Positions 1 through 64,000 of a stretch of DNA of 64,000 nucleotides are shown here, in pieces. Under the pieces are notes generated by a model, which saw nothing but the letters and a program-made list of their open reading frames with translations, searched no databases and was not told the origin of the DNA. Location: contig NZ_WHNW01000007.1 in NCBI RefSeq assembly GCF_009362845.1, forward strand, positions 25,191 to 89,190, in the 5' to 3' direction. Source of the DNA: Ostreibacterium oceani. Lineage in GTDB: Bacteria > Pseudomonadota > Gammaproteobacteria > Cardiobacteriales > Ostreibacteriaceae. Made by a program: the position numbers and the translations under genes. The first letter of the stretch is position 1; every line of letters begins with the position of its first letter.

Positions 1-160
1 GTGCACTATCTTTAAATGATTGTTTTTCGTGCCACATTTCCATCATAGTGCGGATAACACGTTCTGCTTTGCCATTGGTCTGTGGTCTAGCAATACGTGT
101 AAACTTTTGCCCGATGCCATTGTCACGACACGCTTTGACAAACGCCTGATTGGTTACAGG
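1..160 (-). mobile_element. IS481-family transposase remnant, C-terminal part
   Basis: Read leftward, this stretch is open and encodes a segment containing ARPQTNGKAERVIRT. That is the hallmark of the DDE catalytic core of IS481-type transposases, the E of NGKAER being the last catalytic acid. Upstream of it is FVKACRDNGIGQKFTR, also typical. The reading frame leaves the window at base 1. Similarity fades near bases 150-160, inside the signal-peptide region of the rightward gene, and the DDE aspartates are not found, so the element is cut at that point. I infer a truncated insertion sequence abutting, and probably damaging, the next gene. Confidence 0.75.
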
Positions 161-1996
161 GCCTTGTTTGTCGGCGGCCTTGTACTGGCGGGTGCTACAG
201 GTACTCAGAGCTTTGCTGGCACCTGTGTTGAGACTGGCGGTGGCGGGTCGGGTGTTTGGACTTGCTCAGGCACTTTTGTGCCCGCTGAATTCCCCAATAC
301 ATTCAATGTGCCAGCGGCTAATACGCTGATTTTGGATGCCAGTGTTGATGCCAGCATGCTGGATTCGAACGGATTCATTTTGCGAAACACCTCCGGCGCT
401 GCCGCAGACATGAGCCTAGAATTGCAAGCGGGTGCTATTATCCGCCATAATGATGGTACTCGCTTACGGGACCCACTGTTGGTTTTTAATGGAGAAGACG
501 GTACATTGTCTGCACTAATCTCCGGTCAAGTTATTTCCGATGAACGCGGTCTGGGCGTGCGCTCAACCAACAATACCTCCGTGGCTGCCGATAATTTCAT
601 TCGGATTGCCGAGACTGGAAGTATCAGGTCAAACCAAACCGCCATTTGGCAGGTCGTACGAGGCATTGGTAACATGCGGATAGATGTCGAAGGTACGCTG
701 TTCACCACGCAGGTACGGGGCATCCATACAACTCAGGGGAATGTCGATAATCCCCATGATATTGTCATTAACGTAGCCGAGACGGGAACGGTGGAATCGC
801 ACCAGCAGGCAATCTATATCGGCACCAATGGTACTGGCGTTGCTAGGGTTGATGTGGCTGGTGACGTTATCGGTGGTTGGAACATGGCGGACATCGGCGG
901 TGCCAACAGTAATTTCGGGCCGACCGCGGGCATCATTATTCAGGCGGAAGCGGCGGGCAGCGAGATTAGCATTCGGGACACCGGCACGCTCTCCAGTCTA
1001 AACGACATGGCCATCATGGATGACGACGACAATCGAAATACGTCAGTCCAAGCGCCGATGCAAATCATCAATGACGGCACCATCACTGGCTACATGCTAC
1101 TCGGTGGTGGTGATGATCAATTCACCAACAACTCAACGAATGCTTGGAATATCCGCAGTTTTGCAGACACTGACGGTGATTTAGTACGCGATACAGAAAG
1201 TGTTGCGGTATCGGACTTTGGTGCGGGTACCGATACCTTCACCAACGCCGCCACTGGCACGGTTCGTCTGTTAACCGTTTCTGATCAGACAAGTTTCACT
1301 TCGGGCACCGATGACGACACGGCACCAGCGACGGTGGATGCGACAGGTGAATACACAGTGGCTTTCGGTATGGCAAAATCGATTGCAGACGAAGGTGTCG
1401 AACAGGGTCACCTACTAAATCTGGAGACCTTTGAACACGCAGGCGTGATTACGCTTGCGGACGCCGAAACTGGTGGCGTAGCCCCTGTGACTGGTGATGT
1501 ACTGGTCATAACAGGATCAGACACTGCGGGTACAGACGGTGGCGGCCAGTTCACGGCTAACGGTGGCGAGTTGAGGTTAGATACGGTACTTAACGCTGGC
1601 GGCACGGATAGTGATTCAGATGTGTTGGTGCTGGATAATACAGCACTGGGTTCTGGTCCAGTGACGCTATCAATTACCAATGCGCTACTAGGTGCTGGAG
1701 CGTCTACCGACACTAATAACAACGGTCTGCTGGATGATGGCGAAGGCATTTTGGTCATCGAGGTATTAGGCGACTCTGCGACAGATGCTTTTACTATGGC
1801 GTCGATTCGTGATGGGGATTTTGAGTATACGCTAGAACAAAATTTGAACGATGGTAACTGGTATCTTGTCAGTCGATTTTCGCCCCCAGCAGCAATACCT
1901 ACATCAGGCGCGTCCAGTCAAACATTACTGGTAATTTTGCTTGCCGCACTAGGCAGCTTGGCGGTTGCTAGACGCAAGTGGCTAACGCGTTCATAA
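20..1996 (+). CDS. Secreted repeat-rich surface protein with IPTL-CTERM-like sorting tail; 5' end replaced by IS remnant
   Basis: The open frame gives 658 residues but its beginning is not credible: roughly the first 45 codons are the antisense of the IS481 remnant, and the only start there is a TTG. Native sequence seems to begin inside a signal peptide (LFVGGLVLAGATGTQSFAG), so the original start codon is probably lost. The middle is Gly/Thr/Asp-rich with many TGT-, DDG- and NDGTITG-like turns, as in beta-helical exported proteins. The last ~35 residues carry AIPTSG, a hydrophobic stretch and ARRKW, matching the plan of IPTL-CTERM sorting signals: short motif, one membrane span, basic end. 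A role as surface adhesin or filament is inference. It may be a pseudogene unless a non-ATG start near 146-164 is used. Confidence 0.6.
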   Translation: MFFVPHFHHSADNTFCFAIGLWSSNTCKLLPDAIVTTRFDKRLIGYRALFVGGLVLAGATGTQSFAGTCVETGGGGSGVWTCSGTFVPAEFPNTFNVPAANTLILDASVDASMLDSNGFILRNTSGAAADMSLELQAGAIIRHNDGTRLRDPLLVFNGEDGTLSALISGQVISDERGLGVRSTNNTSVAADNFIRIAETGSIRSNQTAIWQVVRGIGNMRIDVEGTLFTTQVRGIHTTQGNVDNPHDIVINVAETGTVESHQQAIYIGTNGTGVARVDVAGDVIGGWNMADIGGANSNFGPTAGIIIQAEAAGSEISIRDTGTLSSLNDMAIMDDDDNRNTSVQAPMQIINDGTITGYMLLGGGDDQFTNNSTNAWNIRSFADTDGDLVRDTESVAVSDFGAGTDTFTNAATGTVRLLTVSDQTSFTSGTDDDTAPATVDATGEYTVAFGMAKSIADEGVEQGHLLNLETFEHAGVITLADAETGGVAPVTGDVLVITGSDTAGTDGGGQFTANGGELRLDTVLNAGGTDSDSDVLVLDNTALGSGPVTLSITNALLGAGASTDTNNNGLLDDGEGILVIEVLGDSATDAFTMASIRDGDFEYTLEQNLNDGNWYLVSRFSPPAAIPTSGASSQTLLVILLAALGSLAVARRKWLTRS

Positions 1997-2024
1997 AAAA
2001 TAAAAAATATTTTTCTAAAATTTA

Positions 2025-2064
2025 AAGCAATGGCAGGTAGGCAATTAAGCGAACGCCATTGCTT
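2025..2064. terminator. Candidate bidirectional terminator between convergent genes
   Basis: A 10-bp perfect inverted repeat, AAGCAATGGC at 2025-2034 and GCCATTGCTT at 2055-2064, lies between the convergent surface-protein gene and purB. No long T tract follows on either side, so its strength is uncertain. Confidence 0.45.
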
Positions 2065-2181
2065 AAACACTTAAATGTCTTAAGCACTTAAATTTCAGTT
2101 AGCCTTCCTGAGTTTTCTATCGCTTTCCGTGTTTTTTCTGATTACGTTGGCGTTTTTTAACTAGCTATCGATATTGCTCTA

Positions 2182-3708
<1,527 letters not shown>

Positions 3709-3861
3709 TTATTAACAGGTCAGCAATAAAAATACTCAAAAACGAATAAGCAATAGGGAGATAACCCATAAAAGCAGGGCAGCGGTTATTTATTTATTCA
3801 ACCAATCAATAACCCAATCGACAAACTAATCACGAACGCGTGGTAATTTGCGAAAAAGCGC

Positions 3862-3890
3862 TTGCGTCTATGCCCAATATTGGGTAATAT
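3862..3890 (+). promoter_or_regulatory. Sigma-70-type promoter of tRNA-Val
   Basis: TTGCGT at 3862-3867 and TAATAT at 3885-3890 are separated by exactly 17 bp. They are followed by the GC-rich AGCGCC, then the tRNA 13 bp downstream of the -10 box. A GC-rich discriminator is typical of stable-RNA promoters under stringent control; that regulation is inferred. Confidence 0.6.
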
Positions 3891-3903
3891 AGCGCCTCAA
3901 TTT

Positions 3904-3980
3904 AGGCGCGTAGCTCAGTTGGTTAGAGCACTACCTTGACATGGTAGGGGTCGGTGGTTCGAGTCCACTCGTGCCTACCA
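3904..3980 (+). tRNA. tRNA-Val (anticodon GAC)
   Basis: A 77-nt cloverleaf. The 7-bp acceptor stem pairs AGGCGCG with CGTGCCT (one G-U). The D arm holds AGCTCAGTTGGTTAGAGC. The anticodon stem CTACC/GGTAG encloses loop TTGACAT with anticodon GAC at 3938-3940. The T arm contains GGTTCGAGTCC, and ACCA is encoded at the 3' end. It closely resembles E. coli tRNA-Val(GAC), which reads GUC/GUU codons. AT-rich accessory genes begin right after its 3' end, a common integration point. Confidence 0.97.
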
Positions 3981-4175
3981 AATTAAAGTGAAATTTTGGC
4001 GGATAAAGGATTTATCAGCGAATAGCCAATTGCTTTTATTTGGTATTTCAGCAACGTATACAGCAAATATCTCAGTAGGTTATCCTCCCAAAAAGATAGT
4101 CATATTATTTGAATTTTGCCAGTATATTTTCTATGAAACTCATTGACTGGTTGCTAGCCTCTGATTGCTTCCCAG

Positions 4176-5402
4176 TCATCCTAATTGCGGGGTTATCATG
4201 GATTGTTCTCGAGAGATCTTCGAGAAGGGTCTTTTGCAGCGCATCTCTTGCTGTTGTGGAGTTTCGTTAATCATCGTATTAGATTGTTCCTTTAAGAGAA
4301 TAAAAGTGCTTGCGGCCACCTTTTTATGCTCGTATTCATCCGCAGTTTTTTTAGCGTTTGATGCTAATTTACTCGCATAACCTATCAGTAAGCCATAGGG
4401 TATGGCCAATAACGCGCCTTTGAAAATCAATAGCCACATCTCGCTAATGTCTTCGATGTTAATGGTCTTCATAAAAACGACTAGCCCGGAAACAATAATC
4501 ATTAAAATCGCGACCCATGTCCACCATCGTTCTAATCCTCTTTCTTTTTTAACCACATCATCATACTCTTTTGCCAGTCCTGCGGCTAAGCCGCTAGGCA
4601 AAATACTATCAATCTCTTTAATCAACAAGCTCAACCTTTCACGATTAGCCTCCAACTCTTGACTTAAAGGGCGATTTGAATCATTGTCATCAGACTCTTC
4701 CCCAGTGGAATCCTCGAACCATTTTTGATAAAAACTATCTAATGTGTCTAGTTTTTCATTTGTCGATTCTACTTTTTCGTGCGTTTTGAAAATATCTTCT
4801 GCTTTTTCATTTATTTCTGAATAAGTATCCGACACTTTAGTCGTTAGACTTTTGTTTTCTTCTGTGTCGGTTACCCATTCGTCATACAGATTATCTAACT
4901 CCAAATGCTTGTTTTTGGCGTCTTTACTTTTTTCGGCAATGCTGTCAAGGAGTTGTTTAATTTCTTCATGCTCACCTTTGAGGGCTTCGGTGTCTAATGT
5001 ACTTCTTGCTCTTTCAATTAGTTCATCATAAGGTTTGAGCATTTGAACAATTGATTTCTTTGTTGTGACAGGCGTAATAAACGGTATTTCATTCAGATAA
5101 CCTATGGCATCTTGCAAATTCATCAGAAAGTTTGCGTGGAATGGGCCATACGAAGACAAAACGTTTCCGCTTGATTCTATTTTTTGCTTTGCGCTTTTGA
5201 GTGCATTGGTTATTTTTTGGTGGGTGATTAACTCCGGATCACAGCATTTTATTTGAAATTCAATGTGAGCAATCACTTTTCCGATATTTGCTAATATGGC
5301 ATCGTCATTGCTACTTTCTGTATTAATGTTACCTAAAGCTTCCTTGATGCCTTCTAAGGCCGCATGAATCGGATGGTCTCTAAATATTTCCTTGTTAGAC
5401 AT
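4176..5402 (-). CDS. Coiled-coil protein with two C-terminal membrane spans; 3' end frameshifted
   Basis: 408 residues. Residues ~1-140 are helical; ~140-285 are charged and coiled-coil-like (repeated EEIKQLL, EKVESTNEKLD patterns). Two membrane spans lie at ~293-311 (WWTWVAILMIIV...) and ~322-343, then a cytoplasmic KKTADEYEHKKVAAS segment resembling tails of large coiled-coil membrane proteins of unknown function. The frame is broken near 4244-4248: removing two bases (one GA of GAGA) continues the protein as DALQKTLLEDLSRTIHDNPA through to a TAA at 4105-4107, giving ~431 residues. The present C-terminus after PQQQ is therefore out-of-frame sequence. AT-rich and next to a tRNA gene, so possibly acquired. 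Function unknown. Confidence 0.75.
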   Translation of the reverse strand: MSNKEIFRDHPIHAALEGIKEALGNINTESSNDDAILANIGKVIAHIEFQIKCCDPELITHQKITNALKSAKQKIESSGNVLSSYGPFHANFLMNLQDAIGYLNEIPFITPVTTKKSIVQMLKPYDELIERARSTLDTEALKGEHEEIKQLLDSIAEKSKDAKNKHLELDNLYDEWVTDTEENKSLTTKVSDTYSEINEKAEDIFKTHEKVESTNEKLDTLDSFYQKWFEDSTGEESDDNDSNRPLSQELEANRERLSLLIKEIDSILPSGLAAGLAKEYDDVVKKERGLERWWTWVAILMIIVSGLVVFMKTINIEDISEMWLLIFKGALLAIPYGLLIGYASKLASNAKKTADEYEHKKVAASTFILLKEQSNTMINETPQQQEMRCKRPFSKISREQSMITPQLG

Positions 5403-5577
5403 TTATTATAAACTCCTGTGTGATTTCAAATATAATCTATATATGGGGTATTTTTATTTTTTCAAGTGCGATATGTAGTTTTATTTGGCTTTTTTGACGA
5501 TCAAACAACCATCTACCTGACATTCACCAATTCCTTAAAATTTGTTGTGTATCTTGGATACAGCTCCGGGCAAGAAA

Positions 5578-5760
5578 TTAATAGGCGAGATATAAAAAAG
5601 CATAGAAAAGCGAGATTACGTTGCTTGCGCCAATGATTTTCTGTTGAAGCTGATTGCGTTCACAATAATTTACAAAAATTTTTCTTTGCAAATAAATAAA
5701 TAGTAAAATGGGCAATGCAGTTATAAGCAATGCGATAATAAAAATAAATAACAAGTCCAT
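5578..5760 (-). CDS. Possible 60-residue membrane protein
   Basis: An ATG frame encoding a strongly hydrophobic N-terminal half (LLFIFIIALLITALPILLFI), a charged middle (YCERNQLQQK) and a second hydrophobic stretch at the C-terminus. No clear ribosome site and no family recognised. It sits alone in AT-rich sequence beside the frameshifted coiled-coil gene, in the same direction. It could be a small membrane protein of the accessory patch or a chance frame. Confidence 0.3.
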   Translation of the reverse strand: MDLLFIFIIALLITALPILLFIYLQRKIFVNYCERNQLQQKIIGASNVISLFYAFLYLAY

Positions 5761-6074
5761 AGGTTTACGCTCGAAGTTAGGTCACCAGAGTAACTGGGCT
5801 AATGTAATACAGCAATACGTACAATTTTATCATTAAATGCTATCAAGTGTTGGGGTAACGCAAATCGAATCAAACATGGTCAAAATAAAATATTCCATTC
5901 TTACTTCGTATAATTTATATTATGTTAAATGGCATTGGGGGTTCATTCATTGCTAGATACCACGATGGCTGCCTCAGTGCATCCCCTGTATATTTTTTCG
6001 TGACCTTTTTTGTAATCTATTTTCGTAATCAACTTACTGCAAAGTCATTTCTGCGTTCGAATGGCAATAATCAA
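5761..6074. other. AT-rich spacer without a supported gene
   Basis: About 310 bases between the 60-residue frame and the hydroxyacid dehydrogenase. A rightward frame of 63 codons starts here but is low in information, overlaps the dehydrogenase end and lacks a ribosome site. I see no hairpin or repeat of note. Confidence 0.5.
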
Positions 6075-7184
6075 TCAAACAATTCGATTATCGATTTGAC
6101 CCTGACAAAATAATTCGATATTACGGATGACCTGCGACCAAAGGGCTTTCATGGTATCCTGGCTGGCCCAGGCATTGTGTGGCGTAATCATGACGTTGGG
6201 CTGTCCCAGTAGTGGTTGAAAAGGATGTGTGGTGGTCATCGGCTCTTGTGTGAGTGTATCAAATCCAATGGCGCTAATTTGTTGATTAGCCAGTGCTTGC
6301 ACCGTGTCGGCTTCATTGGCTATACCACCTCTGGCGGTGTTGATAATCATGGGTTTTTTGTGCATTTGCTGGTAAGCTTTCCGATCAATTAAGTTAGCGG
6401 TGTCTTTCGTTAGCGGACAATGCAGCGAGATAATATCACTGGTTGCCAAAAACGTTTCCCACGAGACACAGGCGTATGGGTGTGTTTTGGCTTGATTGTT
6501 GCTGTCACTCGTTTTATGATGCAAATTGCCCGTATTCTCTGTATTCCCAGTATCGTTTGTATTGTTCATATTGCCACTATTGCGATACTCACTGGGTGCT
6601 AAAAATTGTACGTGCATTTTAAAGGCACTCGCGAGTTCAGCAACCGCCAAACCAATTGCGCCCTGCCCGATTAGCCCAATCGTCTTGCCGCATAAATCAT
6701 TCATTGGATGGTGGTGTAGGCAAAAAATGGGCGACTGATGCCAGTGCTGTTGCAAGACATCGTTGTGGTATGCCAATAAATGACGGCTGAGTGTCAATAT
6801 CATGGCAATGGTATGCTCTGCAACGGTTTGTTTGGCGTAAGCCGTCACGTTACAAACGGCAATGCCATGCGCTTTGCAATAATCAATATCGACATTATTA
6901 TAGCCCGTTGCCGAAACAACAATGAGTTTAAGCTGCGGCAATTGCGCGAGAACGTCAGCGTTAAGCACCACTTTATTCGTAATGGCAATATCGGCATCTT
7001 GTAGCCGTGGCACAATCAATTCAGGTGCTGTCTCATCATACGCAATCCATTCATGGGCGATGCTTGGTCGCGCCAACACGATATCACGCGGAAAGGTCTG
7101 TCTATCGAGAAAAACAATGGTTTTAGGCGTATTAGGCTGCTGATGGTGATGATTATTGTGATTATGATTATGGTTGCGCGTCAT
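6075..7184 (-). CDS. D-2-hydroxyacid dehydrogenase family protein (glycerate/hydroxypyruvate reductase-like)
   Basis: NAD(P)-dependent oxidoreductase of the D-isomer hydroxyacid dehydrogenase family. The nucleotide-binding GxGxxG lies at ~173-178 (GQGAIG). Catalytic Arg is at ~285 (TARGG), Glu at ~314 (TQEPM) and His at ~336 (TPHNAW). The substrate (glycerate/hydroxypyruvate or another 2-oxoacid) cannot be fixed by eye. Two oddities: a His/Asn-rich N-terminus (residues 4-18), and a ~38-residue Asn/Gly/Thr-rich insertion at ~199-236 with NTGN-type repeats, placed where the Rossmann fold normally decides NAD versus NADP. The core is otherwise complete. It starts 7 bp after the zinc-ribbon gene, so probably cotranscribed. 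Confidence 0.88.
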   Translation of the reverse strand: MTRNHNHNHNNHHHQQPNTPKTIVFLDRQTFPRDIVLARPSIAHEWIAYDETAPELIVPRLQDADIAITNKVVLNADVLAQLPQLKLIVVSATGYNNVDIDYCKAHGIAVCNVTAYAKQTVAEHTIAMILTLSRHLLAYHNDVLQQHWHQSPIFCLHHHPMNDLCGKTIGLIGQGAIGLAVAELASAFKMHVQFLAPSEYRNSGNMNNTNDTGNTENTGNLHHKTSDSNNQAKTHPYACVSWETFLATSDIISLHCPLTKDTANLIDRKAYQQMHKKPMIINTARGGIANEADTVQALANQQISAIGFDTLTQEPMTTTHPFQPLLGQPNVMITPHNAWASQDTMKALWSQVIRNIELFCQGQIDNRIV

Positions 7185-7191
7185 GCTGACC

Positions 7192-8298
7192 TCAAGCTTG
7201 GTATTGTGAAATGAAGTAAACCGCCAAAGACAAACCGATAGCGCCTAACCCCACCGCCGCGATGATTTTAGGGAGGCTTTTGGGGTAAGTACCAGAAACT
7301 TTACCTGTTTGCCCATTAATAACTACAACATAGTTTTTTCCAGCATATTCAAACCCACTGTACCAAACAGGCAATAGCAGGATTTTATAGGTTGATTGTT
7401 GATAGTGGATTTGTTTGGACTGGATGCGTTGTCGGTCACCGCCAATGTCGCGATAAATTTGTTGCACAATTTGTTGTTCAATGGCGACTTTCGCCTCGCT
7501 GAGTGCCGTGCCGATATCTAACTGGTAGTGTTCGGCTTGATGGCCTGCCAAGTAGGCTGCCGTATAAGGCTTTACCTGTGCTAAATGCCACGGGCGAAGT
7601 TTGCGAATAATGAGTTTGGGAAAGGTTTTTGAGGCATAAACTAACACATCATCAAAAAAACATCGTAGTTTGCCTGTTACGGGTCGCCAAATCGTGCGGG
7701 TATAAACTTCTGTTTGGCTATTGGCTTTTTTTCGCGTTTCACGGATGATTTTGCCACGTTCGCCATGATATTGGACGTTCGCCAGTGTGTCAAATGTCCA
7801 ATACGGCAAATAAACCCCATTGAATTGTTTGGCGTGTCCAGTCAGCCCTTTTAATGCGGCGGGCGCAAACCAACGTTTTTTAAGCCACTGAGCAAATAGT
7901 CGGTCTGTGTCGTGCTGACCAACAACAAACGGAATTAACCCATCAATGTGTAAGGTTTGTTGGGTGATGTCCATTTTGGCAATGGGGCTTTTGCAATACG
8001 GGCAACGCCCTGCGATTTCATTTTGTTGCCAGATAAAACTTGCACCGCACCGCGTGCAATCAATGGCTGTTTTGGCGTTAGGTGCTGTGAGTGGCTGACG
8101 CTGGATATTCGCTATGGCGGCATCTAACGATTGTTCGCGAAGCGCCAAAGGCGCGTTTGTCGTATGATCAGCATGGGTAATCGGGGTGTGCCACCCACAT
8201 GATTGGCAATGTAGCGCGTGTTTGCCAGCTTGGTAGTGGACACTGGCGCCGCATTGATCACAGCGAAATTCGTAGATTTTAGCCTGTTTCGGATGCAT
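7192..8298 (-). CDS. Double zinc-ribbon protein with C-terminal membrane anchor
   Basis: Two Cys4 ribbons open the protein: Cys13/16/31/34 (FRCDQCGAS ... CQSCGW) and a second CTRCGAS ... CPYCKSP near residues 80-105. A long uncharacterised middle domain follows (YLPYWTFDTLANVQYHGERG), then a single hydrophobic span near 345-363. Proteins of this plan are often called TFIIB-type or primosomal-like zinc-ribbon proteins, but no DNA-related function is shown. It lies downstream of the XpaC-like, TelA and SPFH genes in one leftward array (78 bp gap), suggesting a shared membrane-linked process. Function unknown. Confidence 0.75.
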   Translation of the reverse strand: MHPKQAKIYEFRCDQCGASVHYQAGKHALHCQSCGWHTPITHADHTTNAPLALREQSLDAAIANIQRQPLTAPNAKTAIDCTRCGASFIWQQNEIAGRCPYCKSPIAKMDITQQTLHIDGLIPFVVGQHDTDRLFAQWLKKRWFAPAALKGLTGHAKQFNGVYLPYWTFDTLANVQYHGERGKIIRETRKKANSQTEVYTRTIWRPVTGKLRCFFDDVLVYASKTFPKLIIRKLRPWHLAQVKPYTAAYLAGHQAEHYQLDIGTALSEAKVAIEQQIVQQIYRDIGGDRQRIQSKQIHYQQSTYKILLLPVWYSGFEYAGKNYVVVINGQTGKVSGTYPKSLPKIIAAVGLGAIGLSLAVYFISQYQA

Positions 8299-8310
8299 GC
8301 TTGCTACGCT

Positions 8311-8337
8311 GGGATACTAGGGATACTAGGGATACTA
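8311..8337. repeat. Three 9-bp direct repeats
   Basis: The unit gggatacta is repeated three times head to tail, just upstream of the zinc-ribbon gene start. Confidence 0.9.
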
Positions 8338-8376
8338 TAACTGACCACGGAAATTATATCACCTAACGTATCCGTG

Positions 8377-9453
8377 CTAGCGTTGGCTTGACGGTGAAAA
8401 TGGCGGCGGAATCGCGTTTGTTTCAAATTCAGACATCATTTCTAGCGCCATCCATTCTTTCATGCCTTTTTTCCAGCACATGGTCTCTGAATTAATGTCA
8501 TGATTAAGCAGCATATCTTGCACCGTATTTAGTGCCAGTGGCCCTACGCGCTGACCATTGACCATCAAATAATACGTCTTGGGTAATTGCGGAATGACGG
8601 GGTCGTTTTCTTGGGTCATTTCTCGTGCCATTTGCATCCCGAGTGCCATACCAACGCCGGCAGAAGCCATATCGCTACCCGAACCGCCTGATTCCATCCC
8701 TTTTGCGGCTTGCATCTGCGTATAAGCCCCCAAATCATCACCCAGAATAGTCAAGCCGGTCTTATCATCTAGCACTTGTTGGACTTTTTCAGGTAATGAA
8801 ATGTTTTCAATATACAATTGACCAATTTCTAAGCCATAAGCCGCAAATTCTGTTGCGGTCGCCTTGGTGACAGAGCTGGCTAACTCGCTGTATTTGCTCG
8901 CCAAAGTCGAGATGCTAAATGCTTCGCTGGCCAATTGCTCAGAAAATCGTGCAACCAGTGCTTGAGAGAGGTGTTCGCTGACTTCATCGATTTCAAAATT
9001 GCCATCGGTTCCGACCAGTTTTCGAAAAAATACCGCCGCATCGGCGATGCGAATGGTGTAAGACCCAAAAGCACGCAGGCGAATGAGTCCCACCGTCTGG
9101 TCTGTTAATGTAATGGCTTGTTTTGTCCCCCATTTTAGGGATAAAAAATCGGTCGTGTTAAAAAAATAAACCTCTGCCTTAAACGGACTTTCAAATCCAT
9201 GTTGCCAGTGCTGTAGTGACGATAAAACAGGTAGGTTTTCCGTTTTTAATTCATAAATGCCTGGGGTGAATACATCGGCTAGCTGCCCTAAATTAACCAA
9301 AATGGCGACCTGCCCTTCTCTGACAGTCAGTTTAGCGCCAAATTTAATTTCATTTCGGTAGCGCGGAAAGCGATACGCCATCGTGCTATCATCGGTTTGT
9401 GTCCATTCGATGATATCAACTAACTCACCACCTAGCCAATTCATTAACCCCAT
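8377..9453 (-). CDS. SPFH-domain protein with C-terminal GYF_2 domain (YdjI/virion-core-like)
   Basis: 358 residues. The N-terminal two thirds fits the SPFH/virion-core protein family related to Bacillus YdjI: an early GGELVDIIEW, then GQVAILVNLGQLADVFTPGIYEL, followed by an SPFH-like region and helix with ATEFAAYGLEIGQLYIENISLP. After a Gly/Ser/Met-rich linker (~255-285) comes a GYF_2-type module (YYLMVNGQRVGPL ... MCWKKGMKEWMAL), likely peptide-binding. SPFH proteins scaffold membrane microdomains; that role here is inference. It lies between telA and the zinc-ribbon gene, the usual company of this family. Confidence 0.85.
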   Translation of the reverse strand: MGLMNWLGGELVDIIEWTQTDDSTMAYRFPRYRNEIKFGAKLTVREGQVAILVNLGQLADVFTPGIYELKTENLPVLSSLQHWQHGFESPFKAEVYFFNTTDFLSLKWGTKQAITLTDQTVGLIRLRAFGSYTIRIADAAVFFRKLVGTDGNFEIDEVSEHLSQALVARFSEQLASEAFSISTLASKYSELASSVTKATATEFAAYGLEIGQLYIENISLPEKVQQVLDDKTGLTILGDDLGAYTQMQAAKGMESGGSGSDMASAGVGMALGMQMAREMTQENDPVIPQLPKTYYLMVNGQRVGPLALNTVQDMLLNHDINSETMCWKKGMKEWMALEMMSEFETNAIPPPFSPSSQR

Positions 9454-9487
9454 GGGTTTTCTCCTGCTATTTTTTTATATTGTGCCA

Positions 9488-9514
9488 ATTACGTCCATTA
9501 CGCTCATTACGCTC
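9488..9514. repeat. Three 9-bp direct repeats
   Basis: attacgtcc, attacgctc, attacgctc head to tail in the spacer between telA and the SPFH gene. Confidence 0.85.
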
Positions 9515-9549
9515 ATCACAACAATGTAAGCGATTAAACGAGTAGGCAA

Positions 9550-10776
9550 TTAGGCTTTTTCTGTTGTGCTTGCTGCGGTATTCTCTGTCGCTGCTTCAGG
9601 AGCAGCTTGCGATGCTTTGAGCGACGCCGCACGCAGTGCCTGTTTTAGATCACTCTCTGCCTGTGCTAACGTAACAACCGCTTCACTACGCGCTTTTTTG
9701 CCCGCTTCGGTTATTTTTAAACTTTCTTCTATGGTTTGAATCAAGGTATCGTTGGCTTTTTTCACCGATTCGATATCAAAAATGCCGCGTTCGATTTGTT
9801 CACGTGCCAGCGTATTCGCCTGTTTTAAATTCTCAGCGTTGGCTTCGAGTAAATCGTTGGTTAAATCGCTAGCAGCTTTTAACGTACCTGCCGCCTCATT
9901 CGAGCGAAAAATCGTAATCGCTTGCGCCAATTGTTGACGCCACAACGGAATGGTATTGACCAATGTTGAGTTAATTTTGGTGACCAAGCCTTTGTCATTA
10001 TTTTGTACCATGCGGATACTCGGTAATGACTGCATCACGACCTGGCGCGTTAGCCGCAAATCATGTACGCGACGCGCTAAATCATCGCGTAACGCGCGTA
10101 AATCTTTGAGCTTTTGCGCATCCAGCATTTCATCGGAGGTCTCTGCTTGTGTCGCTAAAGCAGGAATATCCACGTCGTCTAATTGTGCCAGTTTGCGTTC
10201 CCCTGCATCAATATAAAACTCAAGATTATGAAAATACGCCAAATTAGCATCGTAGAGTTTATCTAGCGATTTGATATCATGCAGTAAAGTTTCTTTGTGT
10301 TTCTCAAGGCTGTTGGCAATGGTCTCGACTTGTTCGCCTACCGCGTCATAGCGCTGTTGAAACTTAACAATTGGCTTGGCGCGAAATAGTATCTTGTCCC
10401 AAAGTGATTGTTTTTTATTGGGGTTGAGTTTATCCATATCAAAGCCACGCAACACAGAAACCATTTCTGAGAGCATAGCACCTGCAGGCCCTGCGTCTTT
10501 ACTTTTTACGCCGTTTAACATTTGATCCGAAATTTGTGTGACTTCTTCTTGGGCTTTTGCGCCAAAGTAGATGATATTATTGATAGAAAAATCATCCAAG
10601 TCAGCGATTGCCTTGTCTAATTCGGCTTCGTATTCTGCGGCGGGTAGCGCTTCTTTGGCGGGCACCAATGCTTTTGTCGTCACAACAGTGCCTGTTGTAT
10701 CATTTTCTACAATGGCTTCAACTTCTGCTTGTAGGTTATCTACGGCTATTTTGGTCGTGTCTAGGGTTTCATTCAT
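9550..10776 (-). CDS. telA: Toxic anion resistance protein, TelA family
   Basis: A 408-residue, largely helical soluble protein matching the TelA/KlaA family (PF05816): an acidic N-terminus, the IIYFGAKAQEEVTQISDQML segment near residue 70, a long central helical body with LRALRDDLARRVHDLRLTRQ, and the conserved QLAQAITIFRSNEAAGTLKAA region near 285. Family members were first linked to tellurite resistance, but the biochemical role is unsettled. The extreme C-terminus is Ala/Glu-rich (AAPEAATENTAAS). Gene order XpaC-like, TelA, SPFH, zinc ribbon supports one operon. Confidence 0.9.
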   Translation of the reverse strand: MNETLDTTKIAVDNLQAEVEAIVENDTTGTVVTTKALVPAKEALPAAEYEAELDKAIADLDDFSINNIIYFGAKAQEEVTQISDQMLNGVKSKDAGPAGAMLSEMVSVLRGFDMDKLNPNKKQSLWDKILFRAKPIVKFQQRYDAVGEQVETIANSLEKHKETLLHDIKSLDKLYDANLAYFHNLEFYIDAGERKLAQLDDVDIPALATQAETSDEMLDAQKLKDLRALRDDLARRVHDLRLTRQVVMQSLPSIRMVQNNDKGLVTKINSTLVNTIPLWRQQLAQAITIFRSNEAAGTLKAASDLTNDLLEANAENLKQANTLAREQIERGIFDIESVKKANDTLIQTIEESLKITEAGKKARSEAVVTLAQAESDLKQALRAASLKASQAAPEAATENTAASTTEKA

Positions 10777-10855
10777 GGCTAATTTCTCGTCGGTTGTTTT
10801 TAAGTGGTGGTATGTATTTATGCAGGCTTTATTTATGCCGGCTACTTATCGTTGG

Positions 10856-11695
10856 TTATTTTTCGCTTTTTATTTGTTCGTCAAGGACTTCTAATTGTAC
10901 ATCTAGTGTGAGTTTGTCGTCATTTAGCAGCTGAGATTGCTTGCTGGTAAAGGCTTCTTTGGCTTCTGATAGCACGGCAATCAGGCGTTCTCTGAACTCG
11001 GTTTCTTTACCATATTTGGCTAGCGCGAGGTACTGTGTCAAAATTTCTTTGATGCGATTGATATAGACATTTAAAAACCGCCTCGCCCTGCCCGCATCAC
11101 TCGGTGATTTAACCAATAACTGCATAATCTCATGAGACTTATCCAACACGGTTTCGACTTTTTCGATAATGGCAGCGTCTACTGTCGCATCCAATTGGTG
11201 CGTCAGCCCTTCGATCGCGCGTAAATCGGCGTAAGCCCCCTCGATTGCTTGTCGAGTGGCTTTGGGCATATCGCCATAATCTGGGGCTTCTTCGATGAAT
11301 TTTTCGCTAAATCCGTAAGTGAAATAATATCCCACAATCGCACATAAACTCATCAGGAGTATGATAGGCAATCTGGATTTGAGTAGTACCATCAAAAAAA
11401 GCAGACCAATAACAAGATAAAGCGCGGCCCAATTACGGTTGTCTTTGATTTTTTTTGGGCGTGCGCGTTTTAAGTTTTCTGCGCGGCGCAGTAGTGTCTT
11501 TCTCGTCAAATGTGCAGCGCTGTAAAAGAAAAACAACGCACCTGCGGTCAATGCGACTTTTGGAATATTAAAGGTAATGATAGAAATCAGCAGTTTCAGT
11601 ACCAGCGGGGCTGGCAAAATATAAAGCAATAACCCGCTAGCGCTAAAGTTAGCGGTATTGGTTTTGGGTTGGTAGGGTTTGGGCACTTTAAGCAA
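10856..11695 (-). CDS. XpaC-like (5-bromo-4-chloroindolyl phosphate hydrolysis family) membrane protein
   Basis: 279 residues. Two hydrophobic hairpins come first (~25-65 and ~90-128), then a helical cytoplasmic domain with LDKSHEIMQLL and RARRFLNVYINRIKEILTQY, typical of the XpaC family (PF10112). Despite the name, direct hydrolase activity is not established. The first codon is TTG at 11695, overlapping the stop of the tiny upstream peptide; a GTG at 11686 is an alternative. GGGGAG just upstream is the likely ribosome site. It partners with TelA, as in many genomes. Confidence 0.82.
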   Translation of the reverse strand: MLKVPKPYQPKTNTANFSASGLLLYILPAPLVLKLLISIITFNIPKVALTAGALFFFYSAAHLTRKTLLRRAENLKRARPKKIKDNRNWAALYLVIGLLFLMVLLKSRLPIILLMSLCAIVGYYFTYGFSEKFIEEAPDYGDMPKATRQAIEGAYADLRAIEGLTHQLDATVDAAIIEKVETVLDKSHEIMQLLVKSPSDAGRARRFLNVYINRIKEILTQYLALAKYGKETEFRERLIAVLSEAKEAFTSKQSQLLNDDKLTLDVQLEVLDEQIKSEK

Positions 11696-11813
11696 ATACT
11701 CCCCATAGCGACATAAAGCCGATGGAAATAATTAACAAACTAACCCCCATAAAACGTTTAAAGCCCTCGGGCAACATTCCTTCATCGTGCATTGCTAGTG
11801 CCTCTTTTTTCAT
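11688..11813 (-). CDS. Small single-span membrane peptide heading the XpaC/TelA run
   Basis: An ATG frame of 41 codons; a second ATG seven codons in has a better ribosome site (AGAGG, 8 nt spacing) and would give 34 residues, MHDEGMLPEGFKRFMGVSLL onward. The rest is a single hydrophobic span (VSLLIISIGFMSLWGVF). Its stop overlaps the TTG start of the XpaC-like gene, suggesting translational coupling. The three ATGAACA-like repeats just upstream carry extra ATGs. No family recognised; the context makes it a believable gene. Confidence 0.6.
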   Translation of the reverse strand: MKKEALAMHDEGMLPEGFKRFMGVSLLIISIGFMSLWGVFA

Positions 11814-12066
11814 TGTTCATTGTTCATTGTTTATTACAAACGCGCTAATTAGTTTATGCGTTTGATGCTCAAATTAAAACGGTTAAACGCTAGATTATTA
11901 TTATACGAAAATAACCGCAAATTCCCAACGATAAAATCTGTGCCATGAAATCATCGCCATGAAATCATCGCCATAAAATCACACCGATAAGGCTTATACC
12001 GCTAACCCCCTGCAATCACCTGTAATAGTTGGCGACGCATTCTGACAGGGGGTGTCTTGATTGTCA

Positions 12067-13437
12067 TTAGCGCATCGTTACCAGCTCTTCACCAGTTGTT
12101 GGATGGATTGCCAAGGTTTTATCGAAATCTGCTTTTGTCGCGCCCATTTGCACCGCGACGGCAAAACCTTGGATAATCTCATCAACAAAATCACCAATCA
12201 AATGCAATCCGATGACGGTTTGCTCGGGGCCTTTGCACACCATTTTGAGGCGTGTTGGGATTTTATTTGTTGCTAACGCGCGTAACAACGGGCTAAAGGT
12301 TGCCTGATAAACGGTGACAGCGGACTCGCCAAATTGTGTGTTGGCTTCGGACTCTGTCAGCCCAACGGTGGCAATGGCGGGGTGTGAAAAGATAACCGTA
12401 GGTACATAAGTAAAGTCTGCCTTTGCGGTTTTTTGGTCATTGAATAAGCGTTCTGCAAGCTGACGCCCTGCTTCGATAGCAGCAGGTGTCAACGCAGGTT
12501 GGTTGGTAATATCACCGATGGCATAAACACCAGGCTGTGTCGTATTTTGATAGGCATCGATAACCACAACACCGTGTTTTCTGAGCTCAACGCCCGTGTT
12601 TTCCAAGCCAATATTGCCTGTTAGCGGGCGGCGTCCAGTTGCCCAGAGCAATTGGGTGCAATGCAGTACATTTGCCGGCAAAGACGACTGCGACAAAGTC
12701 ATCGCTAGTGTGTCATTCGATGTTGATTCAACCTGAGTAATCTCGCACTCGCGATGAATGATGATGCCGTGTTTTTCCATCATATCCATCAATAAATCCG
12801 TCACATCAGTGTCCATTTCTTTGAGTACGCGTTCGCGGCGAATGATTAGGTGTGTTTCTACACCAAGTGCATTTAGCGCGCCTGCAATTTCAACGGCAAT
12901 GTAGCCGCCACCCACCACAGCGATAGATTTAGGTAAGGTTTGTAAGGCAAAGAAGCCATCACTATCCATCCCCAATGTCGCACCAGGAATATTGTCAGGA
13001 ATAACAGGGTGACCGCCTGTGGCGATGATAATATGGTTGGCGTGATAGCGCGTGCCATCAACATCAATTGTCTGATTATCGATAAACGAGGCGTGGCCTG
13101 AAATCCACTCGACATTTGACTTATCTAAGCCTTTGGCATAAATGCCATTGAGTTTTTCGATAAAGGCGTCGCGTTTTTTTACAAAAGTAGACCAATCAAG
13201 CTGGACTGGCATGTCGGTAAATCCGTATTCGCTCGCCAAGTGTGCAAAATCAGCAATTTGCGCAGCATGCCAGATGATTTTTTTAGGGACGCAGCCGACG
13301 TTGACGCAGGTGCCACCGAGTTTTTTTTCTTCGATGACGAGGACCTTGGCGCCATACTCGGCTGCACGTTTTGCCGCTGCCAAGCCACCGCTGCCGCCAC
13401 CAATACAAATTAAGTCATAGTGTGTGTTATCTGCCAT
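12067..13437 (-). CDS. gor: Glutathione-disulfide reductase
   Basis: FAD-dependent reduction of glutathione disulfide with NADPH, keeping the cytosolic thiol pool reduced. 456 residues, normal for the family. FAD-binding GGGSGG is at ~13-18, the redox-active disulfide Cys44-Cys49 is in GGTCVNVGCVPKK, the NADPH-binding GGGYIAVE is near 175, and the interface motif HPTTGEE is at the C-terminus with its catalytic His. The redox motif with NVGC is the glutathione reductase form rather than the lipoamide dehydrogenase one. A strong ribosome site, AAAGGAGG, precedes the ATG. Confidence 0.95.
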   Translation of the reverse strand: MADNTHYDLICIGGGSGGLAAAKRAAEYGAKVLVIEEKKLGGTCVNVGCVPKKIIWHAAQIADFAHLASEYGFTDMPVQLDWSTFVKKRDAFIEKLNGIYAKGLDKSNVEWISGHASFIDNQTIDVDGTRYHANHIIIATGGHPVIPDNIPGATLGMDSDGFFALQTLPKSIAVVGGGYIAVEIAGALNALGVETHLIIRRERVLKEMDTDVTDLLMDMMEKHGIIIHRECEITQVESTSNDTLAMTLSQSSLPANVLHCTQLLWATGRRPLTGNIGLENTGVELRKHGVVVIDAYQNTTQPGVYAIGDITNQPALTPAAIEAGRQLAERLFNDQKTAKADFTYVPTVIFSHPAIATVGLTESEANTQFGESAVTVYQATFSPLLRALATNKIPTRLKMVCKGPEQTVIGLHLIGDFVDEIIQGFAVAVQMGATKADFDKTLAIHPTTGEELVTMR

Positions 13438-13512
13438 CGTTGCCTCCTTTAGTCATTGCGTTTTTATCGTTTTTTAATTAGTTTTTTGATTGGTTTTATT
13501 TTAATCGTGTTG

Positions 13513-14142
13513 TTAGTCGATGACACGGATATGAACCTTTGCCTGCCCTGCTTCGAGCATACTCAGTTCCTGAGCCGCTTTTTTGGATAAGTCAATAATT
13601 CGACCGCCATGAAATGGACCGCGATCGTTGATACGCACGGTAATCTTCTTTTTACGTTTCACGTCGGTAACCTCAACCAGTGTACCCAAAGGTAAGGTTT
13701 TGTGCGCTGCAGTCATATCATACATGTTATAAATTTCTCCGCTAGCGGTTTTTTTACCATGAAACCCTGGGCCGTACCAAGACGCCATGCCAATTTCTTG
13801 GAAGTTTTTTTCTGAGGCAAAAATCTCGTATTGTTTACCTTTGATGGTGTAGCGGCCTTTGCGGCGTAAATCAATCGGATTGTCTGCCGTATCATCGACT
13901 ATCGTATCTATTGCCGTATCTATTGTTGCGCGCGCGTCCTTATCACCAATCGCTGATTGTTCGCCTAGCGTAAAATCGATGTCTGGTTGGTTTGGCGATG
14001 AATTTACGTGACTGCTATCGTTGTTATCTAATTGATTGATGTTATTTTTGCTTATATTATCATTTGTGTGGCTTTCGTTGCTGACACAGCCTGCTAAAAA
14101 TCCGCCAATAAAAAGGTTAATCAGTATAATAAAAACTTTCAT
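13513..14142 (-). CDS. rlpA: RlpA-like septal-ring lytic transglycosylase lipoprotein
   Basis: A lipoprotein: hydrophobic signal ending in the lipobox LAGC with Cys at ~19, then an Asn/Ser/Asp-rich linker and the double-psi beta-barrel domain (GMASWYGPGFHGKKTASGE ... INDRGPFHGGRIIDLSKKAAQEL). RlpA cleaves denuded glycan strands in several gammaproteobacteria; whether this one is active is unproven. No SPOR domain is present, so the protein is short. A GTG six bases upstream (14148) is an alternative start; GGGAG serves either. It follows mltB after 17-23 bp in the elongasome cluster. Confidence 0.92.
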   Translation of the reverse strand: MKVFIILINLFIGGFLAGCVSNESHTNDNISKNNINQLDNNDSSHVNSSPNQPDIDFTLGEQSAIGDKDARATIDTAIDTIVDDTADNPIDLRRKGRYTIKGKQYEIFASEKNFQEIGMASWYGPGFHGKKTASGEIYNMYDMTAAHKTLPLGTLVEVTDVKRKKKITVRINDRGPFHGGRIIDLSKKAAQELSMLEAGQAKVHIRVID

Positions 14143-14165
14143 TGTCACTTAGCTCCCTTAGCGTC

Positions 14166-15164
14166 TTAATTTGAAATAGTACCAGATACCGAATTAGGTA
14201 TCGAATTAGCAATCGCATTAGCCAATTCGGTGACCACCATCGCATACATCGGGCTGGTATTGTAACGCGTGATGACGCCAAAATTGGTAAACGTGACAAA
14301 TGTCAATGGGCCTGACGCACCGTCTAATTGCAACATGCCAACGGGCGTGTCGTCAGTTGCGACGCTAGATTGCAACAAAACGCCTTGTGCTTTTAATTCA
14401 CCCAGCGTAGTAAATGGCCTGTGCTGATACTCGCCTGCGTAAGGGCTTAATAGGTTGGCGTTATCAAAAATCAATTGATCTCGCTGCCAGCCATGTTCTG
14501 CCAAATAATTGGCAATACTAAAGATGGCATCGTTTGGGTTGTTCCACAAGTCGCGTTTGCCGTCGCCTTCGTAGTCAACCGCATAATGTAGATAGCTGCT
14601 GGGCATAAATTGTGCCATACCCATGGCGCCAGCGTATGAGCCTTTGGGGACCAGTGGGTCAAATTGCTCTTGTGCCGCCATCTCTAAAAAAGCGCGTAAT
14701 TCCTTGGTAAAAAATGGCTCGCGTGCGGGATAATCAAAGGCAATCGTCGCCAGCGCGCGAATAACGGAATCATTACCCATGACTTTGCCATAGCGTGTCT
14801 CAACGCCAAGAATCGCCACGATAATTTCAGGTGAGACGCCAAACTTTTCGTAGGCCTCATGTAGCACCGATTGATTGGCTTGATAAAAAGCAACGCCATT
14901 ATCGATACGCGGCTGATCCATGAAAATTTCACGGTAGCGGTACCACGGCGTGGTTTTCTCAGCGGGTCGAGAGATTTTTTCTAGTATGACGTCATCGCGT
15001 TCGACTTGTTCAAAAAGCGCGACCAGTGTATCGCGTTGATAGCCGTATTGCCCTGCAAGCTCGGCAATAAACGCTTGGCCTTTTTCATGGTCAACGTAGT
15101 CATTCCCCCAAGTAAGTAGTGGAACAAATAGTAATAATGCCAGTGGCTTTGTTGTAGATTTCAT
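14166..15164 (-). CDS. mltB: Lytic murein transglycosylase B
   Basis: Cuts peptidoglycan glycan strands, forming 1,6-anhydro-MurNAc ends, in the periplasm. 332 residues with an N-terminal signal (LALLLFVPLLTWG). The catalytic glutamate is Glu122 in ILGVETRYGK. The motifs GSYAGAMGMAQFMPSSY and DGKRDLWNNPNDAIFSIANYL are diagnostic of MltB. No lipobox Cys is seen, so it may be a soluble periplasmic form. Its start overlaps the rodA stop by 4 bp, indicating translational coupling. Confidence 0.94.
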   Translation of the reverse strand: MKSTTKPLALLLFVPLLTWGNDYVDHEKGQAFIAELAGQYGYQRDTLVALFEQVERDDVILEKISRPAEKTTPWYRYREIFMDQPRIDNGVAFYQANQSVLHEAYEKFGVSPEIIVAILGVETRYGKVMGNDSVIRALATIAFDYPAREPFFTKELRAFLEMAAQEQFDPLVPKGSYAGAMGMAQFMPSSYLHYAVDYEGDGKRDLWNNPNDAIFSIANYLAEHGWQRDQLIFDNANLLSPYAGEYQHRPFTTLGELKAQGVLLQSSVATDDTPVGMLQLDGASGPLTFVTFTNFGVITRYNTSPMYAMVVTELANAIANSIPNSVSGTISN

Positions 15165-16348
15165 CGCTGATACCCCTTGTGTTGTTTTCTATGTCGTGAC
15201 CCGTAAAAATTCATCATTAAGCCAAATCCTAGCATGGTTGTGATAATCGATGTGCCCCCGAAACTCATCAAAGGTAACGGTAAACCAACGACAGGCAAAA
15301 TACCAGAAACCATGCCCACGTTAATAAAAACAGAGAGAAAAAAAATCGTCATCAGCGTACCAGAAAGTAGGCGTGAAAAGTTATCGGTCATATTAATCGA
15401 CAGCCACAAGCCGCGTAAAAAAATCAAAAAATAAAGCCCCAATAACAAAATAATGCCCAGAAAACCAAATTCCTCAGAAAAGACAGCGAAAATAAAATCG
15501 GTAGTGCGCTCTGGGAGAAATTCAAATTGCGATTGTGTGCCTTGTCCATAGCCTTTGCCATGAAAACCACCCGAGCCAATGGCAATTTTAGACTGAATAA
15601 TATTATAGCCTGCACCAAACGGGTCAGATTCAGGGTTTAAAAAGGAAATAATTCGTTCTTTTTGATAGGCTTTGATATAGCCCTTCATCCATAAAAAAGG
15701 GACTAAAACGACGCTAAGCAGTGCTGCAGTGCCAATGATTTTCCATGAAATCCCTGATAAAAATAACAAGATAGCACCAGAAAGTACCAAGATAATGGCT
15801 GTCCCCAAATCAGGCTGTTTATAGACAAGGTAAGCGGGCAACGCAATAATCAATACCGCCCAGCAAATATCAGGCAATCGTGGCGGCAACCGCCGATAAT
15901 AAAATAGCCAAGCTAACATCATCGGAATGGCTAACTTGGCAAATTCAGACGGCTGAATGCGTCCAATACCAATGTTTAGCCAACGCTGTGCGTTGTTGAC
16001 TTCGGTGCCAAAAAAATGAACACCAATCAATAAACAAACCGTAGCACCATAAAATGCGGGGGTGAAAAATATCAAAAACGTTCGCGGAATAAATAATACA
16101 AAGAGCATCACGAGAATACCAAGACCAAACCGAAATGCCTGCGCATTAACGCGCTCAACGCCAGCCGTGCTGTAAAGCACCGCCAGACTGACACCCATCA
16201 TTGCCGCGATTAGCACGAGCAACCATACGTCTAGATAAAAACGGTGTGCGTAAGGACGCTGTGCATTAGTGTGATATCCATCCGTGTATACCGCCGTGCG
16301 ATAGGCATCAGGGGAATACGCAGCGGAACTTGGCGTTTCTCTGTTCAT
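15161..16348 (-). CDS. rodA: Peptidoglycan glycosyltransferase RodA
   Basis: SEDS-family polymerase that makes peptidoglycan glycan strands for side-wall growth with PBP2. 395 residues with about ten membrane spans. SEDS landmarks are present: WLNIGIGRIQPSEFAKL, KQPDLGTAI, the loop GYNIIQSKIAIGSGGFHGKGYGQGTQ, FLPERTTDFIFAVFSEEFGF and LPLPLMSFGGTS. The N-terminus carries an extra ~30-residue Tyr/His/Asn-rich cytoplasmic tail. It lies ~100 bp after mrdA and overlaps mltB. Confidence 0.95.
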   Translation of the reverse strand: MNRETPSSAAYSPDAYRTAVYTDGYHTNAQRPYAHRFYLDVWLLVLIAAMMGVSLAVLYSTAGVERVNAQAFRFGLGILVMLFVLFIPRTFLIFFTPAFYGATVCLLIGVHFFGTEVNNAQRWLNIGIGRIQPSEFAKLAIPMMLAWLFYYRRLPPRLPDICWAVLIIALPAYLVYKQPDLGTAIILVLSGAILLFLSGISWKIIGTAALLSVVLVPFLWMKGYIKAYQKERIISFLNPESDPFGAGYNIIQSKIAIGSGGFHGKGYGQGTQSQFEFLPERTTDFIFAVFSEEFGFLGIILLLGLYFLIFLRGLWLSINMTDNFSRLLSGTLMTIFFLSVFINVGMVSGILPVVGLPLPLMSFGGTSIITTMLGFGLMMNFYGSRHRKQHKGYQR

Positions 16349-16449
16349 TTATCGGGCCTGCTAACGCGGTGATGCATCAGTTGATGCATCAGTTTATTTG
16401 TCTGTTTGTCTATCTGTTTATCTATCTGCTTATGCATCAATATCATTCG

Positions 16450-18369
16450 TTACTCGCTGGATTTAAGCGCAAAATATCGTTCTAGCATACGAATGGCTTT
16501 GGGCGCCGCCCTTTCACTGCCACCGCCTGCATTTTCTAAAACCAGTGCCAACGCAATTTCTGGTTTTTCAGCGGGCGCGTAGGCGATAAACAGCGAGTTA
16601 TCTCGCAGCCGTTTCTCTAGGTCGTCTTTGGCGATTCTTTCGCCTTCTTCAAATGAAAAAACCTGTGCGGTGCCTGTCTTTCCTGCAATGTCAAATGGCA
16701 AGTTGACCTCAATTTTATTTGCTGTCCCCATTTTGTCCGTCATTACACCGATTAATGCCTCGCTCACTGATTGCCAAGCATTGGGGTTATTCTGCTCGAC
16801 CGTGGTTGGCTCAGGGTATGCTTTTTTAACTTTATCTGATCGGCTAGCGGGTCGATAATGCGTCACCAAGTGGGGTTGATAGGCTTTGCCTTTTGTCGCC
16901 AAAACCGCGGTAAATTGTGCCAGTTGCAATGGCGTAGTCACCATATAACCTTGCCCGATACTGGCATTGATGGTATCACCGATAAACCAGTTGGTATTAT
17001 ACTTTTCATTTTTAAATTCTCGGGTTGGCAAAATACCAGGCGACTCGCTGGGTAAATCTATGCCTGTTTTTTTACCCAAACCAAACTGCGATAAATACGA
17101 GTGAATTCGTGCAATGCCTAAGGCTTTGCCAATGGTATAGTAATACACATCACAGGATTCGACTAACGCACGGTAATTGTCGACGGCACCGTGACCGCCT
17201 TGGCGCTTCCAGCAAAAAAATCGGCGTGTTTCTTCGTGCTCTGGGATGCGGTAACTACCGCTGCAATCAATGGTGATATCTGGTGTGGTCACATAATGAT
17301 GCAGTGCAGCCAAAGACAACATTGGCTTGATGGTAGAGGCTGGTGCATAATTACCATTTAAAGCCCGATTAAATAGGTTTTTACGCGGGGATTCGCTCAA
17401 TCGCTGATAATCAGCGTGACTGATGCCATTGACAAAAAGATTCGCATCAAAGCTTGGGTTTGAAAACATGCCCATAATTTCGCCATTATTGGGGTTTATG
17501 GCAACGGCAGCCCCATCGTATTGATTAACGGCTAACTCTTCTGCGAAAATCGCCTGTAAATCAATATCAAGCGATAAATATAAGTCATCCCCAGGTACGG
17601 GATCGACTTTGTTTAATACACGAACGGTGCGTCCAGTACGGCTGATTTCAGCTTCGCTGTAACCTGATTGTCCGTGTAGTTCAGATTCATACTGACGTTC
17701 AAGCCCTGTACGCCCTATTTTGGTCGTTGATAAGTAGTTTTTGGCTTTTCCTGCTGCTTCTAGTGCATCCAAATCTTTTTGGTTGGTATTATTGATGTAA
17801 CCGATGATATGCGCCGTTAAATGACCGTAAGGGTAATGACGTTTATACGATGGCATGACTTCAAACCCTGGAAATTGATATAAATCAACCAAAAATCGGC
17901 TCATTTCGGTTTCACTTAAATCTGCTCTAACTACGACGGCTTCGGTATGGCGTTTTTTCTTTTTGCTCGATTCAAAGCGCTCCCGATCATTTTGATCAAA
18001 CCGCATATAACGCGCAACGTGTTCAATCAGTGTGTCCAAGTTTTCTGTTTTGGAGCGGTTTACCACCAAATCGTAACTCAAAATATTTTCTGTTAACGCC
18101 CGCCCTTTTTTGTCAAAAATATTACCGCGAAGCGGTGGTGAGACCTGTAATCGCACCCGATTTTGGTTTGATTTGGTGCGATAAAAATCATGTTTGGTCA
18201 TTTGTAAATAATAGGCGCGAGACAAGAGCACAAACACGCCAGTCAACACGCCGAGCAGTGTGATTATCGCCCGCCGAGTAAACAGTACAGAATCGGTTAG
18301 TTTATGTTTTTTATGCGACGCTGGCGTCGGGTTAGTGACGGGTCGCTTTTTTTTCTTATTGACACGCAT
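16450..18369 (-). CDS. mrdA: Penicillin-binding protein 2 (transpeptidase)
   Basis: Class B transpeptidase that crosslinks side-wall peptidoglycan with RodA. 639 residues: a basic cytoplasmic tail, membrane anchor ~33-52, a pedestal domain with RGNIFDKKGR near 81, and the transpeptidase domain with Ser345 in PASTIKP (SxxK), SCD near 409, and GKTGTAQV near 567. The start A is shared with the mreD stop (TAATG), so translation is coupled. It sits in mreB-mreC-mreD-mrdA-rodA order, the standard elongasome cluster. Confidence 0.96.
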   Translation of the reverse strand: MRVNKKKKRPVTNPTPASHKKHKLTDSVLFTRRAIITLLGVLTGVFVLLSRAYYLQMTKHDFYRTKSNQNRVRLQVSPPLRGNIFDKKGRALTENILSYDLVVNRSKTENLDTLIEHVARYMRFDQNDRERFESSKKKKRHTEAVVVRADLSETEMSRFLVDLYQFPGFEVMPSYKRHYPYGHLTAHIIGYINNTNQKDLDALEAAGKAKNYLSTTKIGRTGLERQYESELHGQSGYSEAEISRTGRTVRVLNKVDPVPGDDLYLSLDIDLQAIFAEELAVNQYDGAAVAINPNNGEIMGMFSNPSFDANLFVNGISHADYQRLSESPRKNLFNRALNGNYAPASTIKPMLSLAALHHYVTTPDITIDCSGSYRIPEHEETRRFFCWKRQGGHGAVDNYRALVESCDVYYYTIGKALGIARIHSYLSQFGLGKKTGIDLPSESPGILPTREFKNEKYNTNWFIGDTINASIGQGYMVTTPLQLAQFTAVLATKGKAYQPHLVTHYRPASRSDKVKKAYPEPTTVEQNNPNAWQSVSEALIGVMTDKMGTANKIEVNLPFDIAGKTGTAQVFSFEEGERIAKDDLEKRLRDNSLFIAYAPAEKPEIALALVLENAGGGSERAAPKAIRMLERYFALKSSE

Positions 18370-18863
18370 TAGCTGGTGTGTTCATCAAAAAATGACAGAA
18401 AAAAGGTAACCGCTAACTGCACCAACGGCCAAGCAATCAGGCTAAAAGGCACACTCAGCAACGTCCAAAAATGGGTAGGCCCAGAGAATAAAATAGCGTA
18501 ATACAAACTTACGACGAATACTTTAATGAGAACGACAATCGCCACGAAAACCGCTTGGATAAGTACCGAGAGATTCGTAAAGTAGTTTCTGGCAGATACC
18601 ATAATAAAGCCTATCAAGGTGTAAATTGCCGCGTGCAATCCCAGTGTCGGTACGCCCAAAAATACATCCTGAAACAAGCCGACGACAAAGGCAAATGCAA
18701 TAGCAAGGCGATAGCGACTGCTTGCCGATAGTGCAATAACGAGTAGCAGCGGCCATTCGGGCAAAACGCCTTGAACCAAATTGCTGCTCGGTATTTCTTG
18801 CAAATAAAGCGCGATCAGTAGCAGTAACGCAATGACTATGATTTGTTGGATTTTGTTCATCAT
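18369..18863 (-). CDS. mreD: Rod shape-determining protein MreD
   Basis: 164 residues, almost wholly hydrophobic with about five or six membrane spans. Contains PEWPLLLVIALSASSRYRLAIAF and GLFQDVFLGVPTLGLHA, the conserved MreD core. It links MreC to the RodA-PBP2 complex. It overlaps both neighbours by one base (TGATG with mreC, TAATG with mrdA). Confidence 0.92.
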   Translation of the reverse strand: MMNKIQQIIVIALLLLIALYLQEIPSSNLVQGVLPEWPLLLVIALSASSRYRLAIAFAFVVGLFQDVFLGVPTLGLHAAIYTLIGFIMVSARNYFTNLSVLIQAVFVAIVVLIKVFVVSLYYAILFSGPTHFWTLLSVPFSLIAWPLVQLAVTFFLSFFDEHTS

Positions 18864-19954
18864 CAGTTGCGACTATTTTCGGGTGAAATATTCGATGATT
18901 GCGATGAGGATGCATTGTCGGTATTATCTGTATTGCCTGTATTGCCTGTATTGCCTATATTGCCTGCGTCTTGGGTTGGGGGCGTTTGATTTGCATTGTT
19001 TTCATCGAGCGGCCCTGTTTCAAGTGAGTTTTCTTCGAGTGAGTTTTCTTCAAACGGGCTTTCTTCGAGTGAGTTTTCTTCGAGTGAGTTTTCTTCGAGC
19101 TGGCTTTCATCGAGTAGGCTTTCTTCGGCTTTCGGCGCAATTAACAACACTTCGAGGACGCGGTCTAAGGCGGCCAGTGGTTTGGCGCGCACATCGGTGA
19201 ATTCACTAATTGGATTGGTTGATACTTGGGTGACGGTGGCGATACCATAGCCACGCGGATAGCGTCCGCCAAGCCCTGACGTCACTAATTTATCGCCAAC
19301 ACGAATATCGGCATCTTTAGAGACAAAAGCGAGTTCAATCTCATTCAAATCGCCGCTACCCCTTGCAATCATGCGTAATCGGTTACGCTCAACAAAGACC
19401 GGGATACGCTGCCGAACATCAGACAGTAGTGTCACAATCGCGGTTTGCTTATTCACCTCAGTGACCTGACCGACCAGTCCATTTTCATCAATCACGACTT
19501 GTCCTTTTGAGGTGCCTGACTCGGTACCTTTGTTAATCTCAAGCTGGTGTTTGTTGGCATCGATAAAGCTATCAATCACCTCAGCAATTTGTACGGGGTG
19601 GTTGTAATTGGCGCTTGAGTCTAGTAGTTGCTTTAGGCGTCGATTCTCGGCCTCTAAAACCGATTGATTGGCAAGCCCTGCCTTTAGCCAAGCGACTTCT
19701 TTTTGTAATTCGGCATTTTGTTGGGATAACGCTGATTTGTTCACGAAGTATTGTCGAGTGCTAGTGACAAGGGTTGCAGGCCATGCTGACGCAATTTTAA
19801 CTGGCGTTGCCAAACTTATTTGGATGCTGTCGCGTAAAAAACTGATACGTTTTTGGCCATCAAGTACCATTAATGTAATACTCAAAGCCAATAGTACAAT
19901 CGTCAGTGCCGTTAGTTCCGTTTGCGTGATTTTACGTGGTTTCTTTTTAACCAT
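18863..19954 (-). CDS. mreC: Rod shape-determining protein MreC with a repetitive acidic C-terminal tail
   Basis: Periplasmic scaffold of the elongasome. 363 residues: membrane span ~14-33, a coiled coil (~70-110), and the MreC beta domain with VIDENGLVGQV, VTLLSDVRQRIPVFVERN and KLVTSGLGGRYPRGYGIATV. After ~275 comes a low-complexity tail of repeated SLEEN units followed by NTGN/NTDN repeats, not part of the family fold. At DNA level these are 9-15 bp direct repeats in frame. It follows mreB by 7 bp. Confidence 0.95.
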   Translation of the reverse strand: MVKKKPRKITQTELTALTIVLLALSITLMVLDGQKRISFLRDSIQISLATPVKIASAWPATLVTSTRQYFVNKSALSQQNAELQKEVAWLKAGLANQSVLEAENRRLKQLLDSSANYNHPVQIAEVIDSFIDANKHQLEINKGTESGTSKGQVVIDENGLVGQVTEVNKQTAIVTLLSDVRQRIPVFVERNRLRMIARGSGDLNEIELAFVSKDADIRVGDKLVTSGLGGRYPRGYGIATVTQVSTNPISEFTDVRAKPLAALDRVLEVLLIAPKAEESLLDESQLEENSLEENSLEESPFEENSLEENSLETGPLDENNANQTPPTQDAGNIGNTGNTGNTDNTDNASSSQSSNISPENSRN

Positions 19955-19961
19955 TAAATCA

Positions 19962-21008
19962 CTAGCCCTCTGATATAAAAGGCAGTGCCTCTGGTGTATC
20001 GATTAAGTCGATAATCTTACCTGCGCCATTGACCACACAAGTCAACGGATCTTCAGCGACGATGACATTTAGCCCCGTCTCTTCCATCAGTAATTTATCA
20101 ATATCACGAAGCAGTGCGCCACCGCCTGCCAGTACGATGCCGCGCTCTGCAACATCGCCAGCCAACTCTGGTGGGGTTTGTTCTAGGGCGTATTTGACTG
20201 CCTTGACAATACCACCCAGTGGTTCTTGTAATGCTTCTAGGACTTCATTGGAGTTCATGGTAAAGCTTCTCGGTGCGCCCTCTTGTTGGCTAAGCCCTTT
20301 GAGCTCTAGTTCGAGCACTTCACTGGTTGGATACGCACAGCCGATTTCTTTTTTGATGCGCTCTGCCGTTGGATAACCGATATAAACGCCAAAATTTCGA
20401 CGCACATAATCAATAATGGCTTCGTCAAATTTATCGCCGCCAATGCGAATCGAGTTGGAATAGACAATGCCGCTAAGCGATAGTACCGCGACCTCAGATG
20501 TACCACCGCCGATATCAATAATCATTGAACCACGTGCTTCTTCAACGGGCATGTTAGCACCAATGGCAGCAGCCATGGGCTCTTCCATCCAGTAAACAGG
20601 ATGCCCACCCGCGCGACGAGCCGCATCCAACAAGGCTCGTCTTTCGACTTGGGTTGCGCCCGATGGGACACAAACCAATATGGTCGGGCTAGGAGAAATC
20701 GATAGGGTCCGTTTGTGGATTTTTTTGATGAAATAGTTAAGCATGTGTTCAGTGGCTTGCAAATCAGCAATCATGCCATCGCGCAATGGCCGTACCGTTT
20801 CAAGCCCAGCTGGTGTGCGTCCTAGCATTTGCTTGGCTTCGTTACCAAACGCGGCGGGTTCTTTGCCGCCCTCGGGTAGCGTCCGAATCGCCACAATTGA
20901 GGGCTCATCCAGCACGATACCTTCGCCATTGACATAGATTAGTGTGTTTGCTGTACCCAAATCAATGGCCAAATCACTAGAGAATAATTTACGAAAGCCT
21001 TTAAACAT
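19962..21008 (-). CDS. mreB: Rod shape-determining protein MreB (bacterial actin)
   Basis: ATP-binding actin homologue that organises side-wall synthesis. 348 residues, the usual length. The phosphate-1 motif [10 protein letters not shown], the phosphate-2 region [16 protein letters not shown] and the adenosine motif [18 protein letters not shown] are all intact, as is the membrane-binding N-terminus ([12 protein letters not shown]). A TATAAT-like -10 on its strand lies at 21113-21118 with no good -35. It is the first gene of the leftward elongasome operon, divergent from gatC. Confidence 0.97.
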
Positions 21009-21185
21009 AAGTTTTGTCCTTTTATTTTAGCCTAATTTTACCAACTAAATCACCCTAGCGATGTGTTTACGGTTTATTTTTTCGCTATAGTAGGTGATAA
21101 TATTAACGCCACATTATACCGCTTTGGTATAAAAACACATATTAAAAAGATACAATAAACCAATAATTGACAACCCATTGACTTC

Positions 21186-21473
21186 ATGAAAATAGACAAC
21201 GACACGCTAGCACAGCTAGAACAACTCGCCAAAATTCAAATTACACCGAGCGAACACGATAAAACCATTGCCAAAATCACCGGCGTTTTGACGATGTTAG
21301 ACTGTATTGATTTTGAATCGGTTTCCTCTGTTGAGCCGCTGTATCACCCGCTAGAAATTAGCCAGCCGCTCAGACCCGATAGCGCGGATGCAGACATTGA
21401 CCGCGAGACACTACAGGCACAAGCACCTCAAACTGAAGCTGGTTTGTTCCTGGTGCCCAAAGTCATTGAGTAA
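21186..21473 (+). CDS. gatC: Asp-tRNA(Asn)/Glu-tRNA(Gln) amidotransferase subunit GatC
   Basis: 95 residues, the family length. It stabilises the GatAB transamidase that converts Glu-tRNA(Gln) and/or Asp-tRNA(Asn) to the amidated forms. Recognised by LAKIQITPSEHDKTIAKITGVL, the central SVEPLYHPLE segment and the C-terminal FLVPKVIE tail. It runs divergently from mreB and is followed after 95 bp by gatA. Confidence 0.93.
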   Translation: MKIDNDTLAQLEQLAKIQITPSEHDKTIAKITGVLTMLDCIDFESVSSVEPLYHPLEISQPLRPDSADADIDRETLQAQAPQTEAGLFLVPKVIE

Positions 21474-21568
21474 TCCCTTAATTAGCGCTTAATTGGCGCT
21501 CAATTAGCCCTCGATGAGAACTTAAATCCAATCAATCCACCCCAACTAGACGATTACTAGGCGATCTT

Positions 21569-23008
21569 ATGCTAAGACACAAAACCATCACCGAATTACA
21601 CACCCTGCTACGCGACAACAAACTAAGCGTCGCCGAACTCACCCAAGAAACGCTAAAACACATCAAAACCGACCCACACAATGCGATTTTATCGACTTGT
21701 GAAGGCATTATGCCGATGACGACTGACGCGACTAACGCCGCCCAGCAGCAGTTTTCAGCGGGCGATGCCAGCCCATTGACGGGCATCCCCATTATTTACA
21801 AAGATAATTTTAATATCACCGGCACGCTGACGACCTGTGCGTCTAACATGCTAGCAAATTACCGCTCTGTATATACTGCAACCGTTGTTGAAAGAATGCA
21901 GGCTACAGGCAGTATCAGCATCGCCAAAGCCAACATGGATGAATTTGCGATGGGTTCAACCAATGAAAACTCAGCCTTCGGTGCAGTCAATAATCCATTT
22001 AATCCCGCACATTGCGCGGGTGGCTCATCGGGTGGCTCCGCTGCCGCTGTTGCTAGCGGATTAGCGCCTGTTGCGTTTGGTAGTGACACAGGTGGCTCGG
22101 TACGCCAGCCCGCGGCATTTTGCGGCGTTACCGGGTTAAAGCCCACGTATGGTCGCTTGTCTCGGTTTGGTGTCATTGCCTTTGCTTCGAGTTTTGATCA
22201 GCCTGGTATTTTTAGCAAAACCGCCGCCGACTGTGCAACCGTTTTGGCCGCGACCGCTGCTCATGATGACAAAGACTCTACCTCGGTTAAACGTGAGACG
22301 GATGATTATGTCGGGCAGCTGGGCAATGCCGTGCAAGGCAAAACCATTGGGTTAGTTCGTGATTTGTTTGATCGCGTACAATCAGCTGAGGCACAAGCAC
22401 GCTACGAAGACGCCATTCGCCAATACGAAAAGCTGGGGGTGACGTTTATCGATGTCGAATTACCTAACCCCGAACTCTGTGTCGCTGCGTATTATATTTT
22501 ATCCTCCAGCGAGTGCTCCTCTAATTTGTCGCGTTATGATGGCGTTCGTTACGGACACCGTAGCGTGCATAGTGATGATTTAAATGCACTTTATACGGCT
22601 TCTCGTACAGAAGGGTTTGGCCCAGAAGTCAAACGCCGTATTTTGCTTGGCACGTTTGCACTGTCTGCTGGCTATTATGATGCGTACTACCTCAAGGCAC
22701 AAAAAATGCGCCGCGTTATTCTTAACCGTTTCAACGAATTGTTTGAAAATATTGATAGCATTTTATTGCCGACCAGCTTAATCACTGCGCCTAAGCTGGG
22801 TCAGGATTTTGACTATAATGATGACATGTGTACCATTTCGGCAAACTTGGCGGGGCTGCCTGCCATTTCTCATCCGATTGGACTGGCAAATGGCTTGCCT
22901 GTGGGGATACAGCTTATTGGCAAACATTTCGCTGAGGCAAACTTACTGAACCTCGTCCATCAGTTTCAGCAACAAAGTGATTTTCACCTGCTGATACCGC
23001 CCGCTTAA
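21569..23008 (+). CDS. gatA: Asp-tRNA(Asn)/Glu-tRNA(Gln) amidotransferase subunit GatA
   Basis: Amidase subunit that releases ammonia from glutamine for GatB. 479 residues. The Ser-cisSer-Lys triad is visible: Lys78 in IIYKDN, Ser153 in GGSSGGSAAA and Ser177 in GSDTGGSVRQP. TDPHNAILS, MDEFAMGSTNENSAFG and RRILLGTFALSAGYYDAYY are family blocks. gatB normally follows in gammaproteobacteria, but here the next gene is a convergent exonuclease, so gatB must be elsewhere. Confidence 0.96.
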   Translation: MLRHKTITELHTLLRDNKLSVAELTQETLKHIKTDPHNAILSTCEGIMPMTTDATNAAQQQFSAGDASPLTGIPIIYKDNFNITGTLTTCASNMLANYRSVYTATVVERMQATGSISIAKANMDEFAMGSTNENSAFGAVNNPFNPAHCAGGSSGGSAAAVASGLAPVAFGSDTGGSVRQPAAFCGVTGLKPTYGRLSRFGVIAFASSFDQPGIFSKTAADCATVLAATAAHDDKDSTSVKRETDDYVGQLGNAVQGKTIGLVRDLFDRVQSAEAQARYEDAIRQYEKLGVTFIDVELPNPELCVAAYYILSSSECSSNLSRYDGVRYGHRSVHSDDLNALYTASRTEGFGPEVKRRILLGTFALSAGYYDAYYLKAQKMRRVILNRFNELFENIDSILLPTSLITAPKLGQDFDYNDDMCTISANLAGLPAISHPIGLANGLPVGIQLIGKHFAEANLLNLVHQFQQQSDFHLLIPPA

Positions 23009-23150
23009 TTTCGTTGCCAATAATTTCGTTGCCAATAATACCGCTAGGCTAATGTCACGCTAATGTCACGCTAATGTTGCGTTAATATCAGCTAATTTTC
23101 TGAATTTAAAATAATTTAAACGAATTTAAACGAATTTAAACGAATTCATC
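23009..23150. repeat. Nested short direct repeats after gatA
   Basis: This spacer is built of small duplications: two copies of a 15-bp unit starting aatttcgttgccaat, two to three copies of gctaatgtcac-like 11-mers, and three copies of gaatttaaac. No hairpin terminator was seen between the convergent genes. Confidence 0.8.
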
Positions 23151-23177
23151 CATCGTTAGTGTTGCCAGTGTTAGCCG

Positions 23178-23918
23178 TTACCAGTACTTGGCAATGGGTT
23201 CATTTTCAAGCGAGGCATGTGCAATTTGTGCTTGCAATAACTCCGCACTGGCAATGGCATCGGTTAAGGCATGATGCCCCTGATAAATCGGCAAATGATA
23301 GCGTTCACGCGCTTGATGCAGGCGCAACGATTGGTCGCGCTGTGTTTCTTGCCGTGAATTTCCTTGCTGTGGAATTCCTTGCCAACGTTGTTGGCACAGA
23401 CGCCGCTCTATGTCGAACGTATCCACGATAGGAAACCGCCAAGGATTTTGGTAGCAACGCTGGCTGGCGACTTGCAAAAAATCCCGTTCGATGCGCCGAA
23501 AATGGGCGACCATGACATGCCCTGCCATCAACGGCACAAAGCGCGACAAGACCGTTGATAATTTAGGTGCATCCACTAAATCCGTATGCGTAATATGATG
23601 AATTGTGCTGCCTGAGGCTTGTGTGAAACGTTTGGGTTTAACTAAGCTATACGCTGCCGTGTTGAGATATATCGACTGCCAATCAAATGCCACGCAGCCA
23701 ATACTAATGATTTCATCGGTTTGCTTATTCAGCCCTGTGGTTTCTAAATCAATGGCCATAAAGCGCACGGCCGATATTGGCGCTTGCGGGTCAGGCAGTG
23801 CCGCTAAGTAAAAGTCACGCAACAAAGGGACATTGGCAGCTTGGGCAGTTTGGGCTGATTGGGCATAAAACCGAGGCCAGTTTGGGCGGCGATGATACGG
23901 GATTAATCTGCTAAACAT
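23178..23918 (-). CDS. DnaQ-like DEDDh 3'-5' exonuclease
   Basis: 246 residues. Exo I MAIDLETTGL supplies Asp and Glu; Exo III-epsilon has YQGHHALTDAIASAELL with the catalytic His and Asp; an intermediate Asp lies near FRRIERDF. It resembles stand-alone polymerase III epsilon-like exonucleases, not the replisomal DnaQ itself. It sits 38 bp after the cNMP/CBS/nucleotidyltransferase gene on the same strand, a pairing common in Gammaproteobacteria, so the two probably act in one nucleotide or signalling process that remains undefined. Confidence 0.85.
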   Translation of the reverse strand: MFSRLIPYHRRPNWPRFYAQSAQTAQAANVPLLRDFYLAALPDPQAPISAVRFMAIDLETTGLNKQTDEIISIGCVAFDWQSIYLNTAAYSLVKPKRFTQASGSTIHHITHTDLVDAPKLSTVLSRFVPLMAGHVMVAHFRRIERDFLQVASQRCYQNPWRFPIVDTFDIERRLCQQRWQGIPQQGNSRQETQRDQSLRLHQARERYHLPIYQGHHALTDAIASAELLQAQIAHASLENEPIAKYW

Positions 23919-23956
23919 GATAAGTCATTTCTATAGCGTTAGTTTATCGTGTTAGT

Positions 23957-25822
23957 TTATAGCGTTAGCTTGTATCGATGGCTTAGATAATCTTGCATTT
24001 GCGAAATAATACTAAAGGCATCTTTTAGATGGCGGCGGTCAAATTTTGATAATTGTTCTGGCGAGATAAAGTTGGTCACGGTTTCACCGCGTTCGATTTG
24101 TTCTGCTTGGTGGGCAACCCGCACCGCCGCGATAAATTCTAGCGCGTCACGCAAGTTATTTGCAGACGATTGATTGAGCATTTCGCCTTTACAAGCCGCC
24201 TGAATACGATCAAATGTATTGAGTTTTTTGCTACCAACAGCCAACGCATGTACCCGAGCAATGTCAGAGGCAATCGCGATGCCCTGCCCTTTGAGGCTAA
24301 GTTGGTTTTTATGTTCGCCACTGGATTCGACCACCAGCTGGCGAAAAAAGCCGATGGGCGGTCTACGGCAGAGCACGTTGCGCGAAAGACTGGCTAAAAA
24401 GCGGCGATGGTTTTTAATATCGGTCAAAATTTGCTGTTGTAATTCATTCACAAATTGGCTACGCCCATAAGTCGATTTAATATCAAAAAAAATCGACGCG
24501 TGCAGCAACGCTTCGGGTTCAGGCTGGACAATCCATTGATTAAAGTATTGATACCAGATGTTTAGTGGCTGTCGCCATTGACTATTTGTTGCCATGATAT
24601 TGCCCTTGCAATAATCATACCCACAGGCATCTAACCCATCGCAGACAAAGTGGGCAAGCGCTTTGAAATACTCCCCATGTAAATCCGCGTCATAAGTGTC
24701 GGCTAGAATGATGGCGTTGTCTTGGTCGGTCAATATGGTTTGTTCTTCACGCGCTAGCGAACCAAATGCCACAAAAGCATAAGGAATCGGTGGCGCGCCC
24801 AGCTTGGTTTCAGCCAATTGACATAGCTTTTGCGTGATGACTTCGGCAAGCGTTGACATCACTTTACCAACGGTTTGCGCATTGACCGCAGACTGAGTCA
24901 AAAATAAAAACATTTTGGGGATGTTTTTGGCAATATCGATGACGCCTGTTACATCGTCTTGTTTTAGAATATCACCGACCATATAAACGCTCGCATGGCT
25001 TTCGTAGCGTACGATATCGCTGACCGTAACCAACCCCATCAACGCATCATTATCGTCGCTATTTAAGACGGGCAAGTGATGAATATGGTGCTTCATCATT
25101 TCTAGCATGGCTTCAAACACCTGATCGGCGGTATCAATGGCAAGTGGGTCGGCACTCATAATCGTAGAAATCGGTTGCATGACATTCATTTTTTCCGCCA
25201 CCACGCGGCTTCTAAAGTCTTTGTCGGTTACAATCCCAACCAAGCGATTATCATCCATAATTGGCAAGCACGAAACGTTATTTTCAGACATGTGTTGCGC
25301 CGCCTCGGCAATCGATGTGTCGCGATGAACAAAAACCGCACTGCGTTGAATCAAATCACCAACACGGCTACTCATCATGGGGGCAATCAATGGCGTGCTA
25401 TCCATTTCAAGGGCATGCCGCAAACGGTGCTCAATCGTCATTTCAAAATAACGCGAAAAAGCAGGTGTCGCGTCACATTGTTGCAAAAACCAATCACCAG
25501 GGATGACATACAATAACGTATCTTCGATTGCCATCGAGCGATGCTGCGCCGTGCCGTCTTCCAGCAATGAGCCATTGCCAAAGCAATCGCCTTCATTAAG
25601 CTTAGCATACAGTCGCCCTGACTTGAGCTGTAATTCTACTGCGCCGCTGCGGATAAAATAGAGCGAATGATTTGGCTGCCCTATTTCAAGCACCGTGCGT
25701 TTGCGCCGCACATAGCGAATTTCAATTTGCTGCGCCAGCGCGGTCAATACCTCGCGGTCTAGCTGGGCAAACGGATCGGTACTCGCCAGCCTTTCAATAA
25801 TCTCAATGAGCTCAATATCCAT
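23957..25822 (-). CDS. Cyclic-nucleotide-binding/CBS/DUF294 putative nucleotidyltransferase
   Basis: 621 residues with four modules: a cNMP-binding-like domain (~15-130, LNEGDCFGNGSLLEDG), a CBS pair (~155-275, NNVSCLPIMDDNRLVGIVTDKD and HIHHLPVLNSDDNDALMGLV), a GlnD-like nucleotidyltransferase region (~345-370, FGSLAREEQTILTDQDNAI with the GS and DxD metal site), and a helical DUF294 C-terminal domain (~440-600). Substrate unknown; it may transfer nucleotides to a protein in response to an adenine nucleotide. Single-gene spacing to the exonuclease suggests an operon. Confidence 0.88.
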   Translation of the reverse strand: MDIELIEIIERLASTDPFAQLDREVLTALAQQIEIRYVRRKRTVLEIGQPNHSLYFIRSGAVELQLKSGRLYAKLNEGDCFGNGSLLEDGTAQHRSMAIEDTLLYVIPGDWFLQQCDATPAFSRYFEMTIEHRLRHALEMDSTPLIAPMMSSRVGDLIQRSAVFVHRDTSIAEAAQHMSENNVSCLPIMDDNRLVGIVTDKDFRSRVVAEKMNVMQPISTIMSADPLAIDTADQVFEAMLEMMKHHIHHLPVLNSDDNDALMGLVTVSDIVRYESHASVYMVGDILKQDDVTGVIDIAKNIPKMFLFLTQSAVNAQTVGKVMSTLAEVITQKLCQLAETKLGAPPIPYAFVAFGSLAREEQTILTDQDNAIILADTYDADLHGEYFKALAHFVCDGLDACGYDYCKGNIMATNSQWRQPLNIWYQYFNQWIVQPEPEALLHASIFFDIKSTYGRSQFVNELQQQILTDIKNHRRFLASLSRNVLCRRPPIGFFRQLVVESSGEHKNQLSLKGQGIAIASDIARVHALAVGSKKLNTFDRIQAACKGEMLNQSSANNLRDALEFIAAVRVAHQAEQIERGETVTNFISPEQLSKFDRRHLKDAFSIISQMQDYLSHRYKLTL

Positions 25823-26010
25823 AATTAATAGTGTAACGGTTGTTCAGGGTTTGTTTAAGTTTACTTTGTTTAGGTTTATTCAGAGTGTCTCAGTGTAACA
25901 TAGGCGTTGATAATGGATAAAAAATACGCGCTAAGAATAGCGCAAATTTGTGATAATATTTGTTATAATAGACAATAAAGCGATAAAAATGATAGACGAT
26001 AAAAATAACT

Positions 26011-26037
26011 GAAACAACCGAAACAACCGAAACAACT
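26011..26037. repeat. Three 9-bp direct repeats upstream of ferritin
   Basis: gaaacaacc, gaaacaacc, gaaacaact, ending just before the ribosome site of ftnA. Confidence 0.9.
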
Positions 26038-26047
26038 GGAGTCCCCT

Positions 26048-26548
26048 ATGCTAAACCAAGAAATGATTGAAAAACTCAACACACAAATTAATTTGGAGTT
26101 TTTTTCTTCGAACCTGTATCTACAAATGAGCGCTTGGGCAACGGGGCAAGGATTAGATGGCTGCGCGGCCTTTTTCAAAGCCCATGCTAACGAAGAAATG
26201 CAACACATGCAGCGTATTTTTGACTATGTCCTAGAGTCAGGGAAAACCCCTGTTCTCGGTCGTATCGAAGCGCCTACGACAGACTTTTCTGATATCAGAA
26301 CCGTGTTTGCACAGACGCTTGAGCACGAAAAAGCCGTGACCCAAGCCATTAATGAATTAGTAGAACTCGCATTTAACCAAAAAGATTTCGCTAGTTTTCA
26401 GTTTTTACAATGGTTTGTCAGCGAACAACACGAAGAAGAAGCCCTATTCCAAGGCATTATCGATAAAATCGATTTGATTGGCGATGACCGCAAAAATCTA
26501 TTTTTTATCGACCGTGAAGTGGCAAAAATTGCCGCAAGCCACCCCTAA
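26048..26548 (+). CDS. ftnA: Non-heme ferritin FtnA
   Basis: Iron-storage protein forming a 24-subunit shell with ferroxidase centres. 166 residues. The E. coli FtnA ligands are at the same numbers: Glu17, Glu50, His53, Glu94, Gln127 and Glu130 ([38 protein letters not shown]). No heme-ligating Met of bacterioferritin is evident. ATG preceded by TGGAG. No Fur box recognised by eye. Confidence 0.95.
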
Positions 26549-26746
26549 AAGGGTCGCTAGGATCACGAAACGTTTCCTCACTGTTTTTTAGTCATTTAGC
26601 TCTCGTTATTTAGCTCGTTATTGATTGCTCGTTGCTGCTTGTTTTTTGCAGGTAGCGGACTAAATATCTAACTTAATCCATGCGCTAACGATGCGCTAAC
26701 GACAAAGCATGCTAAAATGATGGATTCAAATTAACGATAGGATGCA

Positions 26747-26851
26747 ATGAAAAAGTGCAGTCGCCTGCGCGCAACCTGCTTTACAAAAAGCTTTATTAAC
26801 AAACAATTACATAGCTCGCATCTCGCCAAAAATCGCATAGCATTTATTTAG
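26747..26851 (+). CDS. Possible 34-residue basic peptide
   Basis: ATG frame with AGGA five bases upstream. Product starts MKKCSRLRATCFTKSF and is Lys/Arg/His-rich. Its stop overlaps the ribosome site of the next tiny frame. No family recognised; may be a chance frame. Confidence 0.22.
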   Translation: MKKCSRLRATCFTKSFINKQLHSSHLAKNRIAFI

Positions 26852-26862
26852 GAGTACCACAA

Positions 26863-26988
26863 ATGAGAACTTCATCAAGCAAAACTTCATCAATCAAAAT
26901 ACTAACCCTCGTCTTTGGGCTAACGGCTAACTACACCATCGCGAATGATATAGCAACGATCGAAAAAGATTTAGACAACGCACTATGA
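26863..26988 (+). CDS. Possible 41-residue exported peptide or truncated gene
   Basis: ATG preceded by a strong AGGAG site. The product has a signal-like hydrophobic run (IKILTLVFGLTANYTIA) and then a short acidic tail (NDIATIEKDLDNAL) before TGA. Either a small secreted peptide or the 5' remnant of a longer exported protein. Same direction as the protease gene downstream. Confidence 0.4.
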   Translation: MRTSSSKTSSIKILTLVFGLTANYTIANDIATIEKDLDNAL

Positions 26989-27079
26989 TTTATGCGAGGA
27001 AATACTGAACAACCAACTTTAACACGTTGTGGCTAAAAAATTATCTAAGGTAATATTTCTATCAATAAAGGCGCTAATA

Positions 27080-28081
27080 ATGATAAATTCATATGGATTC
27101 AATTTGAGTAAACGAAGACGACACCTAATACTTATGGCTGCAATGATAATCAGCCTTGGCATATTTCCTGTTACAGGGTTTGCTATTGACTGCGGTCGCG
27201 CTAAGACGGCTCCAGAACAGGCCATCTGCTCTAATCCCGAATTGAAAGCATTTGATACCTACCTTGCAAAGGCATATTCAGATATTCGTGGCATTGTACC
27301 GGTGGATCTTTTTAATGATGTTAAAAAAAGTCAAATTGAATGGATAAAAAAACGTGACGTTAAGTGTGGTGGGAACGTCACTTGTCTAATGCAGGAAACA
27401 CAGCAAAGAACCGCTGTCCTTAGTGACTTCGTCCAAAGTTATATCGAACGTCTGAGGATAGAATTGCTCGGCAATCAACCAGTTGATGATGTGCAAATTG
27501 TAACCGATTCACCTCCAGATAGACCGCTTGACCCGAAAGCTATCTACCAAAAGGCTGCTCAATCGGTGGTTGTAGTCGTTGCATTCAATGATAAGTCAGG
27601 AGACCTTAGCCAAGGAAGTGGCGTTGTTATTGCAGAAAACAAAATAGCAACAAACTGCCATATATTAGAAAAGAGCAATTCAACAGTTGTTTTCTTCAAG
27701 GGCAAACCATATCAAACTGAATCTGTAGTGGGTAATAAAGCATTGGATTATTGTATTCTATACACCGTAGACTTGCCTGCACGTATTGCTGACCTAGCCG
27801 AACTGTCTACAGTTACTCCTGGGCAACGTGTTTATAGCGTTGGTAGCCCGCGCGGCCTAGACCTCACTATAGCAGAAGGTCTCATATCGGGTTTAAGGGA
27901 TCAAGATGATATTGCTTTTCCACTGATTCAAACATCAGCCGCAATCTCACCAGGGTCTAGTGGTGGTGGACTGTTTGACGAATATGGTCGCGTCATTGGT
28001 ATCACAACTTTCTTGCTCAAGGACTCTCAAAATATCAATTTTGCATTGCCTGTCGAACTTTCAAGAATAATTATAAATTAA
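27080..28081 (+). CDS. Exported LprI-like domain fused to a trypsin-like serine protease
   Basis: From the ATG at 27080 the protein is 333 residues; a GTG at 27029 would add 17. Using the longer numbering: signal peptide to ~52 (LILMAAMIISLGIFPVTGFA), an LprI/DUF1311-like module ~55-135 with its Cys pattern (CGRAKTAPEQAICSNPEL ... CGGNVTC), then a trypsin/HtrA-like protease ~172-350. The triad reads His211 (TNCHIL), Asp240 (KALDYCIL) and Ser311 (SPGSSGGGLFD). No PDZ domain follows, unlike DegP. LprI-type domains are known from lysozyme inhibitors, so a periplasmic envelope-protection role is possible but inferred. Confidence 0.85.
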   Translation: MINSYGFNLSKRRRHLILMAAMIISLGIFPVTGFAIDCGRAKTAPEQAICSNPELKAFDTYLAKAYSDIRGIVPVDLFNDVKKSQIEWIKKRDVKCGGNVTCLMQETQQRTAVLSDFVQSYIERLRIELLGNQPVDDVQIVTDSPPDRPLDPKAIYQKAAQSVVVVVAFNDKSGDLSQGSGVVIAENKIATNCHILEKSNSTVVFFKGKPYQTESVVGNKALDYCILYTVDLPARIADLAELSTVTPGQRVYSVGSPRGLDLTIAEGLISGLRDQDDIAFPLIQTSAAISPGSSGGGLFDEYGRVIGITTFLLKDSQNINFALPVELSRIIIN

Positions 28082-28100
28082 AAATCAATTACAATAAAAA

Positions 28101-28170
28101 AAGCGTTTAGTGAATGGTATTTTTGTACAAATACCCTATTAAATACCCTGTCCTGACATTCACTAAACGC
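28101..28170 (-). terminator. Strong intrinsic terminator of phoX
   Basis: A 14-bp perfect inverted repeat, GCGTTTAGTGAATG (28103-28116) with CATTCACTAAACGC (28157-28170). Read leftward it is followed by a run of T. A second hairpin, GGTATTT/AAATACC at 28117-28136, is nested in the loop. It also lies between convergent genes, so it may act both ways. Confidence 0.8.
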
Positions 28171-28251
28171 GTGATAGCGCAGTCATTGGCTAACATGTTT
28201 TAGCTAGGTTATTACCTAGTCATTTTTATTTCACTAGATTAACCGATCAAA

Positions 28252-30192
28252 CTAGCCGATTAGCTTGTTATCATTACGTTTCACCGTAATAATTGACGAG
28301 CGTGGCAATGCGCCATTGCCATCTGGCCAATCGCCACCAGGGTGCTGGATACCAACAAACATGGTGCGTCTATCAACCGACCAGGCTAAGCCTGTCACTT
28401 CACTGCCTTTCGGACCTGTCATAAAACGGACGATTTCACCGGTCACTGGATCGCCAACTAACATCTGGTTGTTACCCATACCGGCAAAGTCGGCTTCATT
28501 ATTGTCCTTGCCGTCTGTCTGAATCCAAATTAAGCCATTCGAATCAAAAGCCATCCCGTCTGGCGAGTTAAACATATTGCCAGCGTTAATATTTTTTGAA
28601 CCACCGTATTCATTGCTATAGACATCTGGATTGCCTGCCATGACATATAAATCCCAGTCGAAAGTATCAGACGCATAGTCATCGTTGTGTGGACGCCAGC
28701 GAACAATCTGACCGTAATGGTTGCTTTCTCGTGGATTCGGACCATTGGTTGGGGTGTCGTCACCGCCCGCATTCGGTTTTACGCCACGATTTTTGTTGTT
28801 CGTCAAGCAGCAATAGCCTTCAACCGCATGTGGGTTGACCCTAATCCATTCAGGGCGATCCATCGTTGTTGCGCCAACGGCAGAGCCTGCCTCTCTGGCA
28901 AAGATAAGGACTTCGGCGAGCGATGCCATGCCTGTTGTTTCAGGGGTTAATGCTAACCACTTACCCGTTCCGTCGTCGTTAAACTTAGCAACATATAGCG
29001 TACCATTATCGAGCAAGCCTTCTGTAGAACCACCAGGGACATAAACGTCTTTAGAAACAAATCGATACAAAAACTCACCACGCTCATCATCGCCCATATA
29101 GACGACAACACGTCCGTCTGGCGCTAATGCTACTTCGGCGTTTTCGTGTTTAAATCGACCAAGCCCCGTATGTTTCACTGGCGTGCTATCGGGTTTGGAT
29201 GGATCAATTTCTACCACCCAGCCAACGCGATGCGGTTCGTTTGGGTTTTTCGCGGTATCGAAACGCGCATCCCATTTATGGTAATCATAACCCCAGCCGT
29301 CAGCGCCGATTCCGTAGCGATCGTATCCGCGGGGCGATTGATTAGGCTTTTGATCTTGTATCGCTTCGCTAGACCCGAAGTAGCCGTTAAAGTTTTCTTC
29401 GCAAGTTAAGTAGGTACCCCAAGGCGTTCTGCCTGAACCACAGTTATTCATCGTACCCAGTGATTTTGTACCTGTTGAATCAGCCGCCGTTTTCATTAAA
29501 TCATGACCCGCCGCTGGCCCCGCAATTTTCATGGGTGAATTGTGAGTGATGCGTCGATTAAATGGGCTATCTTTGACGACTTGCCAGCCGTTTTCACTTT
29601 CTTTGATTTCCATTATCGACACGCCTTGGAGGTTTTGTAATTTTAGTACATCCGCTGCATTTGCTGGCACGCCTTCTTGCTGTGCTGGTAGATTAATGTC
29701 ACGGTTAGTGTATTCGTTATTAATAGCGAGAATTTCATGACCACGATAAGAGAAAATCTCCATTCCATCGGTGTTTTCACCAAAAACGCGATCCGATTTT
29801 TCAACGGCACCACCGCCTTTAGTCACATCATAGCCATCCGCGTCAGAAAATAACGGCTGCCCCCAGCTCACTAGGGTATTCCAGCTATACCCTGCTGGTA
29901 CATGGACAGTCCCATCGGTTTGAATAGGGATAGGGGTAAAGGGAAAGCGGTTTGTGCTGACAGTGCTGGCAGTGCCTGTCGCTGCCGTACTATTGGTTGG
30001 GAATAGCCCCATACCCATCGCCGCCGCTCCAGAACCAAAAGCCAACACACCGCCCAAAAATCCACGGCGGGATATCGCGCGTTCCACAATACGGTCAAAA
30101 TCATTGTCGTTAGGTCGTGGGAAATTTGCCTCATCCCAATCATCGGCTGAGAGTTTGGTAGATACTTTATTACTAGGTTTATCAATTGCCAT
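28252..30192 (-). CDS. phoX: PhoX-family phosphatase (DUF839), Tat-exported
   Basis: 646 residues. Tat signal at 41-60: SRRGFLGGVLAFGSG. The body has PhoX landmarks: GTYLTCEENFNGYFG (whose Cys belongs to the family), RVGWVVEIDP, ENAEVALAPDGRVVVYMGDD and DGMAFDSNGLIWIQTDG. PhoX enzymes release phosphate from organic esters using Ca and Fe cofactors; export of the folded enzyme through Tat fits that. The gene is alone, preceded by a Pho-box-like sequence and followed by a strong terminator, so phosphate-starvation control is likely but inferred. Confidence 0.92.
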   Translation of the reverse strand: MAIDKPSNKVSTKLSADDWDEANFPRPNDNDFDRIVERAISRRGFLGGVLAFGSGAAAMGMGLFPTNSTAATGTASTVSTNRFPFTPIPIQTDGTVHVPAGYSWNTLVSWGQPLFSDADGYDVTKGGGAVEKSDRVFGENTDGMEIFSYRGHEILAINNEYTNRDINLPAQQEGVPANAADVLKLQNLQGVSIMEIKESENGWQVVKDSPFNRRITHNSPMKIAGPAAGHDLMKTAADSTGTKSLGTMNNCGSGRTPWGTYLTCEENFNGYFGSSEAIQDQKPNQSPRGYDRYGIGADGWGYDYHKWDARFDTAKNPNEPHRVGWVVEIDPSKPDSTPVKHTGLGRFKHENAEVALAPDGRVVVYMGDDERGEFLYRFVSKDVYVPGGSTEGLLDNGTLYVAKFNDDGTGKWLALTPETTGMASLAEVLIFAREAGSAVGATTMDRPEWIRVNPHAVEGYCCLTNNKNRGVKPNAGGDDTPTNGPNPRESNHYGQIVRWRPHNDDYASDTFDWDLYVMAGNPDVYSNEYGGSKNINAGNMFNSPDGMAFDSNGLIWIQTDGKDNNEADFAGMGNNQMLVGDPVTGEIVRFMTGPKGSEVTGLAWSVDRRTMFVGIQHPGGDWPDGNGALPRSSIITVKRNDNKLIG

Positions 30193-30253
30193 TTTTAGTA
30201 CTCCGAGTAAATTAAATCAATTGGTTTGCGAGTACTTAGGATAAACCCTCAAT

Positions 30254-30271
30254 ATGAAACTATTGTGACAA
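30254..30271 (-). promoter_or_regulatory. Pho-box-like site upstream of phoX
   Basis: On the phoX strand the sequence TTGTCAC-AATA-GTTTCAT matches the two 7-mer halves of a PhoB box (CTGTCAT, 4-bp spacer, CTGTCAT) at 5 of 7 in each half, about 60 bases before the start codon. Confidence 0.4.
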
Positions 30272-30375
30272 CATCGAATATGTCGTGAATTTTTTTGCTA
30301 ACACCGCTTGCGTGCTTGCTGTAGATTCTCTATAGATTTTCTGTGGATTTTCTATAGATTTGCTGTAGGCCTTTG

Positions 30376-30930
30376 TTAGTGCCAATATGTCATGCCAATT
30401 CCAGTCAGCTTATTGATGTCTTTTTCTGTGATGTCTGTCAACCCTACTTTTCTAATTGAAATTTTCCCTGTATGTTTTGTCGTTTCCATCGTCTCTTTGG
30501 CGTGGTTATATTCTTTTAATATCACTTCCCAGCGATTGGTTATCGTATTTATGCTGGTTGAAATACTGCCTGAAACCCATTTATTGAAATCGTCATAGCC
30601 GATGAGTTCTATTTTTTTAGTTGATTGATTATTTCTGAATTTATAGGTCCAGCTATAAAGACCAGTTCCACCGTTATACCCAGATATCGTCAGGATATTA
30701 TTTGCAAAACTTAATTCAGATAGAAATTCAAAACCTAAAAGGTCATACGAAATGGTATGGTTTTTATTATCAATGTTCAGATGCAGCTCATTTGCACTTG
30801 GCGTGATGATATCGATTTGTCCATTCGAATTGATGTCAGCTTTTAATGTGTTAATACCTAAGCCCGTTTGTTGCGCTTGACTGATAAAAATAGTAAAGCA
30901 GCAAATGACTAATAACGTTGATTTTTTCAT
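30376..30930 (-). CDS. Exported protein of unknown function, Bacteroidota-like (cassette 3)
   Basis: 184 residues with a signal peptide (MKKSTLLVICCFTIFISQAQ) of the style common in Flavobacteriia. Near residue 31 is DINSNGQIDII, a DxNxNGxxD calcium-loop-like motif as in FG-GAP/VCBS repeats, then a beta-rich domain with KKIELIGYDDFNKWVSGSIS. That last part matches the product of the neighbouring cassette (FALIGYDSNEAHRATGEIT), so the two are homologues. AT-rich, Lys/Asn/Ile-rich codon use unlike the flanking housekeeping genes. Function unknown. Confidence 0.7.
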   Translation of the reverse strand: MKKSTLLVICCFTIFISQAQQTGLGINTLKADINSNGQIDIITPSANELHLNIDNKNHTISYDLLGFEFLSELSFANNILTISGYNGGTGLYSWTYKFRNNQSTKKIELIGYDDFNKWVSGSISTSINTITNRWEVILKEYNHAKETMETTKHTGKISIRKVGLTDITEKDINKLTGIGMTYWH

Positions 30931-30969
30931 GTTGTTTTTTTAATTGTTTTTTTGGTTGTTTGGAATGTT

Positions 30970-31044
30970 TGTCAACGGTCGTGGCTATGAGCAGTAGCGG
31001 ATTTCAAGCCACTAATCTTTCGATAGCAACGACCTTTGTTTTAT
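30970..31044 (-). repeat. attC-like recombination site C
   Basis: An imperfect palindrome between two co-directional genes. Inner arms GGTCGTTGCTAT and ATAGCCACGACC (31023-31034 and 30977-30988) pair at 11 of 12. The leftward strand ends with GTTGACA, fitting the GTT-initiated R' box of integron attC sites. Total about 75 bp, within the usual attC range. The opposite R'' box is weak. Confidence 0.55.
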
Positions 31045-31105
31045 TTACTATAGTTTCATTTTATCATCTAAATCCCAATTGCTTATAGCCTTTTTAAGCT
31101 GGCTT

Positions 31106-31807
31106 TTATAAATATATTCCATTAAATGCTAATTCAAACGGTTTTTTAATCGATTTTATCGTCAGTAGTTTTTCAAGATGAAATTCTTTCCATTCTACAG
31201 ATTCAGCTTCGTCATTTGAAAAATTTCCTTTCGATATTTTCATTTTTTTTGTTAAGAAATTAATGCTGTAATCTGTTATTTCCCCAGTTGCTCTATGTGC
31301 TTCATTTGAATCATAACCGATTAATGCAAACTCATTGTTTTGAAAGCGGAATCTATATTTGTGATTAGACATACTCCAACTTCCAGCACTATACCAAAAT
31401 CTAAAATTAATATCCAAAATTCCATTCTTGTTAATACTAAAGCCTTCAAATGGTTCATCCATTGAAGGTGAGTCTCGAAGAATTATAAAATCTTCAGAAA
31501 CTAATTGTTTATTAAAACCTTCTGTTTTAGTCCCAAAGTAAATAGCAAGTATTCTGGGATTTAGGTCAATAGTATCTGCCCCAACCCCATCATTTAATTT
31601 AATATTTTTTCGATCAGTTTTTTGGATTGCAAAAACTAAATCAGAAATACCATCTTGATTTAGGTCTCCAGAAGTGGCATCTAATAGTTTCCAATTATCA
31701 GGAATTAGATCTTCAAGTGTTTCACCAGTATTGGGTAAAATTAATTCACTTTGCCTAAAACCAGTTAGACAGATTAATATTGTAAATATGGTTATTGATT
31801 TCTTCAT
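31106..31807 (-). CDS. Exported VCBS-like protein of unknown function, Bacteroidota-like (cassette 2)
   Basis: The start is taken as the ATG at 31807 (MKKSITIFTILICLTGF, a signal peptide), giving 233 residues. The open frame continues 43 codons further up, but that part is the attC-like hairpin and not protein-like. GDLNQDGISDLVFA near residue 50 is a calcium-loop/FG-GAP-like motif. The C-terminal half parallels the next cassette's protein. Upstream is A-rich with no Shine-Dalgarno, the usual situation in Bacteroidota, so translation in this host is uncertain. Function unknown. Confidence 0.7.
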   Translation of the reverse strand: MKKSITIFTILICLTGFRQSELILPNTGETLEDLIPDNWKLLDATSGDLNQDGISDLVFAIQKTDRKNIKLNDGVGADTIDLNPRILAIYFGTKTEGFNKQLVSEDFIILRDSPSMDEPFEGFSINKNGILDINFRFWYSAGSWSMSNHKYRFRFQNNEFALIGYDSNEAHRATGEITDYSINFLTKKMKISKGNFSNDEAESVEWKEFHLEKLLTIKSIKKPFELAFNGIYL

Positions 31808-31820
31808 TTTTTTAGTTTGC

Positions 31821-31957
31821 AGGTAACGTTTTGCATATGGCATATGGCTTGTGGCGGTTTCGAAGCACTTTCCTGTCCACCGAAACCAAAGCTTGCAACG
31901 GAGCGAAAACCTTGCTGGCAGCCGTTCACCCGCCATAAGCTATATGCTGTGTTGTGC
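31821..31957 (-). repeat. attC-like recombination site B
   Basis: A 137-bp imperfect palindrome. Outer box GCACAAC (complement of 31951-31957) opens it and GTTACCT (complement of 31821-31827) closes it on the leftward strand. Inner arms CATATAGCTTATGGCGG and the complement of CATATGGCTTGTGGCGG pair at 15 of 17. The GCTGCACAAC here is the exact inverse of GTTGTGCAGC at site A, as expected for two ends of one mobile cassette. Confidence 0.65.
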
Positions 31958-31961
31958 AGCG

Positions 31962-32870
31962 TTATTTTTTTATTATTCGTCTAACATCAAATTTCTTAAT
32001 CTCATTTTCTTCAATAAAATCAATATTTAATCTATTGAGATTTGGGATGTCTTGTGATTCGTCAATTATTCTATTCTGAAATTTCAAAATATCATCTGCT
32101 GTTGTAGTTTCTTTACTGTAAACTATCAAAAGCACTGGAACCACGCGTCTGTTAGATGCTTGGTTGTAATATGAAATTTGAGTGTTTATGCGGGAAATTG
32201 TATCTCGAATTATTTTAAGGCTCAATCGATTTCTGAAATACTTTATCTCTACAATTCTGTCTAAGAATCGTTTTGTTTTGGCTTGTAGTAAAATGTCAAT
32301 TTCGTATCGATTTCCTATTCTTTGTTGAGAAAGTACATCAAAATTTGGACTCTTGTAGTTTTCAAATACTTCTGTTATTCCTTTTTCAATCTGCATATAG
32401 GCTTTAACATAATCTGAATGAGTTGAAGGCTTAACAACTGGGGAAGATGTTACTTGTTGCTCGACACTTTCTATTTCTTCAACTTCTTGTTTTGCTTTCT
32501 CTTCTTTTTCTTCAGGTGTCAAAGAGGTTATTTCAAGGTCAAGCTTTTGAAGTTCCTTGTCAAATTTTTCGTCAATTTTTGATTGTCTCTTAAACCATCT
32601 TACTAAACCAATTATTGTTGAAGTTAATCCGAGTAAAAAGAACGAAAGTGAAACCCAAGGGATAAAGATTTGAAACTTGATAACCTGATTTTGTTTCTCT
32701 GTTATCAATTCCTTTATTGGTTCTTGCATTTGGTCAATTTTGGATTGTTCGATATAAAGTCCAAAATCTTCTTTCAAATACAGATATGGAGTCAAGACAG
32801 CCAATGCAATCAAAACTAGTCCGATTGACACTAAAAACTTGTTTATATCTCCGTAATCTATTTTCTGCAT
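31962..32870 (-). CDS. Membrane-anchored protein with PD-(D/E)XK nuclease-like domain (cassette 1)
   Basis: 302 residues. Two membrane spans at ~11-32 and ~66-91, a charged helical linker (~95-140, EEKEEKAKQEVEEIE), then a domain with GNRYEIDILLQ (Asp192) and RIVEIKYFRNR (Glu208, Lys210). That is the D ... ExK arrangement of restriction-endonuclease-fold nucleases, followed by helices and VVPVLLIVYSK strand. Similar membrane-tethered putative nucleases occur among defence proteins; DNA cleavage here is inferred. The gene is flanked by attC-like sites A and B with matching boundary boxes, so it forms a complete cassette. Confidence 0.72.
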   Translation of the reverse strand: MQKIDYGDINKFLVSIGLVLIALAVLTPYLYLKEDFGLYIEQSKIDQMQEPIKELITEKQNQVIKFQIFIPWVSLSFFLLGLTSTIIGLVRWFKRQSKIDEKFDKELQKLDLEITSLTPEEKEEKAKQEVEEIESVEQQVTSSPVVKPSTHSDYVKAYMQIEKGITEVFENYKSPNFDVLSQQRIGNRYEIDILLQAKTKRFLDRIVEIKYFRNRLSLKIIRDTISRINTQISYYNQASNRRVVPVLLIVYSKETTTADDILKFQNRIIDESQDIPNLNRLNIDFIEENEIKKFDVRRIIKK

Positions 32871-32888
32871 TCAGTTTGTTTTAATGCT

Positions 32889-32939
32889 GCACAACATCCG
32901 AATAAACGAACATTCGTTTATCGGGGCTATACGTTATAC
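32889..32939 (-). repeat. attC-like recombination site A
   Basis: Hairpin arms CCGAATAAACGAA (32898-32910) and TTCGTTTATCGG (32913-32924) pair fully except for one unpaired A, resembling the extrahelical bases of attC sites. On the leftward strand it opens with GTATAAC and closes with GTTGTGC. A partial second copy of one arm (TTCGTTTATTGG) lies at ~32946-32957. At 51 bp it is short for attC. Confidence 0.5.
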
Positions 32940-33087
32940 TAAAAGTTCGTTTATTGGTCATCATATCTGAGTTATAGATACAAAGCAATCTTTGTGATTC
33001 GTCTTTCAGCGCCAGTTAGCATGACCTGTTTTTTTATCAGACGGCCACTAATGTGGCGTAGTTGGCGTATCTGACGCGTTTGACACT

Positions 33088-34413
33088 TTATGACGCATCT
33101 GACGCATTTGCCAATAAACCATCACCACAGCACCAGCCTGATGCCCACGCCCACTGAAAATTATATCCACCCAGCCAACCCGTGACATTAACCGCCTCGC
33201 CGATAAAGTACAGCGAAGGTTGTTTGTGGCACGCGAAGTTTTTGGATGACAATTCATGCGTTAGCACCCCGCCGAGGCTGACTTCGGCTTTTTTCATGCC
33301 TTCTGTACCTGCTGGATGCATTGGCCAATGATGCAGATGTTCAGCAATATGCGCAAGCTGCTTATGGCTAAGCTGCTGCAAGGTAATACCCGATGCCATC
33401 ACTTCGGTCTGGGCTGTCGTGTCTGTGATTGCTGGCATGGGTTGTGGCATGGGTTGCGATATGAGCTGCGGCATGATTTTTGATATAAGTTGCTCGGTGA
33501 GTTGCTGGGTTAGTTTTTTAGAGAAAACACCCGTCAGGACTTGCACCAGTGTTTTGTTAGGTGATTGTTTTTTGGCGTCCAGCAACCTGGGTAACAAAGC
33601 GGTCTCGGGTGAAAAGTCAATCTCGATTGGATGGCCCTTTTGCCAATAGGACGAGATTTGTAAAATAGCAGGCCCGCTCAATCCTCGGTGGGTAAATAAT
33701 AGATTTTCGTCAAATGCTTGTGTTGTGTTTTGTGCGGTCGTGCTTTGTGTGGTCGTTTGTACGCGCACAAACTGCGAAACACCAGCAAGCGCCGCATAGG
33801 TCTTGAGGTCGTTAGCCGATAGCGTCAACGGGACTAACGCGGGGGAAAACGGCTGATTGTCGATGTGAAACTGTTTGGCAATTCGCAGGGCGATATCTTC
33901 GCCACCAATTTTGGGGATAGAGGGACCACCAGTGGCAACCACCAGTTGTTTACCGTAAAACTGCCCGTAATCCGTGTCTAGGGTATAGCGATTATCGTAA
34001 TTAATCTGGCTCACCGTAACACCATATCGACTCTCCACGCCGTGTTGCGACGCTTCGCTGACGAGCATATCAATAATGGCTTGGGATTTTTGGTCACAAA
34101 ACAACTGCCCTAACGTTTTTTCGTGATACGTCAGCCCATAACGCGACATCAATTCGATAAAATGCCACGGCGTATAGCGTGCGAGTGCGGACTTGCTAAA
34201 ATGTGGATTATCAGATAAATAGGCTAAATGACTGGTGTGTATATTCGTAAAATTACAACGCCCACCGCCTGAAATACGGATTTTATTGCCTGCTTGTTGT
34301 TTTTTTTCAATGAGCAATACCGCCAGACCGCGCTCAGCCGCACGAATGGCGCACATTAGCCCTGCTGCGCCAGCACCGAGTATTATGACATCGTAGCAGC
34401 GTTCTTTATTCAC
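33088..34413 (-). CDS. HI0933/BaiN-family flavoprotein (YhiN-like)
   Basis: 441 residues. FAD-binding [17 protein letters not shown] is at ~13-30, followed by the family hallmark [15 protein letters not shown] near 45-58; the C-terminus has [16 protein letters not shown] and [22 protein letters not shown]. Members are flavoproteins of unclear substrate; some are annotated as aminoacetone oxidases or BaiN-like reductases. A Met/Pro/Gln repeat (QPMPQPMPA) forms an insertion near residue 320. Its start overlaps the uvrA stop by 4 bp, suggesting cotranscription. Confidence 0.9.
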
Positions 34414-37250
34414 ACCGATTTAGATTTGCCTAGCATGGGTTTTAAAAACTGGCCTGTGTAGCTGCGTTTGCTTTTGGCGACCTGTTCAGGCGTACCTGCA
34501 GCCACGATTTCACCCCCAGCACTCCCGCCCTCTGGCCCCAAATCAATCACCCAATCGGCCGTTTTGATGACATCCAAATTATGCTCGATGACGATCAAAG
34601 TATTGCCTTGGTCGCGTAGGCGATGCAATACAGACAACAGTTGTTTGACGTCATGAAAATGCAGCCCTGTTGTTGGCTCATCCAAAATATATAGCGTGCT
34701 ACCCGTATCGCGTTTGGATAGCTCTTTGGCGAGTTTAACCCGTTGTGCCTCACCGCCCGATAGCGTAATGGCATTTTGCCCCAAGGTAATATAGGACAGA
34801 CCAACATCCATCAGGGTTTGTAGTTTGCGCTTAATCACAGGAATAGCGTGGAAAAAATCCAGCGCGTCTTCTACCGTCATTTGTAAAATTTCGTAGATAT
34901 TTTTGCCTTTGTATTGGACGCTTAGTGTTTCGCGGTTATATTTTTTGCCACGACAGACATCACAGGAAACATAAACATCAGGCAAAAAGTGCATTTCTAC
35001 CTTGATAACGCCATCCCCTTGGCAAGCTTCGCAGCGCCCGCCTTTGACGTTAAAGCTAAAACGTCCGACCGTATAACCGCGTGAACGTGATTCTTCAGTC
35101 CCTGCGAATAATTCACGAATGGGGGTAAAAATCCCCGTGTAAGTCGCGGGGTTAGAGCGCGGTGTGCGCCCAATTGGGCTTTGGTCAATGTTGATGATTT
35201 TATCAAAATGCTCGTGTCCTGTTAGCGTCTCGAATGGTGCTGGCTCTTCGGTGACACGCTCTAGGGCTTCGTACATGGCTTTTGATAGCGTCTCATTAAT
35301 CAGCGTGGATTTCCCCGACCCCGACACACCCGTGACGCAAGTCATCAACCCAACAGGCACACTGGCGGTCACTGATTTCAGATTATTACCGCGAGCATGC
35401 GTCACAGTCAACCATTTTTCTGTTGGTGTCACGCGTTTTACTGGTACCGCAATACTGGCTTTGCCACTTAAATATTGCCCCGTCAATGAGTGTTGTTGTG
35501 CCATCACGGTTGCTAAATCACCCGCCACGACAATCTCGCCACCATGCACACCTGCGCCAGGCCCGATATCGACAATATAATCTGCAGCGCGAATTGCATC
35601 CTCGTCGTGTTCCACGACAATAACCGTGTTACCCAAATCACGCAAATGAAACAGTGACGCCAATAGGCGATCGTTATCGCGTTGGTGCAAGCCAATCGAC
35701 GGCTCGTCTAGCACATACATGACACCGACTAAGCCAGCGCCAATTTGTGACGCCAAGCGAATACGCTGGGCTTCACCGCCTGATAGCGTTTCGGCACTGC
35801 GTGATAAACTCAGATAATCCAACCCAACGTTAATTAAAAACAATAGCCGTTGGTTGATTTCTTTGAGGATTTTATCGGCAATCGTGGCTTTGGCACCCTG
35901 TAGTGTGAGCTGGTTAAAAAACGTATGGCAAGCGCCAATAGACATCCCCGTAATTTCTGGTAGGGTTTTATCGCCAATAAACACATGCCGCGCGGTTTCG
36001 TTAAGGCGTGTGCCATGACAGTGATGGCATACTTGATTGTGCTGATATTTGGCTAACTCTTCGCGGACAAAATTAGACTCCGTTTCACGATAGCGTCGTT
36101 CGATATTCGGGATAACGCCTTCAAATGGTTCGACGCTGTGAAATTCCCTACCCTTTTCGGTCACATAATGAAACTCAATATCCGTGTTACCCGAGCCAAA
36201 TAAAATAATCTGTTGATGTGCCTCGGATAACGTTTCAAACGGTTCATCCAGCGAAAATTGATAATGCGCGGCTAGGGCTTGCATTTTTTTAAAATAAAAC
36301 CGTGCGTTTTGATCCCAGCCGCGAATCGCGCCAGCCGCAATCGATAGATAAGCTTGTGCGACAATTTTTTTGGGGTCAAAACGAGCCTCAACGCCTAATC
36401 CATCGCACGTCGGACAAGCACCATTGGGACTATTAAACGAGAACATGCGTGGTGCAAGCTCTTCGACAGAGTAGCCACACTGATTACAAGCAAACTTAGA
36501 CGAAAACTGCATCGGTTCAATTTTGCCATCACTGCTATCACTGTCATCCATCGGCTCAACACGCACAAGCGAATTAAACGTCAACGCCGTTTCAAACGAC
36601 TCTGCTAAACGCTGGGCAATGTCATCGCGTACTTTAAACCGATCAACGACGACCTCAATCGTGTGTTTTTTGTTTTTATCTAGTGGTGGGGTTTCTTCGA
36701 TATCAACGATTTGACCGTTGATTCGCAGGCGCACAAAGCCTTGGCGCTTAATGTCTTCGATTAATTTAACTTGCTCGCCTTTGCGGTTATCGACGACAGG
36801 CGCTAACAGCATGAGCTTTGATCCCTGCGGCCATGTCATCACCGTATCGACCATTTGCGAAATGGTTTGTGCATCTAGCACCGTATCGTGTTCTGGACAT
36901 CTGGGCGTGCCAACCCGCGCAAAGAGCAAGCGCAAATAATCATAGATTTCGGTAATCGTGCCGACCGTAGAGCGCGGATTATGCGAGGTGGATTTTTGTT
37001 CGATAGAAATGGCAGGCGATAACCCCTCGATATGATCGACGTCTGGCTTATCCATCGTCGATAAAAACTGTCTGGCGTAAGCGGATAACGATTCGACGTA
37101 TCGGCGCTGCCCCTCTGCATAAATGGTATCAAATGCGAGTGATGATTTGCCCGAGCCTGACAGCCCAGTAATGACAATGAGTTTGTCGCGCGGAAGCTCG
37201 ATGTCAAACCCTTTTAAATTATGTGTTCTAGCGCCTTGGATACGTATCAT
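34410..37250 (-). CDS. uvrA: Excinuclease ABC subunit A
   Basis: Damage-recognition ATPase of nucleotide excision repair. 946 residues, normal length. First Walker [15 protein letters not shown] at ~30-43, a second [13 protein letters not shown] near 640, both ABC signatures ([12 protein letters not shown] and [12 protein letters not shown]), and zinc-finger cysteines [14 protein letters not shown] ... CPTCDGLG and CEACQGDGV ... CDVCRGKKY. No SOS box was recognised upstream; a repeat-rich spacer precedes the gene. Confidence 0.97.
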
Positions 37251-37330
37251 GAATAGGTTTTATGTGTGGTTTATGTGGGTTTCTGGGAGTTTATAGGGGT
37301 TGATGAGGTTTAAATGGTTTTACATGTAGC

Positions 37331-37380
37331 GAAATGCGACGAAATGTCACGAAATGCGACGAAATACAACGAAACGTCAC
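37331..37380. repeat. Five degenerate 10-bp tandem repeats
   Basis: Consecutive units gaaatgcgac, gaaatgtcac, gaaatgcgac, gaaatacaac, gaaacgtcac. Confidence 0.9.
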
Positions 37381-37453
37381 CTTGCAAACGATAAATCCAA
37401 GCAAGCTAATCGAAGTCAAGCTAAGCCAAGCTAATCTAAGCATTATACTCGAC

Positions 37454-37545
37454 CAATCCGCAAGCAACAATCCGCAAGCAACAATCCGCAAGCAACAATC
37501 CGCAAGCAACAATCCGCAAGCAACAATCCGCAAGCAACAATCCAC
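37454..37545. repeat. Six perfect 14-bp tandem repeats plus a partial copy
   Basis: The unit caatccgcaagcaa is repeated six times without change from 37454 to 37537, then breaks off (caatccac). Perfect identity implies recent expansion. No spacers are present, so it is not a CRISPR array. Confidence 0.95.
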
Positions 37546-37591
37546 CTAGCTGAAAAGTCCTAACAGGGGATTGTATTTTGTTAGGCAGGCG

Positions 37592-38104
37592 CTAATTCAA
37601 CCGTTTTATCAACGTGGGGAACTTTTGCGATTTGAGGGTGGCCTCTATGGTCTGGGCTTTTTGTTTGCCAGCAAAAGGCCCCGCTTGCGTAAGGTACTTA
37701 GTCCCACGCTTGACGACGCGGGCAGGCAACCCCAGCCTCTCGACTTGGGCTTTGACTTTATCGGCATCGCTTTGCTGATTAAATGCCCCTACTTGCACCA
37801 CATAACGATACTTATCATCAGACTGACTCTCGCTGGTTTGATTGACAGGAGTAGTCTCTGATGCGGTATTTTCTTGGGCCTGTTGGGCACGCTCTAGTTC
37901 GACTTTGCGCGCTTTTAACGCTTGATAAAAGCTATATTTGGGTGGTTCATCGTCCGTACGGCGCTGATTGGTGTTATGTTGCGTCATCTCAACACGTGAT
38001 TGGCCAATAAAATCTAGCTGCCCGGCAATCGATAACAAGACACCAGCCATTGTCAAGACCAGCGTAAACATGCCCAAAAATTTAATTCGTGCGTGTTTTT
38101 TCAC
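37592..38104 (-). CDS. SPOR-domain membrane protein (FtsN-like)
   Basis: The most likely start is GTG at 38104, overlapping the argS stop (ATGTGA) and giving a KKHARIKFLGMFTL cytoplasmic head, then one membrane span (~8-30), a Gln/Glu-rich linker and a C-terminal SPOR domain (YVVQVGAFNQQSDADKVKAQ ... YLTQAGPFAGKQKA). An ATG at 38131 inside argS would add nine unlikely residues. SPOR domains bind denuded septal peptidoglycan. Lying next to argS is the usual location of ftsN-like genes in gammaproteobacteria, but the essential FtsN segment cannot be recognised by eye. Confidence 0.82.
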   Translation of the reverse strand: MKKHARIKFLGMFTLVLTMAGVLLSIAGQLDFIGQSRVEMTQHNTNQRRTDDEPPKYSFYQALKARKVELERAQQAQENTASETTPVNQTSESQSDDKYRYVVQVGAFNQQSDADKVKAQVERLGLPARVVKRGTKYLTQAGPFAGKQKAQTIEATLKSQKFPTLIKRLN

Positions 38105-40035
38105 ATGACCTCTGGTGCATCCACACCGCATAATTGTAATCCATTAGATAGCACTTGACGGGTTGCATCGAGTAGCGCCAAACGTGACGCTTGCAATGGA
38201 TCTGCCTGCAAAAATTTTATATTGCCGGCATCGTAATAGCTATGTAATGCCGTGGCGAGATCTTTTAAGTAATTGGTCAGGTAATGCGGGGCAAAGTCTT
38301 TTGCCGCTAACCCCAATACGCTGGCGTATTTTTCTAACTCACGTAGCAGATTTTGTTCGTATTCATTGGTTAATTGGTCGATTTGTTTCGTTGCCGTCTT
38401 AATCGATAGGTTTGGCTGCTCTGGGCGCGCTTTGTCCAGTACCCGACAAATACGGGCGTGCGCATATTGCACGTAGTAAAGCGGATTGTCTTTGTTGTTT
38501 TTAACCGCCAAATCCAAATCAAAATCCATATGCTGCTGAGGCTTACGGATAACATAAAAATAACGCGCTGCCGCACTGCCGATTAAATCTCGCAAATCAC
38601 GCAGTGTGACATACTGCCCCGAACGCGTTGACATTTGCATTTTTTTGCCATCCTTGTAAAGCACGGCAAACTGGACCAAATCGACACGCAAGCGATCAGC
38701 ATCATGCCCCAATGCCAACAAGGCGGCTCTGACCCTAGCGGTATAGCCGTGGTGATCAGCGCCTAAAATATCAATGGCCAAATCATAATTGCGCTGCATT
38801 TTTTCGTGGTGATAAGCAATATCTGCTGCAAAATAGGTATAAAGGCCATTTTCGCGTTGAATCACGCGGTCTTTGTCGTCACCAAATGCGGATGAGGCAA
38901 ACCATAATGCGCCGTTTTGTTCGTATAGGTGCCCATTGGCTTGTAATTGATTGATTGCTTTTTCAATTTTACCTGAGGCGTGCAAGGTTTTTTCGGAATA
39001 CCAATGGTCAAATGTCACCCCAAATTCGCGCAAGTCGGCTTCAATATCGTCACGAATGGCCGTGAGTGCGGCATCAAAAAAGTGCCCGTAGTTTTTCTCA
39101 CCCAATTGCGTTTTTAGGCAGTGAATCAGGGCATCTAAATGCTGTTCGCTTTGCTGTTTTAATGCATCCAATGTCGATTTAAGCACAGGAATTTGTGCTT
39201 TGTCGTCTGCTGTTAAGCGTGCTTCGCATGCCGCTAGCGAGTATTTGGTGGTCTGCTGTTCGTCGACAAACGCGGTATAGTCGCTTATCGGCAATTGGTT
39301 AAATGCAATATCCACCACCAAGTCTTTGCCGTATTTGGTGTAAACCCCATCAGCGATATGATTAACGTAACTTGCCTGATAGGCATTAATAGGGAAATCA
39401 ACCGCAATATCACAACGTTGTAGATAGCGCAGATAGACACTGGTCGCCAAAATATCCATTTGTCGGCCTGCATCGTTGACGTAGTACTCTTTGTCAACGC
39501 GATGCCCCGCTGCACGTAAAATATTAGCCAGCGTTGCGCCATAAGCAGCGCCACGACCATGCCCAACGTGCAAAGGCCCAGTCGGATTCGCTGATACAAA
39601 CTCGAGTAATATTTTTTGGCTATGCGCATTTGACATTACCGTCCCAAACTGTTGCCCTGTCGCTAATACCTGTTGGATTAAGGTATTGTAGCGAGCCAAC
39701 GATAAAGTAAAATTGATAAAGCCAGGCCCCGCAATCGTGACACTATCTAGCCACGGCGCTTGTGCCGACTGGGCTTGCTGCATGTTATCAACTAGCAAAG
39801 TCGCAATATCACGTGGCTTAAGCCGCAGTTTTCCCGCCAATTGCATAGCAATGTTGCAGGCAAAATCGCCATGTGTCGCATCTTTGGCGCGTTCAATCTG
39901 AACGGCACTGTCTTTGGCCTGCGCCTCGAGCTTGCCATCAACGACTAGGGTGTTAATCGCCGACTGAACGAATGCCTCAAGATTGGCTTGAATGTCTGAA
40001 TGAGTATCTGAATGAGTATTTGATTGCATAAACAA
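38101..40035 (-). CDS. argS: Arginyl-tRNA synthetase
   Basis: Charges tRNA-Arg with arginine. 644 residues, longer than the ~577 of E. coli. The class I HIGH-type motif is PTGPLHVGHGRGAAYG near 140; the C-terminal anticodon-binding DALR domain contains QLTNEYEQNLLRELEKY and ends LQLCGVDAPEVM. The N-terminus has a doubled NTHSDTHSD from a 12-bp DNA repeat. The KMSKS-like loop is degenerate (KKMQMSTRSG), as in many ArgRS enzymes. Confidence 0.96.
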   Translation of the reverse strand: MFMQSNTHSDTHSDIQANLEAFVQSAINTLVVDGKLEAQAKDSAVQIERAKDATHGDFACNIAMQLAGKLRLKPRDIATLLVDNMQQAQSAQAPWLDSVTIAGPGFINFTLSLARYNTLIQQVLATGQQFGTVMSNAHSQKILLEFVSANPTGPLHVGHGRGAAYGATLANILRAAGHRVDKEYYVNDAGRQMDILATSVYLRYLQRCDIAVDFPINAYQASYVNHIADGVYTKYGKDLVVDIAFNQLPISDYTAFVDEQQTTKYSLAACEARLTADDKAQIPVLKSTLDALKQQSEQHLDALIHCLKTQLGEKNYGHFFDAALTAIRDDIEADLREFGVTFDHWYSEKTLHASGKIEKAINQLQANGHLYEQNGALWFASSAFGDDKDRVIQRENGLYTYFAADIAYHHEKMQRNYDLAIDILGADHHGYTARVRAALLALGHDADRLRVDLVQFAVLYKDGKKMQMSTRSGQYVTLRDLRDLIGSAAARYFYVIRKPQQHMDFDLDLAVKNNKDNPLYYVQYAHARICRVLDKARPEQPNLSIKTATKQIDQLTNEYEQNLLRELEKYASVLGLAAKDFAPHYLTNYLKDLATALHSYYDAGNIKFLQADPLQASRLALLDATRQVLSNGLQLCGVDAPEVM

Positions 40036-40297
40036 AGGAATAAAATTAAGTTAACCCACGCAGCAAACGCAGGCGAAATACTTGCCCGTAACTTATCCGT
40101 AACTTGCCCGTACTATATAAAGCTGGTTATTATACGCCAAATAGTCATATTGCACCAAGCAATTGCAACGAATTACCCTAGGAATTAAGCCAAAATGACC
40201 AGTCAACAAGCAATCATGCCTACAACTGGTCATACGACTTAGCTCAAACAAACGTGCAATGATAGTTATATCGAGATGATGCTATATCGCAATAACA

Positions 40298-41422
40298 CTA
40301 TATCGCAATAATACCACGTAGCCCTGTCGTTTCAGGAAGCCCAAAGCAGAGATTCATACACTGAATTGCTTGTCCAGCGGCGCCTTTAACCAAATTATCA
40401 ATCACAACCAATAGGGTCACATAGTCCGTGTTAGGTGGGTAAGCCACTGCAATTTGTACTTGATTCGTGCCCCGCACTGCTCGGGTCTCAGGGTGATGTC
40501 CGATTGGCAGCACACTGACAAACGGCTCATGCGCATAAGCCTGCGATAGCACATTATGAATGTCTTCGGGTGCTTTTTGATATTGTGCATACAGGGTGGC
40601 ATGGATACCGCGGTGTATAGGCAGCAAATGCGGCGTAAAAATTACCGAGACAGGCTTATCAGGCTGCCCCGCCATGATACTTAGCTGCTGCTCAATCTCA
40701 GGTAAGTGGCGATGCCCATTGGCAGCGTAGGCTGAGAAATTTTCGCTGCGCTCAGCCATCAGCATCGCGGTATTGGCTGAGCGTCCTGCGCCGCTGACGC
40801 CTGATTTTGCGTCAATAATGATCGGGGTTTGCAACAGGCGATTGGTTTTGAGCAGTGGCATCAATCCAAGCTGTATGGCCGTTGGATAGCAACCCGGGCA
40901 CGCAATTAATGTGGCGGTTTTGAGCGCCTCGCGGTTTAGCTCAGGCAAGCCATAGACGGCTTGGGCGATTAACTCAGGCGCTGTGTGTGTTTCTTTGTAC
41001 CAATGCGCCCATTGCGATTGATTTTTTAGGCGAAAATCCGCCGACAAATCAATCACCTTAATGCCTTTATCCAATAATGTCTGGGCTTGACGCATGGCAA
41101 CGCCGTGTGGTGTCGCAAAAAAACAAACATCAACACCCGCCCAATCAACCGCCTCCATCGCGGAAAAACACAGCGGCTGTCCATCATGGTCGATTAACTG
41201 GTCATAAAACTGCGGAAAAACTGCACTAATCGGTTTGCCTGCTTCGCGTCTTGATACAACAGAGACAATCTGTACCTGCGCATGTTGCGATAGTAATCGC
41301 AATAATTCGACCCCACCGTAGCCATTGGCACCGATAATAACAGCTCGTATAGGCTGCGTATTCGATGTGGTCGATTTCCTCGATGTCGTCGATGTGGTAT
41401 TTAATGAATTCATGTTAAGCAC
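40298..41422 (-). CDS. argC: N-acetyl-gamma-glutamyl-phosphate reductase
   Basis: Third step of arginine biosynthesis: NADPH reduction of N-acetylglutamyl phosphate to the semialdehyde. NADP-binding GANGYGGVELLRLL at ~31-44; catalytic Cys178 in ACPGCYPTA; HLPEIEQQL and FTPHLLPIHRGI are conserved. The first ~20 residues are Ser/Thr/Asn-rich and not part of the family core. Stands alone, with no other arg genes beside it. Confidence 0.95.
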   Translation of the reverse strand: MLNMNSLNTTSTTSRKSTTSNTQPIRAVIIGANGYGGVELLRLLSQHAQVQIVSVVSRREAGKPISAVFPQFYDQLIDHDGQPLCFSAMEAVDWAGVDVCFFATPHGVAMRQAQTLLDKGIKVIDLSADFRLKNQSQWAHWYKETHTAPELIAQAVYGLPELNREALKTATLIACPGCYPTAIQLGLMPLLKTNRLLQTPIIIDAKSGVSGAGRSANTAMLMAERSENFSAYAANGHRHLPEIEQQLSIMAGQPDKPVSVIFTPHLLPIHRGIHATLYAQYQKAPEDIHNVLSQAYAHEPFVSVLPIGHHPETRAVRGTNQVQIAVAYPPNTDYVTLLVVIDNLVKGAAGQAIQCMNLCFGLPETTGLRGIIAI

Positions 41423-41500
41423 CCTATTTGACGTGTCGTATTAATTGATCCCATTGCGTGATAAATGCTGTGATAAATGCTTAAATGCTACCTAGGGTAG

Positions 41501-41956
41501 CTAATCGCGAAGGTTGTCGGCAATCCGATTGGCGAGCGCTCGTAGTTCATCTTCGTCGGCAGGTTTTGTCGCATGACGGGCAAAGGGCTGCCCTGTATAG
41601 GCGGGGATAACATGCATATGATAATGAAACACCGTTTGCCCTGCGGCCTTGCCGTTATACTGCACAATCTTAATGCCATCCGCTGCCAAAGCCGCCTTGG
41701 CAGCAACTGCTAGGCGTTGGCTTAGCGCCATGACAGCCGTTAATAAAGCGCTGGGCATTGTCAACAAATCATCATAATGCGCCTTAGGAATGATGAGTAA
41801 ATGCCCCTTTGACTCGGGGAAAATATCCATAATCACCATGACGTTATCGTCTTCATATACCTTAATTGGTGCAATGTCACCCTGCACCATTTTACAAAAT
41901 AAACAATCCGCAACAGAGACTTGAACAGACACTTGGACACCTCGCTTTGATGGCAA
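41501..41956 (-). CDS. HIT-family nucleotide hydrolase/transferase
   Basis: 151 residues. The histidine triad is HYHMHVIPAY near 110-119. N-terminal CLFCKMVQGDIAPIKVYEDD is typical of HIT/HINT proteins, which cleave nucleoside phosphoramidates or dinucleoside polyphosphates. The start at 41956 gives a short VQVSVQVSV duplication before the conserved part. Confidence 0.9.
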   Translation of the reverse strand: MPSKRGVQVSVQVSVADCLFCKMVQGDIAPIKVYEDDNVMVIMDIFPESKGHLLIIPKAHYDDLLTMPSALLTAVMALSQRLAVAAKAALAADGIKIVQYNGKAAGQTVFHYHMHVIPAYTGQPFARHATKPADEDELRALANRIADNLRD

Positions 41957-42111
41957 TTAATAAAGCCTCAGCGTACTGGATTTACACACCAGATGCAAGC
42001 CTTTGCATCCCAACAGTGCATAGAATGCGTATCTTGTGTAGAACCGTTTTGCGAATAAAGATGGCTACATTCGTGTTAGAATAGAAAAAACACAGACGAC
42101 AGCGTCACCAC

Positions 42112-43125
42112 ATGACAAATCACGGACACACCAATTATCATCAGCAACCATTTGACCGTATTGAAAACGAAATACCGTCTTTTTTGCGACACCTAACCGC
42201 CGAGCGCCAGCTATCAGCGCTTACCGTCTCTAGCTATGCGCGCGATTTAAATCAATTTATTGGGTGGCTTAGTCGCGCGGAATTGCCGACAGTTGATGCG
42301 CGTACCATTCAGTATTATCTGGCCTATTTATCACGTAAAAATATGGCACCCAGCAGCATTGCGAGACAATTGTCATCGCTTAGACAATATTTTAACTATC
42401 TGGTGCAATTGAAATTTATCGCGGTAAACCCTGTCAGCGACATTCGCCCACCGAAACAAGTCAAAAAACTCCCCAATGCACTCAGCGTTGATAAACTCAG
42501 TCAATTGCTTGATACCGCCCATGCTTCGATAGACATGACTTCACCACTAAGTATCAGGGATATGGCGATGATTGAATTATTATACAGCTCAGGGATTCGT
42601 GTTGCCGAATTGGCTGGCTTAAACCTGAGCGATATTGACTTGACCGACAATCAGATGCGCGTACTCGGCAAAGGCAACAAACCGCGTATTGCATTAATTG
42701 GGCAGTTAGCGAAAATCGCGCTGACAAACTGGCTAGCGATTCGCAAGCAGTGGTTACAACAAGACTCAAAGCAGCCCACTGAGCCCACTCAATTAAGCGA
42801 TGCCCTATTTATCTCTGATAAAGGGTCGCGCTTGAGTATACGTAGTATCCAGCTACGCATCAAAGCGTGGGGTAAAGCGCTAGACGCCAATCTGGATTTG
42901 CACCCGCATTTATTTCGCCATAGTTTTGCTAGCCATTTACTGCAATCTAGCGGCGACCTGCGTGCCGTCCAAGAACTCTTGGGGCATAGCGATATTAGCA
43001 GTACACAGGTCTACACGCACCTTGATTTTCAACACCTTGCCAGTGTCTATGACAAGGCACACCCACGCGCTAAGAAAAATATAGACAAGGCAGACAAAGC
43101 AGAAAAGGCAGACAGGGCAGACTGA
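42112..43125 (+). CDS. xerC: Tyrosine recombinase XerC
   Basis: Resolves chromosome dimers at dif with XerD. 337 residues: N-terminal SAM-like DNA-binding domain (~18-105) and catalytic domain with Arg163 (SSGIRVAEL), Lys187, His266 and Arg269 (HLFRH), His292 (LGHSD) and nucleophile Tyr301 (QVYTH). XerC rather than XerD is inferred from overall fit. A Lys/Ala/Asp-repeat tail (DKADKAEKADRAD) extends the C-terminus. An N-terminal His/Gln stretch (residues 3-13) precedes the fold. Confidence 0.9.
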   Translation: MTNHGHTNYHQQPFDRIENEIPSFLRHLTAERQLSALTVSSYARDLNQFIGWLSRAELPTVDARTIQYYLAYLSRKNMAPSSIARQLSSLRQYFNYLVQLKFIAVNPVSDIRPPKQVKKLPNALSVDKLSQLLDTAHASIDMTSPLSIRDMAMIELLYSSGIRVAELAGLNLSDIDLTDNQMRVLGKGNKPRIALIGQLAKIALTNWLAIRKQWLQQDSKQPTEPTQLSDALFISDKGSRLSIRSIQLRIKAWGKALDANLDLHPHLFRHSFASHLLQSSGDLRAVQELLGHSDISSTQVYTHLDFQHLASVYDKAHPRAKKNIDKADKAEKADRAD

Positions 43126-43149
43126 AAAGCAATAGGTCAATAGGCTACG

Positions 43150-43689
43150 CTAAAAACTCGAATCAGGTTGTGTGAGGAATGCGTGTTCTTCTTGGGTGGT
43201 TTGTCGGCCAAGTATTGCATTACGGTGCGGATAACGCCCAAACCGATCAATAATCGCCTTGTGCTTTAGCTCAAAGGCTATATTCTCTGGGTTGCCCAGC
43301 GATTCGTATAGCTCAAGGGCTGTTGCATGAATAACCGATGATTCGCTGTGCATGAAGGGCAAATACATAAAACCGCGCTGATTTTGCGGTAGTGCTTGGT
43401 CAAAGCCTTTGGCAATCGCCTGTTGTGATAACGCCAATGCTAAGGCATCACTGGCAAACGCCAAAGCGGTATCGCGATACATATGACGAGAAAATTGATC
43501 CAGCACAATAATTTCAGCCAAACTACCCAACGCATTATCACGCCAAGCAAATAATTCATTGGCATTGGCTTTTTTATGTAGGTCGCCGAATCGCTTACGA
43601 ATGACGGAATCAAACTGTACGTCCTTGATCCACCATTGCTTGGAATCTATTTCATGAAACCAAAAGGCAATTACGTCATGATACGTCAT
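43150..43689 (-). CDS. DUF924 family protein
   Basis: 179 residues, helical. Matches the DUF924 family by FWFHEIDSKQWWIKD, NALGSLAEIIVLDQFSRHMYRDT and NQRGFMYLPFMHSES with the conserved C-terminal FGRYPHRNAILGRQ. Function unknown. Convergent with xerC (24 bp apart) and downstream of folE by 32 bp. Confidence 0.88.
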   Translation of the reverse strand: MTYHDVIAFWFHEIDSKQWWIKDVQFDSVIRKRFGDLHKKANANELFAWRDNALGSLAEIIVLDQFSRHMYRDTALAFASDALALALSQQAIAKGFDQALPQNQRGFMYLPFMHSESSVIHATALELYESLGNPENIAFELKHKAIIDRFGRYPHRNAILGRQTTQEEHAFLTQPDSSF

Positions 43690-43721
43690 ATTTTTTCAAC
43701 CCGCTTGTGCAGCACACTCAG

Positions 43722-44408
43722 CTAGACGTTAAATTGCGTCTTAATCCCGATATAATGCAAAAATTCTTTGCGTGTGGTAGAGTCGGTTTTGAATCGTCCA
43801 CCCAGCTCTGCGGTGACAGTTGAGCTTTCGATATCACGAATCCCCCGTGAATTAACACAAAGGTGTTTGGCATCAATAACACAGGCCACATCATCAGTGC
43901 CTAAGGCTTCTTGCATGGTTTTGACGATTTGCATAGTCAGGCGTTCTTGTACTTGTGGGCGTTTAGCAAAATAATCGACGATACGGTTCATTTTAGATAA
44001 GCCAATCACACGGCCGTTAGAGATATAACCAATATGCGCACGTCCAACAATCGGTAAGAAATGGTGTTCGCAAGTCGAATAGACCGTAATGTCTTTTTCT
44101 ACTAGCATTTGATTGTATTTGTATTTGTTATCAAATGTCGACATTTTAGGGGCGCGTTCAGGGTGGAGACCACCAAACGTCTCGCTGACAAACATTTTCG
44201 CAACACGTTTTGGTGTGCCACGTAAACTGTCATCGGTCATATCTAAGCCTAAAATTTCCATAATATCGGAAAACTTAGCTTGGATTTGGGCGATTTTTTC
44301 ATCGTCCGACAAATCAAACGCATCCGCGCGAAGTGGTGTATCCACTGAGCCAGGGATATGGTCTTCGCCCATCTCATCGATTAATTCATTTTGGTCAATA
44401 TTACTCAT
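43722..44408 (-). CDS. folE: GTP cyclohydrolase I
   Basis: First step of tetrahydrofolate synthesis: GTP to dihydroneopterin triphosphate. 228 residues. Zinc ligands Cys113 and His116 (STCEHHFLPIVG) and Cys184 (KHLCVNSRG). The N-terminal DDSLRGTPKRVAKMF block fits. folB, a later step of the same pathway, lies near the right end of this window. Confidence 0.95.
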   Translation of the reverse strand: MSNIDQNELIDEMGEDHIPGSVDTPLRADAFDLSDDEKIAQIQAKFSDIMEILGLDMTDDSLRGTPKRVAKMFVSETFGGLHPERAPKMSTFDNKYKYNQMLVEKDITVYSTCEHHFLPIVGRAHIGYISNGRVIGLSKMNRIVDYFAKRPQVQERLTMQIVKTMQEALGTDDVACVIDAKHLCVNSRGIRDIESSTVTAELGGRFKTDSTTRKEFLHYIGIKTQFNV

Positions 44409-44485
44409 AACGGCTTCTCGTCATCGAAAAAAATAAGTGCTCACTATAACGACTTCAACGGCATTTGTCATGCGAAAAATCGTCT

Positions 44486-46369
44486 TTAATTAAAGAAAAA
44501 ATCCTGAATTTGCTGGGCAATGTGCGTTTCATCAAGACCAAATCCTGCCAATACTTCATCGCGCTTACCGTGCGGGACAAATTCGTCAGTAATCCCCAAA
44601 CGCTTGACTCGTGTTGCGGCGTTGCATTGATGAACAAAGTCAGCGACTTCTGCGCCGACACCGCCGATGAGGCTTCCCTCCTCAAGAATGACAACATGCG
44701 TGTGCCCAAGAGTTGCGATGAGTTGCTCAATTCGTGCTTGGTCAAATGGTTTGGCAAACCGCATATCAATCAGTGTTGCATCGAGTGTCGCGGCAATGGT
44801 GTGGCACCGCGCGAGCAACGTGCCAAAGACCAAAATCGCCAATTTGTTTACCTGTGATGGTGCTAAGCTGCTTTGTCGCACTAATTTGGATTGACCAACG
44901 GCGATTTCTGCCTGTGGTGTTTGTGGCAACTGCTGCAAATCGCCTTTGCCCTTGGGATAGCGAACCAAGGCAGGCCCGTTATACGCATAACCCGTTTGTA
45001 ATAACGCCAACATTTCTAATTCGTCTGACGGGGTCATCACGATCAAATTAGGGATCAAACAGCTATAGGCAATATCAAACACACCCGCATGCGTAGCGCC
45101 ATCTTCACCGACAACGCCAGCACGGTCTAAGGCAAATAATACATCCAAATTTTGTAGCGCAACATCATGAATTAACTGATCATACGCACGCTGCAAAAAA
45201 GTCGAATAAATGGCGACCACGGGTTTTAAGCCTTTACAAGCCATACCTGCGGCAAGCGTGACCGCGTGTTGTTCAGCAATGGCAACATCGTAATAACGAT
45301 TTGGAAATTGCTGACTAAATTCGACCAAGCCTGAGCCTTCACGCATTGCGGGTGTAATGGCGACTAAACGGCTGTCTTGTTGCGCCTGATGATTAATCCA
45401 TGCTGAAAATACTTGGGTAAACGTTGGGGCATTTGAGGGCTGACTCGGCACCAAACCCTTATTAACATCAAAGCCCGAGACGCCATGATAGTCAATCGGT
45501 GCTGCCTCTGCTCGACAATAGCCTTTGCCCTTGACGGTTTTAACGTGTAATAATTTTGGCCCTGATTGCGTTTTGAGGCGTTTTAGCGTGGCAACTAACG
45601 CCAATACGTCATGACCATCCTGCGGCCCCGTATAATCAAAGCCTAAATCTTCAAACAGGTTATTGGCACTCGCAATATCTTTGGCGCGTTCTTCCACAAA
45701 TTTAGCCAAACCATCCAGCGGAGGAATATGCTTTAAAACTGCTTTGCCCTTTTGCCGAACGTCTTGGTACAATTCGCTGCCAAGGACTTCGGATAAATAC
45801 GACGACATCGCACCGACATTGGGCGAAATGGACATATCGTTGTCGTTTAAAATAACCAGTAAATCTGCCGACAAACTCGCGGCATGATGTAGCGCTTCAA
45901 ACGCCATCCCAGCGGTCATCGCGCCATCGCCAATAACCGCAATGTGGCTATGTCGTTTGCCATTTAATTGATCGGCAATCGCCATCCCCAGCGCCGCCGA
46001 AATCGAAGTCGATGAGTGCCCAACACCAAAATCATCGTAACGGCTTTCATCGCGCTTTGGAAACCCTGACAACCCATGCTGTCGTTTAAGCGTTGGCATC
46101 TGCGCACGCCGTCCAGTTAGAATTTTGTGCGGATAAGCTTGGTGCCCAACATCCCACACCAAACTATCATGCGGTGTGTCAAAAACGTAATGAATGGCAA
46201 CCGTCAACTCAACAACCCCTAATCCTGATGCCAAATGTCCGCCTGTTTGTGAGACAGTTTGCAACAGGCAAGCCCGTAACTCGCGGCAAAGCTGTGGCAA
46301 TTGCCCTAGTGCCAAGTGGCGCAATTCATCTGGCGTGTTAACAGTATCGAGTAACGGGGTGTCAGTCAT
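44486..46369 (-). CDS. dxs: 1-Deoxy-D-xylulose-5-phosphate synthase
   Basis: Thiamine-diphosphate enzyme that condenses pyruvate with glyceraldehyde 3-phosphate, the entry to the MEP isoprenoid pathway. 627 residues. ThDP motif GDGAMTAGMAFEALHHA ... LNDNDMSIS near 150-180; DVGHQAYPHKILTGR near 75; the transketolase pyrimidine domain has YDVAIAEQHAVTLAAGMA; C-terminal EEGSLIGGVGAEV. The two domains are complete. Confidence 0.96.
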   Translation of the reverse strand: MTDTPLLDTVNTPDELRHLALGQLPQLCRELRACLLQTVSQTGGHLASGLGVVELTVAIHYVFDTPHDSLVWDVGHQAYPHKILTGRRAQMPTLKRQHGLSGFPKRDESRYDDFGVGHSSTSISAALGMAIADQLNGKRHSHIAVIGDGAMTAGMAFEALHHAASLSADLLVILNDNDMSISPNVGAMSSYLSEVLGSELYQDVRQKGKAVLKHIPPLDGLAKFVEERAKDIASANNLFEDLGFDYTGPQDGHDVLALVATLKRLKTQSGPKLLHVKTVKGKGYCRAEAAPIDYHGVSGFDVNKGLVPSQPSNAPTFTQVFSAWINHQAQQDSRLVAITPAMREGSGLVEFSQQFPNRYYDVAIAEQHAVTLAAGMACKGLKPVVAIYSTFLQRAYDQLIHDVALQNLDVLFALDRAGVVGEDGATHAGVFDIAYSCLIPNLIVMTPSDELEMLALLQTGYAYNGPALVRYPKGKGDLQQLPQTPQAEIAVGQSKLVRQSSLAPSQVNKLAILVFGTLLARCHTIAATLDATLIDMRFAKPFDQARIEQLIATLGHTHVVILEEGSLIGGVGAEVADFVHQCNAATRVKRLGITDEFVPHGKRDEVLAGFGLDETHIAQQIQDFFFN

Positions 46370-46382
46370 GGTTTATTCAAAT

Positions 46383-46417
46383 AAAGACAAAAATAAAGAC
46401 AAAAATAAAGACAAAGG
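46383..46417. repeat. Three 12-bp direct repeats upstream of dxs
   Basis: Units of aaagacaaaaat repeated head to tail with the last copy incomplete. The following ~80 bases continue with looser gacgctaacact-type repeats. Confidence 0.85.
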
Positions 46418-46569
46418 ATACTAAAGTGGATACGAAAAATGACGCCAACACTGACGCTAACACTGCCAATAACAGCGACAGCAAAGGCGACAGTAACAGC
46501 GATGCGATAGGCAACCGACGATAGATAATGGGGTAAATCAATATGATTCATCAACAAAACCCCGTACCA

Positions 46570-46947
46570 TTATACGTGACTGACGGCATTTAGCCAGTCA
46601 CGCAAGCAATTTTCATCAAAGGGATACGCGAGGGTTTCGCCGTGTTCATTCCTCACCACGGGCACTTTATCCCAATAAGTATCGCGTAGTATTTCATCGC
46701 TAAAAATATCAACTTCTTCAATGAACACCGTCTCACCTGCAACCTGTAACAGGTGTTGATATGCCGCTTGACACAGGTGGCAACCGATGGTCATGTATAG
46801 CACCCAGGTGCGGGGATTGCTAGAGTTGGAATTGCCAGAATTGAGATTATCATGGTTAGAATTATCATGATTAGCATTGGCGGCATCGTTTTGATGATCA
46901 CTGTTTTGATGGCCATTGTTCTGATGGTTGATTTTATTGCTCATCAT
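46570..46947 (-). CDS. Glutaredoxin-like (DUF836) thiol protein
   Basis: 125 residues: the first ~45 are an Asn/His/Asp-rich low-complexity tail; then a thioredoxin-fold domain begins WVLYMTIGCHLCQAAYQHL with the CxxC pair, followed by VFIEEVDIFSDEILRDTYW, KVPVVRNEHGE and PFDENCLRDWL, as in DUF836 glutaredoxin-like proteins. It is 3 bp after ligA, so likely cotranscribed. Substrate unknown. Confidence 0.85.
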   Translation of the reverse strand: MMSNKINHQNNGHQNSDHQNDAANANHDNSNHDNLNSGNSNSSNPRTWVLYMTIGCHLCQAAYQHLLQVAGETVFIEEVDIFSDEILRDTYWDKVPVVRNEHGETLAYPFDENCLRDWLNAVSHV

Positions 46948-46950
46948 ATG

Positions 46951-49597
<2,647 letters not shown>

Positions 49598-49698
49598 AAA
49601 AGACTACCGAGTGAAAAATAGGTCAATATTCTAGCACGCAACGGTCAGTTGTCACGGCAAAACATATTAAAAACATTCCATCGCTTTACGCCAGCGAT

Positions 49699-49743
49699 AA
49701 AAAACCGCCACGCTACTCGTTATTTTTTTAATAACCGCGTGGC
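49699..49743 (-). terminator. Intrinsic terminator of acnA
   Basis: Read leftward, GCCACGC (from 49743-49737) and GCGTGGC (49713-49707) form a stem, with a nested GTTATT/AATAAC pair in the loop, followed by GG and six T. It lies 18 bases after the acnA stop. Confidence 0.75.
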
Positions 49744-49760
49744 ATTTAATCGCAGAACAA

Positions 49761-52400
49761 TTAGGCTAACTGGCGCAAGACATAGTGTAGTATGCCACCA
49801 TTCTCATAATAATCCCATTCTTTGGGAGTGTCGATACGAACATCAACGGTCACCGTTTTTGACTGACCGGCTTTTTCTAAGATTAAGGTCACGGTTTTGG
49901 CACCTCTAACCAAGCCTGAAACGCTAATCTCTTCATCCCCTGTAATGCCTAATGATTCATGGCTGTCCCCTGCTTTGAACTGCAGCGGCAATACACCCAT
50001 GCCAATTAAGTTGGAGCGATGAATGCGTTCATAACTTTCGGTGACAACGGCTTTGACCCCAAGCAAATTCGTGCCCTTGGCAGCCCAATCGCGCGAGGAA
50101 CCAGCGCCGTATTCTTTACCCGCAAAGACCACAAGCGGTACTTTTTCATCTTGGTAACGCATGGCCGCATCAAAGACGGTCATGACTTCACCACTAGGAT
50201 AATGCGTGGTCCAACCGCCCTCTGTGCCAGGCGCTAATTGATTACGCAAGCGAATATTGGCAAAAGTCCCACGCATCATTACTTGGTGGTTACCCCGCCG
50301 AGAGCCATACGAATTAAAGTCATTGTCGGCGACGCCATGTTCGCGTAAATATTTCGCAGCAGGTGAATCAGGCGCAATGCTGCCTGCTGGCGAGATATGG
50401 TCGGTGGTTACCATGTCGCCGAGTTTTAAAAGCACTTTGGCCTGTTGAATTTCGGGGATACCTGGGGCTTGTTTGGTCATCCCATCAAAATACGGCGGAT
50501 TTTGAATATAGGTTGAGGCACTATCCCAATTAAATGTTTTAGATTCCGTGACTGCTACCGATTGCCAGCGGGCATCGCCTGCATAAACATTTTTATAGTT
50601 ATCGATAAACATTTCGCGGGAAATGGTCTGCTTGACGGTATCGTTGATACTCTGTTGCGATGGCCAAATATCAGCCAAATAAACATCGTTTCCTGCTTGA
50701 TCTTGTCCTAATGGCTCTGCTTTGAAATCAATTTTAGTAGTACCTGCCAGTGCATAAGCCACAACCAGCGGTGGCGATGCCAAGAAGTTCATCTTAACCT
50801 GCGCGTGGATACGTCCTTCAAAGTTGCGATTGCCAGATAGTACAGAGCTGACGTTCATGTCATTTGCCGAAATCGCCGACTCTACCGCAGGTGGGAGCGG
50901 CCCACTATTGCCGATACAAGTCGTGCAACCATAGCCGACCACATCAAATCCTAAGTCTTCGAGATAAGTCAGCAACCCTGCTGATCTGAGATAATCGGTA
51001 ACCACCATCGAGCCTGGCGCCAATGATGTTTTGACCCAAGGCTTACTGACGAGTCCTTTTTCGGCGGCATTTTTAGCGAGCAACCCTGCCCCCATAATGA
51101 CCGAAGGGTTTGAGGTGTTCGTACACGAGGTAATAGCCGCGACAACCACATCACCGTCGTTTAAGGTCACGTCCTGCCCGTTAATATGGATATCAACGGC
51201 CTTGTCGGCCTTTGCTTCGTCGAGTAATCGAGTGACTGTTTCTGGCACTTGGTCTAAGAACAAGTAATCTTGAGGGCGTTTGGGCCCAGCTAGTGCTGGC
51301 ACTACCGTCGCTAAATCCAAGGTTAATTTATCCGAGTAATCCGCCGTCACACCGACATCACGGTACATTGTTTGCGCTTTGGCATAGGCTTCAATCAAGT
51401 CAATATGGGCTGCTTCACGCCCTGATAGACGCAGATATTCTAGTGTTTCTTGGTCGATTGGGAAAATACCACACGTCGCGCCATACTCGGGCGCCATATT
51501 GGCAATGGTCGCTCGATCTGCGAGTGGCAAATGGTCTAGCCCTTCCCCAAAAAATTCGACAAACTTGCCAACAACACCCAAATCTCTCAGCATTTTAACC
51601 ACTTTTAACACGAGGTCTGTTGCAGTCGCCCCTGGCGCGAGTTTACCTGTTAGCTCAAAACCAACGACTTCTGGAATCAGCATGGTAATTGGCTGGCCTA
51701 GCATGGCCGCCTCGGCTTCGATGCCACCAACCCCCCAGCCCAATACGCCAATACCATTAATCATGGTGGTATGCGAGTCAGTACCAACGACCGTATCAGG
51801 GTAGGCAACTGGTTCGCCTTGGGCATTTTGATCAAAAATAACGCGGGCTAAATATTCTAAGTTGACCTGATGCACAATGCCTGTATTGGGTGGCACGACT
51901 TTGAAATTATCAAACGCTGACTGACCCCAACGCAAAAAACCGTAGCGTTCTTTATTGCGGTTAAATTCAAGCTTTGTATTTAAGTCTAACGCTTGGTCAG
52001 AGCCGAAGTGGTCAACCATAACCGAGTGGTCAATAACCAATTCAGCAGGTGATAGCGGGTTAATCTTATCAACATCGCCACCTAAATTGGCCATTGCATC
52101 GCGCATCGCAGCCAAGTCAACGACCGCAGGGACACCCGTAAAATCCTGCAACACCACGCGGCTGGGGGTAAACGCGATTTCTGTACTGGGGGCGGCGTTT
52201 GCATCCCAATTAACAACCGCATCAATATGCGATTGTGTGATATTTTCGCCGTCATAGTGGCGTATCAAATTTTCGAGTAAAATTTTTAAGCTAAACGGCA
52301 ATCGTGCCAATTGCGCTGGACTAGCGACTGAAGTTAAATCATAATACTGAAATGTACTGTTATTAACCGTTAACTGCTTGCGGTGTGTTTCAAGTCCCAT
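49761..52400 (-). CDS. acnA: Aconitate hydratase AcnA
   Basis: TCA-cycle isomerisation of citrate to isocitrate with a 4Fe-4S cluster. 879 residues, AcnA/IRP type. Cluster cysteines in [13 protein letters not shown] (near 430) and [15 protein letters not shown] (near 500). Active-site blocks include [23 protein letters not shown] and [20 protein letters not shown]. AcnA proteins can also bind mRNA as iron-stress apo-proteins; not testable here. Confidence 0.96.
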
Positions 52401-52919
52401 ATCATCCCCTAGGTGAAATTAAATTACTTTTACTTATCTATTCTATGCTAAAATGGGCTAAATTTATAGGGGTTTGCGAACAATTAATACACATTCAACG
52501 GGACTACGTTGTGTGGGTTGTTTGAATAAATTTAATCGCGCTTATCATCGCCTTGTCATCGCGCTTAATCTAGCAAGGATAACGCCTCAATAAATCTGGC
52601 TAATAGTTTATAGTAGTCTAGGAAAACAAACGCTGGGGAAACAAACGCTAGCCAAACAAGGCAAACAAGGCAAACACACAACAAAACATAATAAAAATTA
52701 TAAAACACAAGTATAACCACAAATATAAACTACCATGCGTTTGATGCCTCATAAACAATCCAGCCTATTAGTCGAGCATTACAGCGAGCATTACAGCAAA
52801 AATCACAGCAAAAATCACAGCAAAAATCACAGCAAAAATCACAGCAAAAATCACCGCATCAGCGTTACCGCAAAAGACGACGGCAAATCACCTGCTGTGC
52901 GTGATATTAGGAAGTTCCG
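52401..52919. other. Spacer between divergent acnA and sulP genes
   Basis: 519 bases without a supported gene; it must hold both promoters. The acnA side is AT-rich. The sulP side is made of short repeats: gcaaacaag-type near 52655-52675 and five 12-bp units at 52793-52852. A 66-codon frame over the repeats (HSKN tetrapeptides) overlaps the sulP start and is probably spurious. Confidence 0.7.
52793..52852. repeat. Five perfect 12-bp tandem repeats
   Basis: The unit acagcaaaaatc is repeated five times, about 70 bases upstream of the sulP start. Confidence 0.95.
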
Positions 52920-54821
52920 ATGCATCGTTTAGCCCTTCGCCTAATTCATTGGTTGCCGTTTTTTCTATGGTTATCCAAAGTCACACCCAAAACCGCTAAA
53001 CTCGATTTAACTGCTGCAATAACCAGTGCGATATTTGCCCTACCACAGGGACTCGCTTTTGCCTTGATTGCAGGGTTGCCCCCCGAATTTGGTCTATATG
53101 CCGCGATGATTGCGCCGCTGGTAACCGCGCTATTTGGCTGTTCTTGGCATACCGTCTCGGGACCAACCGTCCCCACATCCATTGTCATTATCAGCATACT
53201 AAGTGGCTTTGCTGTGCCAGCCAGCCCGCAGTTTATCGGCTTGGCTTTATTGTTAACGTTGCTCGCGGGTATTATTCAGTTTACATTGGGCGTATTTCGC
53301 TTGGGGCACTTGGTTAATTTTATCTCACACACCGTGATACTCGGGTTTTCTTCTGGCGCAGCGATTTTGATTATCGTGAGCCAATTAGGGACTTTTTTTG
53401 GTATTGATATTGCACGTCAAGACAACATTGCCATGACATTGCAATTGTTATTTCAACGCTTTCACCAAATCGATTTAGCGACCACCAGTTTATCCGTTAC
53501 CACACTCGTTGTTGCATTACTGTGCGCCAAATACTACAAAAAACTCCCCAATTTATTAATTGCCATGGCCGCTGGCACGATTTTAGCGTTCATTATGACG
53601 GTGTTGTTTAACGTCGAACAAATCACGATGGTTGGCGCCTTACCCAGCGGATTACCGCAGATTACTATCCCAAATTTATCGTGGTTTCAGGCCAGTGAAT
53701 TATTTGCCTCAGCGATTGCCTTGGCAACGTTAGGGCTGATACAGTCAGTCTCTATTGCCAAAACAGTCTCAAATAAGACGGGACAACCAATCAATGCCAA
53801 CCAAGAATTTGTCGCACAGGGGTTGAGTAATATGGCGTGCAGCTTTACCAGTGGTTTTTTCTCATCCTGCTCGTTTACTCGAACAGGCGTTAACTACGCA
53901 GCTGGCGCGGTGACGCCACTGTCTAGTATTTTTGCCTCAGGATTTATTTTGTTAGTCTTGATTTTTGCAGCAGGTATCACCGCCTATTTACCGCTGGCAA
54001 GCATGTCAGCAATCATTATTATTGCAGGTTATAAATTGATTGATTTTGCCCATATCAAAAAAATCATCCAAACCAGCCACGCAGAGACGGCTATTTATGT
54101 TTTGACGCTACTGGCGACGTTATTCCTCAGTCTTGAATTTGCGATATACAGCGGTATGTTTTTAGCACTTATTCTGTACCTACAAAAAACCTCTCAACCC
54201 AAAGTGGTCAGCTTGACGGTTGATCAATATGATCCCTATCATCGCTTGATTGAGCTTCCCAGCACAGGCAGCGAGCACCCTAAGCTCGCCATTATTCGCG
54301 TTGACGGTTCGCTGTTTTTTGGCTCGATTGACCATATCTACCAAGTCATCAACCAATCTCAAGCGCAACAAGCCAGCTACATCTTGTTAATCGGAGACGG
54401 CGTTAATTTAATTGATATCTCAGGGGCAGAATTACTGCTAAGGCTAAAGCAATACACGCGCCGTAAAGGGGGCGATTTGTATTTATCTGGATTAACACCT
54501 GCGGTGCGAAAGTATTTGAGCAACAGTCCTTACTGGGATAAATTGGGCGGTCGCAGCAATATCTATAACTATCAAGCAGAGGCGATTAACCAGATTAATC
54601 AATTGCTTGATGCAAGCAATGCAGATGATGCCGACCCCGCTTCGGATAATACCGATAACGCCCAACCTGCAGAAACTGCAGAAAACGCAGAGAATAAAGA
54701 AAATGCCGCGCCAAGGACAACCGACACGACAACCGACACGACAACCGACAGTGTAGCCTCAGATGAGCCACTCAATCAAACATTGCCGCGCACAAAAGAC
54801 CCAAAAAAAATCCTAGAATAA
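52920..54821 (+). CDS. SulP-family anion transporter with STAS domain
   Basis: 633 residues with about ten to twelve membrane spans, preceded by AGGAAG at good spacing. Family blocks: [21 protein letters not shown] near 40, [16 protein letters not shown] near 75 and [31 protein letters not shown] near 295. The C-terminal STAS domain (~455-560) has [18 protein letters not shown] and [18 protein letters not shown]. SulP proteins carry sulfate, bicarbonate or other anions; the substrate is not decided. A Thr/Asp repetitive tail ([10 protein letters not shown]) ends the protein. Followed 58 bp later by minC. Confidence 0.9.
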
Positions 54822-54879
54822 CGCAAAATCACCACAAAATAACGACAAAATAATCACAAAAACTTATCGGAAACAAAGC

Positions 54880-55794
54880 ATGCGTCAATCAGCCATCATA
54901 TTCAAAAACAACCTACCCAACTTTAAAATTCTCAAAATCGAAACGGCAGATATTGAGGCGATTCAATCGGCACTAAAAGATAAAACTCGCCAAGCCCCTA
55001 TGATGTTTGTTGGCATGCAAGTCGTCATTGATATTAGTTTTTTTGACGACCAAGCTAGTCTGCCAATTGATTTAGCACCAATTAAAGACAGTTTAATGCG
55101 AGTCGGCATCAACCCTATTGCCGTGATGACTGATAATACGCAGCATCGTCAGACAGGGTTAGATGCCAAACTCGGTGCACTGCCGATTATTGCCGCAGCA
55201 ACAGATAAAATAACGATAGACAAAGCACAAGCAAACATCGTCAATAGCACCAGTCATTCAGCAGTTAACCAATCAGCAACTAACCAAGCACCAACTAACC
55301 AAGCACCAACTAACCAAGCACCAACTAACCAAGCAATTGATGAGCCCAAAAAAACCCACGCCGATACCGCACCATCAAATGGAATCGCAGTAAATGAAGT
55401 CGCAGCAAATGCATCATCAGAGGCGCTACAAAGTGCAACCGCCAGCACAACCGCTAGCACAACCGATAACAGAGAAAATCAAGTCATTAAACATCCAATT
55501 CGTTCGGGCCAACGCATTTATGCCAAAGGCGATTTAACCATTGTTGGCGCAGTCAGCCATGGCGCAGAGGTCATTGCCGATGGTAACATCCATGTTTATG
55601 GTGTCCTTCGCGGTCGTGCGATTGCGGGTGCCAGCGGCGATACATCAGCGCAAATATTCTGCCAAAAGATGGCCGCCGAGTTAGTTGCCATTGCAGGTAA
55701 CTACAAACAGCTAGAAGCCATTGATGAGCAATATCTCAACCAGCCATTACAAATTGGTTTCGATGGAGAGACTATTAGTTTTCAAGTCTTGTAA
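54880..55794 (+). CDS. minC: Septum site-determining protein MinC
   Basis: Blocks FtsZ assembly away from midcell, with MinD. 304 residues. N-terminal domain ~5-100 ([17 protein letters not shown]); C-terminal beta-helix ~205-304 with [49 protein letters not shown], both diagnostic. The linker (~115-200) is low complexity, with APTNQ repeated three times from a 15-bp DNA repeat. minD and minE usually follow directly; here the next gene is an unrelated convergent lipoprotein. Confidence 0.95.
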
Positions 55795-55838
55795 GGCAAT
55801 AGATCACGCTACGAGTCAGTAAAAGGAATATACCTAAA

Positions 55839-56480
55839 TCACTTCAGTAGCGTTTTGCAAGATTTAAGGTTTGTCTCAGTTAGATTGGCCGTTCTAACCA
55901 TTGCCTCCGTTTCAAACGGAATACGTGAATAATTGACTATCGAGGCATCTATCAAGTATTTTCTCAGCATATCCTCTAGCCCGAAACGTTGGTATTGAGC
56001 AACATGAACCAATTCATGGATATATATTTCATACGATTCTGCAAAAAATGGATGCAAGTAAATAACATTATCAAACGTTAGTCCACCGACAAAGCCACTC
56101 TCTACACCGAGTACGGTATGGTAAAACTCATACAAAGGATGCCCTTCATCAGGTATCGGAATATTTTTCGTTATAATGATATCAATATTTTCAGGATTGA
56201 CAACACCAACGAGTTTGGCTCTTGATAGCATACAATTACTGAGTTTATTTTTTTCATCCAAAGCAAATTGATTTTTATGAGACTGTAAAAATGTAATCAC
56301 TTCATCTAAGTGATTATCAACGTATTCTGTTACCGGCTTAGGTGGGTTTAGGATTTCCTTTCTTTCCTCGTTTGTTAGGCCAACTTTGACAAACGTGCAG
56401 GCGGATAAAAAAATCAAACACCCCATTAAAAAACTTCTAAGTAATAGCACCATATATATTCCCTTGTATGTAAAAATCAT
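55839..56480 (-). CDS. Lipoprotein with zinc-metalloprotease-like HELVH motif
   Basis: 213 residues. A signal ends in the lipobox LSAC near residue 28. A later segment reads YEIYIHELVHVAQYQRFGLEDM, containing HExxH (His-Glu-Leu-Val-His), typical of gluzincin/zincin fold hydrolases. A third zinc ligand is not obvious; a Glu lies in IPFETEAM. Outer-membrane-anchored peptidase is plausible; no named family recognised. AT-rich relative to neighbours, convergent with minC. Confidence 0.65.
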   Translation of the reverse strand: MIFTYKGIYMVLLLRSFLMGCLIFLSACTFVKVGLTNEERKEILNPPKPVTEYVDNHLDEVITFLQSHKNQFALDEKNKLSNCMLSRAKLVGVVNPENIDIIITKNIPIPDEGHPLYEFYHTVLGVESGFVGGLTFDNVIYLHPFFAESYEIYIHELVHVAQYQRFGLEDMLRKYLIDASIVNYSRIPFETEAMVRTANLTETNLKSCKTLLK

Positions 56481-56548
56481 CTAAAATCAAACTAAAATCG
56501 GCCTATTGTAAGACGTTGCAACTTTATCGCATATTGCACCATATTATA

Positions 56549-57268
56549 TTACAGCTCCAGCATTTTCTTCATGTCTTCTTTGGTGAAGTCAAAGCCTTCT
56601 TTTTCATAAAAGCCAAAAATCGTTTCAACGACTTCGTCTGCATCATCGATGATATGGAATAAATCGAGGTCTTCGGCAGAAATGGTGCCTTCTTGCAATA
56701 GCGTATTTTTAAACCAATCAATCAGCGGCGCCCAAAATTCACTGACCATCAAAATCACAGGGAATCGGCGGCATTTACCTGTTTGAATCAAGGTCAACAC
56801 CTCAGCTAATTCATCCAGCGTACCAAACCCACCGGGCATGACAACATATGCCGATGCGTATTTCACAAACATGACTTTGCGCGAGAAAAAGTGACGGTAG
56901 TTTAGGGAAATGTCTTGATAAGGATTACCGCTTTGTTCATGGGGCAAAATAATATTGAGTCCGATTGACTGAGATTTGCCGCGATAAGCGCCTTTGTTGG
57001 CGGCTTCCATAATGCCTGGACCACCACCTGAGACAACAGAAAACCCCGATTCGGAGAGTTTATAAGCCAAATCTTCGGTGAGCTGGTAATAGGGATGGTC
57101 TTCTGGTGTTCTGGCCGAGCCAAAGATAGAAACAGACGGGCTAATGGTTGCCAGTTGCTCAAATCCTTCAACAAACTCCGCCATAATTTGAAAAATTTTC
57201 CACGACTCGCGATTGAGTAAGGTTTGGATTTGTTCTGGGTTAATACTGAGTTGATTCGCTTTATTCAC
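56549..57268 (-). CDS. LOG/TIGR00730-family Rossmann protein
   Basis: The start is set at GTG 57268, which has GGAGG four bases before it and gives 239 residues, the usual length; an ATG at 57361 would add 31 residues. Nucleotide-binding VSGGGPGIMEAANKGAYRG and PGGFGTLDELAEVLTLIQTGK are the LOG-family motifs (PGGxGTxxE). Members cleave ribose-5-phosphate from nucleoside monophosphates such as cytokinin ribotides; the bacterial substrate is usually unknown. Divergent from polA. Confidence 0.88.
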   Translation of the reverse strand: MNKANQLSINPEQIQTLLNRESWKIFQIMAEFVEGFEQLATISPSVSIFGSARTPEDHPYYQLTEDLAYKLSESGFSVVSGGGPGIMEAANKGAYRGKSQSIGLNIILPHEQSGNPYQDISLNYRHFFSRKVMFVKYASAYVVMPGGFGTLDELAEVLTLIQTGKCRRFPVILMVSEFWAPLIDWFKNTLLQEGTISAEDLDLFHIIDDADEVVETIFGFYEKEGFDFTKEDMKKMLEL

Positions 57269-57430
57269 AGGGCCTCCAGTGGCTGAGTAGTGGTTTTTGA
57301 AATGGGTTGATTGGCTCAAATCAACCACATTGAAAAAATAGGGCTTTATCCGCCCGAGCATTTAGCATAATATACCATACTACGTTTACCAAACTCAAAA
57401 CCGCTAATTAAAACACCGAAAATATTATTT

Positions 57431-60223
57431 ATGTCAGATAATCACTTGCTTATACTTGTAGACGGCTCAAGCTATTTATTCCGCGCTTTTCATGGGTTGC
57501 CCAAACTCACCTCCCGCAATGGCGAACCAACAGGCGCTATCAAAGGCGTTATCAGTATGATTCAAAAGCTATATGACGAATACCAGCCCAGTCATATCGG
57601 GATTGTATTTGATGCCCCTGGCAAAACCTTTCGCCATGAGATGTATGAGGCCTACAAGTCTCACCGCCCACCGATTGACGAAGACCTGCGCTGCCAAATC
57701 AAACCACTACTTAGCTTAATCGAGTCTATGGGCTATCCATTAATCCAAATTACGGGTGTCGAAGCCGATGATGTCATTGGCACACTCGCCAAACAAGCGG
57801 TAGAGTCCAATATGCAAGTCTTAATCTCCACAGGAGACAAAGACTTAGCACAGCTTATCGATGGTAATACGCGCTTGATTGACACCATGAAAATGAAAAT
57901 AACGGATTATCAAAACGTCGCCGAACGCTTCAAAGTCGATGCGCTGCGTGCTGATCAAGTGGTGGATTTTTTAGCCCTAGTCGGCGATAGCGCTGATAAT
58001 ATTCCTGGCATCCCCAAAGTCGGCCCCAAAACAGCCGCTAAATGGCTGAGCGAGTATCACGATATTGCAGGGGTTATCGCCAACCAAGACCGTATCACGG
58101 GCAAAATCGGGGAAAATCTACGCCAACATATTGACCAACTGGCGCTATCTAAATCACTCACACAAATCAAACTTGATGTCCCGTTGCCTGATGTCGATAT
58201 CGAAAAGCTCTCCATGAATGCCATCGATACCGAGGCATTTAGTGCATTGTGCAAACGCTTTGATTTAACCCAATTGCTAACCAAAGTACTGGGTAGCGAA
58301 GCCAACAACCAATACATCGACAATAGTGGAGATACGGATGCCAAGCCCATCGAGACGCACTATGAATTAGTCACCACACAGGCCGCATTTCAGGCGCTAT
58401 CAAACACACTGATGCAATCGTTGCGATTTACTTTTGAGGTGCTGTCGACCAGTACTGCTATTACAGAGACCGAATTGATTGGTGTGAGTTTTTCAACCGA
58501 ACTCGGCAAAGCCTATTACTTGCCACTACGAAAACCGTTAGCACCCGATACGCAAGATACCAATACGCAAGATACCGAGGGAAATACAACCAAGATACCC
58601 AGTGATAACCCGCCCGCCCTCGACATTTTACCGCTGGTCGATGTCTTGCCAACCCTAAAGGCCATTTTCGGCAATGCTGCACAAAAACTAACGTTTGATA
58701 GCAAAATGGCACGCCACACCCTCGCCCGCTATGGCATCAGTATAGAAAACCTAACCGATGATATTATGATTGCTGGCTACGTATTTAACTCAACCGCAAA
58801 TAAACACCTGTTAGCCGATGCGGTTGAAAAACACTTGCAGTATAAACTCACTGACAGCGAAACCCTGTTAGGCAAAGGGGTCAAGGCTGTGTTGCTATCG
58901 CATATTGACCTAGACAAAGCGCGATTGTATACGTGTGAACGCGTTGATTTTATTAATCGACTCGCCAATTACCTACTGATGCGCGTCAACGCCATGCCAG
59001 GGTTAAACCGTGTCTATCATGACATTGAAATGCCGTTTATTCAAGCACTGCAACGCACTGAAGCAAATGGTATTTTAATCGATACGGCGTTGCTGTCGCA
59101 GCAAAGCCAAGCAATGCAAATTAAAATTGATGCCTTAGAAAAACGCGCTTACGAACTCGCAGATGAGACGTTTAACATCAACTCACCAAAGCAATTACAA
59201 CAAATTTTATTTGATAAGCTGGGATTACCCGTGGTGAAAAAAACACCCAAAGGACAGCCTTCAACTGACGAATCCGTCTTACACGAACTGGCCAAAAACC
59301 ACGAATTACCGCAAATTATTTTAGAAAACCGTGGATTAACTAAATTAAAAACCACCTATACCGACAAACTTCCTGAGGTCATTCAACCGGCCACGGGGCG
59401 CATTCACACCACCTACCATCAGGCGGTCACCAGCACAGGTCGGTTATCATCCGCTGAACCGAATTTGCAAAACATTCCAATTCGTAGCGCTGAAGGTCGC
59501 AAAATTCGCCAAGCCTTTATTGCCCCGCCAGGGTATTGCATTATGGCCAGTGATTATTCACAGATTGAGCTTAGGATTATGGCGCATCTATCCCAAGATA
59601 GTCGCCTGCTGGCGGCTTTTTCTCAAAACAAAGACATCCATACACAAACGGCGGCTGAGATTTTTGAATTACCAGAGGACGAAGTCAGTGCTGACGAACG
59701 CCGCAAAGCCAAAGCCATTAACTTTGGACTGATTTATGGTATGTCGGCGTTTGGACTCGCCAAACAAATCGATGTCAGTCGTAGTGAAGCGGGTCAGTAT
59801 ATTGAAAATTATTTTGACAAATACCCAGGCGTCAAAACCTACATGACACAAATTGCCGACTTTGCCCAGCAGCTAGGTTATGTCGAGACGATTTTTGGCA
59901 GGCGCCTTTATATCCCTGATATTACTTCTAAAAATGTGATACGCCGCAATGCCGCAGAACGCTTATCAATCAACGCCCCTATGCAAGGCAGCGCTGCCGA
60001 TATTATTAAAATCGCCATGACACAAGTGCATCAACAAATTGCCGATAACAAAGGGATTCGCCTGATTATGCAAGTACATGATGAGCTGGTTTTTGAGGTA
60101 GAAGAAAGCCAAATTGACGCGGCAAAATCTTTAATTACCCAAACAATGGAAAATGCAGTGGCATTGTCTGTACCATTAGTGGTCGATACGGGGCTTGGGG
60201 CGAACTGGGATGAGGCGCATTAG
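57431..60223 (+). CDS. polA: DNA polymerase I, proofreading site apparently degenerate
   Basis: 930 residues. The 5' nuclease domain (~1-290) has LVDGSSYLFRAFHG and VEADDVIGTLA. The polymerase domain has motif A DYSQIELRIMAHLS, motif B RRKAKAINFGLIYGMSAFG and motif C QVHDELVFEV. In the central exonuclease domain, aligned with E. coli Pol I, Asp355 is Thr334 (FTFE), Glu357 is Glu336, Asp424 is Asp423 (TFDSK) and Asp501 is Arg504 (YTCERVD). Two of four metal ligands are therefore gone, so 3'-5' proofreading is probably lost. A TQDTNTQDTE repeat sits in the exonuclease domain. Fills Okazaki and repair gaps. Confidence 0.95.
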   Translation: MSDNHLLILVDGSSYLFRAFHGLPKLTSRNGEPTGAIKGVISMIQKLYDEYQPSHIGIVFDAPGKTFRHEMYEAYKSHRPPIDEDLRCQIKPLLSLIESMGYPLIQITGVEADDVIGTLAKQAVESNMQVLISTGDKDLAQLIDGNTRLIDTMKMKITDYQNVAERFKVDALRADQVVDFLALVGDSADNIPGIPKVGPKTAAKWLSEYHDIAGVIANQDRITGKIGENLRQHIDQLALSKSLTQIKLDVPLPDVDIEKLSMNAIDTEAFSALCKRFDLTQLLTKVLGSEANNQYIDNSGDTDAKPIETHYELVTTQAAFQALSNTLMQSLRFTFEVLSTSTAITETELIGVSFSTELGKAYYLPLRKPLAPDTQDTNTQDTEGNTTKIPSDNPPALDILPLVDVLPTLKAIFGNAAQKLTFDSKMARHTLARYGISIENLTDDIMIAGYVFNSTANKHLLADAVEKHLQYKLTDSETLLGKGVKAVLLSHIDLDKARLYTCERVDFINRLANYLLMRVNAMPGLNRVYHDIEMPFIQALQRTEANGILIDTALLSQQSQAMQIKIDALEKRAYELADETFNINSPKQLQQILFDKLGLPVVKKTPKGQPSTDESVLHELAKNHELPQIILENRGLTKLKTTYTDKLPEVIQPATGRIHTTYHQAVTSTGRLSSAEPNLQNIPIRSAEGRKIRQAFIAPPGYCIMASDYSQIELRIMAHLSQDSRLLAAFSQNKDIHTQTAAEIFELPEDEVSADERRKAKAINFGLIYGMSAFGLAKQIDVSRSEAGQYIENYFDKYPGVKTYMTQIADFAQQLGYVETIFGRRLYIPDITSKNVIRRNAAERLSINAPMQGSAADIIKIAMTQVHQQIADNKGIRLIMQVHDELVFEVEESQIDAAKSLITQTMENAVALSVPLVVDTGLGANWDEAH

Positions 60224-60240
60224 GTAAAGGCGATTAGGCG

Positions 60241-60702
60241 ATGACACAGGTTAATTTTTACATTCTCCCGCAACACGATTCCAATAGCCGTGAGGCGTTT
60301 ATTTATCTCTTGGTCAACAAGGCACTGACGCAAGCGGGACGCATTCTGATTATCGCCGCCGATGCCACGCAAAGCAAGCGCCTAAGTCAACAGCTTTGGT
60401 GCAATCAACCTGAGCGTTTCATCGCCCATGAGATTATCCAACAAGCCGATGACATTCAACCGCCCTATCCTGCTGTTTGGCTGATGAGCGGTTTTGACCA
60501 AGCAATTTATACGCGGCTTGCCAGCAATAGCGAGGTCATTATCGATTTATCACACGATGGTGTCACGCTAGCATCCAAAAAAATCCTGCTGGTGACCAAC
60601 CAAGACCCTGAAATTTTAGCCAATTCAAGGATGAAATACCAAGCCTACGTGGATAGTGGGATTACCCCAGCCGTGCATAAAATCGGTCAAACCAGCGACT
60701 AA
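60241..60702 (+). CDS. holC: DNA polymerase III chi subunit
   Basis: 153 residues. Chi binds SSB and links it to the clamp loader. Matches the HolC family by NFYILPQHDSNSREAFIYLL, ILIIAADATQSKRLSQQLW, FIAHEI and AVWLMSGF ... EVIIDLSHDGV. 17 bp after polA and in the same direction, an unusual location since holC usually follows pepA. Possibly cotranscribed with polA. Confidence 0.88.
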   Translation: MTQVNFYILPQHDSNSREAFIYLLVNKALTQAGRILIIAADATQSKRLSQQLWCNQPERFIAHEIIQQADDIQPPYPAVWLMSGFDQAIYTRLASNSEVIIDLSHDGVTLASKKILLVTNQDPEILANSRMKYQAYVDSGITPAVHKIGQTSD

Positions 60703-60755
60703 CTGGCATCATCTCGCATCACATCGCATCACATCGCGTCACTTTTCGTCACTTC
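60703..60755. repeat. Short direct repeats after holC
   Basis: catcacatcgcatcacatcgcgtcac-type 10-bp units repeated three to four times in the spacer between the convergent holC and rarD. Confidence 0.75.
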
Positions 60756-60777
60756 GCGCCATCGAAATCGGTTATCC

Positions 60778-61677
60778 TCAGGATGGCTGAGCGGTTTGTC
60801 GTTTAGCGCGCCGATATAAATCCCAAATATAAAATGCCGAGCCCGCCACAATCAGCGAAAAAGCCATAACATGCCACCGAGTAAAGTCCTCACCGAGAAA
60901 AATAGTCGCATTAAATGATTGAATCAATGGGTTCAGATAAGACAAAAATCCCACCATAAACAGGCTGATTAATTTGGTGGCTTGCGACATTGAAAGCAAC
61001 GCAATCGCAGTCGCTGCCCCCACGAGTATCAAAGCGCCTGCATAATTGGCTCCGCTCCAAAACCCGATATCGGCGGTTGACACGAATAACAACCAAATCA
61101 CGGCAAAGGGGGCAAGGACAATATTTTCAAGCGCAACCCCCATGGTCGCACCATAGCCTGCATTGGATTTTAAAAGCCCATAAAGTCCAAACGTAAACGC
61201 AAGAAAAATCGCTATCCAAGGCAGTTTCCCCAGACCATAAGCCAAAATCCCAACAGCCAAAAGCGCCGCTGTCACTGCGATGCTTTGGGCAACATTTAAT
61301 CGCTCGCCTTTAAAAATCGCACCAAATGCAACCGTGACAAGCGGAAAAATAAAATAGCCAATTCCCGCTTCAAGTGCATGACCTGTTTGTGATGCATAGA
61401 CAAAGCCGAGCCAATTGAGCGAAATCAATACTGCCGCGATACACACGAATTTCATCACACGCACGTCTCGCATGAGACGCCATAGCTCAAACAGTCGTCT
61501 TTTCCAGAATAACCAAAGCAAAAGCGCAACCATTCCCCAAATGACGCGGTGCGCAACAATATCAAACGCAGGCATGGGTTTAAGGCTTGCAAATACCACA
61601 TTGAGCGACCCCCAAATCACGCAAGCCAAAACCATGGCATAAATGCCTTTGGTTTGATCATTCATCAATTTGAACAT
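60778..61677 (-). CDS. rarD: RarD-type EamA family transporter
   Basis: 299 residues with ten predicted membrane spans in two EamA halves. RarD traits: KGIYAMVLACVIWGSLNVVF at the start, AHRVIWGMVALLLWL, SLNWLGFVYASQTGHALEAGIGYFI and FLGEDFTRWHVMAFSLIVAG near the end. The substrate of RarD proteins is unproven (chloramphenicol sensitivity in E. coli; RarD-type amino-acid export is suggested elsewhere). Confidence 0.88.
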   Translation of the reverse strand: MFKLMNDQTKGIYAMVLACVIWGSLNVVFASLKPMPAFDIVAHRVIWGMVALLLWLFWKRRLFELWRLMRDVRVMKFVCIAAVLISLNWLGFVYASQTGHALEAGIGYFIFPLVTVAFGAIFKGERLNVAQSIAVTAALLAVGILAYGLGKLPWIAIFLAFTFGLYGLLKSNAGYGATMGVALENIVLAPFAVIWLLFVSTADIGFWSGANYAGALILVGAATAIALLSMSQATKLISLFMVGFLSYLNPLIQSFNATIFLGEDFTRWHVMAFSLIVAGSAFYIWDLYRRAKRQTAQPS

Positions 61678-61905
61678 TCATCAATCCCCTGCTGTTAAAA
61701 ATTTTCGCGAAATTCGTTTAGAATAACGTTAACACAAGCATTAAAAATCACCTATCGGTTTGCTGATATTTAACCAGGCAACGCTAACTAGCGTACGCCC
61801 TTGATTTCTGTTAAGCGCATTAGGGGGTGGTTCGGCTAAAATTTATCGCCATGTCTATAAAACATAAGCCATTGAATGTTCGCTCTAAGTTAGACGCTAA
61901 TTACT

Positions 61906-62238
61906 TTACCTTTTTTCTACCGTGTTAAAAAACAATAATTCTGCATAGGATTCATCGTCTGCTAAACGATAAACGATTTGATAATCGCACTGAGAATCCA
62001 TCCCAAGTATCTTTAAATATTTAATATGCTGAACCAATAAGCACATATTTAATAATTTATAAAATGGCACGTTACTGTATCCCTCATACAAATGTGGAAA
62101 AATATGTTTTTTAAGCTTTTTAATGTCTTTTTTTTGTTTAAAGATCAACTTATAAGACTCCCCATCAAGGGCATATTTACCTGCTGTGCGGATACTTTCA
62201 CAGTCACGCATAGTGATTTTATATTCGATCTCTTTCAT
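61906..62238 (-). CDS. Hypothetical 110-residue protein
   Basis: Soluble, Lys/Tyr/Leu-rich, no signal or membrane span. Contains ILGMDSQCDYQIVYRLADDESYAELLFFNTVEKR. AT-rich relative to rarD and plsY. No family recognised. The ATG lacks a clear ribosome site. Possibly part of a small acquired segment with the next frame. Confidence 0.5.
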   Translation of the reverse strand: MKEIEYKITMRDCESIRTAGKYALDGESYKLIFKQKKDIKKLKKHIFPHLYEGYSNVPFYKLLNMCLLVQHIKYLKILGMDSQCDYQIVYRLADDESYAELLFFNTVEKR

Positions 62239-62370
62239 TAATTTGTCATCAGTATTAGTTAGTTGTTATTAGCGGTCACCCTTTGATTCAACAGCAACAC
62301 AAAGGACGAAGGCGATAGCGTACAACCAGTCACACACCTAGCCGAAAAGACAAAGGCAAATTTTTACAGG

Positions 62371-62769
62371 CTATAAGCCATAAAACAAAGGCAGAATAAA
62401 CTCTTTCAAAACAAAAGATGAAATCCATGTAATAATCCATGCGTATAGGATTAAAATAACACCAAGTATTATCATATTCTTTTTATTATAAGCTGTATCA
62501 GCCTTACAATTTTTATTTGTGCATACAAGATGAGAGACAAATCCAATAAGAGCATAACCCAAAAAAAGCATCAGCAGATTAGTGGTTAAAGTTTGTAATA
62601 ATAAATTCAAACCCTTAAAACGAAAATAGACCTGCATTCCCATCATAGCAACATGTATTGGCACAATAAATAAAAAGGTCGCAAGTAAAAACTCTTTACT
62701 TTTTATTATGTTGATATTATTAGCGATCAATTTAACTGAGTTAAAATCTACTTTATACATTTCATTCAC
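62371..62769 (-). CDS. Hypothetical four-span membrane protein
   Basis: 132 residues with spans near ~28-48, ~55-77, ~95-115 and ~117-131 by eye. Contains a CTNKNCKADTAYNKKNMI loop with two Cys. AT-rich. No family recognised. Gene direction matches its hypothetical neighbour and plsY. Confidence 0.5.
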   Translation of the reverse strand: MNEMYKVDFNSVKLIANNINIIKSKEFLLATFLFIVPIHVAMMGMQVYFRFKGLNLLLQTLTTNLLMLFLGYALIGFVSHLVCTNKNCKADTAYNKKNMIILGVILILYAWIITWISSFVLKEFILPLFYGL

Positions 62770-62857
62770 ATATTCGTTATAGCTGGGATGCCGACATTAA
62801 AAAATTCGCTTTTTTTAAGCTTTTTAGTAGTCAGTTTTTGTAGGCTATCGTGCTATA

Positions 62858-63475
62858 TCAACGCTGTTTTCGACGAATTTTATTTTCGGTGCCGTTCATC
62901 AAATTAATGATATTTTGCCGATGTCGGATAAACATTATCCCCGTCATAATAACAAAAAGTGTCAATACCGCATTAGTGTAGCCTAACCACCAAGCGCTTA
63001 ACAATACCGCCAATGCACCAACGAGTGAGGCGACAGAGACATAGCCCAGCGTAAAGGTTAGTAGCAGCCAAGTCAATCCAAACACGACCAAAGACAACGG
63101 TTGCAGCAGCGTAATAATACCGACGTAGGTTGCCACGCCTTTGCCACCTTTAAAGCCAAAATACAGCGGGTACAAGTGCCCGATAAACGCACCCAAAGCT
63201 GCCGCCACAATAACCCATTGATTATCAGTTAGTAATCGTGCTAATAGAATAACAATAACGCCTTTTAAGCAATCGCCTGCAAAGGTTAATAGCCCTGCTT
63301 TTTTACCGCCTAGACGCATCACATTGGTTGCGCCTGGGTTTTTAGAGCCTTGTTGACGGGGGTCGGGTAGTTTTAGCAAACGGCAAACAACGATGGCACA
63401 AGAAATTGAGCCAAACAAATAGCCAGCAAAAAGTCCTGTCAGGATAAAGAATAAGAAAACCGCTAAATCAATCAC
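62858..63475 (-). CDS. plsY: Acyl-phosphate:glycerol-3-phosphate acyltransferase PlsY
   Basis: First acylation of phospholipid synthesis using acyl phosphate. 205 residues, several membrane spans. The three loops of the active site are visible: GSISCAIVVCRLLKLPDPRQ, GSKNPGATNVMRLGGKKAG and GHLYPLYFGFKGGKGVATYVG. Divergent from folB, as in E. coli (ygiH/folB). Confidence 0.94.
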   Translation of the reverse strand: MIDLAVFLFFILTGLFAGYLFGSISCAIVVCRLLKLPDPRQQGSKNPGATNVMRLGGKKAGLLTFAGDCLKGVIVILLARLLTDNQWVIVAAALGAFIGHLYPLYFGFKGGKGVATYVGIITLLQPLSLVVFGLTWLLLTFTLGYVSVASLVGALAVLLSAWWLGYTNAVLTLFVIMTGIMFIRHRQNIINLMNGTENKIRRKQR

Positions 63476-63540
63476 ACCGATTCAAAATGTTTCAAAGGTG
63501 TGTCATAATAACGCAATCTTAGCGTTTTTTGTAGAAAAAC

Positions 63541-63897
63541 ATGACCGACATTATTTTTATCGACAATATCCCCACCCAATCGGTGATTGGCATTCACGAT
63601 TTTGAAAAGGCGGCACCACAAAAACTCATTATCAGCGTACAGCTAGAGACTTGCATCCGCGCCGCCGCCGCCAGCGATAGCATAAAAGACGCATTAGACT
63701 ACGATGCCATTAGCCGCTTTATCGATACGTTTGCAAGACGCACTAACGTGCAACTACTCGAAAGCTTTGCCGAGCGCCTAGTGGCTGAATTATTCGCTAA
63801 TTTCGCGCTGACAGGCGTCCATTTACGCATACAAAAGCCTGGCGCTATCACTTTGACTCAACAAGTCGGCGTCGCTATTTATCGCAAGGCCAATTAA
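63541..63897 (+). CDS. folB: Dihydroneopterin aldolase
   Basis: Folate pathway: 7,8-dihydroneopterin to 6-hydroxymethyl-7,8-dihydropterin and glycolaldehyde. 118 residues, normal. Family blocks: NIPTQSVIGIHDFEKAAPQKL, DALDYDAISRF and ESFAERLVAELF, with the C-terminal IQKPGAITLTQQVGVAIYR. Confidence 0.94.
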   Translation: MTDIIFIDNIPTQSVIGIHDFEKAAPQKLIISVQLETCIRAAAASDSIKDALDYDAISRFIDTFARRTNVQLLESFAERLVAELFANFALTGVHLRIQKPGAITLTQQVGVAIYRKAN

Positions 63898-63964
63898 GTG
63901 TAATTAAATCTATGCATTGCAAAACAAGTATCAGCTAACACCACAACCAAGTTTTAACGTATTG

Positions 63965-64000
63965 ATGAAATTATCTCGTACTCTCATTACGCTACTGGCG
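63965..64000 (+). CDS. Start of a gene cut by the window end, probably exported
   Basis: ATG followed by KLSRTLITLLA, a signal-peptide-like start, running off the right edge. Nothing further can be said; there is no clear ribosome site. Confidence 0.35.
   Translation, partial: MKLSRTLITLLA

Follow-up and report, generated by a model that had tools for sequence, protein, structure and literature searches.

In canonical integrons the R boxes are 7 nt long, and a cluster of attC sites that lacks an integron integrase is reportedly what is termed a CALIN in the IntegronFinder work of Cury et al. The CALIN criterion used here was at least two attC sites within 4 kb and no integron integrase. Surveys of Bacteroidetes described only In0 elements at first and later one complete integron, in Salinibacter ruber (PMC9024848), and no Bacteroidota are found among the 11 taxon-specific attC models (PMC8352920). 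Our literature search, which left preprints and most subscription journals outside its reach, returned nothing on dispersed attI sites or on non-IntI cassette systems in Bacteroidota.

In the window, i.e. the whole stretch of 64,000 nucleotides that was analysed, an insert of three AT-rich cassettes is found on the minus strand at 30370-33017 within a gammaproteobacterial chromosome, with baiN (33088-34413) on one side and a PhoX gene (28252-30192) on the other. The GC content of the insert is 30-35% versus 46-49% in the flanks, and its GC3 values are 0.18-0.37 versus 0.44-0.50 for the flanking genes. A first-pass annotation had proposed here an isolated array of Bacteroidota-type cassettes, with three leftward AT-rich genes, three cassette hairpins and no integron integrase; on re-check, all the sequence features that it described were found to be present, and the genes correspond to three minus-strand ORFs of 302, 233 and 184 aa. 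At the 3' junction with host DNA (30280..30375, minus strand) no recognisable attC-like site remains: the inverse of GTTGACAAAC was searched for and not found, and the covariance model described below (R1) gave no match.

Cassette 1 (31826..32894, minus strand) extends from the TT of the leader core to the G of the next core, assuming a crossover at G^TT as in integrons, and is made up of the 302-aa gene and an attC-like site. GTTGTGCAGC starts the unit on the minus strand, with its core GTT at 32893-32895, and the exact inverse, GCTGCACAAC (31951-31960), is located directly 3' of the stop codon of the gene, so the two flank the unit in the way that had been claimed for the ends of one cassette. 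The attC-like site 1 (31815..31963, minus strand) contains GCTGCACAAC as its R'' box and has its R' core GTT at 31825-31827. The 302-aa protein (31962..32870, minus strand) has two predicted hydrophobic segments near its N terminus and, by eye only, a C-terminal D-x(n)-E-x-K pattern resembling PD-(D/E)XK nucleases; it has no Pfam match and its AlphaFold model is unreliable (pLDDT 51). Residues 1-66 share 70% identity with a protein from a Bacteroidetes MAG, the gene of which adjoins another cassette of the same type, and searches of plasmids, of viral contigs and of the remaining 394 Bacteroidota genomes yielded no relatives; the sole relative found thus supports the proposed Bacteroidota origin.

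A BLAST search with the 149-base hairpin of cassette 1 gave matches in 29 of 395 Bacteroidota genomes, the sample being the phylum of G040 (genome of record 'Bacteroidetes bacterium isolate B17_G6'), where 'phylum' is meant in the sense of the collection's taxonomy and possibly takes in groups like Ignavibacteria and Chlorobi. The best four relatives are 93, 89, 87 and 84% identical, and the likeness ends near the R''/R' boundaries. The R1 covariance model was made from ten such elements, including the window element and near relatives, and its consensus stem shows compensatory changes at 9 of 14 pairs. R1 matched in 165 of the 395 genomes and, among 134 genomes comprising the host and 133 of its relatives (none from the host's own family), in the host alone, which again agrees with a Bacteroidota origin. 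Site 1 itself, a member of the training set, scores 143 bits (E=6.5e-32). DNA folding z-scores against shuffled sequences, for the minus and plus strands respectively, were -2.9 and -2.6 at 32885-32945 and -3.6 and -2.6 at 30966-31048, and only -0.7 and -1.7 for the 149-nt element; since the folding evidence is weak for this main element, it is homology and covariation that carry the case. We also considered whether the 149-nt element belongs to a host palindrome family and rejected this because it occurs once in the host, and Rfam returned no match to a known RNA family.

The gene of cassette 2 (233 aa, 31106..31807, minus strand) has a signal-peptide-like start and an FG-GAP-like stretch, the FG-GAP match being weak and under the cut-off. 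It is followed by attC-like site 2 (30964..31106, minus strand), in which R'' is decayed and the R' core GTT is at 30974-30976; this site lies outside the training set and matches R1 with 39 bits (E=3e-7), and a close relative with an intact R'' is found in the host at C10:81032. The hairpin had been placed at 30970-31044, and while the element is real, the model match places it better at 30964-31106. Of the three hairpins that had been assigned to cassettes, two are attC-like sites, whereas the first (32889-32939) is contained in the end of an attI-like leader. Cassette 3 carries a 184-aa gene (30376..30930, minus strand), also with a signal-peptide-like start, whose product weakly resembles the 233-aa protein (BLASTP E=0.02). 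Intact inverse ends are retained in the window by cassette 1 only, those of cassettes 2 and 3 being decayed. No function has been established for any of the cassette proteins.

In Bacteroidota contigs, R1 elements lie on one strand, mostly at 0.5-3 kb spacing and 3' of stop codons. In 88 of 112 elements, a stretch of 9-10 bases that ends in AAC is matched by its exact inverse lying at an upstream GTT site, where 3.5 are expected from swapping the ends between loci; none of the matches reaches 11 nt and none stops at 8, hence the end repeat is sharply 9-10 nt. The same rule is obeyed at all four clear host loci, with ends of 10 nt for cassette 1 of the window and of 9-10 nt at the loci on C3, C10 and C1. 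Several arrays carry restriction-modification genes. As a separate observation, in G266 (L206 and L262, G266:C1:2129363 to about 2184000) successive R1 elements set out from a recombinase and are encountered again 38-55 kb further along, on the same strand and with ~1-kb spacing, and this array may exceed 50 kb, its middle part being unseen.

The array in the window begins at a leader of ~120 bp (32893..33017, minus strand; upstream edge approximate), which ends in CGAATAAACGAA..TTCGTTTATTCGGAT|GTT. The first-pass annotation regarded the cluster as isolated, and this does not hold, since no fewer than three other clear loci of this kind, and two or three damaged ones, exist in the host. Its six R1 elements occupy four loci, the window, C3:112729, C10:81032 together with 79673, and C1:90614, and all four open with one and the same leader, ...CGAATAAACGAACTTTTAGTATAACCTATAGCCCCGATAAACGAATGTTCGTTTATTCGGAT|GTT, after which comes a cassette; the inverse ends of the first cassettes are GTTGTGCAGC, GTTAGCAAGC, GTTGGTGGCA and GTTGTGCGT. 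A fifth leader copy at C1:1860 is 90% identical and has part of an attC-like element downstream of it, and a sixth at C4:127794 is truncated and has lost the hairpin.

Several further observations were made on leader-like sequences in the host. From C4:127794 onward (L257) the leader is followed by genes for 622, 294 and 1043 aa that by eye resemble a type III restriction-modification operon. At C13:20147-21597 (L255) a P4-type integrase gene lies beside a tRNA-like end, a related leader tail (CCCCAATTGTTCGTTTATTGGGATGTTACCCACC, C13:21578) is found ~260 bp past this gene, and two AT-rich genes follow on the other strand. The host has a type I-F-like CRISPR array (repeat GTTCACTGCCGCACAGGCAGCTTAGAAA), and in one of its spacers, at C3:150610-150629 (L258), a variant of the leader tail is continued by a start resembling that of a cassette (TGTTCGTTTATCGGGATGTTGTAGGCAA), as though a mobile element had brought in a leader-cassette junction; taken alone, the match of 20 bases has E=0.48.

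Leaders specific to a genome start separate arrays in Bacteroidota as well, with three copies in G263, two in G152, three in G045 and two in G213. One copy is directly downstream of a recombinase in both G045 and G152, and the leader of G213 matches the recombinase-adjacent site of G092. Because leaders are repeated both in the host and in Bacteroidota, with copies beside a recombinase, the leader is best read as a copy of attI, its use as an insertion point being inferred. The host leader shares the ...GAT|GTT end with sites beside short divergent recombinases (L203, L207 and L208), not the overall sequence; with some of the Bacteroidota attI-like sites it has its architecture in common as well, and without a likeness in overall sequence its origin is not proven.

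Regarding the enzyme, canonical IntI (TIGR02249) was detected in 112 of the 395 Bacteroidota genomes at E<=1e-40, and in 105 above the NCBIfam cut-off, a number exceeding what published surveys suggest, which differences in taxonomy may explain in part. Its presence is unrelated to that of R1 (43 of 165 R1-positive versus 69 of 230 R1-negative genomes, p=0.43, odds ratio 0.82), and canonical IntI was rejected as the partner enzyme for want of association across these same genomes. Scanning of the array neighbourhoods yielded a different tyrosine recombinase that is Xer-like, scores under the IntI cut-off, has its nearest structures and profiles among the XerA type (4a8e, 5hxy; NF040815) and often has an extra N-terminal region. 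The spacing from K-G-x-K to H-x-x-R-H is 61-70 residues in this recombinase versus 106 in 11 of 11 IntI proteins; judged by its sequence, it is without the IntI-specific insertion. In the tree, array recombinases and IntI are joined against XerC/D (support 100/99), with IntI on its own long branch, and the monophyly of the array recombinases with respect to IntI and Xer is unresolved (support 33/32).

The array recombinase was found in 31 of 40 element-rich and 5 of 40 element-free genomes (p=5e-9), and canonical IntI in 7 and 9 of these, respectively. In this comparison the positives were picked for R1 richness, the Fisher tests were uncorrected for shared ancestry, and the recombinase counts come from a three-sequence profile with a strict cut-off, 9 of the 40 element-rich genomes being without a match. 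Stretches of up to 20 kb around 40 array recombinases (732 kb) contain 104 R1 elements, with at least one at 32 loci, and all 104 are on the side and strand pointing away from the recombinase, while no R1 elements were detected in 20 control stretches taken from these genomes (400 kb in total) or in ten neighbourhoods of canonical IntI. The recombinase runs with the cassettes at 24 loci and is divergent at 8, the divergent ones all being short (246-306 aa). Within the host, no array-type recombinase was detected at E<=1e-55, and the reported lack of an integron integrase was upheld by a TIGR02249 search of the genome, which gave none above the cut-off. A recombinase gene elsewhere in the window (42112..43125, plus strand), outside the insert, is XerC/D-like, with 62-66 bits against TIGR02249 versus a cut-off of 265, and it groups with the Xer rows in the tree, belonging to neither IntI nor the array-linked family.

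Two further neighbourhoods were noted. In G152 (L139, G152:C1:753003-758000) a piece of a gene for canonical IntI adjoins a broken array-type recombinase, the parts of which lie ~2.7 kb apart. A 10.8-kb contig of a viral collection (L071, IMGVR_UViG_3300037042_007159) has at 7905-9333 a short, related recombinase in divergent orientation to an R1 element, the first cassette having 9-nt inverse ends, GTTATCGGC / GCCGATAAC, and a contig of this kind is a possible vehicle for transfer.

In light of these data, the insert is probably an array of three cassettes, devoid of its recombinase, that was acquired across phyla from an integron-type system of Bacteroidota in which attI copies are dispersed; that recombination takes place is an inference. 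What the sequences show directly is the homology, the cassette ends, the linkage and its polarity, the repeated leaders and the lack of both enzymes in the host. The recombinase, whose identity is likewise inferred, would use the attC-like hairpin folded from one strand, and would join a circular cassette to an attI copy at its GTT core, with crossover at G^TT, as IntI does; neither the strand folding nor the crossover point goes beyond inference. Leaders and cassettes may have reached the host from Bacteroidota, an inferred transfer, probably on mobile elements, and with the recombinase now absent from the host its arrays would be frozen and decaying.

The insert could instead be an ordinary CALIN, in which cassettes of canonical integrons were inserted by a canonical IntI elsewhere, at attI or at off-target attG-type sites. 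CALINs and off-target insertion are both established (PMC8618304; Loot et al. 2024, doi 10.1038/s41564-023-01548-y, as cited in PMC11023631), and the enzyme is common enough in Bacteroidota, with 105 genomes above the cut-off, but R1 is not associated with IntI genomes in either comparison, the ten IntI neighbourhoods lack R1 elements, and one conserved leader begins every host array, unlike the variable attG sites; we regard this reading as unlikely. That the leader is palindromic and present at six places in the host would also suit a small palindromic repeat of the host itself, into which cassettes were inserted repeatedly by happenstance, and no match to the leader was found on known plasmids, phages and viral contigs or in the Bacteroidota stretches examined. 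However, none of the six copies is empty, each being followed by AT-rich, cassette-like DNA, and Bacteroidota genomes have leaders of their own in the same arrangement, with one copy adjoining the recombinase, which makes a host repeat very improbable. An assembly error or contamination combined with chance palindromes is scarcely credible: although the host genome (2.18 Mb) is a draft of 36 contigs and the main element does not stand out strongly by its folding alone, the insertions are on four contigs within host-like flanks, the UvrA adjoining the insert is 68-69% identical to the UvrA of Aeromonas and E. coli, and homology, covariation and the cassette rule are all above chance.

Returning to the recombinase-less array of Bacteroidota type, we propose, tentatively and as a possibility that may well fail, that Bacteroidota have a widespread second cassette-capture system, related to integrons, with an insertion-less Xer-like recombinase and with attI present in several copies on the chromosome, in short a distributed integron, which may preserve the state before the IntI insertion and can move between phyla. 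One attC-like type is present in ~40% of the sampled Bacteroidota genomes and is linked to a non-IntI recombinase. Should the enzyme act in the inferred way, current tools would be overlooking a large reservoir of cassettes, integron-like traffic would not depend on the IntI-specific insertion, dispersed attI copies would allow several arrays per genome, and both the origin of integrons and the movement of cassettes across phyla would become directly testable.

Compared with known systems, the arrays share with integrons the one-strand arrangement of single-gene cassettes, hairpin sites with a GTT core, inverse cassette ends, an attI-like start site and, in Bacteroidota, a tyrosine recombinase at the array start. 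They differ in that the recombinase is without the IntI insertion and under the IntI cut-off, often shares the orientation of the cassettes and carries additional N-terminal sequence, that the cassette ends are 9-10 nt instead of 7, and that several attI copies occur per chromosome. The attC criterion of canonical integrons (inverse ends, GTT core, imperfect hairpin) is fulfilled, attI-like leaders, whose role as insertion points is inferred, adjoin the recombinase in Bacteroidota and occur in the host where that enzyme is lacking, and neither in the array nor near it is there an IntI that carries the specific insertion, for which reason we speak of a variant of the integron kind and not of an integron. 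By R1, which is our own model and not that of IntegronFinder, the window meets the CALIN criterion, with two elements ~0.85 kb apart in a genome without integrase; it differs from CALINs in starting at a conserved attI-like leader repeated at other loci, and its attC type is not among the published taxon models (PMC8352920). Off-target insertion at attG sites, as reported by Loot et al. 2024, likewise accounts for cassettes scattered outside a main array, whereas the scattered host arrays all have a copy of a single conserved leader at their start. By structures and profiles the array recombinase comes closest to the XerA type, and it differs from the XerA, XerC and XerD recombinases in its position at the start of cassette arrays and in grouping with IntI against the host XerC/D-type rows. 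Among the traits of the Bacteroidota array system, R1-type sites with 9-10-nt ends and a repeated leader are present in the window and host and an array-type recombinase in the genome is not, making the window a recombinase-less member of that system.
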